The translations under genes were made by a program, and so were the position numbers. Below, piece by piece: positions 1-58,887 of a DNA stretch of 58,887 bases (position 1 is the first letter of the stretch; each line of letters opens with the position of its first letter). Origin of the DNA: a bacterium (lineage in GTDB: Bacteria > UBP6 > UBA1177). The DNA lies in NCBI GenBank assembly GCA_017538365.1, contig JAFYIZ010000017.1, forward strand, positions 1-58,887, read 5' to 3'. The notes below the pieces were generated by a model that saw only the letters and a list, made by a program, of their open reading frames with translations, was not told the DNA's origin and made no database searches.

Positions 1-127
1 ATATTATTGTCATTTTCTTTCAAAAACCATTCTATACAATCATATTTGTTTAACCTTACAAAGACATATCGCAAATATTTTACAGCAAAACCATAAATAT
101 CAGTTCCAAATTTGCAGACATTTCTGC

Positions 128-155
128 TTGCTAAAATTTCCCTTTTCCTTATAAT
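128..155 (+). promoter_or_regulatory. Candidate promoter of the VWA lipoprotein gene
   Basis: TTGCTA (128-133) and TATAAT (150-155) are separated by 16 bp. TTGCTA also pairs with TAGCAA (155-160), giving a 6-bp inverted repeat around the -10 box. The ribosome binding site GGAGG of the next gene follows about 25 bp later, so the leader would be short. Confidence 0.55.
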
Positions 156-190
156 AGCAACTGTTGTTTAACTTTAAAAAGGAGGACAAT

Positions 191-2374
191 ATGAAGAAAT
201 TGAGCTTTGTGATTCTATTCATAGTTTTTGTTTTTTACGGATGTTCAAATGATGAAGAAGATATCAAGTGTGAAAGTTCTCTCGACTGCGCTGTCGGCTT
301 TGTATGCAACACCGTCATAGGTAAATGCAGGCGTCCGGACGAATCTGACACTTCCGATTCGGGAGACACTCTTGCAGACACGGCAGATTCCGGTGACAGC
401 ACGGATTCAGGCGACAGCTCCGATGATTCGGACAATCCAAATGGAAAAACAGGTATAATGTGCGATTGCTTCGGCAAGCAGTATGAAGTTCCTTCATTCG
501 CTTCGGAATACGGTGCGTCTTGGTGCAAAGCTGATGAAGACAGCGACGGCATTCCGAACTGTATCGAAACTCCAAAAGGTATTCCCGTTGATACCGATGA
601 AAACGGCACTCCAGATTATCAAGACAAAGATTCTGACGGTGACGGTATTCCCGATTCAGAAGAGTGTGCCGACTTTGCCAAAGATCAAATGTGCACCGAC
701 ACTAACGGTGACGGAATGCCGAATTACCGTGACATAGACAGTGATGGTGACGGCATTCTCGATTCAAAAGAATGTCCGGATTATGAACAAAATCAGAAAT
801 GCCCTGATGCAGACGAGGATGAAGTACCGAATTATATTGATGACGACAGCGACGGCGACGGTATTTTAGACAGAATAGAAACAGATAAAGATACTGATGA
901 AGACGGTATTCCCAACTATCTCGATTTCGACAGTGACAATGACGGCATTCCGGATGCTAAAGAGTGTCCTACGCAACCATGCCGTGATTCAAACGATAAC
1001 AATGTGCCCGATTTTAAGGAAACCGACAGCGACGGCGACGGTCTGCCTGACAGTCAGGAAGTATTTTGCGGAACTCTGGGTATTTACTCTTCAACAAGCA
1101 AAGATACTGACGGAGACGGATTCAGCGATCTTGCCGAAGTATTGGTAGGAAGCGACCCCTGCAACGCCGAAAGCGGAGTCAAAGATCTCGGGGTAAAATT
1201 CTACTTTGAACTTCCTTACGAAGGGGAAATGCAGAATGACACTCTCGTTTTCTCTCCACAGGTTCAGAAAGCCGACATTTTCTTCAATGTTGATACGACA
1301 GGCTCGATGGGAGATGAAATCACCAAATTGAAAGAGTCGCTTTCTTCGACAATCATCCCGGAAATCAAGGCAAAAATTTCAGACAGTGCATTCGGAGTTT
1401 CCTATTTCGACGATTTTCCAACAGGTCCTAGTAGTTCGCCTTATGGAGGCGGCAGCGACAAACCTTTCGGTCTGCTTCAATCCCCGACGACGGATGTTGC
1501 GACAGCCCAGACGGGTGTAAACCAACTTACAAAACATAGTGGTGCCGATGGTCCTGAATCAGGCTATGAATCGCTTTACAAAATTGCAACCGGAGTAGAA
1601 CTCCGCTGGAACGGCGGTTATGTTCCTGAAGGTGGAGTAGGTTTCAGAGACGGAGCAATTCCGATAGTTTTTCACATCACAGATGCTGCAGCTCATGATT
1701 CAAACAACACTCCTTACAATACTTCTTATGTCTATACCGTATTTAACCAGTCACAGGTTATTGATGCAATGAATGCAATAGGTGCAAAAGTAGTTTCTGT
1801 TGTCTCAAAAGGCGGAAACCAAACTACTGCAACAAACCAGCTCACAACTGTTTCGAACGGAACCGGAGCGGTTGTTCCAAGCTGCGCCAACGCAGGAAGA
1901 ACAACGCTGCTTTATACGATAGAAAGCAACGGTTCCGGACTTGATTCTTCTGCTGTCAACGGTGTTGATGCATTAATCAAATATGCAAGTTTCGATGTCA
2001 GAGTCGAACCTGCCGACGATCTCAACGATCCGTCACTTGACACATCATGCTTCCTTAAAAAAATTGAAGCTCTCGAATATCAGCCGGTCGATGAATGTGC
2101 TGCAACGATTGTTGCAACTCCGGCAGCATTCAACGGCGCTGACTACAACAACGGTTTCACCAACTTTTCTACCGGAACATCTACTGCCGGAACTCCCGGA
2201 AACAAACTCACCTTCAACGTCGAAGCGATGAACGACTGTTTCCCGCAGGAAAAAGAGGCTAAAATGTTCAAGGCATACATCAATGTAATCGACAACAAAA
2301 CAGAATCGATTCTTGACACTCAGCCTGTAACGATCATCGTTCCGGCCAAAAAAAGCAGTAGTGAAAATTACTAA
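191..2374 (+). CDS. Surface lipoprotein with thrombospondin type 3 repeats and a von Willebrand factor A-like domain
   Basis: A 727-residue exported lipoprotein. The start at 191 follows GGAGG and gives a lipoprotein signal ending in FYG-C (Cys18); the reading frame also runs upstream to a TTG, but without a binding site. After a Ser/Asp-rich linker, residues about 115-330 hold roughly seven thrombospondin type 3-like repeats of the form DxDxDGxxD, which bind calcium in known families. A VWA-like domain starts near residue 360 with DTTGSMG (Asp368), a MIDAS-like site in which Thr replaces the first Ser of DxSxS. The C-terminal 150 residues are not recognised. Likely an adhesive or ligand-binding surface protein; the ligand is unknown. 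A lipid kinase gene follows 9 bp later. Confidence 0.85.
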
Positions 2375-2383
2375 GTCTCTTTC

Positions 2384-3307
2384 ATGCTTGCAGTCATCAT
2401 AAATCCCAAATCTGGCAAAAAGCACTTCAAACATCAGCGTGAGTATCTGCTGCGTCAGCTTGAAGAGCACAGTATCGCTTTCACTGCAAAAGAAACTGAA
2501 TACAAAGGTCATGCCACGGAGCTTGCGCGTGATTTTGTCGAATCGGGCTGCAACCGAATTCTTGTCTGGGGAGGTGACGGAACCATAAGTGAGACTGTAA
2601 ACGGCATCATGACGGCAGAGATCCCCGAAGAAAAGCGGAAAAACATTCAGCTCGGCCTCATTCCGCGCGGAACCGGCAACGATTTCGGGCGTTTCTGGGG
2701 ACTCACAAGAAACTACAAACGCTCGCTCGACATCTTTTTTACAGGCAAGCCAGAGCCAATGGACGTGGGAAGACTTACCTACTTCGAAAACGGTGTTGAA
2801 AAGCACAGATATTTCATCAATTCGATCGGCTACGGCGTCGATCCTTTGACTTGTGTCTATGCAGACAAGCTGAAACCTTTCATCGGATCGCACCATTTCA
2901 ACTATCTTTTCGGGCTCATCGTGGCTCTTTTCAAACAGAGACCAATCCCTGTTTCAGTGAAAGTTGACGGGACCGAGTGTTTTAAAGCGGGACTTTTCAC
3001 GATGAATGTCGGAAACGGGCCGTATTCCGGCGGTGGAATCAGACAAAACCCCGAAGCAAATCCCTGCGACGGCATTTTCAACGCGATGTTTGTCGAAAAA
3101 CCCACTATCGGACAACTTTTCAAGGCACTTCCCAATCTTTTTAATGGACATCTAACCGATATACCTGTCATCCACACAATAAAAGGCTCTGAGATCGAGA
3201 TTATAACTGAAGAAAAAGTTATCGTGGAAACTGACGGGATCTTAATGGACTATGTCGGAAACGGACGTTTAAGCTGCATCCATAACGCGATAAATTTTAT
3301 TATTTGA
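2384..3307 (+). CDS. Diacylglycerol kinase family lipid kinase (YegS/DgkB-like)
   Basis: A 307-residue cytosolic or membrane-associated lipid kinase. The nucleotide-binding signature GGDGT is at residues 63-67 and PRGTGNDF at 94-101, both diagnostic of the DAGK catalytic domain; the length matches the YegS/DgkB family. It probably phosphorylates diacylglycerol or a related lipid with ATP, but the exact lipid cannot be read from sequence. It sits 9 bp after the lipoprotein gene and is probably cotranscribed. Its 3' end overlaps the converging hutH gene by 8 bp, so there is no room for a separate terminator. Confidence 0.9.
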   Translation: MLAVIINPKSGKKHFKHQREYLLRQLEEHSIAFTAKETEYKGHATELARDFVESGCNRILVWGGDGTISETVNGIMTAEIPEEKRKNIQLGLIPRGTGNDFGRFWGLTRNYKRSLDIFFTGKPEPMDVGRLTYFENGVEKHRYFINSIGYGVDPLTCVYADKLKPFIGSHHFNYLFGLIVALFKQRPIPVSVKVDGTECFKAGLFTMNVGNGPYSGGGIRQNPEANPCDGIFNAMFVEKPTIGQLFKALPNLFNGHLTDIPVIHTIKGSEIEIITEEKVIVETDGILMDYVGNGRLSCIHNAINFII

Positions 3308-4826
3308 GAGCGCCAACAGCTTTTTCAGCTACTTTTACGATCTCGTATTCTTTCTTGAGAACGTTCATGAACATCGGGTGAAGGAATGCATCGTTTTCCA
3401 TGAAGGGAACGTCTTTGCGGATAAGTTTGTAGACCGGCTCAATACCGATGCCTGCTTTCATCGGTTTTCTGAAATCGATCGCCTGCATTGCGGTGAGAAG
3501 CTCGATGCAGATTATCTTTACGGTGTTTTCAACAACTGCCGTGCATTTTCTTGCAGCGGTCGTTCCCATGCTGACGTGGTCTTCCTTTCCTGCCGAAGTC
3601 GGGATCGAATCTACTGTTGCCGGAAAAGACTGGGTCTTGTTCTCGCTTGCAAGGCTTGCAGCTGCGACGTGAGCGATCATGAAACCGCTGTTGAGACCTT
3701 TGTTTTTAACGAGGAATGCGGGAGCCTGGTTGAAAACGGGGTTGATGAGCTGTTCAATTCTTCTTTCGGAGATGCTTCCAAGCTCAGAAACAGCCGCAGT
3801 GAGGTAATCCATAACAAGTCCGATCGGTTCTCCGTGGAAGTTTCCTGCAGAGATCGTCTCTTTCTCATCGGGGAAAATAAGCGGGTTGTCAGTCGAAGAA
3901 TTGAGCTCGGTCGTGATGACTTTCTCAACGTGGCGGAGTGCGTCTCTGACTGCACCGTGGACCTGCGGAGCGCAGCGGAGGCTGTATGCATCCTGAACTT
4001 TCGGGCAGTTGCGGTGACTTTCGCGGATCTCAGATTTAGCGATGAGTTTGAGAACATTTTCGGAAACTTCCGCCTGTCCGGGGTGAGCTCTGACGATGTT
4101 TACTTTCTGATCGAATGCGCGGTCGGTGCCCATGATGCCTTCGATAGTGGAAGTGAGCGCGATATCAGCAAGTTTGAGAAGGTTGTGGACTCTGTGGACT
4201 GCGAGAGCGCCGAGAGCCGTCATTACCTGCGTTCCGTTGATGAGGGCAAGACCTTCTTTCGCCTTAAGCGTGATGGGTTTTATCTTTTTAGCTTTGAAAA
4301 CCTGGGCAGTTTCGACCATTTTGCCGTCGTCAGTCATAACGAAACCTTCTCCGCAGAGAACGATAGCAAGATGAGCCAGAGGAGCGAGGTCGCCGCTTGC
4401 ACCGACACTTCCCTGTGACGGTATGAACGGGATTATATCTTTATTGAGGAGTTCAAGAAGTTTGTCGAAAGTTTCGAGAGAGATGCCGCTGAAACCCTTT
4501 GCGAGGACGTTTGCGCGAAGAAGCATGATCGCTCTGACAGTCTCTTTGTTGAAAGGAGCACCGACACCGATCGCATGGCTGCGGATAAGGTTGATCTGAA
4601 GCGTCTCAAGGTCTTTATGCTCGACTTTGACGTCGCTCAGAATACCGAAACCTGTGTTGATGCCGTAAACAGCCTTGTCCTTTTTGAGGATCGAATCAAC
4701 GAATTTGCGGCATTTCGCCATTTTCGCACGTGTCTTTTCGTTGATGGCAACTTCAGCCTGACCTTTTGCTACTAAAACGACATCATCGATCGTAAGGTTT
4801 TCACCGTTAAGAAAAACTTTTTTCAT
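3300..4826 (-). CDS. hutH: Histidine ammonia-lyase
   Basis: A 508-residue enzyme that removes ammonia from L-histidine to give trans-urocanate. The Ala-Ser-Gly triad that cyclises into the MIO cofactor is at residues 143-145 inside GASGDLAPLAH, and the conserved catalytic Tyr is in YGINTGFG (residue 54). Full length for the family. The ATG is preceded by GAGAGGG. No urocanase, imidazolonepropionase or formiminoglutamate gene is adjacent, so the rest of the degradation pathway must lie elsewhere or be absent. Aromatic ammonia-lyases share the fold, but the overall sequence reads as HutH. Confidence 0.93.
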   Translation of the reverse strand: MKKVFLNGENLTIDDVVLVAKGQAEVAINEKTRAKMAKCRKFVDSILKKDKAVYGINTGFGILSDVKVEHKDLETLQINLIRSHAIGVGAPFNKETVRAIMLLRANVLAKGFSGISLETFDKLLELLNKDIIPFIPSQGSVGASGDLAPLAHLAIVLCGEGFVMTDDGKMVETAQVFKAKKIKPITLKAKEGLALINGTQVMTALGALAVHRVHNLLKLADIALTSTIEGIMGTDRAFDQKVNIVRAHPGQAEVSENVLKLIAKSEIRESHRNCPKVQDAYSLRCAPQVHGAVRDALRHVEKVITTELNSSTDNPLIFPDEKETISAGNFHGEPIGLVMDYLTAAVSELGSISERRIEQLINPVFNQAPAFLVKNKGLNSGFMIAHVAAASLASENKTQSFPATVDSIPTSAGKEDHVSMGTTAARKCTAVVENTVKIICIELLTAMQAIDFRKPMKAGIGIEPVYKLIRKDVPFMENDAFLHPMFMNVLKKEYEIVKVAEKAVGALK

Positions 4827-4906
4827 AATTCCCTCTCAATTCAAGTTTATAAAACAAAAAACGGGTGTGTATAGCACAAAAAACGGAAAAAAGAATTTTT
4901 AAATTG

Positions 4907-4934
4907 TTGCCGAATTTTGAAATAAATTTAATAT
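4907..4934 (+). promoter_or_regulatory. Candidate promoter of the DUF58 gene
   Basis: TTGCCG (4907-4912), 16 bp, TAATAT (4929-4934), in the divergent gap between hutH and the DUF58 gene. Transcription would start about 40 bp before the chosen ATG. Confidence 0.4.
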
Positions 4935-4981
4935 CTGCGCTGTTTTTTGACCGTTTTGGTCGTCATTTGCAGGGATTTGCG

Positions 4982-5845
4982 ATGCTGAATGAAGAATTGC
5001 TCAAAAAAATCAGATATATAGAACTTAACGTAAAAAAGAAGGTCGACAGCTGCTTTCAGGGTTCATACCACACTTTGTTCAAAGGTCACGGCCTCGAATT
5101 TCAGGAAGTGCGCGAATACACCGAAAACGATGATGCAAGACTCATCGACTGGAACGTTACGGCTAGAACGGGAAAGCCTTTCGTCAAACTCTATCAGGAA
5201 GAGCGCGAACTCACGGTTTTTGTTGTCGCCGACATTTCGGGTTCGAGCATCTACGGCCAGAGAAGCGGAATCCGTGACGCGATGACAACGATTGCAGCAG
5301 CACTTACTTTCAGCGCGATAAAAAATTCGGATAAAGTGGGGCTTCTCCTTTTTTCGGACAAAGTCGAGGAGTACATCCCGCCGAGAAAAGGCAAAAACCA
5401 TCTTCTGACGGTTATCCGCTCGCTTCTTACCGCCGAACCGACCGGACGCGGAACTGATCCGGACGCAGCTTTCACATTTCTCAACAAAATGATGAAACGC
5501 AAAGCGCTCGTTTTTTTCCTTTCCGACATGCTTTTCGACAAACTGCCGGATTCAATCAAAACAACGGCATCGAAACACGAGATAGTTTCAGTCGGACTCG
5601 TTGACGACATGCTTTTTTCGCCTTTTACCGACGGCGCACTCAGAACAGTTGACCCCGAAAACGGAGAAACGGCGCTTTTAGATTTCACAAATGCGGCAAG
5701 AATCGGTGAAGAGCGCTTCATCGCCGAAAAAAAGAGCGGATTCGACCGCCTCGGAATATCCTCGATGTGGATAAGAAACCGCGAAAACTACATGGATGAC
5801 CTCGTAAACGAGTTCCAGAAACTCAACAGAATCAAAAAAAGATAA
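4982..5845 (+). CDS. DUF58 domain protein with VWA-like fold
   Basis: A 287-residue DUF58 protein. The frame is open from 4865, but the ATG at 4982, preceded by AGGGA, starts the conserved part. The family signature region RxYxxxDDxRxIDWN is seen as REYTENDDARLIDWN, and a VWA-like strand with DISGSS follows. DUF58 proteins normally sit beside a MoxR-type AAA ATPase and work with it as chaperone-like pairs on envelope or redox targets. No MoxR gene is present here, so its partner must be elsewhere. It precedes yebC by 93 bp. Confidence 0.85.
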   Translation: MLNEELLKKIRYIELNVKKKVDSCFQGSYHTLFKGHGLEFQEVREYTENDDARLIDWNVTARTGKPFVKLYQEERELTVFVVADISGSSIYGQRSGIRDAMTTIAAALTFSAIKNSDKVGLLLFSDKVEEYIPPRKGKNHLLTVIRSLLTAEPTGRGTDPDAAFTFLNKMMKRKALVFFLSDMLFDKLPDSIKTTASKHEIVSVGLVDDMLFSPFTDGALRTVDPENGETALLDFTNAARIGEERFIAEKKSGFDRLGISSMWIRNRENYMDDLVNEFQKLNRIKKR

Positions 5846-5879
5846 TTAAAACACATCAGTATCTCAAAAAACTTGCAGA

Positions 5880-5900
5880 TTTATTCATTTTATGGTAGAG
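5880..5900 (+). repeat. Short intergenic repeat, copy shared with 12393-12413
   Basis: A 21-bp stretch ending in TTATGGTAGAG that matches 12393-12413 at 20 of 21 positions. Both copies lie just after a plus-strand gene and are followed by GC-rich sequence. Treated as a fragment of the mosaic repeat family described at 12383 and 24684. Confidence 0.5.
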
Positions 5901-5938
5901 GGCGGCGGCTTTTTTTAACAACTCTCAGGAGGTTTTCT

Positions 5939-6685
5939 ATGTCAGGCCACAATAAGTGGAGCACGATTAAGCACAAAAAAGGTGCTGCAGATGCAAAAAG
6001 AGGCAAAATTTTCACAAAACTCATCAAAGAAATCACGATAGCTGCGAAAGGCGGCGGCGGAGACCCCGACGGCAACCCGCGTCTTAAGACTGCCATCCAG
6101 TCTGCGAAAGCGGCTAACATGCCTCTCGACAATATCACCCGTGCAATCAAAAAAGGAACAGGCGAACTTGAAGGTTCAAGCTACGAAGAAGCAACATACG
6201 AGGGATACGGTCCGGGCGGAGTCGCAGTTATGGTTGACTGCCTTACCGACAACAAAAACAGAACTGTTTCCGAAATCAGAAGGATCTTCACGAAAGCCGG
6301 CGGCAATATGGGCAACAACGGCTGCGTAAACTGGATGTTCAGCCAGAAAGGTCAGATCATCATCCCGAAAGAGGGCGTTGACGAAGAAAAACTTATGGAA
6401 GACGCACTTGAAGCTGGTGCTGAAGACGTAATCGACAACGACGAAGTTTGGGAAATCAGAACCGACATGGGCGATGTTTACGCTGTTTCTGGTGTTCTTA
6501 CCGAAAAAGGATACCAGTTCGAAGAAGCAAAGATCGCGCGTATCCCGCAGAATTTCGTAAAAGTCGAAGGAAAGGTCGCTGAGCAGGTCCTCAAACTCAT
6601 GGAAGCGTTTGACGACAGCGACGACGTTCAGGATGTCTATGCGAACTACGACATAGATTTCAGCCAGTTGCCAGAGGAAGAATAG
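5939..6685 (+). CDS. yebC: YebC/PmpR family transcriptional regulator
   Basis: A 248-residue protein starting [14 protein letters not shown] after the ATG, the invariant start of the YebC family. An AGGAGG site sits 7 bp upstream, so the upstream open frame to 5873 is not used. Family members act as DNA-binding regulators or as translation factors that relieve ribosome stalling at proline-rich sequences; which applies here cannot be told. Directly upstream of ruvC, the classical yebC-ruvC-ruvA-ruvB order. Confidence 0.95.
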
Positions 6686-6693
6686 TTTAAGTC

Positions 6694-7173
6694 TTGGATA
6701 ACAAAGGCTACATCATTTTAGGAATCGACCCCGGCAGCATCAAAACGGGTTACGGACTCATCAATGCTGTCGGGCGTTCTTTTTTTCACATTGACAACGG
6801 CTTGATAATGCCGCCGAAAGGGCTTGATTTCAAAGACAGAATCGGTTTTATCTTCCGCGAAGTCTGCGATGTAATGGAAAAATTCAAGCCGAATGTCGTC
6901 GCTCTGGAAGATGTTTTCATCGCAAAAAACGCTCAGAGCGCGCTGAAACTGGGACACGTCAGAGGTGCTGTAATGAGCGCTGCCGCAATCCACGGACTTC
7001 CTCTTTTCGAATACACTCCGACAAGGGTTAAGCAGTCGGTCACGGGTAACGGCAGAGCTGAAAAATTCCAGATTCAGGAAATGATAAAGATCCTGCTCAG
7101 ACTCAAGGAAGCGCCTTACGAAGACGCGGCGGATGCTTTGGCAATCGCAATAACTCACGCATTTACGGTGTAA
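6694..7173 (+). CDS. ruvC: Crossover junction endodeoxyribonuclease RuvC
   Basis: A 159-residue Holliday junction resolvase. The four acidic catalytic residues are present: Asp12 in GIDPGS, Glu72 in LEDVF, and Asp144/Asp147 in EDAADALA. It nicks symmetrically related strands of four-way junctions during recombination, guided by RuvAB. The predicted start is a TTG 8 bp after yebC; no better ATG precedes the first conserved strand. ruvA starts 2 bp after the stop. Confidence 0.95.
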   Translation: MDNKGYIILGIDPGSIKTGYGLINAVGRSFFHIDNGLIMPPKGLDFKDRIGFIFREVCDVMEKFKPNVVALEDVFIAKNAQSALKLGHVRGAVMSAAAIHGLPLFEYTPTRVKQSVTGNGRAEKFQIQEMIKILLRLKEAPYEDAADALAIAITHAFTV

Positions 7174-7175
7174 AA

Positions 7176-7781
7176 ATGATAGGATACCTCAAAGGAACAG
7201 TCGTTGCAAACGAAGAGCGCGAGCTCACGATCCTCACTGAAGGCGGTGTCGGCTACGTTGTCGGCGTCACTCCGACTTTGAACGTAAAATATCCCGAAGG
7301 TGAAAACATTTCGCTTTTCGTACAGACTTTCGTCCGCGAAGATGCGATCGACCTTTACGGATTCGAGCGGATTGAGGAAAAACATCTTTTCAATCTGCTC
7401 TGCGAAGTGAACAAGATCGGACCGAAAACGGCGCTTTCGATCCTTGCCTTTGCTCCGATAGAAGAGATAGTTTCGGCGATAATTTCGGCAAACTCGCAGT
7501 TTTTCAAGAAAATCAGCGGAGTAGGTGCAAAAACGGCTGAAAAAATCATCATCGACCTCAAAGACAAAACCGATAAATTCTCGGCGATCCAGGGCTCACT
7601 TCCGGTAGACGCACCGGCTCTTTCAAACGACAGGCAGACCCGCGAAGCTGCCGAAGCTCTCACCGCACTCGGCTACAATCCGCTTCAAATCAAGCACGCT
7701 TTGGCGAAAGTCGCAGACAAAGAGTCGAAAAACGCGGGGAATATCGTCAGAGAAGCACTTAAAATTATCAGAAACAGCTGA
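7176..7781 (+). CDS. ruvA: Holliday junction branch migration protein RuvA
   Basis: A 201-residue protein of normal length. It has an N-terminal OB-fold (MIGYLKGTV), two helix-hairpin-helix motifs (around VNKIGPKTA and ISGVGAKTA) and a C-terminal helical domain that contacts RuvB. RuvA tetramers hold the junction open in a square-planar form and load the RuvB motor. Tightly packed between ruvC and ruvB. Confidence 0.96.
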   Translation: MIGYLKGTVVANEERELTILTEGGVGYVVGVTPTLNVKYPEGENISLFVQTFVREDAIDLYGFERIEEKHLFNLLCEVNKIGPKTALSILAFAPIEEIVSAIISANSQFFKKISGVGAKTAEKIIIDLKDKTDKFSAIQGSLPVDAPALSNDRQTREAAEALTALGYNPLQIKHALAKVADKESKNAGNIVREALKIIRNS

Positions 7782-7795
7782 TTGGACGGTGAAAA

Positions 7796-8815
7796 ATGAA
7801 TGAAGAAAGATTGCTCAACTCGCAGGAACTTCCCGAAGATTCGTCGCTTGAAGGGGGCTTAAGACCCAAGAACCTGAGCGGCTACATCGGACAGAAAGCT
7901 GTTGTTGACAACATAAAAATATTCATCGAAGCTGCGAAAAAAAACGGAAGACCGCTGGATCATATCCTTCTTGCGGGGCCTCCCGGACTCGGAAAAACTA
8001 CTCTCAGTCAGATAATCGCCAACGAAATGGGAGTTGAAATGCTTTCGACTTCAGGACCTGTCATCGAGAAAAAAGGCGATCTCGCAGGGCTTCTCACCGC
8101 TTTGCAGGAACACGACGTCCTTTTTATCGATGAAATACACCGCCTCAATCCGGCAGTCGAAGAGAGCCTTTATCCCGCGATGGAAGATTTCCGCTTCGAC
8201 ATTATGCTCGGCGAAGGTCAGCACGCGAAAAGCATGCCGCTTCCGATCGCACCTTTCACACTCATCGGCGCAACGACGAAAACGGGACTTCTTTCAAGCC
8301 CGCTGCGGGACAGATTCCAGATAGTTTTCAGAATGGACTACTACACTGTCGAAGAGCTTGAAACTATCGTAAAGCGCTCGTCGAAAGTTCTGGGAATAAC
8401 CATTGACGATGACGGTGCACACGAAATTGCAAGACGTTCCCGCGGAACTCCCCGACTCGCAAACAGAATTCTGAAGCGTGTCCGCGATTTTGCACTCGTC
8501 AAAGGAAACGGAAATATAGACCTGGCGATTGCGAGATACGCTCTCAACCAGTTGGAAATCGACGAAGACGGGCTTGACCAGATGGATAGAACGATACTCA
8601 TGACGATAATCGAATCATTCCGCGGCGGACCTGTCGGAATCGAGGCAATCGCGGCAAGCGTCAGCGAGGAAAAACGGACTCTTGAAGACGTTTACGAGCC
8701 TTACCTCATAAAATCGGGATTCATCGCACGCACTCCGAAAGGGAGAATCGTCACGAGAAAAACTTTGGATAAATTCGGAATCAAACCCGACACGGTTCAG
8801 GGAGAACTCTTTTGA
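7796..8815 (+). CDS. ruvB: Holliday junction DNA helicase RuvB
   Basis: A 339-residue AAA+ motor that drives branch migration. Walker [10 protein letters not shown] is at residues 61-69, Walker B as FIDEIHR, an arginine-finger region as PLRDRF, and a C-terminal winged helix is present. It works as hexameric rings flanking RuvA on the junction. The stop overlaps the start of the next gene in TTGA, suggesting translational coupling. Confidence 0.97.
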
Positions 8816-10032
8816 GAAAATACTACGAAGAGCTGAAAAAAATCGAAGATTTCGCCTCTTTCGACAGAACTCAGCTGCTTGATTACATCCACAGACAGAA
8901 GTTCGAGGCTTCGGTCATTTGCGGAGTCGATGCAAAATTCTGGGTAGAACTCGACTACATCATCGCCCTTATGAAATATTCTCTGGCAGATATCAACGAC
9001 GCCAAAAAAGAGTTTTTTATCAAGAGCGTTATTCCGTTCATGCAGAAAAAAATCAATTACACAAAAAACTGCTGGAAAACTCTTCCGGAAAACGAGTTTT
9101 TTTACCTCAGAAAAGACTTGAAAACTTTTGAAGACATTTTCTCGCACGCTTCGAATATTGCGAACAAAAATCTCAATTATTTCATGCCTTTTCCGCTGTT
9201 TCTCAATGCTATTGACTCGATGACGGTGCTTTATCCGCTCCTTGAAAAATCATGCGACCCGAGAATGATAGTAAGGTACAACTACGACATTCTGCTGACA
9301 CGTTATCTGGTCGGAGATTTTTCGGCGCAGCTGGTTGATATTATTGACTATCTGATCTGGGTTCAGGCAGTCTTCCACACAGCCGGCAGCGCGGACCAGC
9401 AGGAATTCCGCAATCAAATCATCGCCCGACTCTCCGCATTCATCAATACCGAATCGGATTTTAAAAACGGAACAGAATATTCGGCTAAAAGTTTTGTTCT
9501 CGAACTTCACGAAGTCCTGACTGACATAAATATCAAAAGCAAGATTCAGGAACTGCAAAACAGCATACTCGAAACCGATATAAGCGTCGTCGAGTGCCTG
9601 AGAAAAATCACTTCGATATTCATGGACCCCGACATTTCGGGGCAGGCCAATGTCGTCAGAGATCTGACAATAGCCTCGGATCTCGCTTCTTCGGTCATAA
9701 AACACATCAAAGAAAGCAACAACAGCGCGCTTTACGAAGACATCGCCCTTTCAAAAGCTCTCGAATCTTACTTCATGCAGGTTTCGCGCCATATGTTCGA
9801 TGCCCAGATCGACATGGAAGTATGCAGAATCTTTGAGATAATGTTCTATCTCGAAAAAACTCTGCCGTCGTTTATCATGCACGACGACATCATCACGCTG
9901 CTTGAAATCTCAGTAGAAAAATTAAATACCCAGAAGAAACGTCTGACAGAAAATCTGAACGGAACTTTCGATCCCGAAGCGGCGGAACTCTTCAAAGCCA
10001 AAATGAAGCAGGTTTACGCCGGAAAAATATAA
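8812..10032 (+). CDS. Uncharacterized helical protein coupled to ruvB
   Basis: A 406-residue protein I do not recognise. It starts with TTG at 8812, overlapping the ruvB stop by 4 bp, so it is probably made by translational coupling. It has no signal peptide or obvious membrane segment, is rich in Leu, Ile, Glu and Lys, and looks almost wholly alpha-helical. No nucleotide-binding or metal motif is evident. Its position at the end of the yebC-ruvCAB operon hints at DNA repair, but this is only context. It ends 6 bp before the converging nitroreductase gene. Confidence 0.75.
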
Positions 10033-10038
10033 GAATCC

Positions 10039-10644
10039 TTATTTCGCTTTTTTATTCGCCCAGTGATTCCAGTGAATTTTTTCTTTGTCGAACTTCTCTT
10101 TCGGTTTGTCGCTTCCGTCAGGTTTTCCGACCGGAATGAATGCAAGCGGAACGATATTTGAAGGAAGTCCGAGAATTTCGATTACCGGTTTAAGCCTGTC
10201 CGCAGCGGGATAAACAGCAGTCCAGACAGCTCCCAGCCCGAGCGATTCAGCCGCAAGAAGAATATTTTCGGCTGCCGCGCTGCAATCCATGATCCAGAAT
10301 GTCGCATCCTTGCCGCCCGCCTGTTTTTCGATATTTCCCGCAACGACTATCGCCTGTCCCGCCTTCTCAGCCATTTTTGCGTGAGGAAGCGCGTCGTTGA
10401 GTTTTTTCACAACGGTTTTGTCGTTGATGATGATGAATTCCCAGGGTCTTCTGTCCATTGCCGAAGGAGCCGCCATGCCGGCGCGGACTAAAAATTCAAG
10501 TATTTCCGGCGACACTGTCTTTTCAACATAATTCCTTACACTTTTTCTGCTGAAAATTGTCTTCGTTGTTTCGTTCTCCATCTTTTCACCTCCGAAAACT
10601 GCAAAAAAACTCATTAAAACTGCCAAAAAAACGATTTTTTTCAT
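10039..10644 (-). CDS. Nitroreductase family protein with optional signal peptide
   Basis: A 201-residue FMN-dependent nitroreductase-fold protein (SRKSVRNY near the start, then AAPSAMDRRPWEF, and the GLGAVWTAVYP region). The first ATG (10644) follows a GGGGG tract and encodes a hydrophobic leader that looks like a Sec signal. A second ATG at 10581, residue 22, has GGAGGTG placed 7 bp upstream, a stronger site, and would give a normal cytosolic nitroreductase of 180 residues. Most family members are cytosolic and reduce nitro or quinone compounds, or act in flavin chemistry. Substrate unknown. Confidence 0.88.
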   Translation of the reverse strand: MKKIVFLAVLMSFFAVFGGEKMENETTKTIFSRKSVRNYVEKTVSPEILEFLVRAGMAAPSAMDRRPWEFIIINDKTVVKKLNDALPHAKMAEKAGQAIVVAGNIEKQAGGKDATFWIMDCSAAAENILLAAESLGLGAVWTAVYPAADRLKPVIEILGLPSNIVPLAFIPVGKPDGSDKPKEKFDKEKIHWNHWANKKAK

Positions 10645-10713
10645 AATTTTCCCCCAAAAAAATAATGACCTTTAAATCTAATTGATCACAAAACAATGTC
10701 AAATTATAAACTG

Positions 10714-10765
10714 CCCCTCTAAGCTAGAGGGGCTGGCAGCCACAGGCTGACTGAGGCGTGTGTTG
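10714..10765 (+). repeat. Mosaic intergenic repeat, hairpin-bearing copy between divergent genes
   Basis: Contains a perfect hairpin with 8-bp arms CCCCTCTA / TAGAGGGG and a 3-nt loop (10714-10732), a second small CAGCC/GGCTG hairpin, and ends in GCGTGTGTTG (10756-10765), the same right-end module found at 12442 and 24792. It lies in the 189-bp gap between the divergent nitroreductase and flavoprotein genes. Confidence 0.6.
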
Positions 10766-10833
10766 CTTAAAAATTGATTTTTCACATTCCTATCCCTAAA
10801 ATCCGGCGTTTTGCTTATTCTCTGCGGGGTTGC

Positions 10834-12372
10834 ATGGGTTACGCCGAAATAACGCTGAAACTTCCGACCGACTATTCGGAAAAACTTCTGAAAAAGCTGA
10901 TTTCTAAAGAAACCGGCAGCGTTGATTTCAATTTCCATATAATCAGAAGAAGTCTGGACGCACGCAACAAACGCGACATCCACTTTTTGACGAAAATCGG
11001 AGTAAATGCCGGTAATCTTTCAGGAAACGAACCTGTTATAGAAAGACTGCAGATCCCCGACCGGCGCGGAATAAACAAAAAAGTGGTCGTTACGGGCTGC
11101 GGTCCCGCCGGAATTTTTGCATCAATCGTCCTTCAGAAAGCCGGATTTTCTGTCACTATCATCGAAAAAGGGTGCGAAGTTGCAGAAAGAAACGAACGTA
11201 TCGCGCAGTTTGAAAAAACGGGCGTTTTCGACAATCTGGGCGGCTACTGCTTCGGCGAAGGTGGTGCGGGAACATTCAGCGACGGAAAACTCACAAGCAG
11301 AACAAAAAGCATAACCCTTGAAAAAAACTTCATTTTTGAAGATTTCATCAAAGCCGGAGCGCCTGAGGAAATCGCCTACGAAACTTATCCGCACATCGGA
11401 AGCGACAACCTCAAAAAGATAATTCCGGCACTCATTAAAAAGTTCAGAGACCTCGGCGGAGAAGTCATTTTCGGAAGCGAAGTCACCGAAATAAATAAAA
11501 GCGGCGACAAAATAATTTCAGTCGGAATCAGCGGAAGAGAAACTGGAATCATCGAAGGCGACTTTTTTATTTTCGCAAACGGCCACAGCTCTTTCAAACT
11601 TTACAAGCTATTGATTTCAAAAGGAGTTTTGTTCTCGCCGAAACCTTTTGCGATAGGATTCAGAGTCGAGCACATTCAGGAGGAACTCAACTATTCGATG
11701 TGGCGTAAACGCTCGCTTCCCAGAGTAAAAGCGGCTGAATACCACCTGACTGCAGACTGCGATCCGGGCCACGCCTTCACTTTCTGCATGTGCCCAGGCG
11801 GAAAAATAGTCCAGTCGGCGCCCGACGAGATCTCGTCCGTCGTAAACGGCATGTCGAATTTCGCAAGAAACGGAAAATTTGCAAACAGCGCAGTCGTCAC
11901 GCCGTTTTCTCTGGAGGAACTTGCCGGAAAAGAGATCTCAGCCGGAACCGCGCTCGACCTTCTTGAAGAAATGGAACACGAGTTTTTCAACTACCGCAAG
12001 TCGTTCGATGTTCCAGCAGCAAGAATTTCAGACATACTCCACGGCAGAAAAACTGCGACTCTTCCAGAAACGAGCTTTCCTTTCGGCATTGCACCGGCCG
12101 ACATGAGCAGTTTTTTCCCGAAAAGCGTCTACGAAAGGCTCAAAAAAGGGCTTTCGATCTTCTGCAAAAAACTCGACTGCTTTGAAAACGGAATCGCGAT
12201 GGGCTTTGAAAGCAAGACCTCAGCTCCCATAAAATGCCTTAGAAATCAAGACCTTACCGCAGCACCTTTCACGAATTTGTATCTCTGCGGCGAAGGAAGC
12301 GGATATTCCGGCGGAATAGTCTCAAGCGCCGCAGACGGCATCAAGATCGCGATGAAAATAGCGGCGGGTTAA
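10834..12372 (+). CDS. FAD-dependent dehydrogenase, COG2509 type
   Basis: A 512-residue flavoprotein. A 70-residue N-terminal domain precedes a Rossmann dinucleotide-binding motif GCGPAGIFAS. A long conserved segment GGYCFGEGGAGTFSDGK and the C-terminal FAD-contact region YLCGEGSGYSGGI are typical of the uncharacterised COG2509 FAD-dependent dehydrogenases. The ATG at 10834 is preferred over the upstream open frame because GGGG lies 5 bp upstream and the domain begins there. The physiological substrate is unknown. No operon partner: it is followed by a mosaic repeat. Confidence 0.88.
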   Translation: MGYAEITLKLPTDYSEKLLKKLISKETGSVDFNFHIIRRSLDARNKRDIHFLTKIGVNAGNLSGNEPVIERLQIPDRRGINKKVVVTGCGPAGIFASIVLQKAGFSVTIIEKGCEVAERNERIAQFEKTGVFDNLGGYCFGEGGAGTFSDGKLTSRTKSITLEKNFIFEDFIKAGAPEEIAYETYPHIGSDNLKKIIPALIKKFRDLGGEVIFGSEVTEINKSGDKIISVGISGRETGIIEGDFFIFANGHSSFKLYKLLISKGVLFSPKPFAIGFRVEHIQEELNYSMWRKRSLPRVKAAEYHLTADCDPGHAFTFCMCPGGKIVQSAPDEISSVVNGMSNFARNGKFANSAVVTPFSLEELAGKEISAGTALDLLEEMEHEFFNYRKSFDVPAARISDILHGRKTATLPETSFPFGIAPADMSSFFPKSVYERLKKGLSIFCKKLDCFENGIAMGFESKTSAPIKCLRNQDLTAAPFTNLYLCGEGSGYSGGIVSSAADGIKIAMKIAAG

Positions 12373-12382
12373 TTATCACAAA

Positions 12383-12451
12383 CCTCACCTCTTTTATTCA
12401 TCTTATGGTAGAGCCGCGACCTGACACGGCTCCTAATGATAGCGTGTGTTG
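12383..12451 (+). repeat. Mosaic intergenic repeat with GAGCCG hairpin
   Basis: The left module CCTCACCTCTTTTATTC (12383-12399) is identical to 24684-24700. The 12393-12413 part is shared with 5880-5900. A hairpin with GAGCCG / CGGCTC arms follows, and the right module GCGTGTGTTG is at 12442-12451. The copy starts 10 bp after the flavoprotein stop and could act as a transcript end or RNA-stabilising element. Confidence 0.65.
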
Positions 12452-12463
12452 TTTTAAAATTTC

Positions 12464-12491
12464 TTGCCTTTATTTACTCTTTCTCTATCAT
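12464..12491 (+). promoter_or_regulatory. Candidate promoter of the 12.5-16 kb cluster
   Basis: TTGCCT (12464-12469), 16 bp, TATCAT (12486-12491), directly after the right end of the mosaic repeat. TTGCCTTTA in the same relation to a repeat recurs at 24832. Transcription would give a leader of about 70 nt before the lipoprotein start at 12567. Confidence 0.5.
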
Positions 12492-12566
12492 ATATTGTTT
12501 TCGATTTTTAAAAAATGAACTTGTAAAATTTTTGCTAAAAAAATCATTTTAATTAGGAGGTAAAAA

Positions 12567-13277
12567 ATGAAAAAAGGTTTTTCTGTCTGCTTGGTAGTGA
12601 TTGTTTGTGCCGCTTTGTTTTCATGTTCACACTACAATATGAGACGAGTTTCCCAAGCTGATGCTATTGTCACAGGAGGAAGTATAGCTTCCGAAAAAGC
12701 AGAGGTATGGACCCGCCCCCTTGAAATAGGATTTCAACCTATCGGACCGGCTGTAGAAGGGCATGCCGAATCTGCTGTAGGAGACACAGCTCTTGGTGAA
12801 GATGAAAACTATCTGGCTACGAATGTATTTGTAGATCCAAACAGCAAAACAAGAATTGTTGTACAGACAGCAGATTATTCAAACCTTCTTAAAAGAGCGA
12901 TTATCAATGCTATGAAGGAAAGCGGAGCGGATGGTTTTTATCTCACAATGTATGAAGTTGTAAGAGAAGATACGGACAAGGTAAATTTCAAAGGTGACAG
13001 CAAAACCGCAAAGATAAAGAAAACTGCATGGGTAAAGGGAATTCCGCTTAAAATGGTCATTCATGATGAAATTTCATACGAAAAAGCAAGAACCCATAAA
13101 TTCTGCGACAGATTCTGCGCGACAAAAGATACCTGCCCAACAGCATGTATCTTCCCTAAATACGAACTTGACACTATCAAGATGGATTTCAACTCAAAAA
13201 CCTTGCCCGATAACAAACAAGACTCAAATGTCGAACTTAAAATGGAAATAAACGGAAAGCAGAAAATCGAAAAATAA
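12567..13277 (+). CDS. Lipoprotein of unknown function
   Basis: A 236-residue lipoprotein with a signal ending LFS-C and a strong AGGAGG site. I do not recognise a domain. The middle part (QTADYSNLLKRAIINAMKES) resembles the layout of small periplasmic proteins with one alpha/beta core, and four closely spaced Cys (CDRFC, CPTAC) near residue 180-195 suggest disulfides. Codon use is AT-richer than in the flanking housekeeping genes. It is first in a three-gene cluster with two DUF1566-domain proteins. Confidence 0.78.
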   Translation: MKKGFSVCLVVIVCAALFSCSHYNMRRVSQADAIVTGGSIASEKAEVWTRPLEIGFQPIGPAVEGHAESAVGDTALGEDENYLATNVFVDPNSKTRIVVQTADYSNLLKRAIINAMKESGADGFYLTMYEVVREDTDKVNFKGDSKTAKIKKTAWVKGIPLKMVIHDEISYEKARTHKFCDRFCATKDTCPTACIFPKYELDTIKMDFNSKTLPDNKQDSNVELKMEINGKQKIEK

Positions 13278-13315
13278 CCACCTCTGATCAACAAACCTCT
13301 TCTTAGGGAAAAAAC

Positions 13316-15220
13316 ATGAAATCTTTCGAAAAATTTTTACTATTGTTTTTTGTTTTTCTATGTTTCCAAGGTTTTATTTACGCAACCAAAACTTTGGAAC
13401 AAATCGCAAAAGAAAACAAAACCAATTCCAAGCCAAAAAAACAGAATTCCTATTATATTCCTTCATCTTCTTATGAGTTTGAAGAGAAAGTCTTAGGTAT
13501 TTTACCTCCATTTAAAGATGTGGAATTCAGACAAGCAGAACTCACAAAGGCCAGTCAAAAGAGCATCGAGTTTTTTGAAACAGCCGCAGAAATAGAAAAA
13601 GATCCCAACAACATAAATAATCCTGCAAAAGCTATCAGGGCTTGGGCAAATCTGAAACAAATCCGATCACAGAATCCATTTCTCCCAATTGCCAACAAAA
13701 GATTCTCGGAATGGAACAAAGCTGCGGAAAAGCTGAAAACACATCAGGAGAGTTTCTCGAAAGTTTACAAAATAGCCACAAGCAGCGGCATTTCCAAAAA
13801 CCAGAAAAAAGCCATAATTATTAAACATTTGAAAGATTTCGGGGCATATTTCGGGGTTCAGGAAATTCTTAATATTCTAACTTCAGAAAAAGATGATACA
13901 ACTACCAAAGATCCAGATTTCATCAAAACAGTAAAATCAATAAGACTCAAACGTTGCGACTGGTATTCAGGCAAAGACTGCTACGAATTTGGAATACTTG
14001 AGAATAATCAGGACAAAAAAACTCTTTTTTTACAAAAATCCTGCGATCTCAAATACACTCAGGGTTGTGATAAAATTAAAGCTGTTGAAGCCGAAAAAAC
14101 AGATGAGAATAAACTTATTGAAAAAACAACTTTCAACGATCTTCAAGAAAAAGTCATCGGCGTAATTCCGCCATTTCAAGAACCAAGAATCGAAACCGAC
14201 GAGCTTATGGAAATTAATCAGGCTTGCCTTAAATCTTTTGAAAAAGCCGTTAAGGCAGAAAAAGACCCAGATATAATTCAGGAACCTCGGGAAGTTATAA
14301 AAGCTTGGGGAAATGTCAAACAAAGCAAGTCACCGAATCCATTCACTGAAATCGCAGAAAATCGTTTGAATTATTGGACAAATGCTTTCAGAAAACTCTA
14401 CGCACATCAACAAAGCTTTCAAAAATTAAAAATGCTTGTAACGAGCGAAGCTATTGCAACTGAACAGAAAAAAAATGTAATGCTAAGTCATTTGAACGAA
14501 TTTGGAATTTCATTCGGTGTTTCGGAAATTCTTACTATTGCAAAAAAAACTAAAGACAAAGATCTCAAAAAAGCTATCACCGAATCCGATTTTCAAAGTG
14601 CCATTAAATCAATAAGGCTCAAGCGCTGCGACTTGGATTCCGGCAAAGACTGTTTGGAATACGCCATGCTTTTAAAAGACAGCAACGGACAACTTGCTTT
14701 TACATTTATAGAAAAAGCATGCAGCCTCAATTACAAGCCGGCTTGCGATAAAAAAGCACTATTTGAAAATAAAAAAAATGAAGAAAAAGTTGATGTAGCC
14801 ACCGGGCTTGAATGGTCAAGCAAATCACCTTCAAAAATGACTTTTGAGGAAGCTGTACATTATTGTAATGAACTTTCCGACGAAGGATACGAATGGAGGA
14901 TGCCAACAATCAGCGAACTTAGAACACTTATACAAAACAGCAAAAATACAGCCTCGGATGGTCTCTGCGGGGTTACAAACGAATGTCTATCTGCAAATTG
15001 CTGGTCCAAAAAACTTTGCACTAATAATTCATCAGATTCAAAAAATTCTCACAGCAAATTAGGTGATACAAACGACTTATGGTCTAATTCCCGTTCAGAT
15101 AGTAAGTGCTGGTATATTGATTTCAATTATGGGAATATTGACAAAACCTACTGTAATTACGGCAAATACGTCCGTTGCATAAAAAGCGGCAACAATTATT
15201 TTTTCACGAAGGAAAAATGA
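13316..15220 (+). CDS. Exported protein with an internal 200-residue duplication and a C-terminal DUF1566 domain
   Basis: A 634-residue protein with a Sec signal (hydrophobic core LLLFFVFLCFQGFIYA). Residues about 55-260 and 275-480 are two copies of one unit: both begin with EKV(L/I)G(I/V)(L/I)PPF, share KAWxNxKQ and IRLKRCD, and end with a Cys-bearing K(A/S)C(D/S)L segment similar to Sel1-type repeats. A DUF1566/Lcl C-terminal domain follows (TGLEWSS, WRMPTISELRTLIQ). The duplicated unit is not one I recognise. The stop overlaps the next start as ATGA. Likely an envelope or secreted factor. Confidence 0.85.
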   Translation: MKSFEKFLLLFFVFLCFQGFIYATKTLEQIAKENKTNSKPKKQNSYYIPSSSYEFEEKVLGILPPFKDVEFRQAELTKASQKSIEFFETAAEIEKDPNNINNPAKAIRAWANLKQIRSQNPFLPIANKRFSEWNKAAEKLKTHQESFSKVYKIATSSGISKNQKKAIIIKHLKDFGAYFGVQEILNILTSEKDDTTTKDPDFIKTVKSIRLKRCDWYSGKDCYEFGILENNQDKKTLFLQKSCDLKYTQGCDKIKAVEAEKTDENKLIEKTTFNDLQEKVIGVIPPFQEPRIETDELMEINQACLKSFEKAVKAEKDPDIIQEPREVIKAWGNVKQSKSPNPFTEIAENRLNYWTNAFRKLYAHQQSFQKLKMLVTSEAIATEQKKNVMLSHLNEFGISFGVSEILTIAKKTKDKDLKKAITESDFQSAIKSIRLKRCDLDSGKDCLEYAMLLKDSNGQLAFTFIEKACSLNYKPACDKKALFENKKNEEKVDVATGLEWSSKSPSKMTFEEAVHYCNELSDEGYEWRMPTISELRTLIQNSKNTASDGLCGVTNECLSANCWSKKLCTNNSSDSKNSHSKLGDTNDLWSNSRSDSKCWYIDFNYGNIDKTYCNYGKYVRCIKSGNNYFFTKEK

Positions 15221-15975
15221 GAAAAGAATCTACAAAAATCATCTTTATGCTTATTTTGTTTACATCATTCCAACTTTTTGCCGAAAAAACAAAATTGGCA
15301 ATCATGCCGTTTGTAGATTACAGCACCAAAAAGAATTTTTCTAATGCAATGCTCGAAAGCGAAACAAATTGGTTCCGCACTCAATTCATAAAAAAATCCA
15401 AAAACAAATTCCGCATAATTTCGACTTTGGAGCAGGAAAAAATCATAAAGCAACAGAAAAAAGAATCCTATCGTCTTGATCATGACAAAAGCGGACAGAT
15501 AGCTCTTGGAAAAGCTATTTCAGCTCAAAAAATAATTTATACCGTCATACGCTCTTTTGGCAACAAATATACCATAAACTGCGAACTTATAGATCTTGAA
15601 ACAGAATCTACTGACGATGCAGCAAGCGAGAATTTTGACGGATCTCAGAAATCACTGCGAAATGCCATTGCAACAATCATCGAACAGCTTCTTGAAGGAG
15701 CTGAAAAAGAAGATCTGTGTAGGAACAGCACAAATTTAGAGTCGGCACCAACAGCTATGACGTGGCAACAGGCCCATGCTTACTGCGGGAAACTCGGAAA
15801 AAGGCTTCCTAATCCTGCTGAGCTTAAAGCATTAATAGAATGTGGTCAAAATTATTACGGTACTCTATGGTCTTCACAAACTTCAGGTTCTTTCGCCACT
15901 TTTGTAAATTCCCAAAGCGGACATACCGGCAGTAACAACAAATACGAACGGTATAATGTTATCTGCATAGAATAA
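15217..15975 (+). CDS. Exported CsgG/TolB-amino-like protein fused to a DUF1566-like tail
   Basis: A 252-residue protein with a Sec signal (start at 15217, overlapping the previous stop as ATGA; the open frame continues further upstream but inside the previous gene). Residues about 25-165 follow the pattern of CsgG or FlgO-like periplasmic domains: KLAIMPFVDYS at the start, then a long helix, then IYTVIRSFGNKYTINCELID. The last 80 residues are a short DUF1566-like domain (TWQQAHAYCGKLGKRLPNP). It pairs with the preceding DUF1566 protein. Function unknown. Confidence 0.8.
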   Translation: MRKESTKIIFMLILFTSFQLFAEKTKLAIMPFVDYSTKKNFSNAMLESETNWFRTQFIKKSKNKFRIISTLEQEKIIKQQKKESYRLDHDKSGQIALGKAISAQKIIYTVIRSFGNKYTINCELIDLETESTDDAASENFDGSQKSLRNAIATIIEQLLEGAEKEDLCRNSTNLESAPTAMTWQQAHAYCGKLGKRLPNPAELKALIECGQNYYGTLWSSQTSGSFATFVNSQSGHTGSNNKYERYNVICIE

Positions 15976-16001
15976 AAAATTAAGTAACAATCATAAAAAA
16001 A

Positions 16002-16021
16002 GGGCTTCCCGAAGGAAGCCC
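16002..16021 (-). terminator. Rho-independent terminator of the methylmalonyl-CoA decarboxylase operon
   Basis: A perfect 8-bp stem GGGCTTCC / GGAAGCCC which, read on the minus strand, closes on a stable UUCG tetraloop and is followed by a run of seven T. It lies 28 bp after the mmdB stop. On the plus strand there is no T run after the stem, so it mainly serves the minus-strand operon. Confidence 0.92.
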
Positions 16022-16049
16022 GTAAAAATCTTGAAAAGCTGAATATCGC

Positions 16050-17942
16050 TTAGTGCGGGATGATACCGAGAAGGATACCAGCTGCGATCGCCGAACCGAT
16101 AACGCCTGCTACGTTCGGAGCCATTGCGTGCATAAGAAGGTAGTTCGTGGGATCAGCCTGTTTGCCGATATTCTGTGCAACACGTGCACTGTCGGGAACC
16201 GCCGAAACACCAGCGCAACCGATGATCGGGTTGAGTTTGTTGCCCGGTTTGAGGAAGCAGTTGATGAGTTTCGCGATCAGAACGCCGCCGGCAGTAGAAA
16301 TCATAAATGAAAGTGCGCCGAGAGCGAAAATTTTGATCGAAGCGGCTGTCAGGAAGGTCTGAGCACTTGTCGAAGCACCGACCGTGATACCGATAAGAAC
16401 CGTTACGATATCGATGAGTGCGTTGCTTGCAGTCTTCGAAAGTCTGTCTGTTACGCCTGATTCCTTGATGATGTTGCCGAGAAGCAGCATACCGATCAGA
16501 GGAAGTCCGCCGGGAGCGATGAATGTGCAGACGATGAATGCAACTATCGGGAAAAGTACTCTTTCACGCTTTGAAACTACGCGCGGCGGTTTCATGCGGA
16601 TGAGACGCTCTTTTTTGGTCGTAAGGAGTTTTACGATCGGGGGTTGTATTACAGGAACGAGAGCCATATACGAGTAAGCCGCGATAGCAACTGCGCCCAG
16701 AAGGTGCGGAGCCATGAGACCTGTCGTGAAAATAGCGGTAGGACCGTCAGCGCCGCCGATGATGCCGATGGAAGCAGCTTCCTGAATATTGAATCCAAGG
16801 AAGATTGCAATAAGGAATGCCGCGAAAATACCGACCTGAGCTCCGCCGCCGATAAGGATAAGTCTCGGGTTGGCAATCATGTAGGAGAAGTCGGTCATCG
16901 CGCCGATTCCAAGGAAAATAAGCGGCGGATAGATACCTTTCAGAACTCCGAAGTAGAGATAGTTGAGAACTGAACCCGGATCGTAGACACCGATCTGTAC
17001 GCCCGCTGCGGTCGGGATATTACCGATGAGGATACCGAAACCGATCGGGAGAAGAAGAAGCGGCTCATAATCCTTCGCGATTGCGAGGAAAATGAAGATG
17101 AAAGCAACGAGCATCATGATGAGGTTTCCTATCGTGATGTGTGCTACAGCCGTGGTATTGAAGAAACGCGCTATGAAACTTCTGTTCTTCTGGAGATAAT
17201 ATTCCATCGTTCCGGACGAACGGAGCGAGAAGTTTATGAAAAGCGGAGTAACTTCGTAGGTTTTGCCGAAGTTTTTGATCGAAAGCGTACGGGTAAGTGT
17301 TACGTCGCGCGCCGATTCGCCGTTCAGCATTACCGGGAACTGATCAGATGGAGCCTCGAAGTTGATGAAAGCAACACCGTTGTCGGCAAGAAGAAGTTCG
17401 GAATGTTTGTACTCTCTTCTTTCACCGTTCGGGAAATAAGCCGTGATTTTGTAATCCTGTTTCTCAGGATCAAACGAATCAAGGTCAACAACCGCGATAT
17501 TCGAATCCTTCTGAGCTTTCTGGTTCGGAAGAACCGCTTCAAGACCGGTGATCATAAGGTATCTGCCGATCGTTTTTTCGTCACGGTGTTCAGCAATGGT
17601 CTTGTATTCCGGGGTTCCTTCTACGACGTTGTTCGAAACGATAGCCGCGTATTCGATCTTTTTCTGCGGCGTGTTGTCAAGAAGTTTGTATTCGATTTCG
17701 AGTTTGACAAGAGAATTGTTCTCGGAATTTCCCGTAAAACGGAAAGAATCCGGACGCAGCCCTCTGCCGGTAATCGAAGGTTTGACTCTGACAGGACGGT
17801 GCAGATCCTGCGGAGCCTCTTCAGCCTGCTGGGGAGCTGCCTCCTCCTGCTGAACTGCAGCCTCTTCAGGCTGTGCCTCTTCCTGAGCAAAAAGAATGAA
17901 GCTCAGAAAAAGCGCGAGAATAAAAATTATACTTTTCTTCAT
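16050..17942 (-). CDS. mmdB: Sodium-pumping decarboxylase beta subunit (OadB/MmdB) with long exported N-terminal extension
   Basis: A 630-residue membrane protein, about 200 residues longer than the usual 370-435. The canonical OadB core begins near residue 262 (ITIGNLIMMLV, then YEPLLLLPIGFG) and has GGADGPT near residue 395 carrying the sodium-site Asp, plus GNIIKESGV later. It decarboxylates the carboxybiotin and exports Na+. Ahead of this come a Sec signal (residues 1-19), a Gln/Glu/Ala-rich stretch and a roughly 190-residue beta-rich region that would be extracytoplasmic. I do not recognise that region. Last gene of the operon, ended by a UUCG terminator. Confidence 0.92.
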   Translation of the reverse strand: MKKSIIFILALFLSFILFAQEEAQPEEAAVQQEEAAPQQAEEAPQDLHRPVRVKPSITGRGLRPDSFRFTGNSENNSLVKLEIEYKLLDNTPQKKIEYAAIVSNNVVEGTPEYKTIAEHRDEKTIGRYLMITGLEAVLPNQKAQKDSNIAVVDLDSFDPEKQDYKITAYFPNGERREYKHSELLLADNGVAFINFEAPSDQFPVMLNGESARDVTLTRTLSIKNFGKTYEVTPLFINFSLRSSGTMEYYLQKNRSFIARFFNTTAVAHITIGNLIMMLVAFIFIFLAIAKDYEPLLLLPIGFGILIGNIPTAAGVQIGVYDPGSVLNYLYFGVLKGIYPPLIFLGIGAMTDFSYMIANPRLILIGGGAQVGIFAAFLIAIFLGFNIQEAASIGIIGGADGPTAIFTTGLMAPHLLGAVAIAAYSYMALVPVIQPPIVKLLTTKKERLIRMKPPRVVSKRERVLFPIVAFIVCTFIAPGGLPLIGMLLLGNIIKESGVTDRLSKTASNALIDIVTVLIGITVGASTSAQTFLTAASIKIFALGALSFMISTAGGVLIAKLINCFLKPGNKLNPIIGCAGVSAVPDSARVAQNIGKQADPTNYLLMHAMAPNVAGVIGSAIAAGILLGIIPH

Positions 17943-17951
17943 TTTCGCCTC

Positions 17952-18404
17952 TTAACCTATTGTTACAAGCGGCTGATGTTCCTTGACATTGTCGCCTTCC
18001 TTGACGAGAACGGCCTTTACTGTTCCCGCAGTTCCGGTGTTGATGTCGTTTTCCATTTTCATAGCTTCCATCGTCATGACTTTCTGACCGGCAGAGACTG
18101 TGTCGCCGACTTTTACGAGGACTTTCATAATAAGTCCGGGCATCGGAGCGACTACGTTGTTTCCGCTTACATCGCCTGCAGGTGCAGCAGCCGGAGCAGC
18201 AGCAACAGGTGCAGCAGCAGCGGCAGCTCTCGGAGCAGCCGGTCTCGGAGCTGACGGAGTGAACGCAACTACTTCACCGCCTTTGTAGGTTATATCGACA
18301 TCGTATTCATTGCCGTTTACCGCAACTTTAGCCGTTGCGCCGCCGAAATCTTTGACTTCGACATCAAATTTTTTTCCTTTTATCGTAAGTTCATACTTTT
18401 TCAT
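17952..18404 (-). CDS. mmdC: Biotin carboxyl carrier subunit of methylmalonyl-CoA decarboxylase
   Basis: A 150-residue biotinyl protein. The biotinylation motif EAMKME places the target Lys at 116. An Ala/Pro-rich flexible linker (residues 50-78) separates the N-terminal 45 residues from the biotinyl domain. The swinging arm carries CO2 from the carboxyltransferase to the membrane beta subunit. Ten bases separate it from both neighbours' coding regions, consistent with one transcript. Confidence 0.95.
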   Translation of the reverse strand: MKKYELTIKGKKFDVEVKDFGGATAKVAVNGNEYDVDITYKGGEVVAFTPSAPRPAAPRAAAAAAPVAAAPAAAPAGDVSGNNVVAPMPGLIMKVLVKVGDTVSAGQKVMTMEAMKMENDINTGTAGTVKAVLVKEGDNVKEHQPLVTIG

Positions 18405-18413
18405 TTCGATTCC

Positions 18414-18839
18414 TCACTTTTTTACTGCCTGCCATCTTTTGAAACGGCGGGATTGTTTTGCCAAACTTTCGCTTGTCCACGGATTGTTGTTGTAATACTG
18501 CTTCGTTTCGGTGAGATAGATCTTGTCGGAGCTTTCGGTCATGTATATCGAAAGGCCGATCATAGCAGCGATCTGCTCAAGCTCGCTCTCTGCCGTAACG
18601 GGAGCCTCTTCCTTTTTCTCGGGAGCCGGTGCCGGTGCGGGAGCCGCAGCAGGAGCCGGTTTCGCGTCTTTTCCTGCAAATCTGTAGAACTGCGACAGAA
18701 CGATCGCAAGTATCGCCAGACCCGAAAGAACGACGCCAATACCGATGAAGGGAAGCGCCTTGATTACAGCCCAATCCGCCTTCGTCAGATCCTCTGAAAA
18801 AGCGAGCGCGGACTGAATTAAATTGATAGACTGGATCAT
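18414..18839 (-). CDS. mmdD: OadG-like gamma/delta subunit of the sodium-pumping decarboxylase
   Basis: A 141-residue small membrane subunit. One membrane helix (about residues 28-52) is followed by a Pro/Ala-rich linker and an acidic helical tail ending in SRRFKRWQAVKK. This layout is that of OadG/MmdD, which anchors the carboxyltransferase and biotin carrier to the beta subunit. Sequence conservation in this family is low, so the call relies on architecture and its place between mmdA and mmdC. Confidence 0.88.
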   Translation of the reverse strand: MIQSINLIQSALAFSEDLTKADWAVIKALPFIGIGVVLSGLAILAIVLSQFYRFAGKDAKPAPAAAPAPAPAPEKKEEAPVTAESELEQIAAMIGLSIYMTESSDKIYLTETKQYYNNNPWTSESLAKQSRRFKRWQAVKK

Positions 18840-18847
18840 CTCTCCTC

Positions 18848-20383
18848 CTACAGCGGAATGTTGCCGTGTTTCTTAGCCGGAAGGTCGTCATTCTTCGTGA
18901 TGAGCATCTCGAGAGCTTTGATAAGTCTCGGTCTCGTCGTCTTCGGCTCGAAAATGTCGTCGATGTATCCGTGCTGAGCTGCGATGTAGGGATTTGCAAC
19001 GTTTTCGTTGTAAAGCTCTTCCTGCTCTGCAAGGAATTTCGCTTTGTCTTCAGCTGCTTCGAGTTCTTTTCTCATGATGATCTCGACTGCGCCTTTAGCA
19101 CCCATGACTGCGATCTGAGCGGTCGGCCATGCGTAGTTCATATCGCATCTGAGGTTTTTCGAAGCCATAGCGAGGTAAGCACCGCCCGTCGATTTTCTGG
19201 TAACGACCGTGATCTTCGGAACTGTCGCTTCGCTGTATGCGAAAAGCATCTTCGCGCCGTGTCTGATGACGCCGCCGTATTCTTGTCCCGTGCCCGGAAG
19301 GAATCCCGGAGTGTCGACGAAAGTGATTATCGGAACGTTGAAAGCATCGCAGAAACGAACGAATCTTGCAGCTTTGTCGGAAGCGTTGATGTCAAGGCAG
19401 CCTGCAAGGACGTTGGGCTGGTTGCCGACGATGCCGACCGTTCTTCCGTTGAGTCTTGCAAAACCGACGATCATGTTGGTAGCGTACTGCGGCATAACTT
19501 CAAAGAATTCGCTGTTGTCGACTACCATCGCGATGACCTGTTTCATATCGTAACCCTTGTTCGGGTTTTCGGGGATGATCTGGTTAAGTGCTTCTTCCAT
19601 TCTGTCGAAAGGATCGGTGGGTTCAACCATCGGAGGCTCTTCCGCATTGTTGGAAGGAAGGTATGAGAGAAGCTGTCTGATAGCAGCGATGCTCTCTTCT
19701 TCGGTAGCGTGCGAGAAGTGAGCAACACCCGATTTCGTCATGTGGACAGCCGCGCCGCCAAGGTCTTCGACTGAAACGTCTTCGTGAGTAACAGTCTTAA
19801 CGACTTTCGGACCGGTAAGGAACATGTAGGAATTCGTATCGGTCATGAAAACGAAGTCGGTAAGAGCCGGAGAGTAAACTGCGCCGCCTGCGCACGGACC
19901 GTAAACAGCGGAGATCTGCGGGATAACGCCGCTTGCAAGGGTATTTCTCTTGAAGATCTCGCCGTATCCGTCAAGGGCATGGACGCCTTCGGGAATGTTC
20001 GCGCCGCCGGAATCGTTAAGGCCGACTACCGGAGCTCCGACTTTCATAGCGAGGTCGAGAACTTTGCATATCTTTTCGCCGACGATCTTTCCGAGCGAGC
20101 CGCCAGCGACCGTGAAATCCTGAGCGAAAACAAAAACTTTTCTGCCGTCGATCGTGCCATAGCCTGTAACTACGCCGTCACCGATCGCAGCGTTTGCGCC
20201 GTTTGCACAGCGGAGAGCGTCGATTTCCTCAAAGCTGCCGCCGTCAAGAAGTTTCGCGATTCTTTCACGCGCCGTGAGCTTCCCTTTTGCGTGCTGAGCT
20301 TCGATCCTTTTTTCGCCGCCGCCGAGCTTTCCTTTCTCTTTCTTGGCTCTGAGAGCAGCTAATTTTTCTTCGATTGTTGTCAT
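18848..20383 (-). CDS. mmdA: Methylmalonyl-CoA decarboxylase carboxyltransferase (alpha) subunit
   Basis: A 511-residue acyl-CoA carboxyltransferase with two crotonase-like halves. It has the family start ([13 protein letters not shown]), the acyl-CoA site region [11 protein letters not shown] and [11 protein letters not shown], and the second-half [15 protein letters not shown]. Transfers the carboxyl group of methylmalonyl-CoA to biotin. The same fold serves propionyl-CoA carboxylase, but there is no biotin carboxylase gene and there are gamma and beta subunit genes, which points to decarboxylation with Na+ export. Confidence 0.95.
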
Positions 20384-20413
20384 TCTTTCCTCCTAAAAAT
20401 CACAATCTATGAA

Positions 20414-20818
20414 CTAATGATGAGTCTCTTCGGTGAGTTCCAAAAGGACTTTCGTCTCCTTCGGGTGAACGAAAGCTATCTTGGTGTGATGTGCGCCGCC
20501 GCGCGGAACTTCGTCGATCATTCTGAGGCCTTTCTCCTTGATCATAGCGATGTCTGCTTCCGCATTTTCGCTGCTGACTGCAAGGTGATGGAGACCTTCG
20601 CCCTTCTTTTCGATGAATTTCGCGATGGGGCTTTCGGGAGATGTCGGCTCAAGAAGCTCGATCCTGCTCTCTCCGATGTTGAAAAAAGCGACTTTTACTT
20701 TCTGGTCTTCTACGATCTCCTCGCCTGCATACTCAAGGCCGAGAACATCGCGGTAAAGGTTTACGAACGCGTCAATGCTGTTGACGGCGATACCGATGTG
20801 ATTGATTTTTCTGCTCAT
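20414..20818 (-). CDS. mce: Methylmalonyl-CoA epimerase
   Basis: A 134-residue VOC-fold protein. It interconverts (R)- and (S)-methylmalonyl-CoA, supplying the isomer used by the decarboxylase. Metal-binding residues fit the family: His in INHIGIAV, His in GLHHLAVS and the C-terminal Glu in VLLELTEE. First gene of the operon, 30 bp before mmdA. The order epimerase-mmdA-mmdD-mmdC-mmdB covers the last steps from methylmalonyl-CoA to propionyl-CoA. Confidence 0.95.
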   Translation of the reverse strand: MSRKINHIGIAVNSIDAFVNLYRDVLGLEYAGEEIVEDQKVKVAFFNIGESRIELLEPTSPESPIAKFIEKKGEGLHHLAVSSENAEADIAMIKEKGLRMIDEVPRGGAHHTKIAFVHPKETKVLLELTEETHH

Positions 20819-20867
20819 AACTTTCTCCTATAAGAAAATTCGTTTCCTAAAAAACCTAAACGCGCGG

Positions 20868-20895
20868 AAAATACCTATAATTTTTTAAATTGCAA
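20868..20895 (-). promoter_or_regulatory. Candidate promoter of the methylmalonyl-CoA decarboxylase operon
   Basis: On the minus strand TTGCAA (20890-20895), 16 bp, TATTTT (20868-20873). TTGCAA is self-complementary and is also the -35 box of the divergent ankyrin gene promoter. The -10 box is weak, so the call is tentative. Confidence 0.4.
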
Positions 20896-20917
20896 GGTTA
20901 TAGAAAATTTCTACAAT
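20890..20917 (+). promoter_or_regulatory. Candidate promoter of the ankyrin-fabZ gene group
   Basis: TTGCAA (20890-20895), 16 bp, TACAAT (20912-20917). The leader to the GTG at 20991 would be about 65 nt. Confidence 0.55.
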
Positions 20918-20990
20918 AAATTTGCCTGAATTTCCGTTTTTTATATACTCGCCCCGTTTCTGTTTTTGACTGTCTCTGCGGGGTCATGCT

Positions 20991-22097
20991 GTGAAGAAAG
21001 TTTTTTTGATTTTTTTCCTTCTTTTTTCCGTTTCGGCTCTTTTTGCCGACCAACAGGCCAACAACAAGCTGTTTTTTGCAGTTCAGGCGATGAATGTCGA
21101 AAAGGCGCGCAACGCCGTAAAAGCAGGCGCCGACGTGAACGGAGTCGATGAAGACGGCTGGCCTTACTTTATTACAGCGGTAAGCGGCGGAAACATCTAC
21201 ATGATCGACGTTTTTATCCGCAAAGGTGTGAAAATCGACATATCGGGTCCTGACGGAAAAACGGCGCTCATGCACGCGATTTCGGCAAAAAACAAAAAAG
21301 TTGTGAATTTTCTGCTTAAATCAAGAGCTTCTCTGAAAACAAAGGACAAAACAGGCAAAAACATCCTGATGTACGCTGCTGAAGCCGGCGATCTTGAACT
21401 TGTGAACAAAGCTCTCAAAGCGAAAGTAAACCCGCTTGATGCCGACAGCAAGGGAATGAACGCCCTCAACTATGCGATGGCTGGCAGAAACAAGCAGATA
21501 ATCAAAATGCTGGGGCAATACGAAACTCAGCCGCACGACTTCATAATCGCTGTCGAAACGGGAAATGTCGCAAAAGCCCGCGCTCTGCTTGGCAAAGGAA
21601 TCGACCCGAACCTCAAGAACGAATCAGGCGAACCTCCCCTTTTCGTGGCGATAAGAAACAACGACAAGGCGATGCTCAAACTTCTTCTTGAAAAAAATGC
21701 AGACGTCAACTTCAAAAACAGCAAAGGCTACACGATTCTGATGTACTGCCTCGCTTCGAATAAGATAAAACTGGCTGAAGAACTCCTTAAAAACGGCGCT
21801 TTGGGCGATTTCAACTTCAAATACGCGAAAGGCAGAACCGCTCTGATGATAGCGATTTTAATGAAAGACAGGCGTTTCATCCGCTCGATAGCCAAATTCC
21901 GTCAGGATTTCAACATCACCGATGACGCCGGGAAAACCGCTCTCATCTATGCTGTGCAGATGGGGCTTGGTGATGTCGTCAAAGACCTTCTCGAAAAAGG
22001 AGCCGACAGAAATATCGCCGGAAAAGACGGAAAAACCGCTCTCGACATTGCGGAAGAAAAAGATTTAGCCTACATAACGATGCTGCTCAAAAAATAA
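20991..22097 (+). CDS. Exported ankyrin-repeat protein
   Basis: A 368-residue protein starting at GTG with GCGGGG 7 bp upstream. A Sec signal (KKVFLIFFLLFSVSALFA) precedes about ten ankyrin repeats, recognised from repeated DxDGKTALxxA and LLxxGAD patterns (for example GADVNGVDEDG, GADRNIAGKDGKTALDIA). Periplasmic ankyrin proteins often bind or protect partner proteins, but the partner here is unknown. Its stop overlaps the fabZ start as TAATG, so the two are translationally coupled. Confidence 0.9.
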   Translation: MKKVFLIFFLLFSVSALFADQQANNKLFFAVQAMNVEKARNAVKAGADVNGVDEDGWPYFITAVSGGNIYMIDVFIRKGVKIDISGPDGKTALMHAISAKNKKVVNFLLKSRASLKTKDKTGKNILMYAAEAGDLELVNKALKAKVNPLDADSKGMNALNYAMAGRNKQIIKMLGQYETQPHDFIIAVETGNVAKARALLGKGIDPNLKNESGEPPLFVAIRNNDKAMLKLLLEKNADVNFKNSKGYTILMYCLASNKIKLAEELLKNGALGDFNFKYAKGRTALMIAILMKDRRFIRSIAKFRQDFNITDDAGKTALIYAVQMGLGDVVKDLLEKGADRNIAGKDGKTALDIAEEKDLAYITMLLKK

Positions 22098-22519
22098 TGC
22101 TGAATAAAGAAGAAATCACAAAAATAATCCCGCACAGAGATCCTTTTTTAATGATTGACGGCGCCGAAATAGTTGAGCCAGAAAAATCGGCGAAAGGCTT
22201 TAAAACGCTTACAGGAAACGAAGATTTTTTCCGCGGGCACTTCCCCTGCGAACCCGTCATGCCTGGCGTTCTCATCATTGAATCAATGGCACAGCTCGGA
22301 GCCGTGCTGATTCTGAGCATCGAAAAATATAAAGGTAAAAAAGTATATTTCACATCCATCGACAACGCGAAATTCCGCAGAAAAGTCGTTCCGGGCGACA
22401 CAATAGAACTTTCTGTCGAACTCATTTCGTTCAGACACAATATCGGCAAAGGCTCTGCGCGCGCAGAAATAAACGGCGAAACGGTCTGCTCGGCTGAACT
22501 CGGCTTTGTGATAGCTTAA
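22097..22519 (+). CDS. fabZ: 3-hydroxyacyl-[acyl-carrier-protein] dehydratase FabZ
   Basis: A 140-residue hot-dog-fold dehydratase. The catalytic His48 in GHFPCEPVMPG and Glu62 in IIESMAQ have the canonical 14-residue spacing. It removes water from 3-hydroxyacyl-ACP in fatty acid elongation. The length is normal. Coupled to an ankyrin gene rather than to lpxA or lpxD, its usual neighbours in Gram-negative genomes. Confidence 0.94.
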   Translation: MLNKEEITKIIPHRDPFLMIDGAEIVEPEKSAKGFKTLTGNEDFFRGHFPCEPVMPGVLIIESMAQLGAVLILSIEKYKGKKVYFTSIDNAKFRRKVVPGDTIELSVELISFRHNIGKGSARAEINGETVCSAELGFVIA

Positions 22520-22545
22520 GCCCGAAACACTTCTCGCTTTTTTGG

Positions 22546-22572
22546 AAAATCCGGCTACAATAAGCGGATTTT
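22546..22572. promoter_or_regulatory. Inverted repeat around the -10 box of the ROK kinase gene
   Basis: Perfect 8-bp arms AAAATCCG (22546-22553) and CGGATTTT (22565-22572) with TACAAT (22556-22561) in the 11-nt loop. The placement suits an operator over a promoter. The same stem followed by a T-rich stretch could instead be a weak terminator for fabZ. No clear -35 box is seen. Confidence 0.45.
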
Positions 22573-22588
22573 GATTTTTGGAGCAGTC

Positions 22589-23470
22589 ATGAAAAACGAA
22601 AACAAAAAAGGTTTTTACGCAGGAATCGATCTCGGCGGCACGAAAATCCTGACCGTCATCGAAGACGCTGAAAGAAATGTTTTAGCTAAAACGAAAATCC
22701 CGACAGAGGCAACCCGCGGAGTCGGCGTTGTCATGGATAACATCGTTAAATCATTGGAAATATCATGCAAAGACATCAACATCATGCCGGATGATCTTTC
22801 TGGAATCGGAATCGGTGTTCCGGGACCTGTAAACCACGAAAAAGGACTTGTTTACGAGTGTCCGAACCTTGCCGGCTGGAAAAATATCGAAGTGAGAAAG
22901 CTGCTCAACGAACGCTGGAATGTTCCGGTAAAAGTTGAAAATGACGCAAGAGTCGCAGGGCTTGCCGAAACAAGGCTCGGTGCGGCAAAAGGGTTTGAAC
23001 ACGTTTTTTACATCACGGTAAGCACAGGCATTGGAGCTGCGATAATCACAAACGGAAAAATCTATCACGGTTCCGACGGCGCTGCGGGTGAATTCGGCAG
23101 AATGAGACTTCTTGACGGTTCTATTTTTGAAACCGGTTTCGCAGGTCCCGCAATCGAGAGACTTTTCGGGATTCCTACACCACAGCTTACTGAACTTGTT
23201 AAAAAAAATGATCCCGGCGCAAAAAAGGCGGTTGAGTATATGACTGACGGAATCGGAACGTTTCTGGCAAACGTCACGACGCTTCTCAACCCGCAGATAA
23301 TAGTCATCGGCGGCGGAGTTTCGCAGTTGGGCGAACTCATTTTGGAACCGATACGGAAAAAAGTCGCCTCTTCGGCATTTTCGATTGCTGCAAAAAACGT
23401 AAAAATAGTTCGTGCCGCCCTTCACACCGATTCTGGTGCTGTCGGCGCAGTCGAGCTCCTTTTTGACTAA
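22589..23470 (+). CDS. ROK family sugar kinase (glucokinase-like)
   Basis: A 293-residue ROK kinase. The phosphate-binding GIDLGGTKI is at residues 12-20 and the catalytic Asp120 lies in VENDARVAG. A C-terminal nucleotide-binding VIGGGVSQLGE is present. The zinc-binding Cys cluster of many ROK members is missing: the region after GAAGEFG has no CxCG. Probably phosphorylates glucose or another hexose. The ATG at 22589 follows GGAG, so the earlier TTG at 22571 is not used. Confidence 0.9.
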   Translation: MKNENKKGFYAGIDLGGTKILTVIEDAERNVLAKTKIPTEATRGVGVVMDNIVKSLEISCKDINIMPDDLSGIGIGVPGPVNHEKGLVYECPNLAGWKNIEVRKLLNERWNVPVKVENDARVAGLAETRLGAAKGFEHVFYITVSTGIGAAIITNGKIYHGSDGAAGEFGRMRLLDGSIFETGFAGPAIERLFGIPTPQLTELVKKNDPGAKKAVEYMTDGIGTFLANVTTLLNPQIIVIGGGVSQLGELILEPIRKKVASSAFSIAAKNVKIVRAALHTDSGAVGAVELLFD

Positions 23471-23484
23471 TTTCGGGAGGGAAC

Positions 23485-24678
23485 ATGTATCGATTTATCA
23501 GTTTTCTCGGAATCGCAGTTTTCATTTTCATTGCGTGGCTCATAAGCGAAAACAGAAAAAAAGTGGACTTCAAACTTGTCGTTTACGGCCTGCTGGTACA
23601 GTTCGTCTTCGCGTTTTTCGTCCTCAAGACCTCGCCCGGCAAAGCCATTTTCGACTTTATGAACAAATGTTTCACGAAAATCACGAGTTTCACGACAGCA
23701 GGCTCGGAATTTGTCTTCGGAGGACTCCTCGACAAGTTTTCGTTCGCCCTTTCTGTTCTTCCGACGATCATATTTTTCTCGTCGTTTTTCGCAGTTCTCT
23801 ACTACTTCGGAATTCTGCAGTTTTTCGTCAGAATTTTCGCGTGGATTTTCGTAAAAATCCTTAAAACGAGCGGCGCAGAAAGCCTTTCGGCAGCTGCAAA
23901 CATCTTCATCGGTCAGACCGAAGCACCGCTCATAGTTAAGCCATACATCAAAAATATGACGAGAAGCGAGCTTATGTGCCTTATGACTGGCGGTCTGGCA
24001 ACAGTTGCAGGCGGAGTTTTGGCGGCTTATATACAAATGGGAATTGACGCGGGACACCTTATCGCGGCAAGCGTAATGAGCGCTCCTGCTGCAATAGTCA
24101 TGGCGAAAATCATGGTCCCTGAAACGGGAACGCCGCAGACAGTCTCGCAGAGCGGAATCAAGATAGAAGTCACCGATAAAAACGCACTTGACGCAGCGGC
24201 AAGAGGTGCAAGCGAAGGCATTTTCCTCGCAATCAACGTGGCGGCAATGCTTATCGCCTTCATCGCCTTCGTCGCAATGTTCAACTACTTTTTTTCCCTT
24301 ATAGGCACCTCGATTGAAGAAATTCTGGGCTGGATATTCAAGCCGATCGCCTTTCTTATGGGTGTTCCGTGGGAAGAAACATCGCAGGTCGGCACTCTGC
24401 TCGGACAGAAAACAGTCCTCAACGAGTTCATCGCCTACGATTCTCTTGCAAAAATGAACGCCGACGCCGCAACAATGCTTTCAGAAAGAAGCACGATAAT
24501 TTCAATCTACGCGCTCTGCGGATTTTCCAACTTCGGCTCGATCGCGATACTTTTGGGCGGAATCGGCGCAATGATCCCCGAAAGAAGAAGCGAGATCGCA
24601 TCTCTCGGTATAAAAGCTCTTATCGCCGGCACATTCGCGTGCCTACTCACCGCCAATATCGCGGGAATATTGATATAA
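23485..24678 (+). CDS. Concentrative nucleoside transporter (CNT/NupC family)
   Basis: A 397-residue inner membrane protein with about ten hydrophobic segments. The family signature GQTEAPLIVKPYI lies near residue 152, followed by MTxxELxxxMTGG and later the CALCGFSNFGS-like segment. CNT carriers import nucleosides with H+ or Na+. It starts 15 bp after the ROK kinase gene with GGGAGG as binding site. Could feed the purine salvage side of the guaB pathway encoded nearby. Confidence 0.93.
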   Translation: MYRFISFLGIAVFIFIAWLISENRKKVDFKLVVYGLLVQFVFAFFVLKTSPGKAIFDFMNKCFTKITSFTTAGSEFVFGGLLDKFSFALSVLPTIIFFSSFFAVLYYFGILQFFVRIFAWIFVKILKTSGAESLSAAANIFIGQTEAPLIVKPYIKNMTRSELMCLMTGGLATVAGGVLAAYIQMGIDAGHLIAASVMSAPAAIVMAKIMVPETGTPQTVSQSGIKIEVTDKNALDAAARGASEGIFLAINVAAMLIAFIAFVAMFNYFFSLIGTSIEEILGWIFKPIAFLMGVPWEETSQVGTLLGQKTVLNEFIAYDSLAKMNADAATMLSERSTIISIYALCGFSNFGSIAILLGGIGAMIPERRSEIASLGIKALIAGTFACLLTANIAGILI

Positions 24679-24683
24679 CCAGA

Positions 24684-24801
24684 CCTCACCTCTTTTATTC
24701 CCCTCTACAATGTGGCAAGGGGAAAACGACCGTCATTCTGAGCGTAGCGAAGAATCTCAGAGATGTTTCGCTAAAGCTCAACATGACGAGGGCGTGTGCT
24801 G
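24684..24801 (+). repeat. Mosaic intergenic repeat, longest copy
   Basis: Left module CCTCACCTCTTTTATTC (24684-24700), identical to 12383-12399, then an imperfect CCCCT/AGGGG hairpin resembling the 10714 copy, then a 58-nt palindrome, then the right module GCGTGTGCTG (24792-24801). The inner parts differ between copies while the ends recur, hence mosaic. Confidence 0.7.
24731..24788. repeat. 58-nt palindromic (REP-like) hairpin
   Basis: Outer arms CGTCATTCTGAGC and GCTCAACATGACG pair at 11 of 13 positions; inner arms TAGCGAA and TTTCGCTA extend the stem. GTCATTCTGAGCG-type palindromes are widespread intergenic elements in unrelated bacteria. A folded RNA hairpin would protect or end the nucleoside transporter transcript. 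Confidence 0.75.
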
Positions 24802-24808
24802 TCGGAAC

Positions 24809-24825
24809 GCGGGCGGCTCGCCCGC
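24809..24825. repeat. GC-rich hairpin
   Basis: Perfect 6-bp arms GCGGGC / GCCCGC with a 5-nt loop, followed by five A. No T run follows, so it is not a clear intrinsic terminator on the plus strand. Confidence 0.6.
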
Positions 24826-24831
24826 AAAAAC

Positions 24832-24859
24832 TTGCCTTTAACGCACCTTTCCATAAAAT
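24832..24859 (+). promoter_or_regulatory. Candidate promoter of the DUF1566 lipoprotein gene
   Basis: TTGCCT (24832-24837), 16 bp, TAAAAT (24854-24859). TTGCCTTTA in the same position relative to a mosaic repeat occurs at 12464. If used, the leader would be about 170 nt and contain the pentanucleotide tandem repeat. Confidence 0.4.
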
Positions 24860-24900
24860 TCCACGTTTTTTGTTGCTTTTGTTTTGAAGGCGCATTGATG

Positions 24901-24950
24901 ACAACACAACGCAACGCAACGCAACGCAACGCATCGCAACGCAACGCAAC
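24901..24950 (+). repeat. Pentanucleotide tandem repeat, ten units
   Basis: Ten consecutive 5-bp units: two ACAAC, four GCAAC, one GCATC, three GCAAC. It lies between the candidate promoter and the lipoprotein start at 25040, outside any supported gene. Such repeats change copy number by slipped-strand mispairing. Confidence 0.95.
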
Positions 24951-25039
24951 TAATTAAAAATCGTATAGCCGTTTTTCAAAAGTCAAGTATTTTCTTTAAT
25001 ATTTTTGTGCTTTTATCAACTTTTTTTAAGGAGAAAACA

Positions 25040-25702
25040 ATGAAAAAGTTTTTTGTTTCAATCGCAATTTTTGCAACGATGTTTTTGATGGTTTCATGCG
25101 GCGGTGACAGCAGCGGTGATGATTCCAACAGTGGAAAAACCGAAGAACCGTCAAATTCTGATCCGGACAACGGTGATTCAGGTGCAACCACAAATGATCC
25201 AGACACAAACGCCGACACTGAATCGGAACAAGAACCCGAAAACAACACCGTTGAATGCAAAGACGGTCTCTGTACCGATTCTGAAAGCAATTTTACCTGG
25301 TCTTCAATCTCAAAAGATGTAATCATGCAAGTCGAAGCTGTTTCATATTGCGACAATTTGTCGGAAGGCGGTTTTGACGACTGGCATCTGCCGAAAATTG
25401 AAGAATTACGTACACTTCTCAAAAATTGCGAAAAATCTACCACCACAGAGAGTTGTCTTTTGAAGGATTCCGAAGGTTCTTGTTCAAAAGAAGGTTTCAG
25501 CGTTGTTTATTGCAACTGCTCTTATAAAGATGACGGTTCTTACAGTAAACTCGGAGACAAAACTCAGACTTTGTGGTCTTCGACTCTTGTAACCGAAGAT
25601 CAGAATAAAGCTTGGGGCATACGCTTCAGTCAGGCTGCGATAGATTTCTTCACTAAAGAAGAGGCTAAATACAATGTCCGCTGCGTCAGAAACGCAAATT
25701 AG
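25040..25702 (+). CDS. DUF1566-domain lipoprotein
   Basis: A 220-residue lipoprotein. The ATG at 25040 follows AAGGAG and gives a signal ending MVS-C (Cys20). A Ser/Asp/Glu/Asn-rich linker (about residues 22-75) leads to a DUF1566/Lcl domain with FTWSS, DDWHLPKIEELRTLL and the closing NVRCVRN. Several Cys in the domain probably form disulfides. Related by domain to the proteins at 13316 and 15217. A repeat-rich leader upstream may vary its expression. Confidence 0.88.
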   Translation: MKKFFVSIAIFATMFLMVSCGGDSSGDDSNSGKTEEPSNSDPDNGDSGATTNDPDTNADTESEQEPENNTVECKDGLCTDSESNFTWSSISKDVIMQVEAVSYCDNLSEGGFDDWHLPKIEELRTLLKNCEKSTTTESCLLKDSEGSCSKEGFSVVYCNCSYKDDGSYSKLGDKTQTLWSSTLVTEDQNKAWGIRFSQAAIDFFTKEEAKYNVRCVRNAN

Positions 25703-25765
25703 CGCACGGTTTCACAAAATAAGGGTTTGATTTTTAAAAATATTTCCGACTCTGGAACGACTTAA

Positions 25766-26950
25766 TCACAACTCATTCATCAAAACAAAATCTTTAAATT
25801 TGATATGACGCACTGTGCTTGTCGAATAATCAATATCATCATTCGTAATCACTATTTTCTGGCTTGAGTTGTCGAGTTTTGCAAAAGCTCCGAATTCCCG
25901 TTCGTAGGCTTTTTCCTCGGCAACGCTGTATGCCACCTGAATGTAATATTGTTTGTTGCCCTTATTTGCCACGAAGTCGATCTCATGTTTGTCGTCGGAA
26001 TAGACTTGAAGATTGTAGCCCATGTATATCAGCTCGTTGAAAACGATATTTTCAAAGTTGTGCGTAAGGTCATACCGATTGTTCATGACGCGGATCGAAT
26101 TCAATGAGACATCCTCATTATAGACTTTAGAATAATACTCCAGCTCACGCTTCGATTTCGTGGAATATTTTTTTACTGTCGCTATTGCATAGGCCTCTTC
26201 AAGATATCCGATGTATTTCGCTATCGTCGTGACAGAACACGGCAAACCTGCTCCGTTCATATATTTAGCCACCGAACGGACTGAAAAAATCCTGCTGTTT
26301 GAAAGAAAAATGAAATTTGCAAGCCGCTTGAACATCTCGGTTTTTCTGATGCTGTAACGGTTTATTATATCATTCAGAATTATGGTTTCGTTCAATTCGT
26401 TGAGATATATCCGCTGCCCGCTTTCACCGCTGTATTCGATTCGTTTCGGGAATCCGCCCCAGACAATGTAATCAGTAAGCGTGATTTGTTTGCCGAGTTC
26501 GCGACCATATTCCGCAAGTTCTTTGTACACGAACGGATGTATTCTGAAAGAGACATATCTGCCGGAAAGTTCTTTTGTAAATTCGCGGGAAAGAAGTTTT
26601 GAATTCGAACCGCTGATGAAAACTGAACAGTTTCTGATTCTGAGAGTCCTGCATGCCCCTGCCCAGCCCTGAACGCGCTGCACTTCGTCAAGAAACACAT
26701 AACAAAGCGAATCTTTGCGGTTGTTTTCGATATATTCAAGAAGAGCCGTTTCATCCGGTATGGAAGAAAGAACCGCCGTATCTTCAAAATCCAGATAAAT
26801 TATATTGTCTGATTTTTCCTTTATCTCGCCATAAATCTCACCGAGAATGACCGATTTTCCGCAGCGCCTTATCCCCGTTATTATTTTTATCAGGTCACTG
26901 TCGTAAAATTCGCGGATTGCTTGAATGTATTTTTCCCGTTTAATCATCAT
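25766..26950 (-). CDS. AAA ATPase with DUF4143 C-terminal domain
   Basis: About 394 residues. Walker A is GIRRCGKS near residue 26-33, Walker B is YVFLDEVQ, and the C-terminal part carries the DUF4143 pattern with the nuclease-like EIDFVANKGNKQYYIQV. Two adjacent ATGs (26950 and 26947) follow AGGAGGG; the second has the better spacing. The longer open frame to 27055 reads through the repeated leader and has no binding site. These ATPases are common accessory genes, often multicopy, with unproven function; roles as NTPase toxins or mobile-gene partners have been suggested. AT-rich flanks fit acquisition. Confidence 0.88.
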   Translation of the reverse strand: MMIKREKYIQAIREFYDSDLIKIITGIRRCGKSVILGEIYGEIKEKSDNIIYLDFEDTAVLSSIPDETALLEYIENNRKDSLCYVFLDEVQRVQGWAGACRTLRIRNCSVFISGSNSKLLSREFTKELSGRYVSFRIHPFVYKELAEYGRELGKQITLTDYIVWGGFPKRIEYSGESGQRIYLNELNETIILNDIINRYSIRKTEMFKRLANFIFLSNSRIFSVRSVAKYMNGAGLPCSVTTIAKYIGYLEEAYAIATVKKYSTKSKRELEYYSKVYNEDVSLNSIRVMNNRYDLTHNFENIVFNELIYMGYNLQVYSDDKHEIDFVANKGNKQYYIQVAYSVAEEKAYEREFGAFAKLDNSSQKIVITNDDIDYSTSTVRHIKFKDFVLMNEL

Positions 26951-26970
26951 CTCCCTCCTCGAAAGAACTT

Positions 26971-27052
26971 CTATTGGACAATTTACCATAAAACAACATT
27001 TTTGTCCACCTCTACTGGACAATTTTCCAAAAAGCAGAAAAAGTGTCCAGTA
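26971..27052. promoter_or_regulatory. Tandem 41-bp repeat with paired TGGACA/TGTCCA sites upstream of the AAA ATPase gene
   Basis: Two imperfect 41-bp units (26971-27011 and 27012-27052). Each has TGGACA near its left end (26975, 27016) and the inverted TGTCCA near its right end (27003, 27044), both exactly 41 bp apart between units. The array ends about 20 bp before the ATPase start on the minus strand, a good place for an operator. Confidence 0.6.
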
Positions 27053-27248
27053 CATGCCAGCATTTCAAACCTTAAAACAACTTTTTACAAAAATATAAAT
27101 CCATAATTCAATAAATAAATCAAGTTTTGTTTCCAACACTTTACAAATCTTTCAAAATTATTTTAACAAAACAACAAAGATTAGAGTAAAAATCCGCTGT
27201 CTCAGAAAGACTGGTATAAAATCAATTCACTGCAAGAACAGCTGTTAT
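27053..27248. other. AT-rich gap without a recognised feature
   Basis: Strongly AT-rich sequence between the peptide transporter stop and the operator-like repeat. I see no gene, hairpin terminator or promoter that I can support; a short palindrome AACAGCTGTT lies just after the transporter stop. Confidence 0.5.
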
Positions 27249-28565
27249 TTATTCCGAAATATTGGCGATCTTGTTGATTTTCGGTGCAACGATCATGAGA
27301 AGTGCGCCCAAGACTATCGTGAATGCTGCGATGAGCGAGAATACCGAAAGTTCTCCGAGAACATCGGCAAGTGTTCCTATTTTGGAAGCGAGCCATGCCG
27401 CAACGCCGGTTACTGCGAAATACCAGCCCATGATCTGCGAAGTCATCCGTTTCGGAGCCATGTTCGTGATGAATGAAAGCGAAACGGGCGAAAGTGCGAG
27501 CTCGCCTATCGTGTTGAAGAAGTAAGCCATGCAGAGCCAGAGAGCGCTGCTTTTGACGGTTTCATCCCCGCCTCTTTCAAGCGAAGCACCGACCATAAAG
27601 ATAAATCCTATGCCGAGAATTACAGTTCCGAGTCCCATTTTCATTATCGCGGAAGGCTCTTTTTTGTGTTTTGCAAGAAATACCCAGAATGCCGCGACAG
27701 CAGGAGCAAAGATCATGATGTAAAGCGGGTTGAGCGACTGGAACCAAGCCGTCGGAACTTCAAATCCGAGGACATTGCGCTCGGTGTAGCGGTCGGTGTA
27801 GAGGTTAAGCAGACCGCCCGCCTGTTCGTAAGCAGCCCAGAAGATGATGACTATGAAAAACGAGAAAAGAACAAGTCCGATCTTTCTCTTTTCAAGTGCC
27901 GTAAGAGGCTGTTTTTCAACGACCGCGCCGCTTTCAGCCTTGGTTTTAAGCTGTCCAGCCGTTCCAAGATATCTCTGTCCGTAAGCGTAAACCGCCTGAC
28001 CGACTAACATTCCGACACCTGCAAGACCGAATCCCCAGTGCCAGCCGTATTTGTATGCAAGCCAGCCTACAGCGATTCCGGCAGCAAACGCACCGACGTT
28101 GATACCCATGTAGAAAATCGTGAAACCAGCGTCTTTTCTCGGGTCTCCGTCAGGATAAAGCTCTCCGACCATGGTCGAAATGTTGGGTTTGAGAAGTCCG
28201 ACACCTAAAATTATGAGTCCAAGAGCGCCGTAGAAAGCCCATACCGGCGGGTAAGCCATGAGAAAGTGCCCTGCGCAGAGAAGAAGTCCGCCGAGATAAA
28301 CGCTTTTACGCTGTCCGAGTATCTTATCTGCAACAAATCCGCCCGGAACAGACATCAAGTAAACTAAAAGCTGGTAGTAACCGAGGATCGCGAGTCCTTT
28401 CGCGTCGCTCCAGCCGAGGCCGCCGTCCTGAACTGAGGCAACCATGTAGAGAACAAGGATCGCCTTCATTCCGTAGAACGAAAAGCGCTCCCAAAGTTCA
28501 GTGAAAAAAAGGACGAAAAGCCCTTTCGGGTGTCCCAAAAAACATTCTTTGCTTCGATCGACCAT
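27249..28565 (-). CDS. Proton-dependent oligopeptide transporter (POT/PTR family)
   Basis: A 438-residue MFS-fold inner membrane protein. The family signature FFTELWERFSFYGMKA is at residues about 20-35, and a PNISTMVGELY segment typical of POT carriers follows. It imports di- and tripeptides with protons. Twelve or more hydrophobic segments fit the family, though the length is somewhat short of the usual 460-500. It starts 16 bp after guaB and is probably cotranscribed. Confidence 0.93.
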   Translation of the reverse strand: MVDRSKECFLGHPKGLFVLFFTELWERFSFYGMKAILVLYMVASVQDGGLGWSDAKGLAILGYYQLLVYLMSVPGGFVADKILGQRKSVYLGGLLLCAGHFLMAYPPVWAFYGALGLIILGVGLLKPNISTMVGELYPDGDPRKDAGFTIFYMGINVGAFAAGIAVGWLAYKYGWHWGFGLAGVGMLVGQAVYAYGQRYLGTAGQLKTKAESGAVVEKQPLTALEKRKIGLVLFSFFIVIIFWAAYEQAGGLLNLYTDRYTERNVLGFEVPTAWFQSLNPLYIMIFAPAVAAFWVFLAKHKKEPSAIMKMGLGTVILGIGFIFMVGASLERGGDETVKSSALWLCMAYFFNTIGELALSPVSLSFITNMAPKRMTSQIMGWYFAVTGVAAWLASKIGTLADVLGELSVFSLIAAFTIVLGALLMIVAPKINKIANISE

Positions 28566-28581
28566 GTGACCTCTTTATTTG

Positions 28582-30078
<1,497 letters not shown>

Positions 30079-30089
30079 TCAGTTGCGGC

Positions 30090-30117
30090 ATTTTAATGAT
30101 TCCGAAAATGAAGTCAA
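30090..30117 (-). promoter_or_regulatory. Candidate promoter of guaB
   Basis: On the minus strand TTGACT (30112-30117), 16 bp, TAAAAT (30090-30095), about 39 bp ahead of the guaB start. Confidence 0.6.
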
Positions 30118-30159
30118 GAACCTGTCACAGCAACAATAATAAAAATTTTTCTCAAACTT

Positions 30160-30187
30160 TTGATATTATTTAAATTTTATCTATAAT
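30160..30187 (+). promoter_or_regulatory. Candidate promoter of the sugar-ABC ATPase operon
   Basis: TTGATA (30160-30165), 16 bp, TATAAT (30182-30187). The sequence after the -10 box, AATAAGCGG then T-rich, also follows the -10 box of the ROK kinase gene at 22556. Confidence 0.65.
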
Positions 30188-30215
30188 AAGCGGTTTTTTG
30201 TTGGAGGTATAAAAA

Positions 30216-31313
30216 ATGGCATCGGTTACTTTTGAAAAAGTCGTCAAAAAATACAACGAGGAAACAACGATTCTCAAGGGGATTGATCTGACGGTCAAAG
30301 ACGGCGAATTTCTTGTTCTTGTAGGTCCTTCCGGCTGCGGCAAATCAACGCTGCTTCGTACTCTTGCCGGTCTTGAAACCATCTCGGACGGAAACATCAA
30401 AATCGGAGACAGAATCGTCAACGACATCGCGCCGAAAGACCGCGACATCGCGATGGTTTTCCAAAGTTACGCGCTTTATCCGCACATGACGGTGCGCGAA
30501 AACATGGCGTTCGCACTCAAAATGAGAAAGATGCCTAAAGCCGAAATCGATAAAAAAGTTGAGGAAGCTGCTGCCATGCTCGACATCACCCACCTTCTCG
30601 ACAGGCTTCCGAAACAGATGAGCGGCGGTCAGCGTCAGAGAGTCGCAATGGGCAGAGCAATCGTCAGAGATCCGAAGGTTTTTCTTTTCGACGAGCCGCT
30701 TTCAAACCTTGACGCCTCGCTCAGAACGCAGATGAGAGTCGAGCTCAAAAAGCTGCATGAAAGACTTAAAACCACGATAATCTACGTAACACACGATCAG
30801 GTCGAGGCAATGACGCTGGCCGACAGAATCGTCGTTCTCAACAAGGGCGTGATCCAGCAGGTCGGCACTCCGGCTGAACTTTTCGATACTCCGCAGAATA
30901 TTTTCGTAGCCGGCTTTATCGGTTCTCCTTCGATGAATCTGCTTGAACTCAATGCGGAAAAAGAGGGAAACGAACTGCTTTTGAGCGGTGAAAACATAAA
31001 AATCAAAGTTAAAACTGAAGATGGTTTCAATCCCGAAAAAATAATCGTAGGAGCACGTCCGCAGGATTTTATTTTCGGTGCAACAGAGCCTGAAATCACA
31101 GGAACAGTCGAAATCGTCGAAGCTTTGGGCAGGATGTCGCTGATCCACGTATCAGTTTCCGAAAATGTAAAAATCACCGCCGAAACCGAGTCCGAAACAG
31201 CCAGAAAATACGATATCGGAGACAAAATATCACTCTCTATGAAACACGAAAAACTGCATTTCTTCGATTCCGCGACTCAGACGAGAATATCCAACAAAAT
31301 CCACACATTATGA
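30216..31313 (+). CDS. Sugar ABC transporter ATP-binding protein (MsmX/UgpC/MalK type)
   Basis: A 365-residue ATPase. Walker A GPSGCGKST is at residues 37-45, the signature is MSGGQRQRVAMGRAI and Walker B is VFLFDEPLSNLD. A C-terminal regulatory TOBE/OB domain follows (about residues 240-365). Members power import of oligosaccharides and can serve several permeases. No permease or binding protein is adjacent, so this looks like a shared or orphan ATPase. The next gene overlaps its stop as ATGA. Confidence 0.93.
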   Translation: MASVTFEKVVKKYNEETTILKGIDLTVKDGEFLVLVGPSGCGKSTLLRTLAGLETISDGNIKIGDRIVNDIAPKDRDIAMVFQSYALYPHMTVRENMAFALKMRKMPKAEIDKKVEEAAAMLDITHLLDRLPKQMSGGQRQRVAMGRAIVRDPKVFLFDEPLSNLDASLRTQMRVELKKLHERLKTTIIYVTHDQVEAMTLADRIVVLNKGVIQQVGTPAELFDTPQNIFVAGFIGSPSMNLLELNAEKEGNELLLSGENIKIKVKTEDGFNPEKIIVGARPQDFIFGATEPEITGTVEIVEALGRMSLIHVSVSENVKITAETESETARKYDIGDKISLSMKHEKLHFFDSATQTRISNKIHTL

Positions 31314-32560
31314 AGTTAAAGATTGCTCTGGCGACTCTACTGGTGCTCATTGCGGCACTCTCTGTATACGAATACTTCGAATCTTTGAAAAAAGATGTTA
31401 ACATCAATGTCGGCTGGAGCAACAAAAGCGGCAGAAAAATTAAAGAAACGGTTCATCTTCAGGTGCCGGAAGCTAAATACGACGACTTTTTCGCAGAAAT
31501 TTTAGGCAGTGACAACTGGGAAAACGCAAAAAAGCTCTACCGCAAACAGGCCGGACTCACAAAATTCATGAACGGAGACGTTTTTTCGGTTACAACCGCA
31601 GGAAACAGAACGATTTCCTACGATCTCCACCACTACGCAAACAATTCGAAAGGAGAAAAAATATCGTTTGTCCGCCACGGGAAAGAGTATGTCAGGAAAA
31701 ATGAGCCGATAAACCTTGAAGAAAAAACGATGATCCGCTTCTACACCATAAAAAAATCGCTTGCAGAGGACGACCCTCAGTTTTACGACATCGCAAAAGA
31801 GCGCCTCATCTGGGACTGGGGGATTCTTGACAAGCTGAAACCGGGCGATTCGATAGCCTTTATGATAAAAGGGATTTTCGACCGCGACATTCTCGTGAAA
31901 ACCTACGGAATACTCGGTTTTTCCGTTAAAAGTGAAAATATCGGCGACTTCACGATGACCGCTTTCCGCGACTACATCTACGGAGACTACTTCGTTTCGG
32001 GGCACACCGTCGTTCTTTCGCCTCCGGGATTTTTCCGCGCTCCGATAGACAGCGGCAGAATAACGAGCTACTACGGCACGCGCAATGATCCTTTCAACAA
32101 ACACAAAAGATTCCACAGCGGAGTCGATATTTTAGCTAAAATAGACACTTCAGTACGAGCGGCTGAAAGCGGAACAGTTATATTTGCAGGTGAAAAAGGA
32201 GGTCTGGGAAAAGCGATCGTAATAGACCACGGCAGCGGTCTGCGCACAGTTTACGGTCACCTGAACAGGTTCCTCACAACAAACGGCAGAAAAGTCACCC
32301 GGGGAGAAATCATCGCCGGAGCGGGCAATACCGGCAGATCGACTGCTCCACACCTTCATTTCACAGTGATGCAGGACGGCAAAACGGTTGATCCTCTGCT
32401 TTACACCTACGAAAGAGTGTGGACTGCTCCGTTCGATATTTCCGGCAACTTCAGAACCCTTTCTGCAGAAAGAACGCTCCAGCTAGAAAAGGCGGTCGAC
32501 AACAAAAAAAGTTTTTTTATAAAAGAAAGTAAATTATCAGCAGCAGACAGAAAAAGATGA
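31310..32560 (+). CDS. M23 family metallopeptidase (LytM-like) with N-terminal membrane anchor
   Basis: A 416-residue protein with an N-terminal hydrophobic segment (KIALATLLVLIAALSVYEY) and a C-terminal LytM domain (about residues 255-375). The zinc ligands are in HSGVD and HLHF with a further GHL His. Such enzymes cut peptide cross-links of peptidoglycan, though some act only as activators. The middle part resembles the OapA/LysM-like N-terminal region of the family (LKPGDSIAFMIKG). Overlaps both neighbours by 4 bp. Confidence 0.92.
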   Translation: MKLKIALATLLVLIAALSVYEYFESLKKDVNINVGWSNKSGRKIKETVHLQVPEAKYDDFFAEILGSDNWENAKKLYRKQAGLTKFMNGDVFSVTTAGNRTISYDLHHYANNSKGEKISFVRHGKEYVRKNEPINLEEKTMIRFYTIKKSLAEDDPQFYDIAKERLIWDWGILDKLKPGDSIAFMIKGIFDRDILVKTYGILGFSVKSENIGDFTMTAFRDYIYGDYFVSGHTVVLSPPGFFRAPIDSGRITSYYGTRNDPFNKHKRFHSGVDILAKIDTSVRAAESGTVIFAGEKGGLGKAIVIDHGSGLRTVYGHLNRFLTTNGRKVTRGEIIAGAGNTGRSTAPHLHFTVMQDGKTVDPLLYTYERVWTAPFDISGNFRTLSAERTLQLEKAVDNKKSFFIKESKLSAADRKR

Positions 32561-33939
32561 AAAAAGAATTGTTTTCACACAGATTATTTTTGATTTCATT
32601 AGTAATTTCGCTGCTTTTCTGTATTTCGTGCAGCGAGACTTTCCACAAAAACGGAAAAATGCTCTTCTACACTTCAGAAAAAGACACGATGTACATCATC
32701 TATCAGAAAAACCAGCAGAATTATCTCTTCGCTTCAACCGTTTCCCCGTTTTCGGAAAAATGGGAAAGAAATATTTCCGGTCATCCGGGAACGCCGGTTG
32801 TTAAAATTTTCGGCGACATGCTCGCATGCAACTGCAGAAAAGATTATGTCTGCCTTCTTGACAGAGAGACAGGCAAAACAGTTTTTGAAACTGCTTCCAA
32901 ACTTGTTTTTTCGCCCGAATCAACCGGTTTCACCGTCGAAAACGGTAAAGTCTATACACTCTGCGAAGAAAATTCGGTCTGCGCTTTCGACATAGAAAGC
33001 GGCGAAAAGATCTGGGAAACCGCTCTGGATGCGGAAGAAACTCTTGCCGCCGAATTCAAACTTGAAGAAAATTTCTTTTTCTACGGCACTGAGACTAACG
33101 GAATAACCGCGCTGAATCTGTCGGACGGCAAAAAGTTGTGGCAAACGGACGTTTTGGAAAATCTCAATAATTTTTACGCTTTTCCTGAAACTCTGCTTGC
33201 CGATTACGACTTTATCGACGGTTTCGCCATAACAACCGGTGAAAGTGAGTGGCTTCAGCCATACGTTGGAAAAGTCCGCTGCATAAACGACGGGTTCGTG
33301 ATTGCACAGAACGATGAATTTTTCTCTGTCCTTTTTGTGAAAAACGGCCAGAAATACTGGGATTATCCGAGAACCGGAACAACCATCCTTTCATGCAACG
33401 AAGAAGTTTCGCTCGCCGCTTTTACAGTCAGGAATTTAGAACCGCCGGATTCCGAAACTACCGAAAATTACTTTGACAAAGTCTACATTTTCGACATTTC
33501 AACCGGCGAAAGGGTTTTCGACCACTCTTCCGACATCAACGTGAAAGTTATCAACATAACCGGCTTTTCGGGCAGCACGTTCTATATCGCAACAGAATCG
33601 GGCGAACCTGAATCGAAGAATGTAACTATCGAAAAATATTCAACCAATTCTTTAGAAAAAGAATTAAGCTACACCTTCCCGAAAGGAACAGACGACCCCG
33701 AAATCTTCATAACGCTCGTTCACAGCGACGCAACCTATACAGTTTTCAAAAAAACCAACATTCTTACACCGTCCGACATATCGTTCTACCTTTTTGAGAC
33801 TGAAAGCGGAACTCTTATCGGAAAAATGACGGGATTTCCGGAAGTTATCTACGGCGGCAAAGCCGTTGACATCATCGACTACGACGACTACTTCAACATA
33901 AAAGAGAAAACTCTCTCCGATTTTCTGGAAAAAGAATAA
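32557..33939 (+). CDS. PQQ-like beta-propeller lipoprotein
   Basis: A 460-residue exported protein. The signal ends FCIS-C (Cys25), a lipobox with an unusual Cys at -3. The body has beta-propeller repeats: CLLDRETGKTVFE, AFDIESGEKIWETA and ALNLSDGKKLWQTD are typical blades of the PQQ/BamB-like fold. There is no evidence of a PQQ cofactor site. Probably a periplasmic or surface scaffold. Its stop overlaps the next start by 1 bp. Confidence 0.85.
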   Translation: MKKELFSHRLFLISLVISLLFCISCSETFHKNGKMLFYTSEKDTMYIIYQKNQQNYLFASTVSPFSEKWERNISGHPGTPVVKIFGDMLACNCRKDYVCLLDRETGKTVFETASKLVFSPESTGFTVENGKVYTLCEENSVCAFDIESGEKIWETALDAEETLAAEFKLEENFFFYGTETNGITALNLSDGKKLWQTDVLENLNNFYAFPETLLADYDFIDGFAITTGESEWLQPYVGKVRCINDGFVIAQNDEFFSVLFVKNGQKYWDYPRTGTTILSCNEEVSLAAFTVRNLEPPDSETTENYFDKVYIFDISTGERVFDHSSDINVKVINITGFSGSTFYIATESGEPESKNVTIEKYSTNSLEKELSYTFPKGTDDPEIFITLVHSDATYTVFKKTNILTPSDISFYLFETESGTLIGKMTGFPEVIYGGKAVDIIDYDDYFNIKEKTLSDFLEKE

Positions 33940-34493
33940 TGACTTTATACTTTTTAAAACAGCGCTGGGCTGAAAAACCGCTTGAAAATCTTGAAGTAAC
34001 ATGTGATTTTGCGGCAACCGGTGAAGAAATTTCGGCAGTTTTCAATATAACCGAACCAAGTGTCAAAGCTGAATATTCCGAAATAAATTCCAAAGTTTAT
34101 GAAGAAAGCTGCGCCGAACTTTTTTTATCTTTCGGAAGCGGCTCATACTACAATTTCGAAATCAGCTGCATCGGCTGCGTACTCGCCGAGCACGGAAAAG
34201 ACAGATTCAACAGAGTGCTTTTAGACCCAGAAACAATTGAAAAAATTGAAGTTTTTTCAACTTTGGGAAGCATTCCTTTCGGCATAAAAAATGAAATTAC
34301 AAACTACTCACTGACAGTAAAAATCCCGAAAGAAGTTTTCATTTTCGACGGCGGCAGAATCGACACAATGTCACTTATCGGCAACATTTACAAGTGCGCC
34401 GACAAATCGCCGACTCCGCACTACATGACCCTTTTTGAGATAAAAAGTGAAAGACCTGACTTCCACAGACCCGAATTTTTCAAAAAGTTGTAA
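33939..34493 (+). CDS. CBM9-like carbohydrate-binding domain protein
   Basis: A 184-residue protein whose core, ESCAELFLSFGSGSYYNFE followed by CIGCVLAEHG, matches the CBM9-like/DUF1083 carbohydrate-binding family. No signal peptide is visible, so it may be cytosolic or exported by another route. It is the last gene of the sugar-ATPase/M23/propeller operon and suggests that the operon handles a glycan. The sugar cannot be named. Confidence 0.8.
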   Translation: MTLYFLKQRWAEKPLENLEVTCDFAATGEEISAVFNITEPSVKAEYSEINSKVYEESCAELFLSFGSGSYYNFEISCIGCVLAEHGKDRFNRVLLDPETIEKIEVFSTLGSIPFGIKNEITNYSLTVKIPKEVFIFDGGRIDTMSLIGNIYKCADKSPTPHYMTLFEIKSERPDFHRPEFFKKL

Positions 34494-34542
34494 TTATCAG
34501 ATAATTTCTGTTTGACTTTTAAAATAAAAAATCGTCTAAAAC

Positions 34543-34571
34543 TTGTTTTTGGTTTTTCTATCTGATACAAT
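34543..34571 (+). promoter_or_regulatory. Candidate promoter of the type IIL restriction-modification gene
   Basis: TTGTTT (34543-34548), 17 bp, TACAAT (34566-34571), 33 bp ahead of the ATG. This is the one clear case with a 17-bp rather than 16-bp spacer. Confidence 0.5.
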
Positions 34572-34603
34572 TACGGGCTTTAATTGTGATTAACGGAGCA
34601 AAA

Positions 34604-37597
34604 ATGGCAAAAAGCAGCATAAATCAGAAGAAAGCGGCAAAGAAATTCATCGAAAACTGGAGCGGACACGGCTACGAAAAAGGTGAAACTCAGAAATTCT
34701 GGATTGATCTGCTTACAAGTGTTTTCGGCGTTGGAAACATTTCGCAGTTCATCTTTTTTGAAGAACAGGTCAAAGACAAAATCAAAAACCGGACGATCAC
34801 TAATTTCATTGATGCATATATTCCCGAAACCCGCGTTATGATCGAGCAGAAATCAAGCCATAACGATTTGCGCGAGCCGGTCAGACAGTCCGACGGAACT
34901 TTGCTCACGCCGTTCCAGCAGGCGAAAAAGTATGTCGCCGATTTGCCTTTGAGCCAGCATCCCAAGTGGATTGTAACCTGCAATTTCGACGAATTTCTCG
35001 TTTATGACATGGAAAATCCAAGCGGAGAGCCGCAGCAGATTTTTCTCAAAGATCTGGAAACCGATTTTTACCGTCTGGAGTTTCTTGTTGACAGTCGGAA
35101 CGAAAACATAAGACGTGAAGAAGAAGTCAGCTTAAAAGCCGGTGAGCTTGTAGGCAAACTTTACGATGCGCTTTTCAAAGAATACATCGAGCCTGACGAA
35201 AACAGTTTACGAAGTTTGAATATTTTGTGTGTCCGCATAGTTTTCTGCCTTTATGCCGAAGATGCAGGACTTTTCGAGACGCGTACAGCTTTTGAAGACT
35301 ACATAAAATCGTTTTCGCTTGAAAACCTGCGGCGCGGTATTCAAGATTTGTTCAAAATTCTGAATACAAAACCTGAAAACCGTGACAAATATGACACAAA
35401 CATAAATTCTTTTCCTTATGTGAACGGCGGGCTTTTTGCCGATGATGCGATCGAAATTCCAAATTTCACCAAAGAAATCGTTGATGTTATCGTAAATCAC
35501 TGTGCTCCTTTTGACTGGTCTGAAATTTCACCGACTATTTTCGGAGCCGTTTTTGAATCAACACTTAATCCTGAAACGCGGCGCAAAGGCGGAATGCACT
35601 ACACTTCGATTGAAAACATCCACAAAATCATTGATCCGCTGTTTATGGATGATCTGCGTGCGGAATTTACTGCTTTGTGTAAAAAAACAGGAAAAGAAAA
35701 AATAAAAAGATTGGATGAATTCCGCGCCAAATTATCCAACTTGAAATTTCTTGATCCGGCATGCGGAAGCGGGAACTTTCTGACGGAAACCTATATTTCG
35801 CTGCGCCGTCTTGAAAATGAAATTCTCAAGAATATCCATCAGATTCAACAACTTTTAGGCAATAATTTTCTGCCGATAAAAGTGAAAATTTCGCAGTTCT
35901 ACGGCATTGAAATCAATGATTTTGCAGTAACTGTCGCCAAAACTGCGCTTTGGATTGCTGAAAGCCAGATGATGAAAGAAACCGAAAAAATTGTCGAGCA
36001 GAATCTTAGTTTTCTGCCTCTGTCAACGAGTGCAACAATCGTTGAAGGCAATGCTCTCAGAATGGACTGGTCAACGCTTGAAACCGAAGCAAAGAACGAC
36101 TTTGTCTTTGCCGACAGGCTGAATGTCTACAAAATCGATGAAAAATTTGGAATGAGTAGTGTACGCGAACCTGAAGTTCCATACAATGCTCATTATACGG
36201 AATTGAATGTCGTGACCCCCGAAATCACCGAAAGGAAATTCCCTGAAAAAGATGATAAACAATCTGTGGTTTATGACTACATCATCGGGAATCCGCCGTT
36301 TGTCGGCTATACATTTCAGTCTGAATCCCAAAAGGAAGATTTAGAAATCGTCTCCAATGACACGGGGAAAAATATTGATTATGTTGCCGGCTGGTATTTC
36401 AAGGCGGCTCAACTTATGCAAAACACTCGGACAAAATGCGCTTTTGTTTCAACCAATTCGATTACGCAGGGAGAACAGGTCGCTGCAGTATGGAAGCCTT
36501 TGTTTGAAAAATACGGAATCAATATCAATTTTGCATGGCGGACGTTCAAATGGGTGAATGAAACTTCTGACAAGAAAAACATGGCGGCAGTTCATTGCGT
36601 AATCATCGGATTTTCATGCCGGGAAATTGACGGTTCATCCGATGATAACACACGCGAACCGCATGCGCTCCGGCATATTTTCGACACAGACGGTACGATC
36701 ACTAAAGCCGAAAACATAAGTCCTTACCTTATTGATGCGCCGAATGTATTTATTGAAAAACGAAGGACTCCGCTTTGTAAAGTTTCAAAAATCTATCAGG
36801 GAAGTCGTCCCATAGACGGCGGAAATTTGATTCTTTCTGCCGAAGAATATGATGATTTCATCAAAAAAGAACCTGAAGCCGATAAGTATGTCCGCGAGTT
36901 TCTCGGTGCAGAAGAATTTATCAACGGAAAAAAGAGATACTGTCTGTGGCTTATCAATGCCAATCCTGTTGAATTGCGCAAAATGCCGCTTATTATGAAG
37001 AGGGTCGAGGCTGTAAAAAAACTCCGATTAAGCAGCGGGCGGAGCGCCACCAGAAATATGGCAGCTTATCCTTATCTGTTTGCAGAAAACCGCCAGCCTG
37101 AAACAGGTAATTATCTTCTTATTCCAAGCACTTCGTCGGAACGGAGATCCTACATTCCGATAGGTTTTCTCTCGTCCGATGTTGTTGCATCAAATGCCAA
37201 CCTCGTTATCCCTAATGCCACATTGTATGAATTCGGAATTCTCACAAGTTCGCTTCATAATGTTTGGATGCGTGTTGTTGCAGGAAGACTGAAAAGCGAT
37301 TACCGTTACTCAAACGAGATTGTTTACAACAATTTTCCGTGGTGTAATCCGACGAAAGCACAAAAAACAAAAATAGAACAGACGGCACAGGCAATTCTTG
37401 ATACGAGAGCAAAATATCCTGATGCGACATTGGCCGATCTGTACGATGGAATCATGATGCCGCCGGATTTGCACAAGGCACATGAAGCAAACGACCTTGC
37501 TGTAATGCAGGCTTACGGATTTAAACCGAAAATGAAAGAAGCGGAAATCGTTGCCGAGCTTTTCAGGATGTATAAAAAGCTGACGGAAAAAAATTGA
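34604..37597 (+). CDS. MmeI-like type IIL restriction-modification enzyme
   Basis: A 997-residue single-chain enzyme. The N-terminal nuclease site is D70-X10-E81-Q-K83, close to the D70-X9-E80-X-K82 known in MmeI. A helical connector leads to an N6-adenine methyltransferase with motif I DPACGSGNF from residue 384 and motif IV NPPF at 563-566. The C-terminal part after about 640 would hold the DNA target recognition region. In this family one protein methylates one strand for protection and cuts about 20 bp away from the site. The ATG at 34604 follows CGGAG. It is alone, with no separate specificity or modification gene. Confidence 0.9.
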   Translation: MAKSSINQKKAAKKFIENWSGHGYEKGETQKFWIDLLTSVFGVGNISQFIFFEEQVKDKIKNRTITNFIDAYIPETRVMIEQKSSHNDLREPVRQSDGTLLTPFQQAKKYVADLPLSQHPKWIVTCNFDEFLVYDMENPSGEPQQIFLKDLETDFYRLEFLVDSRNENIRREEEVSLKAGELVGKLYDALFKEYIEPDENSLRSLNILCVRIVFCLYAEDAGLFETRTAFEDYIKSFSLENLRRGIQDLFKILNTKPENRDKYDTNINSFPYVNGGLFADDAIEIPNFTKEIVDVIVNHCAPFDWSEISPTIFGAVFESTLNPETRRKGGMHYTSIENIHKIIDPLFMDDLRAEFTALCKKTGKEKIKRLDEFRAKLSNLKFLDPACGSGNFLTETYISLRRLENEILKNIHQIQQLLGNNFLPIKVKISQFYGIEINDFAVTVAKTALWIAESQMMKETEKIVEQNLSFLPLSTSATIVEGNALRMDWSTLETEAKNDFVFADRLNVYKIDEKFGMSSVREPEVPYNAHYTELNVVTPEITERKFPEKDDKQSVVYDYIIGNPPFVGYTFQSESQKEDLEIVSNDTGKNIDYVAGWYFKAAQLMQNTRTKCAFVSTNSITQGEQVAAVWKPLFEKYGININFAWRTFKWVNETSDKKNMAAVHCVIIGFSCREIDGSSDDNTREPHALRHIFDTDGTITKAENISPYLIDAPNVFIEKRRTPLCKVSKIYQGSRPIDGGNLILSAEEYDDFIKKEPEADKYVREFLGAEEFINGKKRYCLWLINANPVELRKMPLIMKRVEAVKKLRLSSGRSATRNMAAYPYLFAENRQPETGNYLLIPSTSSERRSYIPIGFLSSDVVASNANLVIPNATLYEFGILTSSLHNVWMRVVAGRLKSDYRYSNEIVYNNFPWCNPTKAQKTKIEQTAQAILDTRAKYPDATLADLYDGIMMPPDLHKAHEANDLAVMQAYGFKPKMKEAEIVAELFRMYKKLTEKN

Positions 37598-37626
37598 GAT
37601 ACGGAAAATACACCTTAACTGAAAAG

Positions 37627-37655
37627 TTGACATTTATATATTGTTTTAATACTTT
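37627..37655 (+). promoter_or_regulatory. Candidate promoter of the cyclo-ligase/RNase Y operon
   Basis: A consensus TTGACA (37627-37632) is followed after 17 bp by the weaker TACTTT (37650-37655). It lies 30 bp after the restriction-modification stop. Confidence 0.4.
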
Positions 37656-37666
37656 GCCGCCAAGTT

Positions 37667-37688
37667 CATCCGACGCTTGAGCCGGATG
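37667..37688 (+). terminator. Hairpin with T-rich tail before the cyclo-ligase gene
   Basis: Arms CATCCG / CGGATG with a 10-nt loop, followed by an AT-rich tail that includes TTTTT. It could end transcription of the upstream restriction-modification gene or attenuate the cyclo-ligase leader. A second small hairpin AGCC-GTAA-GGCT (37712-37723) sits between GGAGGAG and the TTG start. Confidence 0.4.
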
Positions 37689-37732
37689 TTTATATATATT
37701 TTTCCCGGAGGAGCCGTAAGGCTTTTATATAA

Positions 37733-38290
37733 TTGGAAAAATCTGATTTGCGCAGAAATATTCTGGCACTCAGAAAAAAACTGGGTGCGGAAGAACTTGA
37801 TATTCTAAGCAAAAAAATCGCAAACAATTTGATTTCGCTCGATATTTTTAAAAAATCCGGCACTATCGCACTTTACGTTCCGATAAAAAACGAAGTTGAT
37901 CTGATGAGTCTGCTCTCGGAAAAAGGGAAGCGTTTTCTCTTTCCGCGGGTCGAAAGCGGAACAAAAAAACTTACTTTTTATGAGGCAACGTCTGCGGACG
38001 ATTTTGAAAAAGGGAGTTTCAACATTCCCGAACCGAAAACCACTTTAAACAAAGTTGATATTGAAAATATTGACCTTTTTCTTGTTCCCGGTGTCGCTTT
38101 TTCGGAAAAATGCGAGCGTATTGGTTACGGCGGCGGTTTCTACGACACGACGCTTAAATATAAAAACAAAAATGCACGGACTCTCGGTATCGCTTTTGAT
38201 TTTCAGATCGTGGAAGAGGGCTTTTCGGAGCCTTTTGACGAACGGCTTGACGCAGTTGCGACTCCGGAGAGGATTATTATAAACCATTGA
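37733..38290 (+). CDS. 5-formyltetrahydrofolate cyclo-ligase
   Basis: A 185-residue enzyme that converts 5-formyl-THF to 5,10-methenyl-THF with ATP. The glycine-rich substrate loop IGYGGGFYD and the closing ERLDAVATPERI are diagnostic. The start is a TTG; GGAGGAG is 20 bp upstream but a small hairpin between could bring it closer. It heads a group with rny and the YmdB-like gene. Confidence 0.92.
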   Translation: MEKSDLRRNILALRKKLGAEELDILSKKIANNLISLDIFKKSGTIALYVPIKNEVDLMSLLSEKGKRFLFPRVESGTKKLTFYEATSADDFEKGSFNIPEPKTTLNKVDIENIDLFLVPGVAFSEKCERIGYGGGFYDTTLKYKNKNARTLGIAFDFQIVEEGFSEPFDERLDAVATPERIIINH

Positions 38291-38304
38291 AATGAGGTAA
38301 AAAA

Positions 38305-39864
38305 ATGGAGATAACTTCTCTACTTGTAGGAATTGTAATCGGTGCAGTATTCGGTGCCGTACTTTGGGCTATGTCAAGATCGCTCGTTTTCAAAGAGAAA
38401 ATGGAAAAGGCTCAGAAAGAACTGAGCAACGCTAAAGACGATGCTGCAAAAGTTGTAAAAGAAGCAGAGATCAAAGCTCAGGAGATCATTCTCGAGGGCA
38501 AAAAAGAGACTGAAAATTCAAAAAACGAACTTCTCAGAGAGTTCAAGGAACGTGAAAAAAGACTCAACAAACGTGAGGAACAGCTCACTCAGCGAGACGA
38601 GCTCAACATCGTAAAGGAGAAAGAGCTCAAAGCGATCGAGAAAAAACAGAAAGACGATGAAGTTTTCCTCGACAATCAGCGCGTTCAGCTTGATGAAAGA
38701 CTTGCGGAAGTCAACAGCGAGCTTGAAAGAATCGCCGGAATGACTCAGGAAGAAGCAAAAGAAGTGCTGATTCAGAAAATCGAAGACGAAGCAAAACACG
38801 ATGCTGCCAAAAAAATCAAAGCTATCGAAGAAGCTATGGTTGAAGATGCCGAAAAGAAGAGCAAAGAAATTCTTTCAACAGCAATTCAGCGCTATGCAGG
38901 AGAATATGTCGTTGAAAACACTGTTACAACCGTAAGTTTGCCGAATGACGAAATGAAAGGCAGAATCATCGGCCGCGAAGGAAGAAACATAAGAGCAATC
39001 GAATCGGTAACGGGCGTTGACCTCATCATCGACGATACACCTGAAGCAGTCGTTATCAGCAATTTCAACCCGATCAGACGTCAGATCGCTTCTCTTACGC
39101 TTCAGAAACTCATTGCCGACGGCAGAATACACCCCGGCAGAATCGAAGAAGTTTTCGATGCATGCACGAAAGAAGTCTGGAAAGCCATCAAAGAGGCCGG
39201 TGATCAGGCTGTTTTCGACCTCGGAATCCACAAACTCCATCCCGAACTTGTCCTTCTGGTCGGCAGACTGAGATACAGAACAAGTTACGGCCAGAATGTA
39301 TGGAAACACTCTGTTGAAGCGGCTTTCCTTGCAGGGGAAATCGCGGCTGAACTCGGCTGCAGCGCAAACAGCATCAAAAACGCGAAAAGAGCCGGACTTC
39401 TTCATGATATCGGCAAGGCCGTTGACCACGAAATCGAAGGAAGCCACGCTTCGATCGGTGCCAAACTCGCTGAAAAATACGGCGAGCAGCACAGAATCGT
39501 CGCTGCGATCGCGGCTCACCACGGCGAAGTCAAACCCGAAACCGTTCTCGACTTCATCGTTTCGGCAGCTGACGCACTGAGCGGCGCAAGACCTGGTGCT
39601 AGAAGAGAAATGGCTGAGGCTTACGTCCAGAGACTTACCGACCTTGAAAATATCGCAAACTCCTTCAACGGCGTTGACAAATCGTTCGCAATTCAGGCCG
39701 GAAGAGAACTCCGCGTCATGGTCGACACCGCAAAAGTCAACGACGACGACGCCTACACGCTGGCAACCGACATCGCGAAAAAGATCGAAACAGACCTTTC
39801 ATATCCGGGTCAGATAAAAGTCATCGTTATCAGAGAAACCAGAGTTATAGCTACCGCGCAGTAA
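38305..39864 (+). CDS. rny: Ribonuclease Y
   Basis: A 519-residue membrane-anchored endoribonuclease that starts mRNA decay. It has an N-terminal membrane helix (residues about 5-27), a long charged coiled coil (30-190), a KH domain with GRIIGREGRNIRAIE, and an HD domain with LLHDIGKAVDHE supplying the metal ligands. Full length for the family. It begins 15 bp after the cyclo-ligase gene and is followed 2 bp later by the YmdB-like gene, the same order as in many Firmicutes. Confidence 0.97.
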   Translation: MEITSLLVGIVIGAVFGAVLWAMSRSLVFKEKMEKAQKELSNAKDDAAKVVKEAEIKAQEIILEGKKETENSKNELLREFKEREKRLNKREEQLTQRDELNIVKEKELKAIEKKQKDDEVFLDNQRVQLDERLAEVNSELERIAGMTQEEAKEVLIQKIEDEAKHDAAKKIKAIEEAMVEDAEKKSKEILSTAIQRYAGEYVVENTVTTVSLPNDEMKGRIIGREGRNIRAIESVTGVDLIIDDTPEAVVISNFNPIRRQIASLTLQKLIADGRIHPGRIEEVFDACTKEVWKAIKEAGDQAVFDLGIHKLHPELVLLVGRLRYRTSYGQNVWKHSVEAAFLAGEIAAELGCSANSIKNAKRAGLLHDIGKAVDHEIEGSHASIGAKLAEKYGEQHRIVAAIAAHHGEVKPETVLDFIVSAADALSGARPGARREMAEAYVQRLTDLENIANSFNGVDKSFAIQAGRELRVMVDTAKVNDDDAYTLATDIAKKIETDLSYPGQIKVIVIRETRVIATAQ

Positions 39865-39865
39865 A

Positions 39866-40651
39866 ATGAGTTTCAGAATTCTCGCTTTAGGCGACATCGT
39901 CGGCAGGCACGCAAGAAATTTCGTAAAAGAGAATTTACCTAAAATCATTGAAGAAAATTCTATAGATTTTGTGATTGCAAACGGTGAAAACACTTCAGGC
40001 GGAATGGGACTTCTGGAAAAACACGCGACGCTTCTGCATTCGTGCGGAGTTGATGTCATAACTTCGGGAAACCACATCTGGAATAGAAACGAAATCTATT
40101 CGTTTATCGACAGAATGCCTTACGTTCTGCGTCCGGCAAACTATCCAGACGATCTTCCCGGCAAAGGTTCTGTTGTCGTAACACACGAAAAAACGGGGAT
40201 AAAAATCGGCGTTCTCAACCTTTTGGGAACAGTTTTCATGCCGCCGATAGACTCTCCTTTCAAAAAAGCGGTAACCGAAATCGAAAAACTGCGCTCGGAC
40301 GGTGCAAACATCATAGTTCTTGACTTCCACGCCGAGGCGACCGCAGAAAAAGAGGCTTTCGGGCTTTATCTTGCAGACAAGATCGAACTTTTCTTCGGCA
40401 CGCACACACATGTCCAGACTTCAGACGAGAAAATAATCAACGAAAAAATGGGCTACATCACCGATCTCGGCAGATGCGGCGCATTCTATTCAGTCATCGG
40501 CTTCAACGAAAAAGAGAGCATCACAGGCTATCTTTCTAACATTCCGCAGCATTTCGTTCCGGCAAAAAACGACATAAAAATCGAAGGGATCATCGCCGAT
40601 TTCGAGTTGAATCCGGCAAGGTGTGTTGCGATAAAAAGAGTAAGATTTTAG
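39866..40651 (+). CDS. ymdB: YmdB-like metallophosphoesterase (TIGR00282)
   Basis: A 261-residue phosphoesterase. Metal-binding signatures are visible in order: LGDIVG, NGENTSGGMG, SGNHIWN, DFHAEATAEK and GTHTHVQTSD. B. subtilis YmdB hydrolyses 2',3'-cAMP and affects multicellular behaviour; its linkage to RNase Y is conserved here. The target in this organism is inferred only from family and context. Confidence 0.93.
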   Translation: MSFRILALGDIVGRHARNFVKENLPKIIEENSIDFVIANGENTSGGMGLLEKHATLLHSCGVDVITSGNHIWNRNEIYSFIDRMPYVLRPANYPDDLPGKGSVVVTHEKTGIKIGVLNLLGTVFMPPIDSPFKKAVTEIEKLRSDGANIIVLDFHAEATAEKEAFGLYLADKIELFFGTHTHVQTSDEKIINEKMGYITDLGRCGAFYSVIGFNEKESITGYLSNIPQHFVPAKNDIKIEGIIADFELNPARCVAIKRVRF

Positions 40652-40653
40652 AT

Positions 40654-43443
40654 TTAATTCTTTATCTCTTTCAGCAAAAATTTGAGTGTCGAGATGTTCG
40701 CTCTGTTGTAGACATCGTCCCCGCCGCCGATCCCAGCCGTGTAGGGCACGAAATGCTCAAAATAGGACATGTTGAAGGCGTCGCTTATTTCGGCTTTATA
40801 GGTTTTGCCGCTCTCAAGTTCGACTTCGACGAACGACGATTCGCCCCATCTGTCCCAGTTGTCAGCCCCCAAATGAGGCATGAAAACCATCTTTTCCATG
40901 ACGACATTATTATTTTCATCGGTGATCCTGACTATTTTGTTGCATGAAGTGATGCCGGTGTCTATCGGGCGTCTGCTGCCGTATTCAACAGTCACGATGT
41001 AAGTTCCGCTCTTCGTCGGCGTGATATTTGGAACTGAGAGAACGGACGAGGGGGTTCCCCAGTCGGCAAAGTGCGCTCTTCCGTGGTCGGAAGCGTTCGG
41101 GGTCTGATCAAAAGCGGAGCCTGCCCAGAACTTCATTGTTGTTCTGTCAAAATCAGGCCCCCAGTAGCAGACAGGATCACTGTGGTGGCTCTCCCACCCT
41201 TCCGAATTTAGCGCGGCAACGCTGTAGCAGTATGATTTTTTTGCATGATCCCCTGAGTTTTCATCGACCCACGAAGTCGTCTGGACATTTGACGCAACTT
41301 TTACGCCGTCGCGGTAGATGTTGTATGAAACTGCGTTTTCCGAAGCCGTGAAAGAGACTTTCAACCTATCGTTTTCCAGCGTCACACCGTAAGGATCAAG
41401 CGGAATCGTGACAGGAAGCGGAGCCCAGCACTTGTTCGGATCGGCGTTGCAGTCAACAAGGTTGATCTCACCTGATTCATCGGAAAATCTAAGTTCCATT
41501 TCGATCAGACTCCCCTCTTTCAAGGAGTCGGGAAGAAAACCAGGAACTCCATCGATTTTAAGCGATTTCTGAACATAAAAACCTCTGGTTTCGCCGTTTT
41601 TAGGCGGAAGAAGTATTTTAAGCGTAAAAGTTTTTCCTTTGAATTTCAGGTTTTTGAGAACTATTTCAGAGCTTCCGGCAAAGAACGTGTTTCTCAAATT
41701 GACCGGAATTTTCGGAGAGAAGCTAAACTTTAGCAAACTCTGACTGCGGCCGAAAACCGAGTCGAGGACCATCGAAAGGAATCCGGCGACACTCCAGAGC
41801 TGACGCTTTGAATTTACGACGGGACCGCTCATCTCCCTGCCCTGAAAATCGGTCCAGGTATCCTCATGCCATGCGTCGAGAGTGGTGAATTCAAAATTTT
41901 CCATGTTCGAGAGGTTGAAAGCCGCCCCGCGGACCAGACTCATGAAAGCGTTTTCATAAAATTTGTCGTTCCCCGCTTTCGCGGCCGCTCTGAGAGCGTA
42001 TGAAGTAACGAAAGGCCAGATCGCGCGGTTGTGGTATATCCTTGTTTTGGGCTCCTGTGGGAAAATTACGGCAGGACCTGCTTCGGTAACCGGATATTCC
42101 GCCATGATCTCCGCACTTTGTGTATCATCGGCTACAATGAAAAGAATAGCCAGCGACTCTCCCAGAAGATCTCTCTTATCGACTGCCGAGCTATCAAAAA
42201 AAGTCGTCTTCATGCTTGAAAAAGTCTTTCTGTCGGCAAGATAAAAGTTTGATCTTATCGCATTTTTCAAATCATCAGCCTGTTCTGCGAAATACAGAGC
42301 CTCTTCGGTTTTTCCGAGTTCCACTGCCATAGACGCGGCAACATGCATCGCCATATAATAAAGGACATTCGTAGAAAGAGTCTTCGACATGCCGATGTGG
42401 ACAGTATTCGTTGCAGTCCAGTTCGGATAGGTCTGCTCGCGCCAGTCAAGGAAAGACTGCTCGCCGCGATACAAACCGTCATCCGGATCAAAAACAGCCT
42501 TCCTGTCGGCTTCCAGCGTGTTTTTTATAGCTTCGTACGATTCAGACAAAAAGTTGTCATAGTCGCTTCCGTCAAGGTTTACGAGAGTCTCCATTGCTCC
42601 TATCGCCCAAACGATGCGGTCGGTGCTGACAGGCCAAGATCCGCCTGAGCCTGTATCCTGAACTATCTGAGTATTTCCGCCGCCGGCAGCGCTTTTTCGT
42701 GCCGAGATCTTGAATTTGAGAGAATTTTTCGATTTCTGCGGTTCAAGGAAAGCGATAGCGGAATGAACTGCGTAAGCGGTGTCGCGCGTCCAGACATAGT
42801 GCCAGTTAGCTCCGGTCTCGAAACAGTCGCATGGAACCTGATCTCCGTTACTCATGCTGTAATCGCTGATCGCCGAGACCTTGTTTTCGTTGAGTTCAGT
42901 TATAGCAAGAGCAAAAAGTGCGTCGAGCATGGTGTTTCCGCTGCGGAGGATAGGACTTCCGGCAGTTTCCGAAACCGTTCTCTGATGCGGGTCACCGCTC
43001 TCGCGGAGTTTCGCATTCGTTGTCAGAGTGTAGGTCCTGAGCTCATCGCCTGTTACCGAAACCGTTCCGACTTTTCCGTTCCACTCAACTTTTGAAGTGT
43101 CAAAGACTTCAGGCTCATCCTCATCAGGAGTTGTATCGGGATCATCCGGATCGTCATCGCAATCCGTTTCATCACAGGAATGATCCCCTGGTTCATAAGT
43201 GTCGGTATCGGAATCGTCATGCTCCCCGTCAGGATCCGGATTTTCAGGATCATCATCGCAATTTGTTTCATCACAGGAGAGGTCCTGACGTTCATAAGTA
43301 TCAGTATCGGAATCATCATCACTGTCAGGCATAACGGTATCATAGTCGGAATCATCATGATTTTCATTGTTGTCGTCTTTTTTGGAGCCGCCGCAGCTGA
43401 ACACAAAAAGTGCTGCAAGAATAAGTAAAAAAAGTTTTTTCAT
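40654..43443 (-). CDS. Surface lipoprotein glycosidase with six-hairpin catalytic domain, FN3 and C-terminal carbohydrate-binding-like domain
   Basis: About 929 residues from the ATG at 43443 (a GTG 9 bp earlier is possible). The signal ends VFS-C (Cys17). An acidic linker (about residues 20-115) contains two copies of a Cys-bearing DETxCDDDP unit. The catalytic part (about 130-640) reads as an alpha/alpha six-hairpin glycosidase: NWHYVWTRDTAYAV, WPVSTDRIVWA and a late TRIYHNRAIWPF. A fibronectin type III module (about 685-775) and a beta-rich C-terminal domain, perhaps carbohydrate-binding, follow. Closest to GH15-like or glucoamylase/debranching groups; the exact family is open. Last gene of a minus-strand operon. 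Confidence 0.85.
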   Translation of the reverse strand: MKKLFLLILAALFVFSCGGSKKDDNNENHDDSDYDTVMPDSDDDSDTDTYERQDLSCDETNCDDDPENPDPDGEHDDSDTDTYEPGDHSCDETDCDDDPDDPDTTPDEDEPEVFDTSKVEWNGKVGTVSVTGDELRTYTLTTNAKLRESGDPHQRTVSETAGSPILRSGNTMLDALFALAITELNENKVSAISDYSMSNGDQVPCDCFETGANWHYVWTRDTAYAVHSAIAFLEPQKSKNSLKFKISARKSAAGGGNTQIVQDTGSGGSWPVSTDRIVWAIGAMETLVNLDGSDYDNFLSESYEAIKNTLEADRKAVFDPDDGLYRGEQSFLDWREQTYPNWTATNTVHIGMSKTLSTNVLYYMAMHVAASMAVELGKTEEALYFAEQADDLKNAIRSNFYLADRKTFSSMKTTFFDSSAVDKRDLLGESLAILFIVADDTQSAEIMAEYPVTEAGPAVIFPQEPKTRIYHNRAIWPFVTSYALRAAAKAGNDKFYENAFMSLVRGAAFNLSNMENFEFTTLDAWHEDTWTDFQGREMSGPVVNSKRQLWSVAGFLSMVLDSVFGRSQSLLKFSFSPKIPVNLRNTFFAGSSEIVLKNLKFKGKTFTLKILLPPKNGETRGFYVQKSLKIDGVPGFLPDSLKEGSLIEMELRFSDESGEINLVDCNADPNKCWAPLPVTIPLDPYGVTLENDRLKVSFTASENAVSYNIYRDGVKVASNVQTTSWVDENSGDHAKKSYCYSVAALNSEGWESHHSDPVCYWGPDFDRTTMKFWAGSAFDQTPNASDHGRAHFADWGTPSSVLSVPNITPTKSGTYIVTVEYGSRRPIDTGITSCNKIVRITDENNNVVMEKMVFMPHLGADNWDRWGESSFVEVELESGKTYKAEISDAFNMSYFEHFVPYTAGIGGGDDVYNRANISTLKFLLKEIKN

Positions 43444-43448
43444 GGCGT

Positions 43449-43748
43449 TCACTTATTGCTGTTGATAAAAAAATTAAAGTTGAAACTGCTGCCGTTTTCA
43501 TCGGCCGAATCAGCGAAAAATCCGTCTTTCACAATAAAAACAAGGACTAAGGCCAGGATCATAATGCCGATAAAGATGTAGGCACGTTTGATGAAAACTC
43601 CCAAACAAATAAAAAGTGCGGCAACAAGCCCGTAAAAAAGAGGTCCTACCTCAGCATTGACAAGCAGAAAAGAGAGGAACATCATTAAAAGCAAGTTTAT
43701 AAGATTCCACCAGACAATACGCCGTTCTTCAATTTTTTTTCCGATCAT
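43449..43748 (-). CDS. Small membrane protein
   Basis: A 99-residue protein with three or four hydrophobic segments (about residues 15-30, 36-50, 56-74) and an Asn/Phe-rich tail. I do not recognise a family. It lies 2 bp after the cNMP-binding gene and 5 bp before the glycosidase gene, so it is surely cotranscribed. Function unknown. Confidence 0.75.
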   Translation of the reverse strand: MIGKKIEERRIVWWNLINLLLMMFLSFLLVNAEVGPLFYGLVAALFICLGVFIKRAYIFIGIMILALVLVFIVKDGFFADSADENGSSFNFNFFINSNK

Positions 43749-43750
43749 CT

Positions 43751-44191
43751 CTATTTTTTACCCGATTTTTCGGCAAGTTTTGCGTTAAGTTCCCTGATGC
43801 GGCCGGTAAGGACTCTGATGACACCTAAAGCGACTTCGTCACGCTGTTTGAGGATTTCAAGGAAGTCGTCGCTTTCCATTTTCAAAACCAGAACATCGTT
43901 TCTCGCGATGATGTCCGCACTTCGCGGCTGGCTGTCAATAAGCGCCATTTCACCGAAACCCGCGCCCTCTTTCATAACGGCTACGACATTGCCGCCGACA
44001 ACGACTTCGACTTCACCCTTCACTATCATGAAAAGCTCTTTTCCGAGGTCGCCTTCGTTCACGATATACTGCCCTTTTTCAAAATTCTCCTCTTCGAGCA
44101 GTGCGGCGATATCGGCAAGCACTTCACCGGGAATGTCGTGAAAAAGCTCGATATTTTTGAGTGCAAGCACCCTTTCTACCCGTGTCAGCAT
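43751..44191 (-). CDS. Cyclic nucleotide-binding domain protein
   Basis: A 146-residue stand-alone cNMP-binding domain. The phosphate-binding cassette is GFGEMALIDSQPRSAD, with the Glu and Arg that contact cyclic nucleotides. No DNA-binding or catalytic domain follows. It starts 8 bp after the HEAT-repeat transporter gene and may act as its regulatory subunit; in other genomes such domains can be fused to similar transporters (from memory, to be checked). Confidence 0.92.
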   Translation of the reverse strand: MLTRVERVLALKNIELFHDIPGEVLADIAALLEEENFEKGQYIVNEGDLGKELFMIVKGEVEVVVGGNVVAVMKEGAGFGEMALIDSQPRSADIIARNDVLVLKMESDDFLEILKQRDEVALGVIRVLTGRIRELNAKLAEKSGKK

Positions 44192-44199
44192 ATTTCCTC

Positions 44200-47079
44200 C
44201 TAAGCTTCCGGTTGCAAAACAGAGCGTGAATATTCGCAGAGATACTTGTCGGTATCGTTCAAAAGATAGTGCGCGTCTGTTTTGGAAATTAATATTTTTA
44301 TGTAATTCATCGCGTAAAGTGCCGCTTCACGGACTATAGGACTCTGATCATACAGGAACATCTGAATCCTGCCGTAAATTCCGTCAATGTGTTCATGGGC
44401 AACCGCATAAAGCGTTACCGAGCGGACCCACTCCGAGTCATCTGAAAGCAGAGTTTCGATAATATCGTTGATCTTAAGCCTTTTTACACTGAAGAACTGA
44501 TAACCGAGACTGAGTTTTTCCTCTTCGGTTTTGCTCTCGATAAGCGGAACGATTATCGGCCGGATATCCTTGTCAACAATATTGTCGATGATTTCCAAAG
44601 CGTTGGCGCGCTGCGACGGAGCAACAAATTTTCTGGTTATGTTGAAGTAGATGTTGTCGAATAGCGTGTTGCCGTACATCAGCGAAAGTATTGAGAAAAT
44701 CCGCTGATAACAGTTATCGAGCTTTGTTGCCATGACATCAAGAAGGCAATCGGTCTTCAAATTCTTGCGAATCTGAACCGAGAAGTAAAGTGTCTGGAAA
44801 TATTGATAAATTTCTCTGAGAAGCAGCATTTTGAGTGCGTCTTTGTCGAGATTGACCTTTTCTACTTTGGAAACAAGTTTCTTCATGCTGTTGAGTGCGA
44901 TATTTCTCATTTCATCGCTTTCGACGTCAATAGAAGATGCAAGCAGCGTGAAGGATTCAGGCGTATAGATATCTCCCAGCATTTTTGCAACTTCACTTTT
45001 CAGACGGTAACTTTCAAGTTTGTTCGAAAGAATGTCTGCGGCAGGTTCAAGAATCTTTTCCCCGAACTTCGAGAGCACTTTTGCGACATCGAAACTGACT
45101 TCGCGATCGAAAAGCATGTAGAAAAGTTTAGGAATGAAGACATTGGAATTTATTTTAAAAGCAGCATTTACCGCAGCACGTCTGACATTCGGACTCGGAT
45201 CGTTCAAAAGTGCGAAAAGCTGCTGATCCATGTTTTTCTGCCCGAGCTCACCAAGAATATAGGCTGCGGCAGCACGGTCTACAGCGTTTTCCGATTCAAT
45301 GAATGCCTTGAGATACGATCCGGCAGTCATCGCACCTACGACTCCGGCATATTTGATAAGTGCGATAACAGCCGCTTCCCTTATCGCAATTTTGTCGCTT
45401 TCAAGGAATGGCGAAATAAATTTTACCGACTTGTCCATCTGGATATAACCGTAAGTCAGAATCGCCTCGCGCACGACATCTTCATCAGGTTCTTTAAACA
45501 ATTTCAATATGTTATAAGTATTATACCTGCTTTCCATACGGCGCATGAGAGAAAGGATTTTGACTTTGATTTTGGGGTTGGCCTTTGAAAGAAGCGCAAC
45601 AAAATCGCGTCCCAAAGCCGAATTTCCGGAACTTTCAACCATGTCTATCGCCATCGAAAGATCTTCGTCATCCCCGCTTTCTATCGCCTTCTGAACTATG
45701 CTCTGAAGGACGTTCGACTGCATCGTGAGCTGGTTCGTTCCGAAACGTTTTTTCTTGATATTGTCGATAAGGACTGAAAGATAACGGCTTCTGATCCCTA
45801 CTATCGTGATGAGCCATCCGATTCCTATTACGGTAACGATCCACGAAATAAGTTTGACATCCGAAGGAACGATCCCCGCCTTTCCGAGATAGCTGACGGC
45901 AAGAAGGATAAAGCCCGAAACGCCGATGAAGATCGGTTTTACCATACCGTCGATTATCGCCTTCGTCCTGCTTTTGACCTTCGGATCAAGCGGAATGTAC
46001 AAAAGCTGGATCGCCGCATCGTTTATCGTGTAGCGGAAAGCGCTGTCGCCAGATTTCGCCATCGTTATAGCCACAAGAGGCGCAGCAAAGCCGAACATCA
46101 TGAGCTCCGGCGGAACCGCGATAAAGAAAATCGAACTCAAAGTGAGTATCGCCGGCAGAATTCCCAGACTCATGAAAATGCTGAACTTAAGCAGGCGCGA
46201 AGTTGCGACAAGCTGGAAGAAAAGCGAGAAGACACCGCCGAAAATGGAGTAGACGAAACCGAAGTAAGCGGCAAGTTTCTGCGGATCGGTAATTTTATCT
46301 GAAGCTACGACCTTGAACTGGTAGTCGACAAGTGTGACAACGACGTAGATCAAAGCAATCATTATCGCGATGTATTTGACGTAAGGCGTTTTCGTGATGC
46401 TTACCTGCGAAGCTGCGGCTGCGGCTGCCTGTTTCGGTGTGAGAGTCTTCGATACGACACCTCTCTGCAGACGGCTCTGATATTTTTTTCCCATGTAGCG
46501 GACTATCAGAATGCAGCACAACATACACAAAGCATTGATAAAAAGAAGGTACTGGACTTTCCCGAGAAGAACGGCGAGTTTTCCGACCGAGCCGCCGACA
46601 GCCATACTTGCAATAATGCCGCCGCACCCGACAAAACCTAAAACTCGCTTTGCCTCACGCGAATCGAGAAGTTCGTTCGTGAATGACCAGAACTGGAACA
46701 TCATGAAGGCGCCAAGAAGCTCGATAAAAATATAAAGTGCTGAAAAAGCTGCGGAAATTTCATTATTGACAAGCCCTACAAATATAAGGACAAACACTAT
46801 TCCGATCGTGAAAGTGGTCGTTATGAGCTTATCCATCCGGTAGTACGAACTTTTTTTCGTGTAAAAGAAAGTCGCCGTCGAAACGAGTATCGCAACGCCG
46901 ATATACATGAACGAAAGCATCAGCCTGTCGCCTTTGTATTTGTTCAAAAACAGCGTATCTCTGACGATTCGTCCCATGACCATTATCGAAGTCGCCAGGA
47001 AATTGTATGCAAAAAGCAGGAGTGCCCGGTTTCTTTCATCCGGATTGTTCATGCTGAAAGCAGCCAGAAGCCTTTTCAT
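44200..47079 (-). CDS. NTT/MFS-like membrane protein with C-terminal HEAT repeats
   Basis: A 959-residue protein. Residues about 15-440 hold roughly twelve hydrophobic segments in the pattern of Npt1/Npt2 nucleotide-exchange-like or MFS carriers (RDTLFLNKYKGDRLMLSFMY near the start). Residues about 460-900 are soluble alpha-helical repeats of HEAT type: IREAAVIALIKYAG, NVRRAAVNAAF and WVRSVTLYAVAHE are clear helices. Transport of a nucleotide is not proven; many free-living homologues have no known substrate. It follows trmL by 2 bp. Confidence 0.87.
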   Translation of the reverse strand: MKRLLAAFSMNNPDERNRALLLFAYNFLATSIMVMGRIVRDTLFLNKYKGDRLMLSFMYIGVAILVSTATFFYTKKSSYYRMDKLITTTFTIGIVFVLIFVGLVNNEISAAFSALYIFIELLGAFMMFQFWSFTNELLDSREAKRVLGFVGCGGIIASMAVGGSVGKLAVLLGKVQYLLFINALCMLCCILIVRYMGKKYQSRLQRGVVSKTLTPKQAAAAAASQVSITKTPYVKYIAIMIALIYVVVTLVDYQFKVVASDKITDPQKLAAYFGFVYSIFGGVFSLFFQLVATSRLLKFSIFMSLGILPAILTLSSIFFIAVPPELMMFGFAAPLVAITMAKSGDSAFRYTINDAAIQLLYIPLDPKVKSRTKAIIDGMVKPIFIGVSGFILLAVSYLGKAGIVPSDVKLISWIVTVIGIGWLITIVGIRSRYLSVLIDNIKKKRFGTNQLTMQSNVLQSIVQKAIESGDDEDLSMAIDMVESSGNSALGRDFVALLSKANPKIKVKILSLMRRMESRYNTYNILKLFKEPDEDVVREAILTYGYIQMDKSVKFISPFLESDKIAIREAAVIALIKYAGVVGAMTAGSYLKAFIESENAVDRAAAAYILGELGQKNMDQQLFALLNDPSPNVRRAAVNAAFKINSNVFIPKLFYMLFDREVSFDVAKVLSKFGEKILEPAADILSNKLESYRLKSEVAKMLGDIYTPESFTLLASSIDVESDEMRNIALNSMKKLVSKVEKVNLDKDALKMLLLREIYQYFQTLYFSVQIRKNLKTDCLLDVMATKLDNCYQRIFSILSLMYGNTLFDNIYFNITRKFVAPSQRANALEIIDNIVDKDIRPIIVPLIESKTEEEKLSLGYQFFSVKRLKINDIIETLLSDDSEWVRSVTLYAVAHEHIDGIYGRIQMFLYDQSPIVREAALYAMNYIKILISKTDAHYLLNDTDKYLCEYSRSVLQPEA

Positions 47080-47081
47080 TT

Positions 47082-47540
47082 CTATTCCTCAAAATCTGTT
47101 TGTTTCATCGCTTCAAAAATCACGGCAGTCGCGGCACTTGCAAGGTTGAGACTCCGCACTCTGCCGTCAAGCATCGGAAGAAAGCGCGTCTGATCCTCAT
47201 ATTTTCCTAAAATTTCTCCGCCGAGTCCCGCCGATTCGCACCCGAAAACCAGAAAATCTCCGTTTCTGTAGTTTACCTTGTCGTAACGGATCTTCCCTTT
47301 CTGCGAAAAAAAGTGCATCTTCGAAGTGTCGTTCGCCGCAAAAAATTCGTCTTTTGAATCCCATTCGGTTATTTCAACAAATTTCCAGTAATCGACCCCC
47401 GCTCTTTTCACCGCCGCCGTATCGAGCTTGAAGCCGTAGGGTTTGACAAGGTGCAGCCTGCACTTCTGCGAAAGAACAGTTCGCGCTATATTGCCTGTAT
47501 TCTGCGGAATTTCGGGATTTACGAGCACAACTTCGAACAT
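47082..47540 (-). CDS. trmL: tRNA (cytidine(34)-2'-O)-methyltransferase TrmL
   Basis: A 152-residue SPOUT methyltransferase of normal TrmL length. Motifs: NPEIPQNTGNIART, then FGCESAGLGGEI and RSLNLASAATAV forming the SAM knot. It methylates the ribose of the wobble base of leucine tRNAs. The ATG at 47540 is preferred over the longer frame because the conserved FEVVLVNPEIPQ begins there and GAGAG precedes it. Confidence 0.94.
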   Translation of the reverse strand: MFEVVLVNPEIPQNTGNIARTVLSQKCRLHLVKPYGFKLDTAAVKRAGVDYWKFVEITEWDSKDEFFAANDTSKMHFFSQKGKIRYDKVNYRNGDFLVFGCESAGLGGEILGKYEDQTRFLPMLDGRVRSLNLASAATAVIFEAMKQTDFEE

Positions 47541-47570
47541 GACTCTCAACAAAAAAATCAAAAACTCTAT

Positions 47571-47598
47571 ATTATAGTGTTTTTCTTATTAAAAACAA
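47571..47598 (-). promoter_or_regulatory. Candidate promoter of the trmL-transporter-glycosidase operon
   Basis: On the minus strand TTGTTT (47593-47598), 16 bp, TATAAT (47571-47576), 30 bp ahead of the trmL ATG. Confidence 0.65.
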
Positions 47599-47635
47599 TT
47601 TTTAACAAATTGATTTCAGGAACTTTTTTAAAGAT

Positions 47636-48370
47636 TCAGTATCCGAATTTTTTCCTTGCTCTTTCGAGGTCTCCGGCATCATCGATTTCGCACCACATTT
47701 CAGCCGGAACTTCGACGGTTCTTATATCACATTCCCTGAGGTAGATAAGGCTTCCGAGCACTTTTTCGTAGTAGCTGTTTTCGCCCATATTTTCGACATA
47801 CCACTTTATCAGAGGCATATACTTTGCCGTAAAACCTTTAGTGAAGCGGTACATATTGACGGTTTTCCGAGTATTCGTGTAGTCGAATCCCTCGCCCTGC
47901 CACTTGCCGAGAACAAGTTCAACCGCTCTGCCGCTTTCGACCCTGACGACACTTCCGTCCATCGTTTCAGGATCAAAAGGACTTACCAAAATCGAGCATT
48001 CACCCTCTCCGGCAATCAGCTTTTCGAGCATTTCTTTGTGATAAAAAATATCGCATTCGAGCATCAGCATGTCGTCGTTGCAGAAATCGAGTGCGTTGTA
48101 AAGACTTACGACATTGTTCGTTTCGAGATAGCGTTCATTTTCGAAGTAGCTTATCTTTGCGCCGTTCCACTCGTTCCCGATACGGCTCCTGATGTAGTCA
48201 GCCATATGCCCGACAACGATTCCGATATCAGAAATACCTAATGAAGTCAGATTGTTAAGTGCATTGACAAGCAAAGGCGTTCCGTTAACTTCGACCATTG
48301 ATTTCGGGATCGAATTTGTGATCGGCTGAAGCCGTTTTCCGAATCCTGCTGCAAGAATAAGTGCTTTCAT
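47636..48370 (-). CDS. LicC-like sugar/choline-phosphate nucleotidyltransferase
   Basis: A 244-residue nucleotidyltransferase. The NTP-binding start LILAAGFGKRLQPIT with the later Lys in PKSMVEVNG is canonical, and the ETNNVVSLYNAL segment is typical of the LicC (phosphocholine cytidylyltransferase) branch. The product would be an activated alcohol or sugar for surface glycolipid or polymer decoration. Overlaps the inositol monophosphatase gene by 4 bp. Confidence 0.88.
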   Translation of the reverse strand: MKALILAAGFGKRLQPITNSIPKSMVEVNGTPLLVNALNNLTSLGISDIGIVVGHMADYIRSRIGNEWNGAKISYFENERYLETNNVVSLYNALDFCNDDMLMLECDIFYHKEMLEKLIAGEGECSILVSPFDPETMDGSVVRVESGRAVELVLGKWQGEGFDYTNTRKTVNMYRFTKGFTAKYMPLIKWYVENMGENSYYEKVLGSLIYLRECDIRTVEVPAEMWCEIDDAGDLERARKKFGY

Positions 48371-49164
48371 TTGACCTCTTTAAGGGAATTTTCTATCTCG
48401 TTTTTGACGAAATCATACATTTTCGGATTTGAAGCAATGATCGTTTTTCCCAGAATATAGTTTCCGCCGCCGGAAAACTCCGTCACGATCCCGCCGGCTT
48501 CCTTCACGATAAGCGATCCCGCCGCAACATCCCACGGAGAAAGCCCCGCTTCGTAGAAAAACGCGAACTTTCCGCATGCGGTGTAAACCAGATCGGTAAC
48601 AGCAGAGCCCAAACGCCTCATCGCTCTGGTCTTCTGGACCATATTGCAGAAAACAGGCAAAGTTCCCGTTCCGCCGTGCTGCGTTATATCGGCAAAGCCT
48701 GTTGCACCGACGCAGTTTATCGCTCTGTCTTCGCTGTTGACGCTTATTTTTTCACCGTTCAGCCACGCCCCGCACCCTTTTTCTGCTGAAAACATTTCAT
48801 CGGTTACAGGAAGAAAACAGACCGCCAGATCGACTTCCGTTCCGTCAAAATGCGCAATCGAATGTGCGAACGGAGCGATCCCCGCGACGAAATTGGTCGT
48901 TCCGTCAATAGGATCAACAATCCAGCACGGCTTTGAGAGCCCTGTCTTCGGATTGAATTCTTCGCTTAAAAAGTCAATATTATCAACAGTTTTAAGCTTT
49001 TCAAGAAGCATTTTTTCAACTGTAACATCGGCTTCGGTCACAAGGTCGCAGTTGGATTTGAAAGATTTTTTAAGTTCAGGTGAACAAAAAAACTTTTCGG
49101 CGGTAATTCCTGCCGATCTTGCAATTTCTATGACTTGTAAAAGCCTGTCAGAGCGAGTGTTCAC
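48367..49164 (-). CDS. suhB: Inositol monophosphatase family protein
   Basis: A 265-residue Mg2+-dependent phosphatase. Metal ligands are in EEFNP and WIVDPIDGTTNFV, and the second signature is SPWDVAAGSLIVKEAGG. It dephosphorylates inositol phosphates or related sugar phosphates; next to a LicC-like cytidylyltransferase it may supply a headgroup precursor. It overlaps the DUF1844 gene by 17 bp at its 5' end. Confidence 0.92.
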   Translation of the reverse strand: MNTRSDRLLQVIEIARSAGITAEKFFCSPELKKSFKSNCDLVTEADVTVEKMLLEKLKTVDNIDFLSEEFNPKTGLSKPCWIVDPIDGTTNFVAGIAPFAHSIAHFDGTEVDLAVCFLPVTDEMFSAEKGCGAWLNGEKISVNSEDRAINCVGATGFADITQHGGTGTLPVFCNMVQKTRAMRRLGSAVTDLVYTACGKFAFFYEAGLSPWDVAAGSLIVKEAGGIVTEFSGGGNYILGKTIIASNPKMYDFVKNEIENSLKEVK

Positions 49165-49426
49165 GCAGCTTTTCCATTGAATTGAGTATCACGCCGTGAA
49201 GATAGGAATCCTCTTCTTCAGTAAGATTTCCCTTGGTTTTTTCTTCAAGCATCTTGAGAAGTCCGATGTTGAATTTCGCGATTTCGAGATTTTCGCTCAC
49301 CTCGCCCGCTCCCTTGACCTTGATTTCACCCAGATTCAGCAGAATTGCCGAATAAACCGAAGAAACAAGGCTTTCAAACGACGGACTGACTATCGACGAA
49401 AGTTCAGTTTTGCTTTCGTTATCCAT
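49148..49426 (-). CDS. DUF1844 domain protein
   Basis: A 92-residue protein with the DUF1844 pattern (FESLVSSVYSAILLNLGEI, then IDLL-like NIGLLKMLEEKTKGNLTEEE). The family is small, mostly deltaproteobacterial and of unknown function. It overlaps suhB and follows the 68-residue gene by 8 bp. Confidence 0.87.
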   Translation of the reverse strand: MDNESKTELSSIVSPSFESLVSSVYSAILLNLGEIKVKGAGEVSENLEIAKFNIGLLKMLEEKTKGNLTEEEDSYLHGVILNSMEKLREHSL

Positions 49427-49434
49427 AAAGACCT

Positions 49435-49641
49435 CTAGTAATTTCTTTTGATGTTTGCTTCTTTGATGAGCGCCGCTTCGTTGACAGTGTCATAATCGCT
49501 ACACTCTTCAAGGCTGTCGAGATATTTTTTGTACTCTTCTTCGGTGATTTCGCCGCTTTTGAGCTTTCTTTCGATCGTTCTCGTGTCGATTTCGGTAATA
49601 ACGATTTTATTTTCCTTGTTTTCTTTATTTTCCTTAGCCAT
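49435..49641 (-). CDS. Small charged protein of unknown function
   Basis: A 68-residue, highly charged protein (ENKENKENK at the start, SGEITEEEYKKYLDSLEE in the middle). The middle resembles the helical SHOCT-like motif of short oligomerisation domains. It has a good binding site (GGAGG) and is tightly packed in the operon, which supports a real gene. Function unknown. Confidence 0.75.
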   Translation of the reverse strand: MAKENKENKENKIVITEIDTRTIERKLKSGEITEEEYKKYLDSLEECSDYDTVNEAALIKEANIKRNY

Positions 49642-49652
49642 TTTTTCCTCCG

Positions 49653-51191
49653 TTATTGAAAATTAACATCCAAAGTTGCTCCGCTGCTGCCGCCGCTTGT
49701 GCATTTTCCCAATCCGCAGACTACTCCGGCCGCCACACCTCCGGCAACAACAACACCGACAACTGTCCACAGCCACCACTCTTTGTAAACCGGTTTCTTT
49801 TCCTTGTCATCCTTCTGGTTTTCAGCGGGTTTGTCGGAAAGTCCGAGGAGATCGGCTTCTTCCATAAGAAGATCAGATATTGCCTTGTATTCGTAAGGAT
49901 CATCTACAAGCGTTTTATTGAACTGATTAAGCGATACTGAATCGGCTGCCGCACCTTTTTCGGGAAGATCGAAAACCGCTTCCGATTTCTTGAATTCCTT
50001 TTTGTCGCAGTCGATCATGAAACCTTGATATTTGAGTCTTTCGTCAGCACCGAGCGACGCTTTGACGAGCAAAATATTGCTGAGGTTGTTGTCTTCTGCC
50101 AGATCGGTCGCTTTGCGAACCATTGAAAGGCTTCCGAATTCGGACTTCATCTCCTTTTCGAGCTCGGCAACAGCTGAAGCAGAGGAACTTTTCGTCAGGG
50201 TTTCATTGATGGATACGGTCTTTCCGCCGCGTACCGAAATAGAACCGCCGGCAGCACGGAAACCGTTTTTGTGTATGCGGTAATAGTGTTTTCCTTCTCT
50301 GATACCGCGAAGAGTGGCAGGGGTCATTCCGACTATTTTACCGTCAATGAAAACAAGTGCGCCGTCAGTATTGCTCTGAACTTTTACAGATCCCTTTCCT
50401 GCACTTCTGCGGTCGCGTTTAACATTGTCGAAAGCCGACATGACTTCTTCCGAAAACGCGGAATCGCCGGGCTGACCGTCAGGATTTATCGAAAGATAGG
50501 TCGAGAAATAGGATTCAGCCTGTTCTTCTTCGTCAATAAGCGAGTAACTTGCGCCGAGATAGAATATAATCTCGCTCATCAGGCTCATATCGCCGACTTT
50601 ATCCATGTTGTCTTCAAAATATTTGAGAGCAGACTTGAACTTTTCCGCAGCATCTTCGATACCGAGGTCGTTATAAAGCGCTTTTCCTTCTTCGAAATTC
50701 TTTTTGGCGTTTTTCAGCCATGAAGATGAGGAGGAGGAAACCGAGGCTTCAGTTCCGACATAATCGTAATCTTTGGATTCGGCAAGACGTGAAGCCGTTT
50801 CAGCTACGACATGCGATGCAGCCTTGACAGTGTGCGAATCTGCAAACACATAAACCGCCATGACTTTTTTGCCGGAAGCAGCGTAATCTTCTTCCGAATC
50901 ATCATCTTTTTTTGCCGATTTTTTCGGAGCCTGAGCTTCATCTTCAGAGTCCTCGGAATCTTCAGAATCTTCCGAACTCTCTTCTTCATCTTCTTCGTCG
51001 TCCGATTTTCCGCTCTTTTTACCGGAAGATTCCTCTTCCTCAGAATCTTCTTCGTCCTCTTCAAGTCCCAGATCAAGCTCGTCAAGCTCAAGATCGTCAT
51101 CCGCACGAAGTTCCGCAAGCGATATGCCGGCAGGTGTCAGCGAAAGGAACGTAAAGGAGACAAGAATTAAATAAACTACTGTAAATCTCAT
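49653..51191 (-). CDS. Exported PEGA-domain protein with acidic low-complexity region and C-terminal membrane segment
   Basis: A 512-residue protein. A Sec signal (about residues 1-27) is followed by an Asp/Glu/Ser-rich stretch (30-115), a helical TPR-like part with KNAKKNFEEGKALYNDLG and LGASYSLIDEEEQAESY (about 155-240), a PEGA domain (about 270-335; VKVQSNTDGALVFIDGK) and a C-terminal hydrophobic segment WWLWTVVGVVVAGGVAAG near residue 480. Architecture is common in myxococcotal and related genomes. First gene of its operon. Confidence 0.88.
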   Translation of the reverse strand: MRFTVVYLILVSFTFLSLTPAGISLAELRADDDLELDELDLGLEEDEEDSEEEESSGKKSGKSDDEEDEEESSEDSEDSEDSEDEAQAPKKSAKKDDDSEEDYAASGKKVMAVYVFADSHTVKAASHVVAETASRLAESKDYDYVGTEASVSSSSSSWLKNAKKNFEEGKALYNDLGIEDAAEKFKSALKYFEDNMDKVGDMSLMSEIIFYLGASYSLIDEEEQAESYFSTYLSINPDGQPGDSAFSEEVMSAFDNVKRDRRSAGKGSVKVQSNTDGALVFIDGKIVGMTPATLRGIREGKHYYRIHKNGFRAAGGSISVRGGKTVSINETLTKSSSASAVAELEKEMKSEFGSLSMVRKATDLAEDNNLSNILLVKASLGADERLKYQGFMIDCDKKEFKKSEAVFDLPEKGAAADSVSLNQFNKTLVDDPYEYKAISDLLMEEADLLGLSDKPAENQKDDKEKKPVYKEWWLWTVVGVVVAGGVAAGVVCGLGKCTSGGSSGATLDVNFQ

Positions 51192-51225
51192 TTTTTATTC
51201 CTCAAAACATCAAAAAAACCAGTTG

Positions 51226-51253
51226 TCTATACTTAAAAATTTTAAAGAGTCAA
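51226..51253 (-). promoter_or_regulatory. Candidate promoter of the PEGA-suhB-LicC operon
   Basis: On the minus strand TTGACT (51248-51253), 16 bp, TATAGA (51226-51231), 34 bp ahead of the PEGA gene start. Confidence 0.6.
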
Positions 51254-51330
51254 TACAGCACATGGATTTTCGCGAAAAATTGGGTATAGTTCCACGTTTT
51301 TGATTTTTGTAAACGGGAAACTTTGTTGTA

Positions 51331-52041
51331 ATGATTCATTTAGTCAAAGAAAAACTCAATATTTCAGGAGATTTTCTCATTCCCGAAGATGATGATCTGC
51401 ACTATCTTGTCAAAGTTCGCAGGATTCGCAACGGAGAGAAGGTTTCTTTCGCCTCGGAGGGAGATGTTTTCGAAACCGAATGCGTTCTTTCAGGAAAAGA
51501 CGCCACATTTAAAATAACCAACAAATACCGTGACTTGCCCAACAAACCCGAGCTTTTTGCAGCTCTTGCCTCAGCAGACATTTCGGCTCTCGAAGAGTGT
51601 CTGCGAAACGGAGTTGAAGCGGGTGCCGATGCATTTTTCATCTTCAGGTCGGATTACTCCAACACCGACATGAAACTCATCGAAAAAAAGATGCCGCGAC
51701 TAAAAACCATCGTGGCGTCTGCTGCTTCGCAGTCACGACGGACGATGCTTCCTGAGATAAATTTGAAAACTATGGAAGAACTTGCAGACATGGATTGCGA
51801 GCACATTGTGCTCCACCCGTATTCATCAATGAATTTAAACAGTTACAATTGCAAAATCAAAAAAGACAAAATGCTCTGGATTGGTGCCGAAGGAGGATTT
51901 TCAGAAAGAGAGACTGCTTTTTTCGAGAGGAAAAATTTCCAAATGTTTTCCCTCAAAACTCCGATTTTGAGGATGGAAAACGCCGTCACGGTGTCGCTCG
52001 CCTTCGTCAGAAATCTGATAAATCTGCAGAGTGGAGAATAA
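51331..52041 (+). CDS. rsmE: 16S rRNA (uracil(1498)-N3)-methyltransferase RsmE
   Basis: A 236-residue SPOUT methyltransferase. The N-terminal PUA-like part (DLHYLVKVRRIRNGEKV) and the SAM knot motifs IGAEGGFSERE and RMENAVTVSLAF are diagnostic. It methylates U1498 of 16S rRNA. The binding site ahead of the ATG is weak (GGGA, 13 bp away). dxs starts 1 bp after its stop. Confidence 0.95.
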   Translation: MIHLVKEKLNISGDFLIPEDDDLHYLVKVRRIRNGEKVSFASEGDVFETECVLSGKDATFKITNKYRDLPNKPELFAALASADISALEECLRNGVEAGADAFFIFRSDYSNTDMKLIEKKMPRLKTIVASAASQSRRTMLPEINLKTMEELADMDCEHIVLHPYSSMNLNSYNCKIKKDKMLWIGAEGGFSERETAFFERKNFQMFSLKTPILRMENAVTVSLAFVRNLINLQSGE

Positions 52042-52042
52042 A

Positions 52043-53902
52043 ATGATTGAAAGAATAAAAAACGCCGATTTAAAGGAACTTGAAAAGCTCGCCGCCGAAA
52101 CACGGAAAAAAATGGTTGAAACAGTCTCAAAAAGAGGCGGGCACCTCGCTTCATCGCTCGGAACAGTCGAACTTACGATCGCACTGCTCAAGGTTTTCGA
52201 TCTGCCGAAAGACAAAGTGATCTGGGATGTCGGGCATCAGTCATACGCCTACAAAATGCTCACCGACCGAAGCGAAAACTTCGATACGCTCAGAACTTTC
52301 GGCGGAATTTCGGGATTTCCCAAAATTTCAGAATCAAAATACGACTTTTTCGGCACAGGTCACGGCGGCACTTCGATCTCAGCAGGACTTGGAATGCGCG
52401 AAGCCATGCGGATGAAAAGCGACCAATCCAAAGTGATTTCGGTAATCGGCGACGGCGCGATAACGAGCGGACTTGCTCTTGAAGCGATGAACAATGTCGA
52501 CCGCTTCGGCCGAAACACGATAACGATTCTCAACGACAACGACATGTTTATCTCAACCTCTGTCGGTGCCCTTTCGAAGTGGTTCAGCCGCAAACTTTCG
52601 GGACAGAAATACTCTTCCGCGAGAACCGAAATAAAGCAGTTGATCTCAAAACTGCCACCAATTTTTCATGGCGACAAAATAGTTGATATTATTAGGAAAA
52701 CCATAAACTCATCAAAATCATTGCTCACCCCCGGAATCCTTTTTGAAGGCTTCGGTTATCAGTATGTAGGTCCTATCGACGGACATAATATCGGGGAACT
52801 TGTCGAAACGCTTCAGGATTTGAAACACAACAGCGAGCCGGTGCTTCTTCACATCCACACGGTTAAAGGAAAAGGCTACAGATTCGCAGAAGAAAACCCC
52901 AGAAAATTCCACGGGATAGCACCTTTCGACATAAAAACAGGCGAGATGAAAAAACCGTCATCGCCGTCGTTTACAGCATACCTTGCCGACTACCTGCCGC
53001 GTCTTTTCAGGCGTCATTCCAATTTGGTTGCGATAACTGCCGCAATGCCCGACGGAACAGGTCTTTGGAAACTTCAGGAAGCCTATCCTTCGAGAGTTTT
53101 TGATGTCGGAATGTCGGAAGGACACGCCGTGACGTTCGCTTCCGGTCTTGCCGCCGGCGGTTTGCGTCCGATAGTCGCGATATATTCGACATTTCTGCAG
53201 CGCGCTTTCGACAACATAGTCCACGATGTCGCGCTCCAGAATCTGCCGGTAATGTTTCTTATAGACAGAGCCGGTCTCGTCGGCGAAGACGGAGCCACAC
53301 ACCACGGACTTTTCGATCTCGCATACTTCCGCATGATTCCGAATATGACTGTAATGGCGCCGCGCGATGAGTCCGAAATGGCTAGAATGATCGAATTTTC
53401 ACTCACTCTGCATTCGCCCGTAGCAATACGTTATCCGAGAGGAAGCGGTAGCGGGAAACGCGCTTCAAACCGCCTCACTCCGCTTAAAACCTGCACCGGA
53501 GAGCTGATAAAAAGCGGGAAAAACAAAATAATGATCGTCGGAGTCGGCATAACGACCGTTTTCGCGCTCGAAGCGGCCGAAAAACTCGAAAAAGCGGGTG
53601 TTTCGCCGTTTATTTACGACCTGAAATTCGTAAAACCGCTGCCTGACGAGCTTTTCGAACTTATCAAAAAACTTGGAATAACGCACATTGTCACAGTTGA
53701 AGACGGCATTGTTGCAGGCGGAGCCGGAAGTGCGGTACTTGAAAAACTGAGTGAACTCAGGATGAGCATTCCGTGCACAATTCTCGGAGTTAAAGATACT
53801 TTTTCGACTCACGGAACGCAGAAGGAACTCAGAAAAATCGAAGGCATTGATGCCGACAGCATATTTGACGCGGTATCTGAAATTATTGACAAAAAAAATT
53901 GA
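52043..53902 (+). CDS. dxs: 1-deoxy-D-xylulose-5-phosphate synthase
   Basis: A 619-residue thiamine diphosphate enzyme that makes DXP from pyruvate and glyceraldehyde 3-phosphate, the first step of the MEP isoprenoid pathway. The ThDP motif starts at GDGAITSGLALEAMNN, the linker is HTVKGKGYRFAEENP, and the transketolase C-terminal part has YDLKFVKPLP. The ATG at 52043 is used; the GTG 12 bp earlier overlaps rsmE and lies in its binding site GTGGAG. Confidence 0.95.
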   Translation: MIERIKNADLKELEKLAAETRKKMVETVSKRGGHLASSLGTVELTIALLKVFDLPKDKVIWDVGHQSYAYKMLTDRSENFDTLRTFGGISGFPKISESKYDFFGTGHGGTSISAGLGMREAMRMKSDQSKVISVIGDGAITSGLALEAMNNVDRFGRNTITILNDNDMFISTSVGALSKWFSRKLSGQKYSSARTEIKQLISKLPPIFHGDKIVDIIRKTINSSKSLLTPGILFEGFGYQYVGPIDGHNIGELVETLQDLKHNSEPVLLHIHTVKGKGYRFAEENPRKFHGIAPFDIKTGEMKKPSSPSFTAYLADYLPRLFRRHSNLVAITAAMPDGTGLWKLQEAYPSRVFDVGMSEGHAVTFASGLAAGGLRPIVAIYSTFLQRAFDNIVHDVALQNLPVMFLIDRAGLVGEDGATHHGLFDLAYFRMIPNMTVMAPRDESEMARMIEFSLTLHSPVAIRYPRGSGSGKRASNRLTPLKTCTGELIKSGKNKIMIVGVGITTVFALEAAEKLEKAGVSPFIYDLKFVKPLPDELFELIKKLGITHIVTVEDGIVAGGAGSAVLEKLSELRMSIPCTILGVKDTFSTHGTQKELRKIEGIDADSIFDAVSEIIDKKN

Positions 53903-53952
53903 GAATATTTATTGCTAACAGATTTAAGTTTGTTTTTTTATAGGAGAATGAA

Positions 53953-56244
53953 ATGAAAAAATTACTTGTCGCACTCTCACTCGTTTTTGCGGTTTTTGCT
54001 CTATTCGGCGAAAAACCGAAATTTGAGATGATTAAACCTGCAAAACCTCTTGCAGTAAAAAACATGCCCGCTTTTGTAGAGCAGAAACTTCCTGCGCTGA
54101 TATCGCTTAAAAACCCGCTTTTCAAAGGTGAGATCCAAAATTCGAACACGATTTCCGGAATCGCAATCCATAGAATCGCGTGGTCTTACAACGGAATTCC
54201 TGTTGTCGGCAAATTCACAGTCATCAAAGAAAAAGACGGCAAAGTTGTAAACATCATCAACGGCATACATGATTTTTCGATCGACACCAAACCGGCTATG
54301 ACAGCTGAACAGGCCGCTACCGCTTTGGCTAAAAAGCAGTTCGGCAGCACGGTTTCGAAGCCCGATTTCGCTTCTTATCCGGTTATAATCGAATACAACG
54401 GCGAATACAGACTCGCATACCGCATCCGTTTCCGTCCGATCAGCCCGATTGACGGAAAATTTTACTTTGTTGACGCAAACAACGGCAGAGTTCTCCGCAC
54501 CGGAAATCTTGTAAAATTTGCAACAAACAAAGCAAAAGTTTTCGAGATGAACCCGGTAAGCACTCCGGAACCGATAGAAGTCGATCTTCTTTGGGTAGGA
54601 GACGATGCGGACGGATTCCTTTCGGCTGAAGAAGACGAAAACGGACTCAGAAAAATCGTTGCGGCAAACTGCCCTGACGAAGGCGAAACCTTTTCTTACG
54701 GACAGTATGAATTCCCTGTCTGCACAGTCAAACAGCTTGCAAACAAAGAGGAAAACGAAAATTTCATATACGAGGATTGGGAAAAGGGTCTGAAATACAA
54801 ATTCGATGTCCAGGACATTTATCCCGAAATCGCGCTTTACTACCACATGACGAAGATTTACAACTATCTTGCAGGGCTCGGCCTCAAGGAATACACTGAA
54901 CTTCCGAACCACAAAGGAGAAAAACCGATCGTCGGAATCGCAAACTTCCAGATGATGGGCTATTACAGCGGATACAACACGTCTGACCTTAAGCCGATGG
55001 ACAACGCTTTCTTCAGCAAGTATGACCCTTCTTTCTCTGAGATGTTTTTCGGTGATTTTGAATACAGTGACAGTGACGCCCTCGTTTTCGGTCAGGGCAC
55101 CAATGCCGATTTCGCTTATGACGGAGATGTTGTCTACCACGAATTCGGTCACGGTGTAATTGACGGTATTGCCCAGTTCGCATACGAAGGCTGGCCCGAC
55201 AAATACGGTTTCACAAACGAAATAATGGGAATGAATGAAGGCATGGCGGATGTTTTCTCCTTCATAATCACTGAAGATCCCTGCCTTGCAGAATATGTTG
55301 CAAAAGGAACCGGTCAGATGGCCGGAGCTGTTGAACTTGACGGAAAACTCTGTCTTAGAACGACGACAAACCCGAACCGTGTAAACGAAGATTTCAACGG
55401 TGAATCCCACAACGACGGTCTTCCGATGGTCGGAGCACACTGGGAAATTTATAAAAAAATGCTTGAAAAAGGCTTCACCAGAGACGACTTCGCACGTATT
55501 TTTCTTACTGCTCTCATGTCAGTTCCGCACAGCGAGATCGGCTACAGAGAATGGGGCGAACTCATGCTTGAGGCAACCGCATCAAGCCCTGCATCAGCTC
55601 TGAAGGAGGATTTCAAACAAATTCTCACAGACAGAGGTTACTTTGAAGAAGTCAGAGCAAGAAATGTCATGAATCCTGCCGAATACTTCTACTTCGGCGG
55701 AGTCGGTGACGGATACTACAACCAGTCAACAGACACCGTTAATATAGAATTGGAAGACGAGGATATAGAAGTAGCTCCCATGTATGTTCAGTTTTACTTC
55801 GATGTACCTGAATGTATCGATACTTTGACCATTAAGGGCACTCCTTACGGAAGCAGCGGTGATCAGAGATCCGCTCCCAAACTGACCGCTTTTGTCCGCG
55901 AAGGCGAACCTGTAATCTGGGAAGAAGACTATTCGATTACTGTAAAATATGACTACATTGTCGAAAGCGAAAGCAAAGGAACATGGACTTTCACAAATCT
56001 TAAACCTGGCACAAGATATTATATTCATTTTATAAACAAAGGACCTGCCGGACTTTTGTACACTCCGACAGCCAGGGCTTCCTGGACTTCCGAAAAAGAA
56101 TGCGGAGCTCCGGAAGAAGAATCTGACGACGATGTGATTTCAGACGATGATAGTGAAACCGCACCGGATGATGATAATATCTACAGCGATGACGAACCCA
56201 AGGAAGAAAAGAAAAGCAGCGGCTGCTCAATGACCGTTTTCTAA
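53953..56244 (+). CDS. Exported zinc metallopeptidase with FTP propeptide (M4/M36-like)
   Basis: A 763-residue secreted gluzincin. After a Sec signal, an FTP/PepSY-type propeptide covers about residues 30-180. The zinc site is HEFGH at 396-400 with the third ligand Glu429 in NEGMADVFS. The motif is closer to M36 fungalysin-like than to classical M4 (HELTH). A beta-rich domain (about 575-700) follows, then a strongly acidic Asp/Glu tail ending KKSSGCSMTVF. The tail has no membrane helix. Probably matures by loss of the propeptide. The next gene overlaps the stop. Confidence 0.92.
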   Translation: MKKLLVALSLVFAVFALFGEKPKFEMIKPAKPLAVKNMPAFVEQKLPALISLKNPLFKGEIQNSNTISGIAIHRIAWSYNGIPVVGKFTVIKEKDGKVVNIINGIHDFSIDTKPAMTAEQAATALAKKQFGSTVSKPDFASYPVIIEYNGEYRLAYRIRFRPISPIDGKFYFVDANNGRVLRTGNLVKFATNKAKVFEMNPVSTPEPIEVDLLWVGDDADGFLSAEEDENGLRKIVAANCPDEGETFSYGQYEFPVCTVKQLANKEENENFIYEDWEKGLKYKFDVQDIYPEIALYYHMTKIYNYLAGLGLKEYTELPNHKGEKPIVGIANFQMMGYYSGYNTSDLKPMDNAFFSKYDPSFSEMFFGDFEYSDSDALVFGQGTNADFAYDGDVVYHEFGHGVIDGIAQFAYEGWPDKYGFTNEIMGMNEGMADVFSFIITEDPCLAEYVAKGTGQMAGAVELDGKLCLRTTTNPNRVNEDFNGESHNDGLPMVGAHWEIYKKMLEKGFTRDDFARIFLTALMSVPHSEIGYREWGELMLEATASSPASALKEDFKQILTDRGYFEEVRARNVMNPAEYFYFGGVGDGYYNQSTDTVNIELEDEDIEVAPMYVQFYFDVPECIDTLTIKGTPYGSSGDQRSAPKLTAFVREGEPVIWEEDYSITVKYDYIVESESKGTWTFTNLKPGTRYYIHFINKGPAGLLYTPTARASWTSEKECGAPEEESDDDVISDDDSETAPDDDNIYSDDEPKEEKKSSGCSMTVF

Positions 56245-57215
56245 TGGATTTTCTGCAAAAAAATATCGATTCAGGGCTTTATCCGGCCTATCAGTCTGCA
56301 TCTTTGAAAAACGGTGTTTTTTCGTGCTGTCACGGAGGAACATTTGACTTTGATTCAACTGAAAAAATCAATGATTCCACGCAGTTTGATTTGGCTTCAC
56401 TCACGAAGGCGATAGTTACTGTTCCTATTTTTTACGAGCTTTTCTATTCGAAAAAACTTTCTGAAAACGAGAATATCTCCAGGTTTTTCAGAGATTTCGC
56501 ATGTAATGTCACAATCGTTGAGCTTTTAAACCACACTTCAGGTTTTCCGGCATGGCTTCCGTTTTACGAACTTATTCCGGCGGAAAAATCTTTGGAAGAA
56601 AGGAAAAAAGAAGTCGTAAAAATCATTTTCGGGCATAAAACTTCCGACAAAACTAAGTGTTACAGCGATCTGAACTATCTCCTTTTGGGTTTTATCCTTG
56701 AAAAAATTTTCAATCAACCGATTGATGAAATTTTTAAAAACTTCAAGGAATCAAACAACTTAAGTTTCGATCTAACATACCGTCCGAAGGAAAAGACCCC
56801 GAAAACAGCCTTTTCAAAAATGCGCGGATTATTTCCGGAAAGAGAGGTCGAAGATGAAAACTCGTGGTTTCTGGGTGGAATCACAGCTCACGCCGGAGTC
56901 TTCGGAAACGCATCGGAAGTTGTCGGCTATTTTGACAAGCTGCTGAAAACGCCGTGGTTCCTGCCTGTCGCGCAAAAACTCGATTTTGCCGGTTTCGACC
57001 GGCCGGAAGGAGACGATTCAAACTACGGAAAATCGGCAAAAAAACGATATTTCGGTCATTTGGGATTCACAGGCACAGCATTTCTCGTTGATCCTGAAAC
57101 AAACTCAACAGCAGCCCTTCTCACCAATTCGACACATCCGACACCCGAAAAGCCCGAAAGAAAAGAGCGGATTAAACGGGTAAGACAGCAGTTTTTTGAC
57201 AGTACGTTCCTTTGA
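56244..57215 (+). CDS. Beta-lactamase-fold serine hydrolase
   Basis: A 323-residue serine hydrolase of the class C/DD-peptidase fold. The nucleophile motif is S52-L-T-K55. The usual Tyr-x-Asn is replaced by YSD in CYSDLNYLLLG, and the third motif is GFTGTA. No signal peptide is seen. It may be a peptidase, esterase or inactive homologue; resistance to antibiotics cannot be inferred. It overlaps the preceding stop as TAATG. Confidence 0.85.
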   Translation: MDFLQKNIDSGLYPAYQSASLKNGVFSCCHGGTFDFDSTEKINDSTQFDLASLTKAIVTVPIFYELFYSKKLSENENISRFFRDFACNVTIVELLNHTSGFPAWLPFYELIPAEKSLEERKKEVVKIIFGHKTSDKTKCYSDLNYLLLGFILEKIFNQPIDEIFKNFKESNNLSFDLTYRPKEKTPKTAFSKMRGLFPEREVEDENSWFLGGITAHAGVFGNASEVVGYFDKLLKTPWFLPVAQKLDFAGFDRPEGDDSNYGKSAKKRYFGHLGFTGTAFLVDPETNSTAALLTNSTHPTPEKPERKERIKRVRQQFFDSTFL

Positions 57216-57263
57216 TCTCAGTTTATCGCATATATTCCTGAATAAAGCAGTGCAAAACGGCAC

Positions 57264-57291
57264 TTGATTTTGATTTTTTTGAAGCTACAAT
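57264..57291 (+). promoter_or_regulatory. Candidate promoter of the subtilisin gene
   Basis: TTGATT (57264-57269), 16 bp, TACAAT (57286-57291). The leader to the ATG at 57399 would be about 100 nt and includes a long inverted repeat. Confidence 0.6.
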
Positions 57292-57306
57292 TGTTAGTTT
57301 TTCGTA

Positions 57307-57347
57307 CCTTAGGAAACGTGTCGATTTTATTGACGATTTTTCTAAGG
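57307..57347 (+). promoter_or_regulatory. Structured 5' leader hairpin of the subtilisin gene
   Basis: Outer arms CCTTAG / CTAAGG with inner pairing GTCGA / TTGAC, forming a 41-nt stem-loop that begins about 10 nt after the predicted transcription start. It could stabilise the mRNA or respond to a signal. No known riboswitch class is recognised. Confidence 0.5.
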
Positions 57348-57398
57348 CATTGCTTTTGCTTATGATTTTTTGTTTTTTTGTTAATAAAGGAGGAAAAA

Positions 57399-58887
57399 AT
57401 GTCCTGTATGAAGAAACTCTTAATCTCTTTTCTGCTCTGTTTTTCATTTGTTCTGTCGGCTGAAAAGTTGGATTTTGAAGAACCCGTTTTGGGCAAACTC
57501 ATCGAAAGAAGCGGTTTTCTTTACGATACTTTTTACTATCACATGGACGGTGAACCGCAGTATCTTCTGCAGAAATACGATGAAATCGCGATTCCGCACT
57601 CTGTCAATCTGAACTCTCTCAACGGGCTTGAATTTAACGGAATCCGAATCACCGATATGATTTCAGAAGTCACTTTTGATCATCATAATTTCAGGGCATT
57701 CAAAATCAACCTTGATGAATTTGACCGCAAAAACTGGATACAAATTCGCAACGTTCTTGCGAAAAACGGCATTCAGGCTTGGCCGGTACTCACATATCAT
57801 GCAAAAGATACGCCGATAGTCCTTGACGGAAGCATGAACCTTGTTTTCATGAAATACACAACCAAAGAAGAGCAGGAAGAAACGCTTAAACTTTTCGGAC
57901 TCGAAGTTATCGAAATAATTGATGAGGAAAATGGATTTTACAAAGTACAGATTCCTACAGGCGCTGATCCTTTCGCTGTTGCAAACGCCCTTTTCACGAG
58001 AAGACTTGTCCGCTGGGCTCAGCCGAACTGGCTGTGGCACTTTATTCCGTTGTCTACCACCCCGAATGATCCATATTTTTCGAAACAGTGGCATCTCTCT
58101 CAGATGAATGTTCAGTATGCATGGGACACTGAAACAGGTGAAGGAAAAGATGTCAGAATTGCAATCGTTGATACTGGCGTAGATTTGAATCATCCTGACC
58201 TCAATGTTCTTTCAAATCTCGGTAAAGACTATCTCGGCAACCTTGGCGGCGCACCGAACATTCCCACCTACGGCGGCAACAACCAAGGCGGCAACGATCA
58301 CGAAGGCACACCTCACGGAACATCGTGTGCAGGTCTCGCAGCGGCAAAAACAAACAACAGCATGGGTGTTTCAGCTTCATGCTGGGGCTGCCCGATCATT
58401 CCGATAAGACTTATTGCCGATGCCGGTACTAACCAATATGCAGTAAATACGGCAGACAACTACAATGCCATGAAATATGCCGTTGACAACGGTGCATGGG
58501 TCGTCAGCAACAGTTGGGGAATGCAGGATGTTGACAATTGGGGCAACTGCACCAATGTTCCTGCAGACAACAACAGTTCACAGGGCGTTGACTACGGCAG
58601 AACAAACGGTAGAAGCGGCAAAGGTACGATTTTCCTCTGGGCGGCAGGTAACTCACACTGCAATACCAACATGAACAGTTTTCTCAAAGATAACGATTTA
58701 CTGGCAATCAGTGCATTAGGTCAGTCAGGTGCTTTGGAAAGCTATTCAAACTACGGTGCCGAAATCGATATTTCTGCAGGTGCAGGAGCAAACACTACTG
58801 ATATTCAGGGAAACCAGTACGGATATGCATGCAGCTCTTACGGATGCCTCGGAAGCCTTGACAACGGCACCGGCGACTATACGAGCG
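57399..58887 (+). CDS. Subtilisin-family (S8) serine peptidase, partial, cut by the window edge
   Basis: An open frame from the ATG at 57399, preceded by AAAGGAGG, to the end of the window (at least 496 residues). A Sec signal (about residues 1-22) is followed by a propeptide of some 200 residues. The catalytic Asp258 is in IAIVDTGVD and His306 in PHGTSCAG; the oxyanion-region Asn lies in WAAGNS. The catalytic Ser (GTSxA) would lie beyond the window. A second ATG four codons in could also serve as start. It follows the FTP peptidase and serine hydrolase genes, so three exported or hydrolytic enzymes are grouped here. Confidence 0.93.
   Translation, partial: MSCMKKLLISFLLCFSFVLSAEKLDFEEPVLGKLIERSGFLYDTFYYHMDGEPQYLLQKYDEIAIPHSVNLNSLNGLEFNGIRITDMISEVTFDHHNFRAFKINLDEFDRKNWIQIRNVLAKNGIQAWPVLTYHAKDTPIVLDGSMNLVFMKYTTKEEQEETLKLFGLEVIEIIDEENGFYKVQIPTGADPFAVANALFTRRLVRWAQPNWLWHFIPLSTTPNDPYFSKQWHLSQMNVQYAWDTETGEGKDVRIAIVDTGVDLNHPDLNVLSNLGKDYLGNLGGAPNIPTYGGNNQGGNDHEGTPHGTSCAGLAAAKTNNSMGVSASCWGCPIIPIRLIADAGTNQYAVNTADNYNAMKYAVDNGAWVVSNSWGMQDVDNWGNCTNVPADNNSSQGVDYGRTNGRSGKGTIFLWAAGNSHCNTNMNSFLKDNDLLAISALGQSGALESYSNYGAEIDISAGAGANTTDIQGNQYGYACSSYGCLGSLDNGTGDYTS

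Follow-up and report, generated by a model that had tools for sequence, protein, structure and literature searches.

An NTT-HEAT/cNBD gene pair and its small membrane protein neighbour in a rumen bacterial lineage

Introduction

The locus described here encodes a transporter-like membrane protein with a long arm of HEAT repeats, a protein consisting of one cyclic-nucleotide-binding domain (cNBD), and a small membrane protein, and it raises the question of whether these are the separated parts of a single nucleotide-gated transport complex. A preliminary description of the same DNA proposed such a complex and considered no system of this composition to have been described, but both the pair and its fused form are already published: the available text of Major, Embley and Williams (2017; PMC5381601) reports proteins in which an NTT domain is joined to HEAT repeats (NTT-HEAT), cNBD genes that begin only a few nucleotides after such an NTT-HEAT gene, and single chains uniting all three domains (NTT-HEAT-cNBD). 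According to the same text, NTT-HEAT proteins are widespread in bacteria, occur also in Chlamydia and oomycetes, and were uncharacterised as of 2017, and the authors proposed that cAMP tunes ATP uptake (PMC5381601). A later characterisation of the NTT-HEAT family was not found in the papers searched, where the only use of the term after 2017 was in a diatom review.

The locus is a further instance of this described NTT-HEAT/cNBD class. It resembles the published pairs in domain order, in the spacing of a few nucleotides, and in the existence of fusions elsewhere, and it differs from them in belonging to a rumen lineage (UBP6-type MAGs) not named in the available text of PMC5381601 and in carrying a genus-specific small membrane protein gene after the pair. 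The fused form, known for instance from Cyanobacteria and oomycetes, contains in one chain the same three domains that are here divided between two genes (PMC5381601). The locus is therefore largely ordinary, a described two-gene module with a lineage-specific small neighbour, and its interest lies in the substrate and regulation of the NTT-HEAT family.

Results

Locus layout. The window, by which we mean the whole stretch of 58,887 nucleotides analysed (assembly GCA_017538365.1, contig JAFYIZ010000017.1), derives from a genome of 2.32 Mb that is 97.6% complete and in which a whole-genome profile search found one TLC gene. Its close relatives are rumen MAGs, some of them named UBP6. The features of the locus are listed in Table 1. 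The preliminary description had the order of the three genes right, as well as the gaps of 8 bp between the NTT-HEAT and cNBD genes and 2 bp between the cNBD gene and the co-directional 99-aa gene, and the single cyclic-nucleotide-binding domain that it assigned to the second gene is borne out by one cNMP_binding match. The AGGAGG Shine-Dalgarno sequence of the cNBD gene overlaps the stop codon of the preceding NTT-HEAT gene, and the 99-aa gene begins just past the cNBD stop codon without a clear Shine-Dalgarno sequence. All three open reading frames are genuine coding genes, as dN/dS against close relatives is about 0.03-0.06 for the NTT-HEAT gene, 0.01-0.04 for the cNBD gene, which is the most constrained part of the locus, and about 0.2 for the 99-aa gene. 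The SpoU/TrmL-like gene occupies the adjacent upstream position in the genus and also in a second family of the order, is absent from that position in other phyla, and likely shares a transcript with the NTT-HEAT gene, to which it has no known functional tie.

Table 1. Genes of the NTT-HEAT/cNBD locus and its flanks, in positions of the window
Feature	Coordinates	Strand	Remarks
SpoU/TrmL-like tRNA methyltransferase gene	47082..47561	-	Pfam SpoU_methylase 91 bits; 2 bp upstream of NTT-HEAT gene
NTT-HEAT protein, 959 aa	44200..47079	-	TLC/NTT membrane domain ~13-442, HEAT-repeat solenoid ~455-955
Single-domain cyclic-nucleotide-binding (cNBD) protein, 146 aa	43751..44191	-	Pfam cNMP_binding 75 bits
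Small membrane protein, 99 aa	43449..43748	-	about three hydrophobic helices
Lipoprotein gene downstream of small membrane protein gene	40654-43443	-	

Family and fold of the NTT-HEAT protein. The NTT-HEAT protein matched Pfam TLC (PF03219; cut-off 21 bits) with 58 bits at residues 100-433, and with 68.6 bits in the genome search, while its C-terminal HEAT repeats (PF13646/PF02985) scored 84 bits, for HEAT_2, and 47 bits. An AlphaFold2 model made from an alignment with 19 relatives (mean pLDDT 82, pTM 0.62) comprises 12 long helices within residues 13-442 followed by helix pairs, and the HEAT stretch, previously put at 450 residues, is slightly longer than that, at about 500. The top Foldseek ranks were the ATP/ADP translocators NTT1 of Chlamydia pneumoniae and of Arabidopsis, with target-normalised TM-scores up to 0.75 at 16-19% identity, and lower ranks were occupied by HEAT proteins such as PP2A PR65. 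Sequence searches agree with Foldseek on the NTT family. The name of TIGR00769 (NTP/NDP exchange transporter, NCBIfam) was rejected for the protein, its score of 55 bits falling far under the cut-off of 387. In a membrane-domain tree of 12 NTT-HEAT and 7 single-domain NTT rows, read as unrooted and containing several long branches, the two kinds of protein were split with support of 99/99, and the query was placed with the NTT-HEAT rows.

The NTT-HEAT and cNBD genes as a pair. In all 23 order-level genomes whose contig continues, the cNBD gene directly follows the NTT-HEAT gene, and the NTT-HEAT protein was found in every genus, family and order genome searched, with the exception of one that is 65% complete. 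Among distant genomes, separate neighbouring cNBD genes occur in G056, with a 14-bp overlap, and in G072, and the NTT-HEAT protein is fused C-terminally to a cNBD in three others (G041, G055, and G080, the last with two cNBDs). Both genes are under strong purifying selection. It is thus supported that the NTT-HEAT and cNBD genes are one conserved unit.

The small membrane protein. The 99-aa protein is hydrophobic from roughly residue 10 to 82, which fits three membrane spans, and has no Pfam or NCBIfam match. Within the genus, 13 of 15 genomes carry its gene at the site, and none of the genomes compared from outside the genus does. In the remaining two genus genomes the cNBD gene is followed by what we take to be a NUDIX gene, and the slot is filled elsewhere by genes whose sequences we read as encoding a DUF2141-like secreted protein (other genera of the family) and an SppA-like protein (another family). 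The 99-aa protein falls to 40% identity where the cNBD protein stays at 96%. Within the genus the gene is always accompanied by the downstream lipoprotein gene, and for the two genomes that do without it the available downstream sequence is short. The original idea of a single three-part unit consequently holds for the HEAT-bearing carrier and the cNBD protein, given their unbroken adjacency and the fusions, and fails for the small membrane protein, whose position is conserved only within the genus and refilled elsewhere and which evolves faster; likewise, the fusions for which the preliminary description had suggested a search join two of the three parts and leave out the 99-aa protein. The latter is probably a genus-specific neighbour or bystander and not part of the module.

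The lipoprotein itself combines a linker rich in Asp with a hairpin glycosidase-like domain (Bac_rhamnosid6H, MGH1-like) and additional domains at its C-terminus. A weak homolog of the 99-aa protein (E 1e-6, 29% identity) was seen in G015, from another genus of the family (L133, 7612-8477), where it lies on a different contig, directly before genes for an ABC-2-type permease and an ABC ATPase.

The cNBD protein and cyclic-nucleotide signals. The phosphate-binding cassette of the cNBD protein reads FGEMALIDSQPRSA, with Glu81 and Arg90, and the cassette Glu and Arg, which grip the phosphate of the cyclic nucleotide, are retained in nearly all of the cNBD partners compared. One genus member (G013; L041, 7881-8336) has an intact pair and has lost the cassette Arg (PSDADV for PRSADI), and cyclic-nucleotide binding is therefore not universal among the cNBD partners. 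The source genome also encodes a class III nucleotide cyclase (108 bits) with readable catalytic motifs. Because the cassette residues are kept and such a cyclase is present, control of the carrier by cyclic nucleotides, through docking of the cNBD protein on the HEAT arm, appears plausible from the sequences. A membrane protein with two cNMP-binding domains, possibly peptidase-like, is encoded elsewhere in the source genome (L085; G000:C20:28031-28666).

Substrate-site residues. The key charged residues of AtNTT1 are K155, E245, E385 and K527 (PMC3306366, PMC10654386), of which K155 is required for the binding of ADP and K527 for that of ATP (PMC3306366). When aligned to AtNTT1, the present protein has E120 at E245, D252, a conservative change, at E385, I385 or V387, depending on the alignment, at K527, and Y59 at K155 in an alignment including single-domain NTTs; these equivalences rest on about 20% identity and are hence uncertain, that of K527 most of all. 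The PDB alignment did not reach K155, whose match to Y59 was placed by way of the single-domain NTTs and is tentative, and the numbering offset of 84 that was used fits three of the four AtNTT1 residues. Across 19 NTT-HEAT proteins, the K155 site is Y or F in every case, the E245 site is E in 16, the E385 site is D or E in all, and the K527 site is never K, the lysine being replaced by Ile or Ala; G080, which is more divergent, carries a Lys close to the K527 site. As a control, the G029 single-domain NTTs in the same alignment carry K, K and R at the K155 site, and K at the K527 site in both sequences reaching it, and other single-domain NTT rows, from free-living genomes, vary at these sites. 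K381, one turn from the K527 equivalent, is conserved in 17 of the 19 NTT-HEAT sequences, and D252, K144 and R145 of the membrane domain are also conserved among them.

The protein thus shares with the canonical NTT/TLC translocases (AtNTT1, 9j3j-9j3m; Chlamydia NTT1, 9j3n/9j3o) its membrane-domain fold, the motifs FWxFxNE...EAKR and YIPLD...KxxID, and acidic residues at the E245 site and, in the form of D, at the E385 site, and it departs from them in the replacement of K155 and K527, the addition of a HEAT arm and a cNBD partner, and a structural-alignment identity of 16-19%. Since both lysines are replaced in the aligned NTT-HEAT proteins, classical ATP/ADP exchange is doubtful, and NTT-HEAT proteins probably do not perform it. 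Nucleotide parasitism was rejected as an evident lifestyle of the source organism, because its genome has purA and purH.

Discussion

The identity and pairing of the two genes show the locus to be an NTT-HEAT/cNBD module. We give about an even chance to the fuller reading that this module encodes a cNBD-regulated carrier, for which classical ATP/ADP exchange is unlikely, with the 99-aa protein as a bystander. For transport, an NTT-superfamily carrier with the MFS fold would take a phosphorylated anion, whether nucleotide-like or of another kind, across the inner membrane, and its cytoplasmic HEAT solenoid would serve as a docking arm. The separate cNBD protein would bind cAMP (or cGMP), dock on this arm, and, once docked, alter the activity of the carrier with the cyclic-nucleotide level. 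In the predicted fold of a natural NTT-HEAT-cNBD fusion, the transporter and solenoid were well modelled, and the cNBD had a pLDDT of 29-42 from a shallow alignment, so that the model did not place it and showed no contact between it and the HEAT domain.

The suggestion of Major et al., a normal ATP/ADP (nucleotide) exchanger with uptake tuned by cAMP, fits the shared fold and family, the identity of the best structural matches, which are ATP- and ADP/Pi-bound NTT1 structures, and the two largely conserved acidic positions, and K381 could substitute for K527. However, the lysines for ADP and ATP binding are both replaced in the sampled NTT-HEAT sequences, save for the Lys near K527 in the divergent member, the organism has purA and purH, and exported ATP would be without obvious use; we regard an exchanger as unlikely. 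The lost nucleotide-site lysines would also suit a membrane-anchored cyclic-nucleotide sensor scaffold, in which transport is lost or secondary and the HEAT arm recruits a cytosolic partner, and so would the well-conserved HEAT domain, which matches the transporter in length, and the strong constraint on the cNBD. The membrane domain is nevertheless also conserved, including D252, K144 and R145, as in a working carrier, which leaves a pure scaffold quite improbable in our estimation.

A three-part complex that includes the 99-aa protein, as first proposed, would account for the 2-bp spacing, the common direction, and the retention of the gene in most of the genus. We consider it highly improbable nonetheless, as the slot is taken by other genes in two genus members, other genera, and another family, the 99-aa protein diverges much faster than the cNBD protein in both dN/dS and identity, its weak homolog in G015 lies beside ABC-2 genes, and within the genus its gene always travels with the lipoprotein gene.

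For the cNBD-regulated carrier, the residue pattern predicts that NTT-HEAT proteins do not exchange ATP for ADP as plant NTT1 does, and the two-gene form in this rumen lineage offers a convenient test case for the docking of a cAMP-binding protein on a carrier. More broadly, the NTT-HEAT/cNBD family as a whole may consist of secondary carriers that are gated by cyclic nucleotides and move some other substrate instead of exchanging nucleotides, a generalisation that we hold to be doubtful; if true, it would represent a novel principle of regulation among transporters with the MFS fold, in the form of a detachable cNBD that docks on a HEAT arm.

Related arrangements were seen at other loci. A 1233-aa NTT-HEAT protein fused to two cNBDs (L137, 2721-6422) has an arrangement known from Bacilli and oomycetes, and L136 (5659-10875) holds a row of single-domain NTT, NTT-HEAT, cNBD and response regulator genes. 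G022 encodes a second MFS-HEAT protein (L135, 3246-6270) of 866 aa, very divergent and without a TLC match, beside a cNBD gene, and this second MFS-HEAT/cNBD pair is a paralogous unit.
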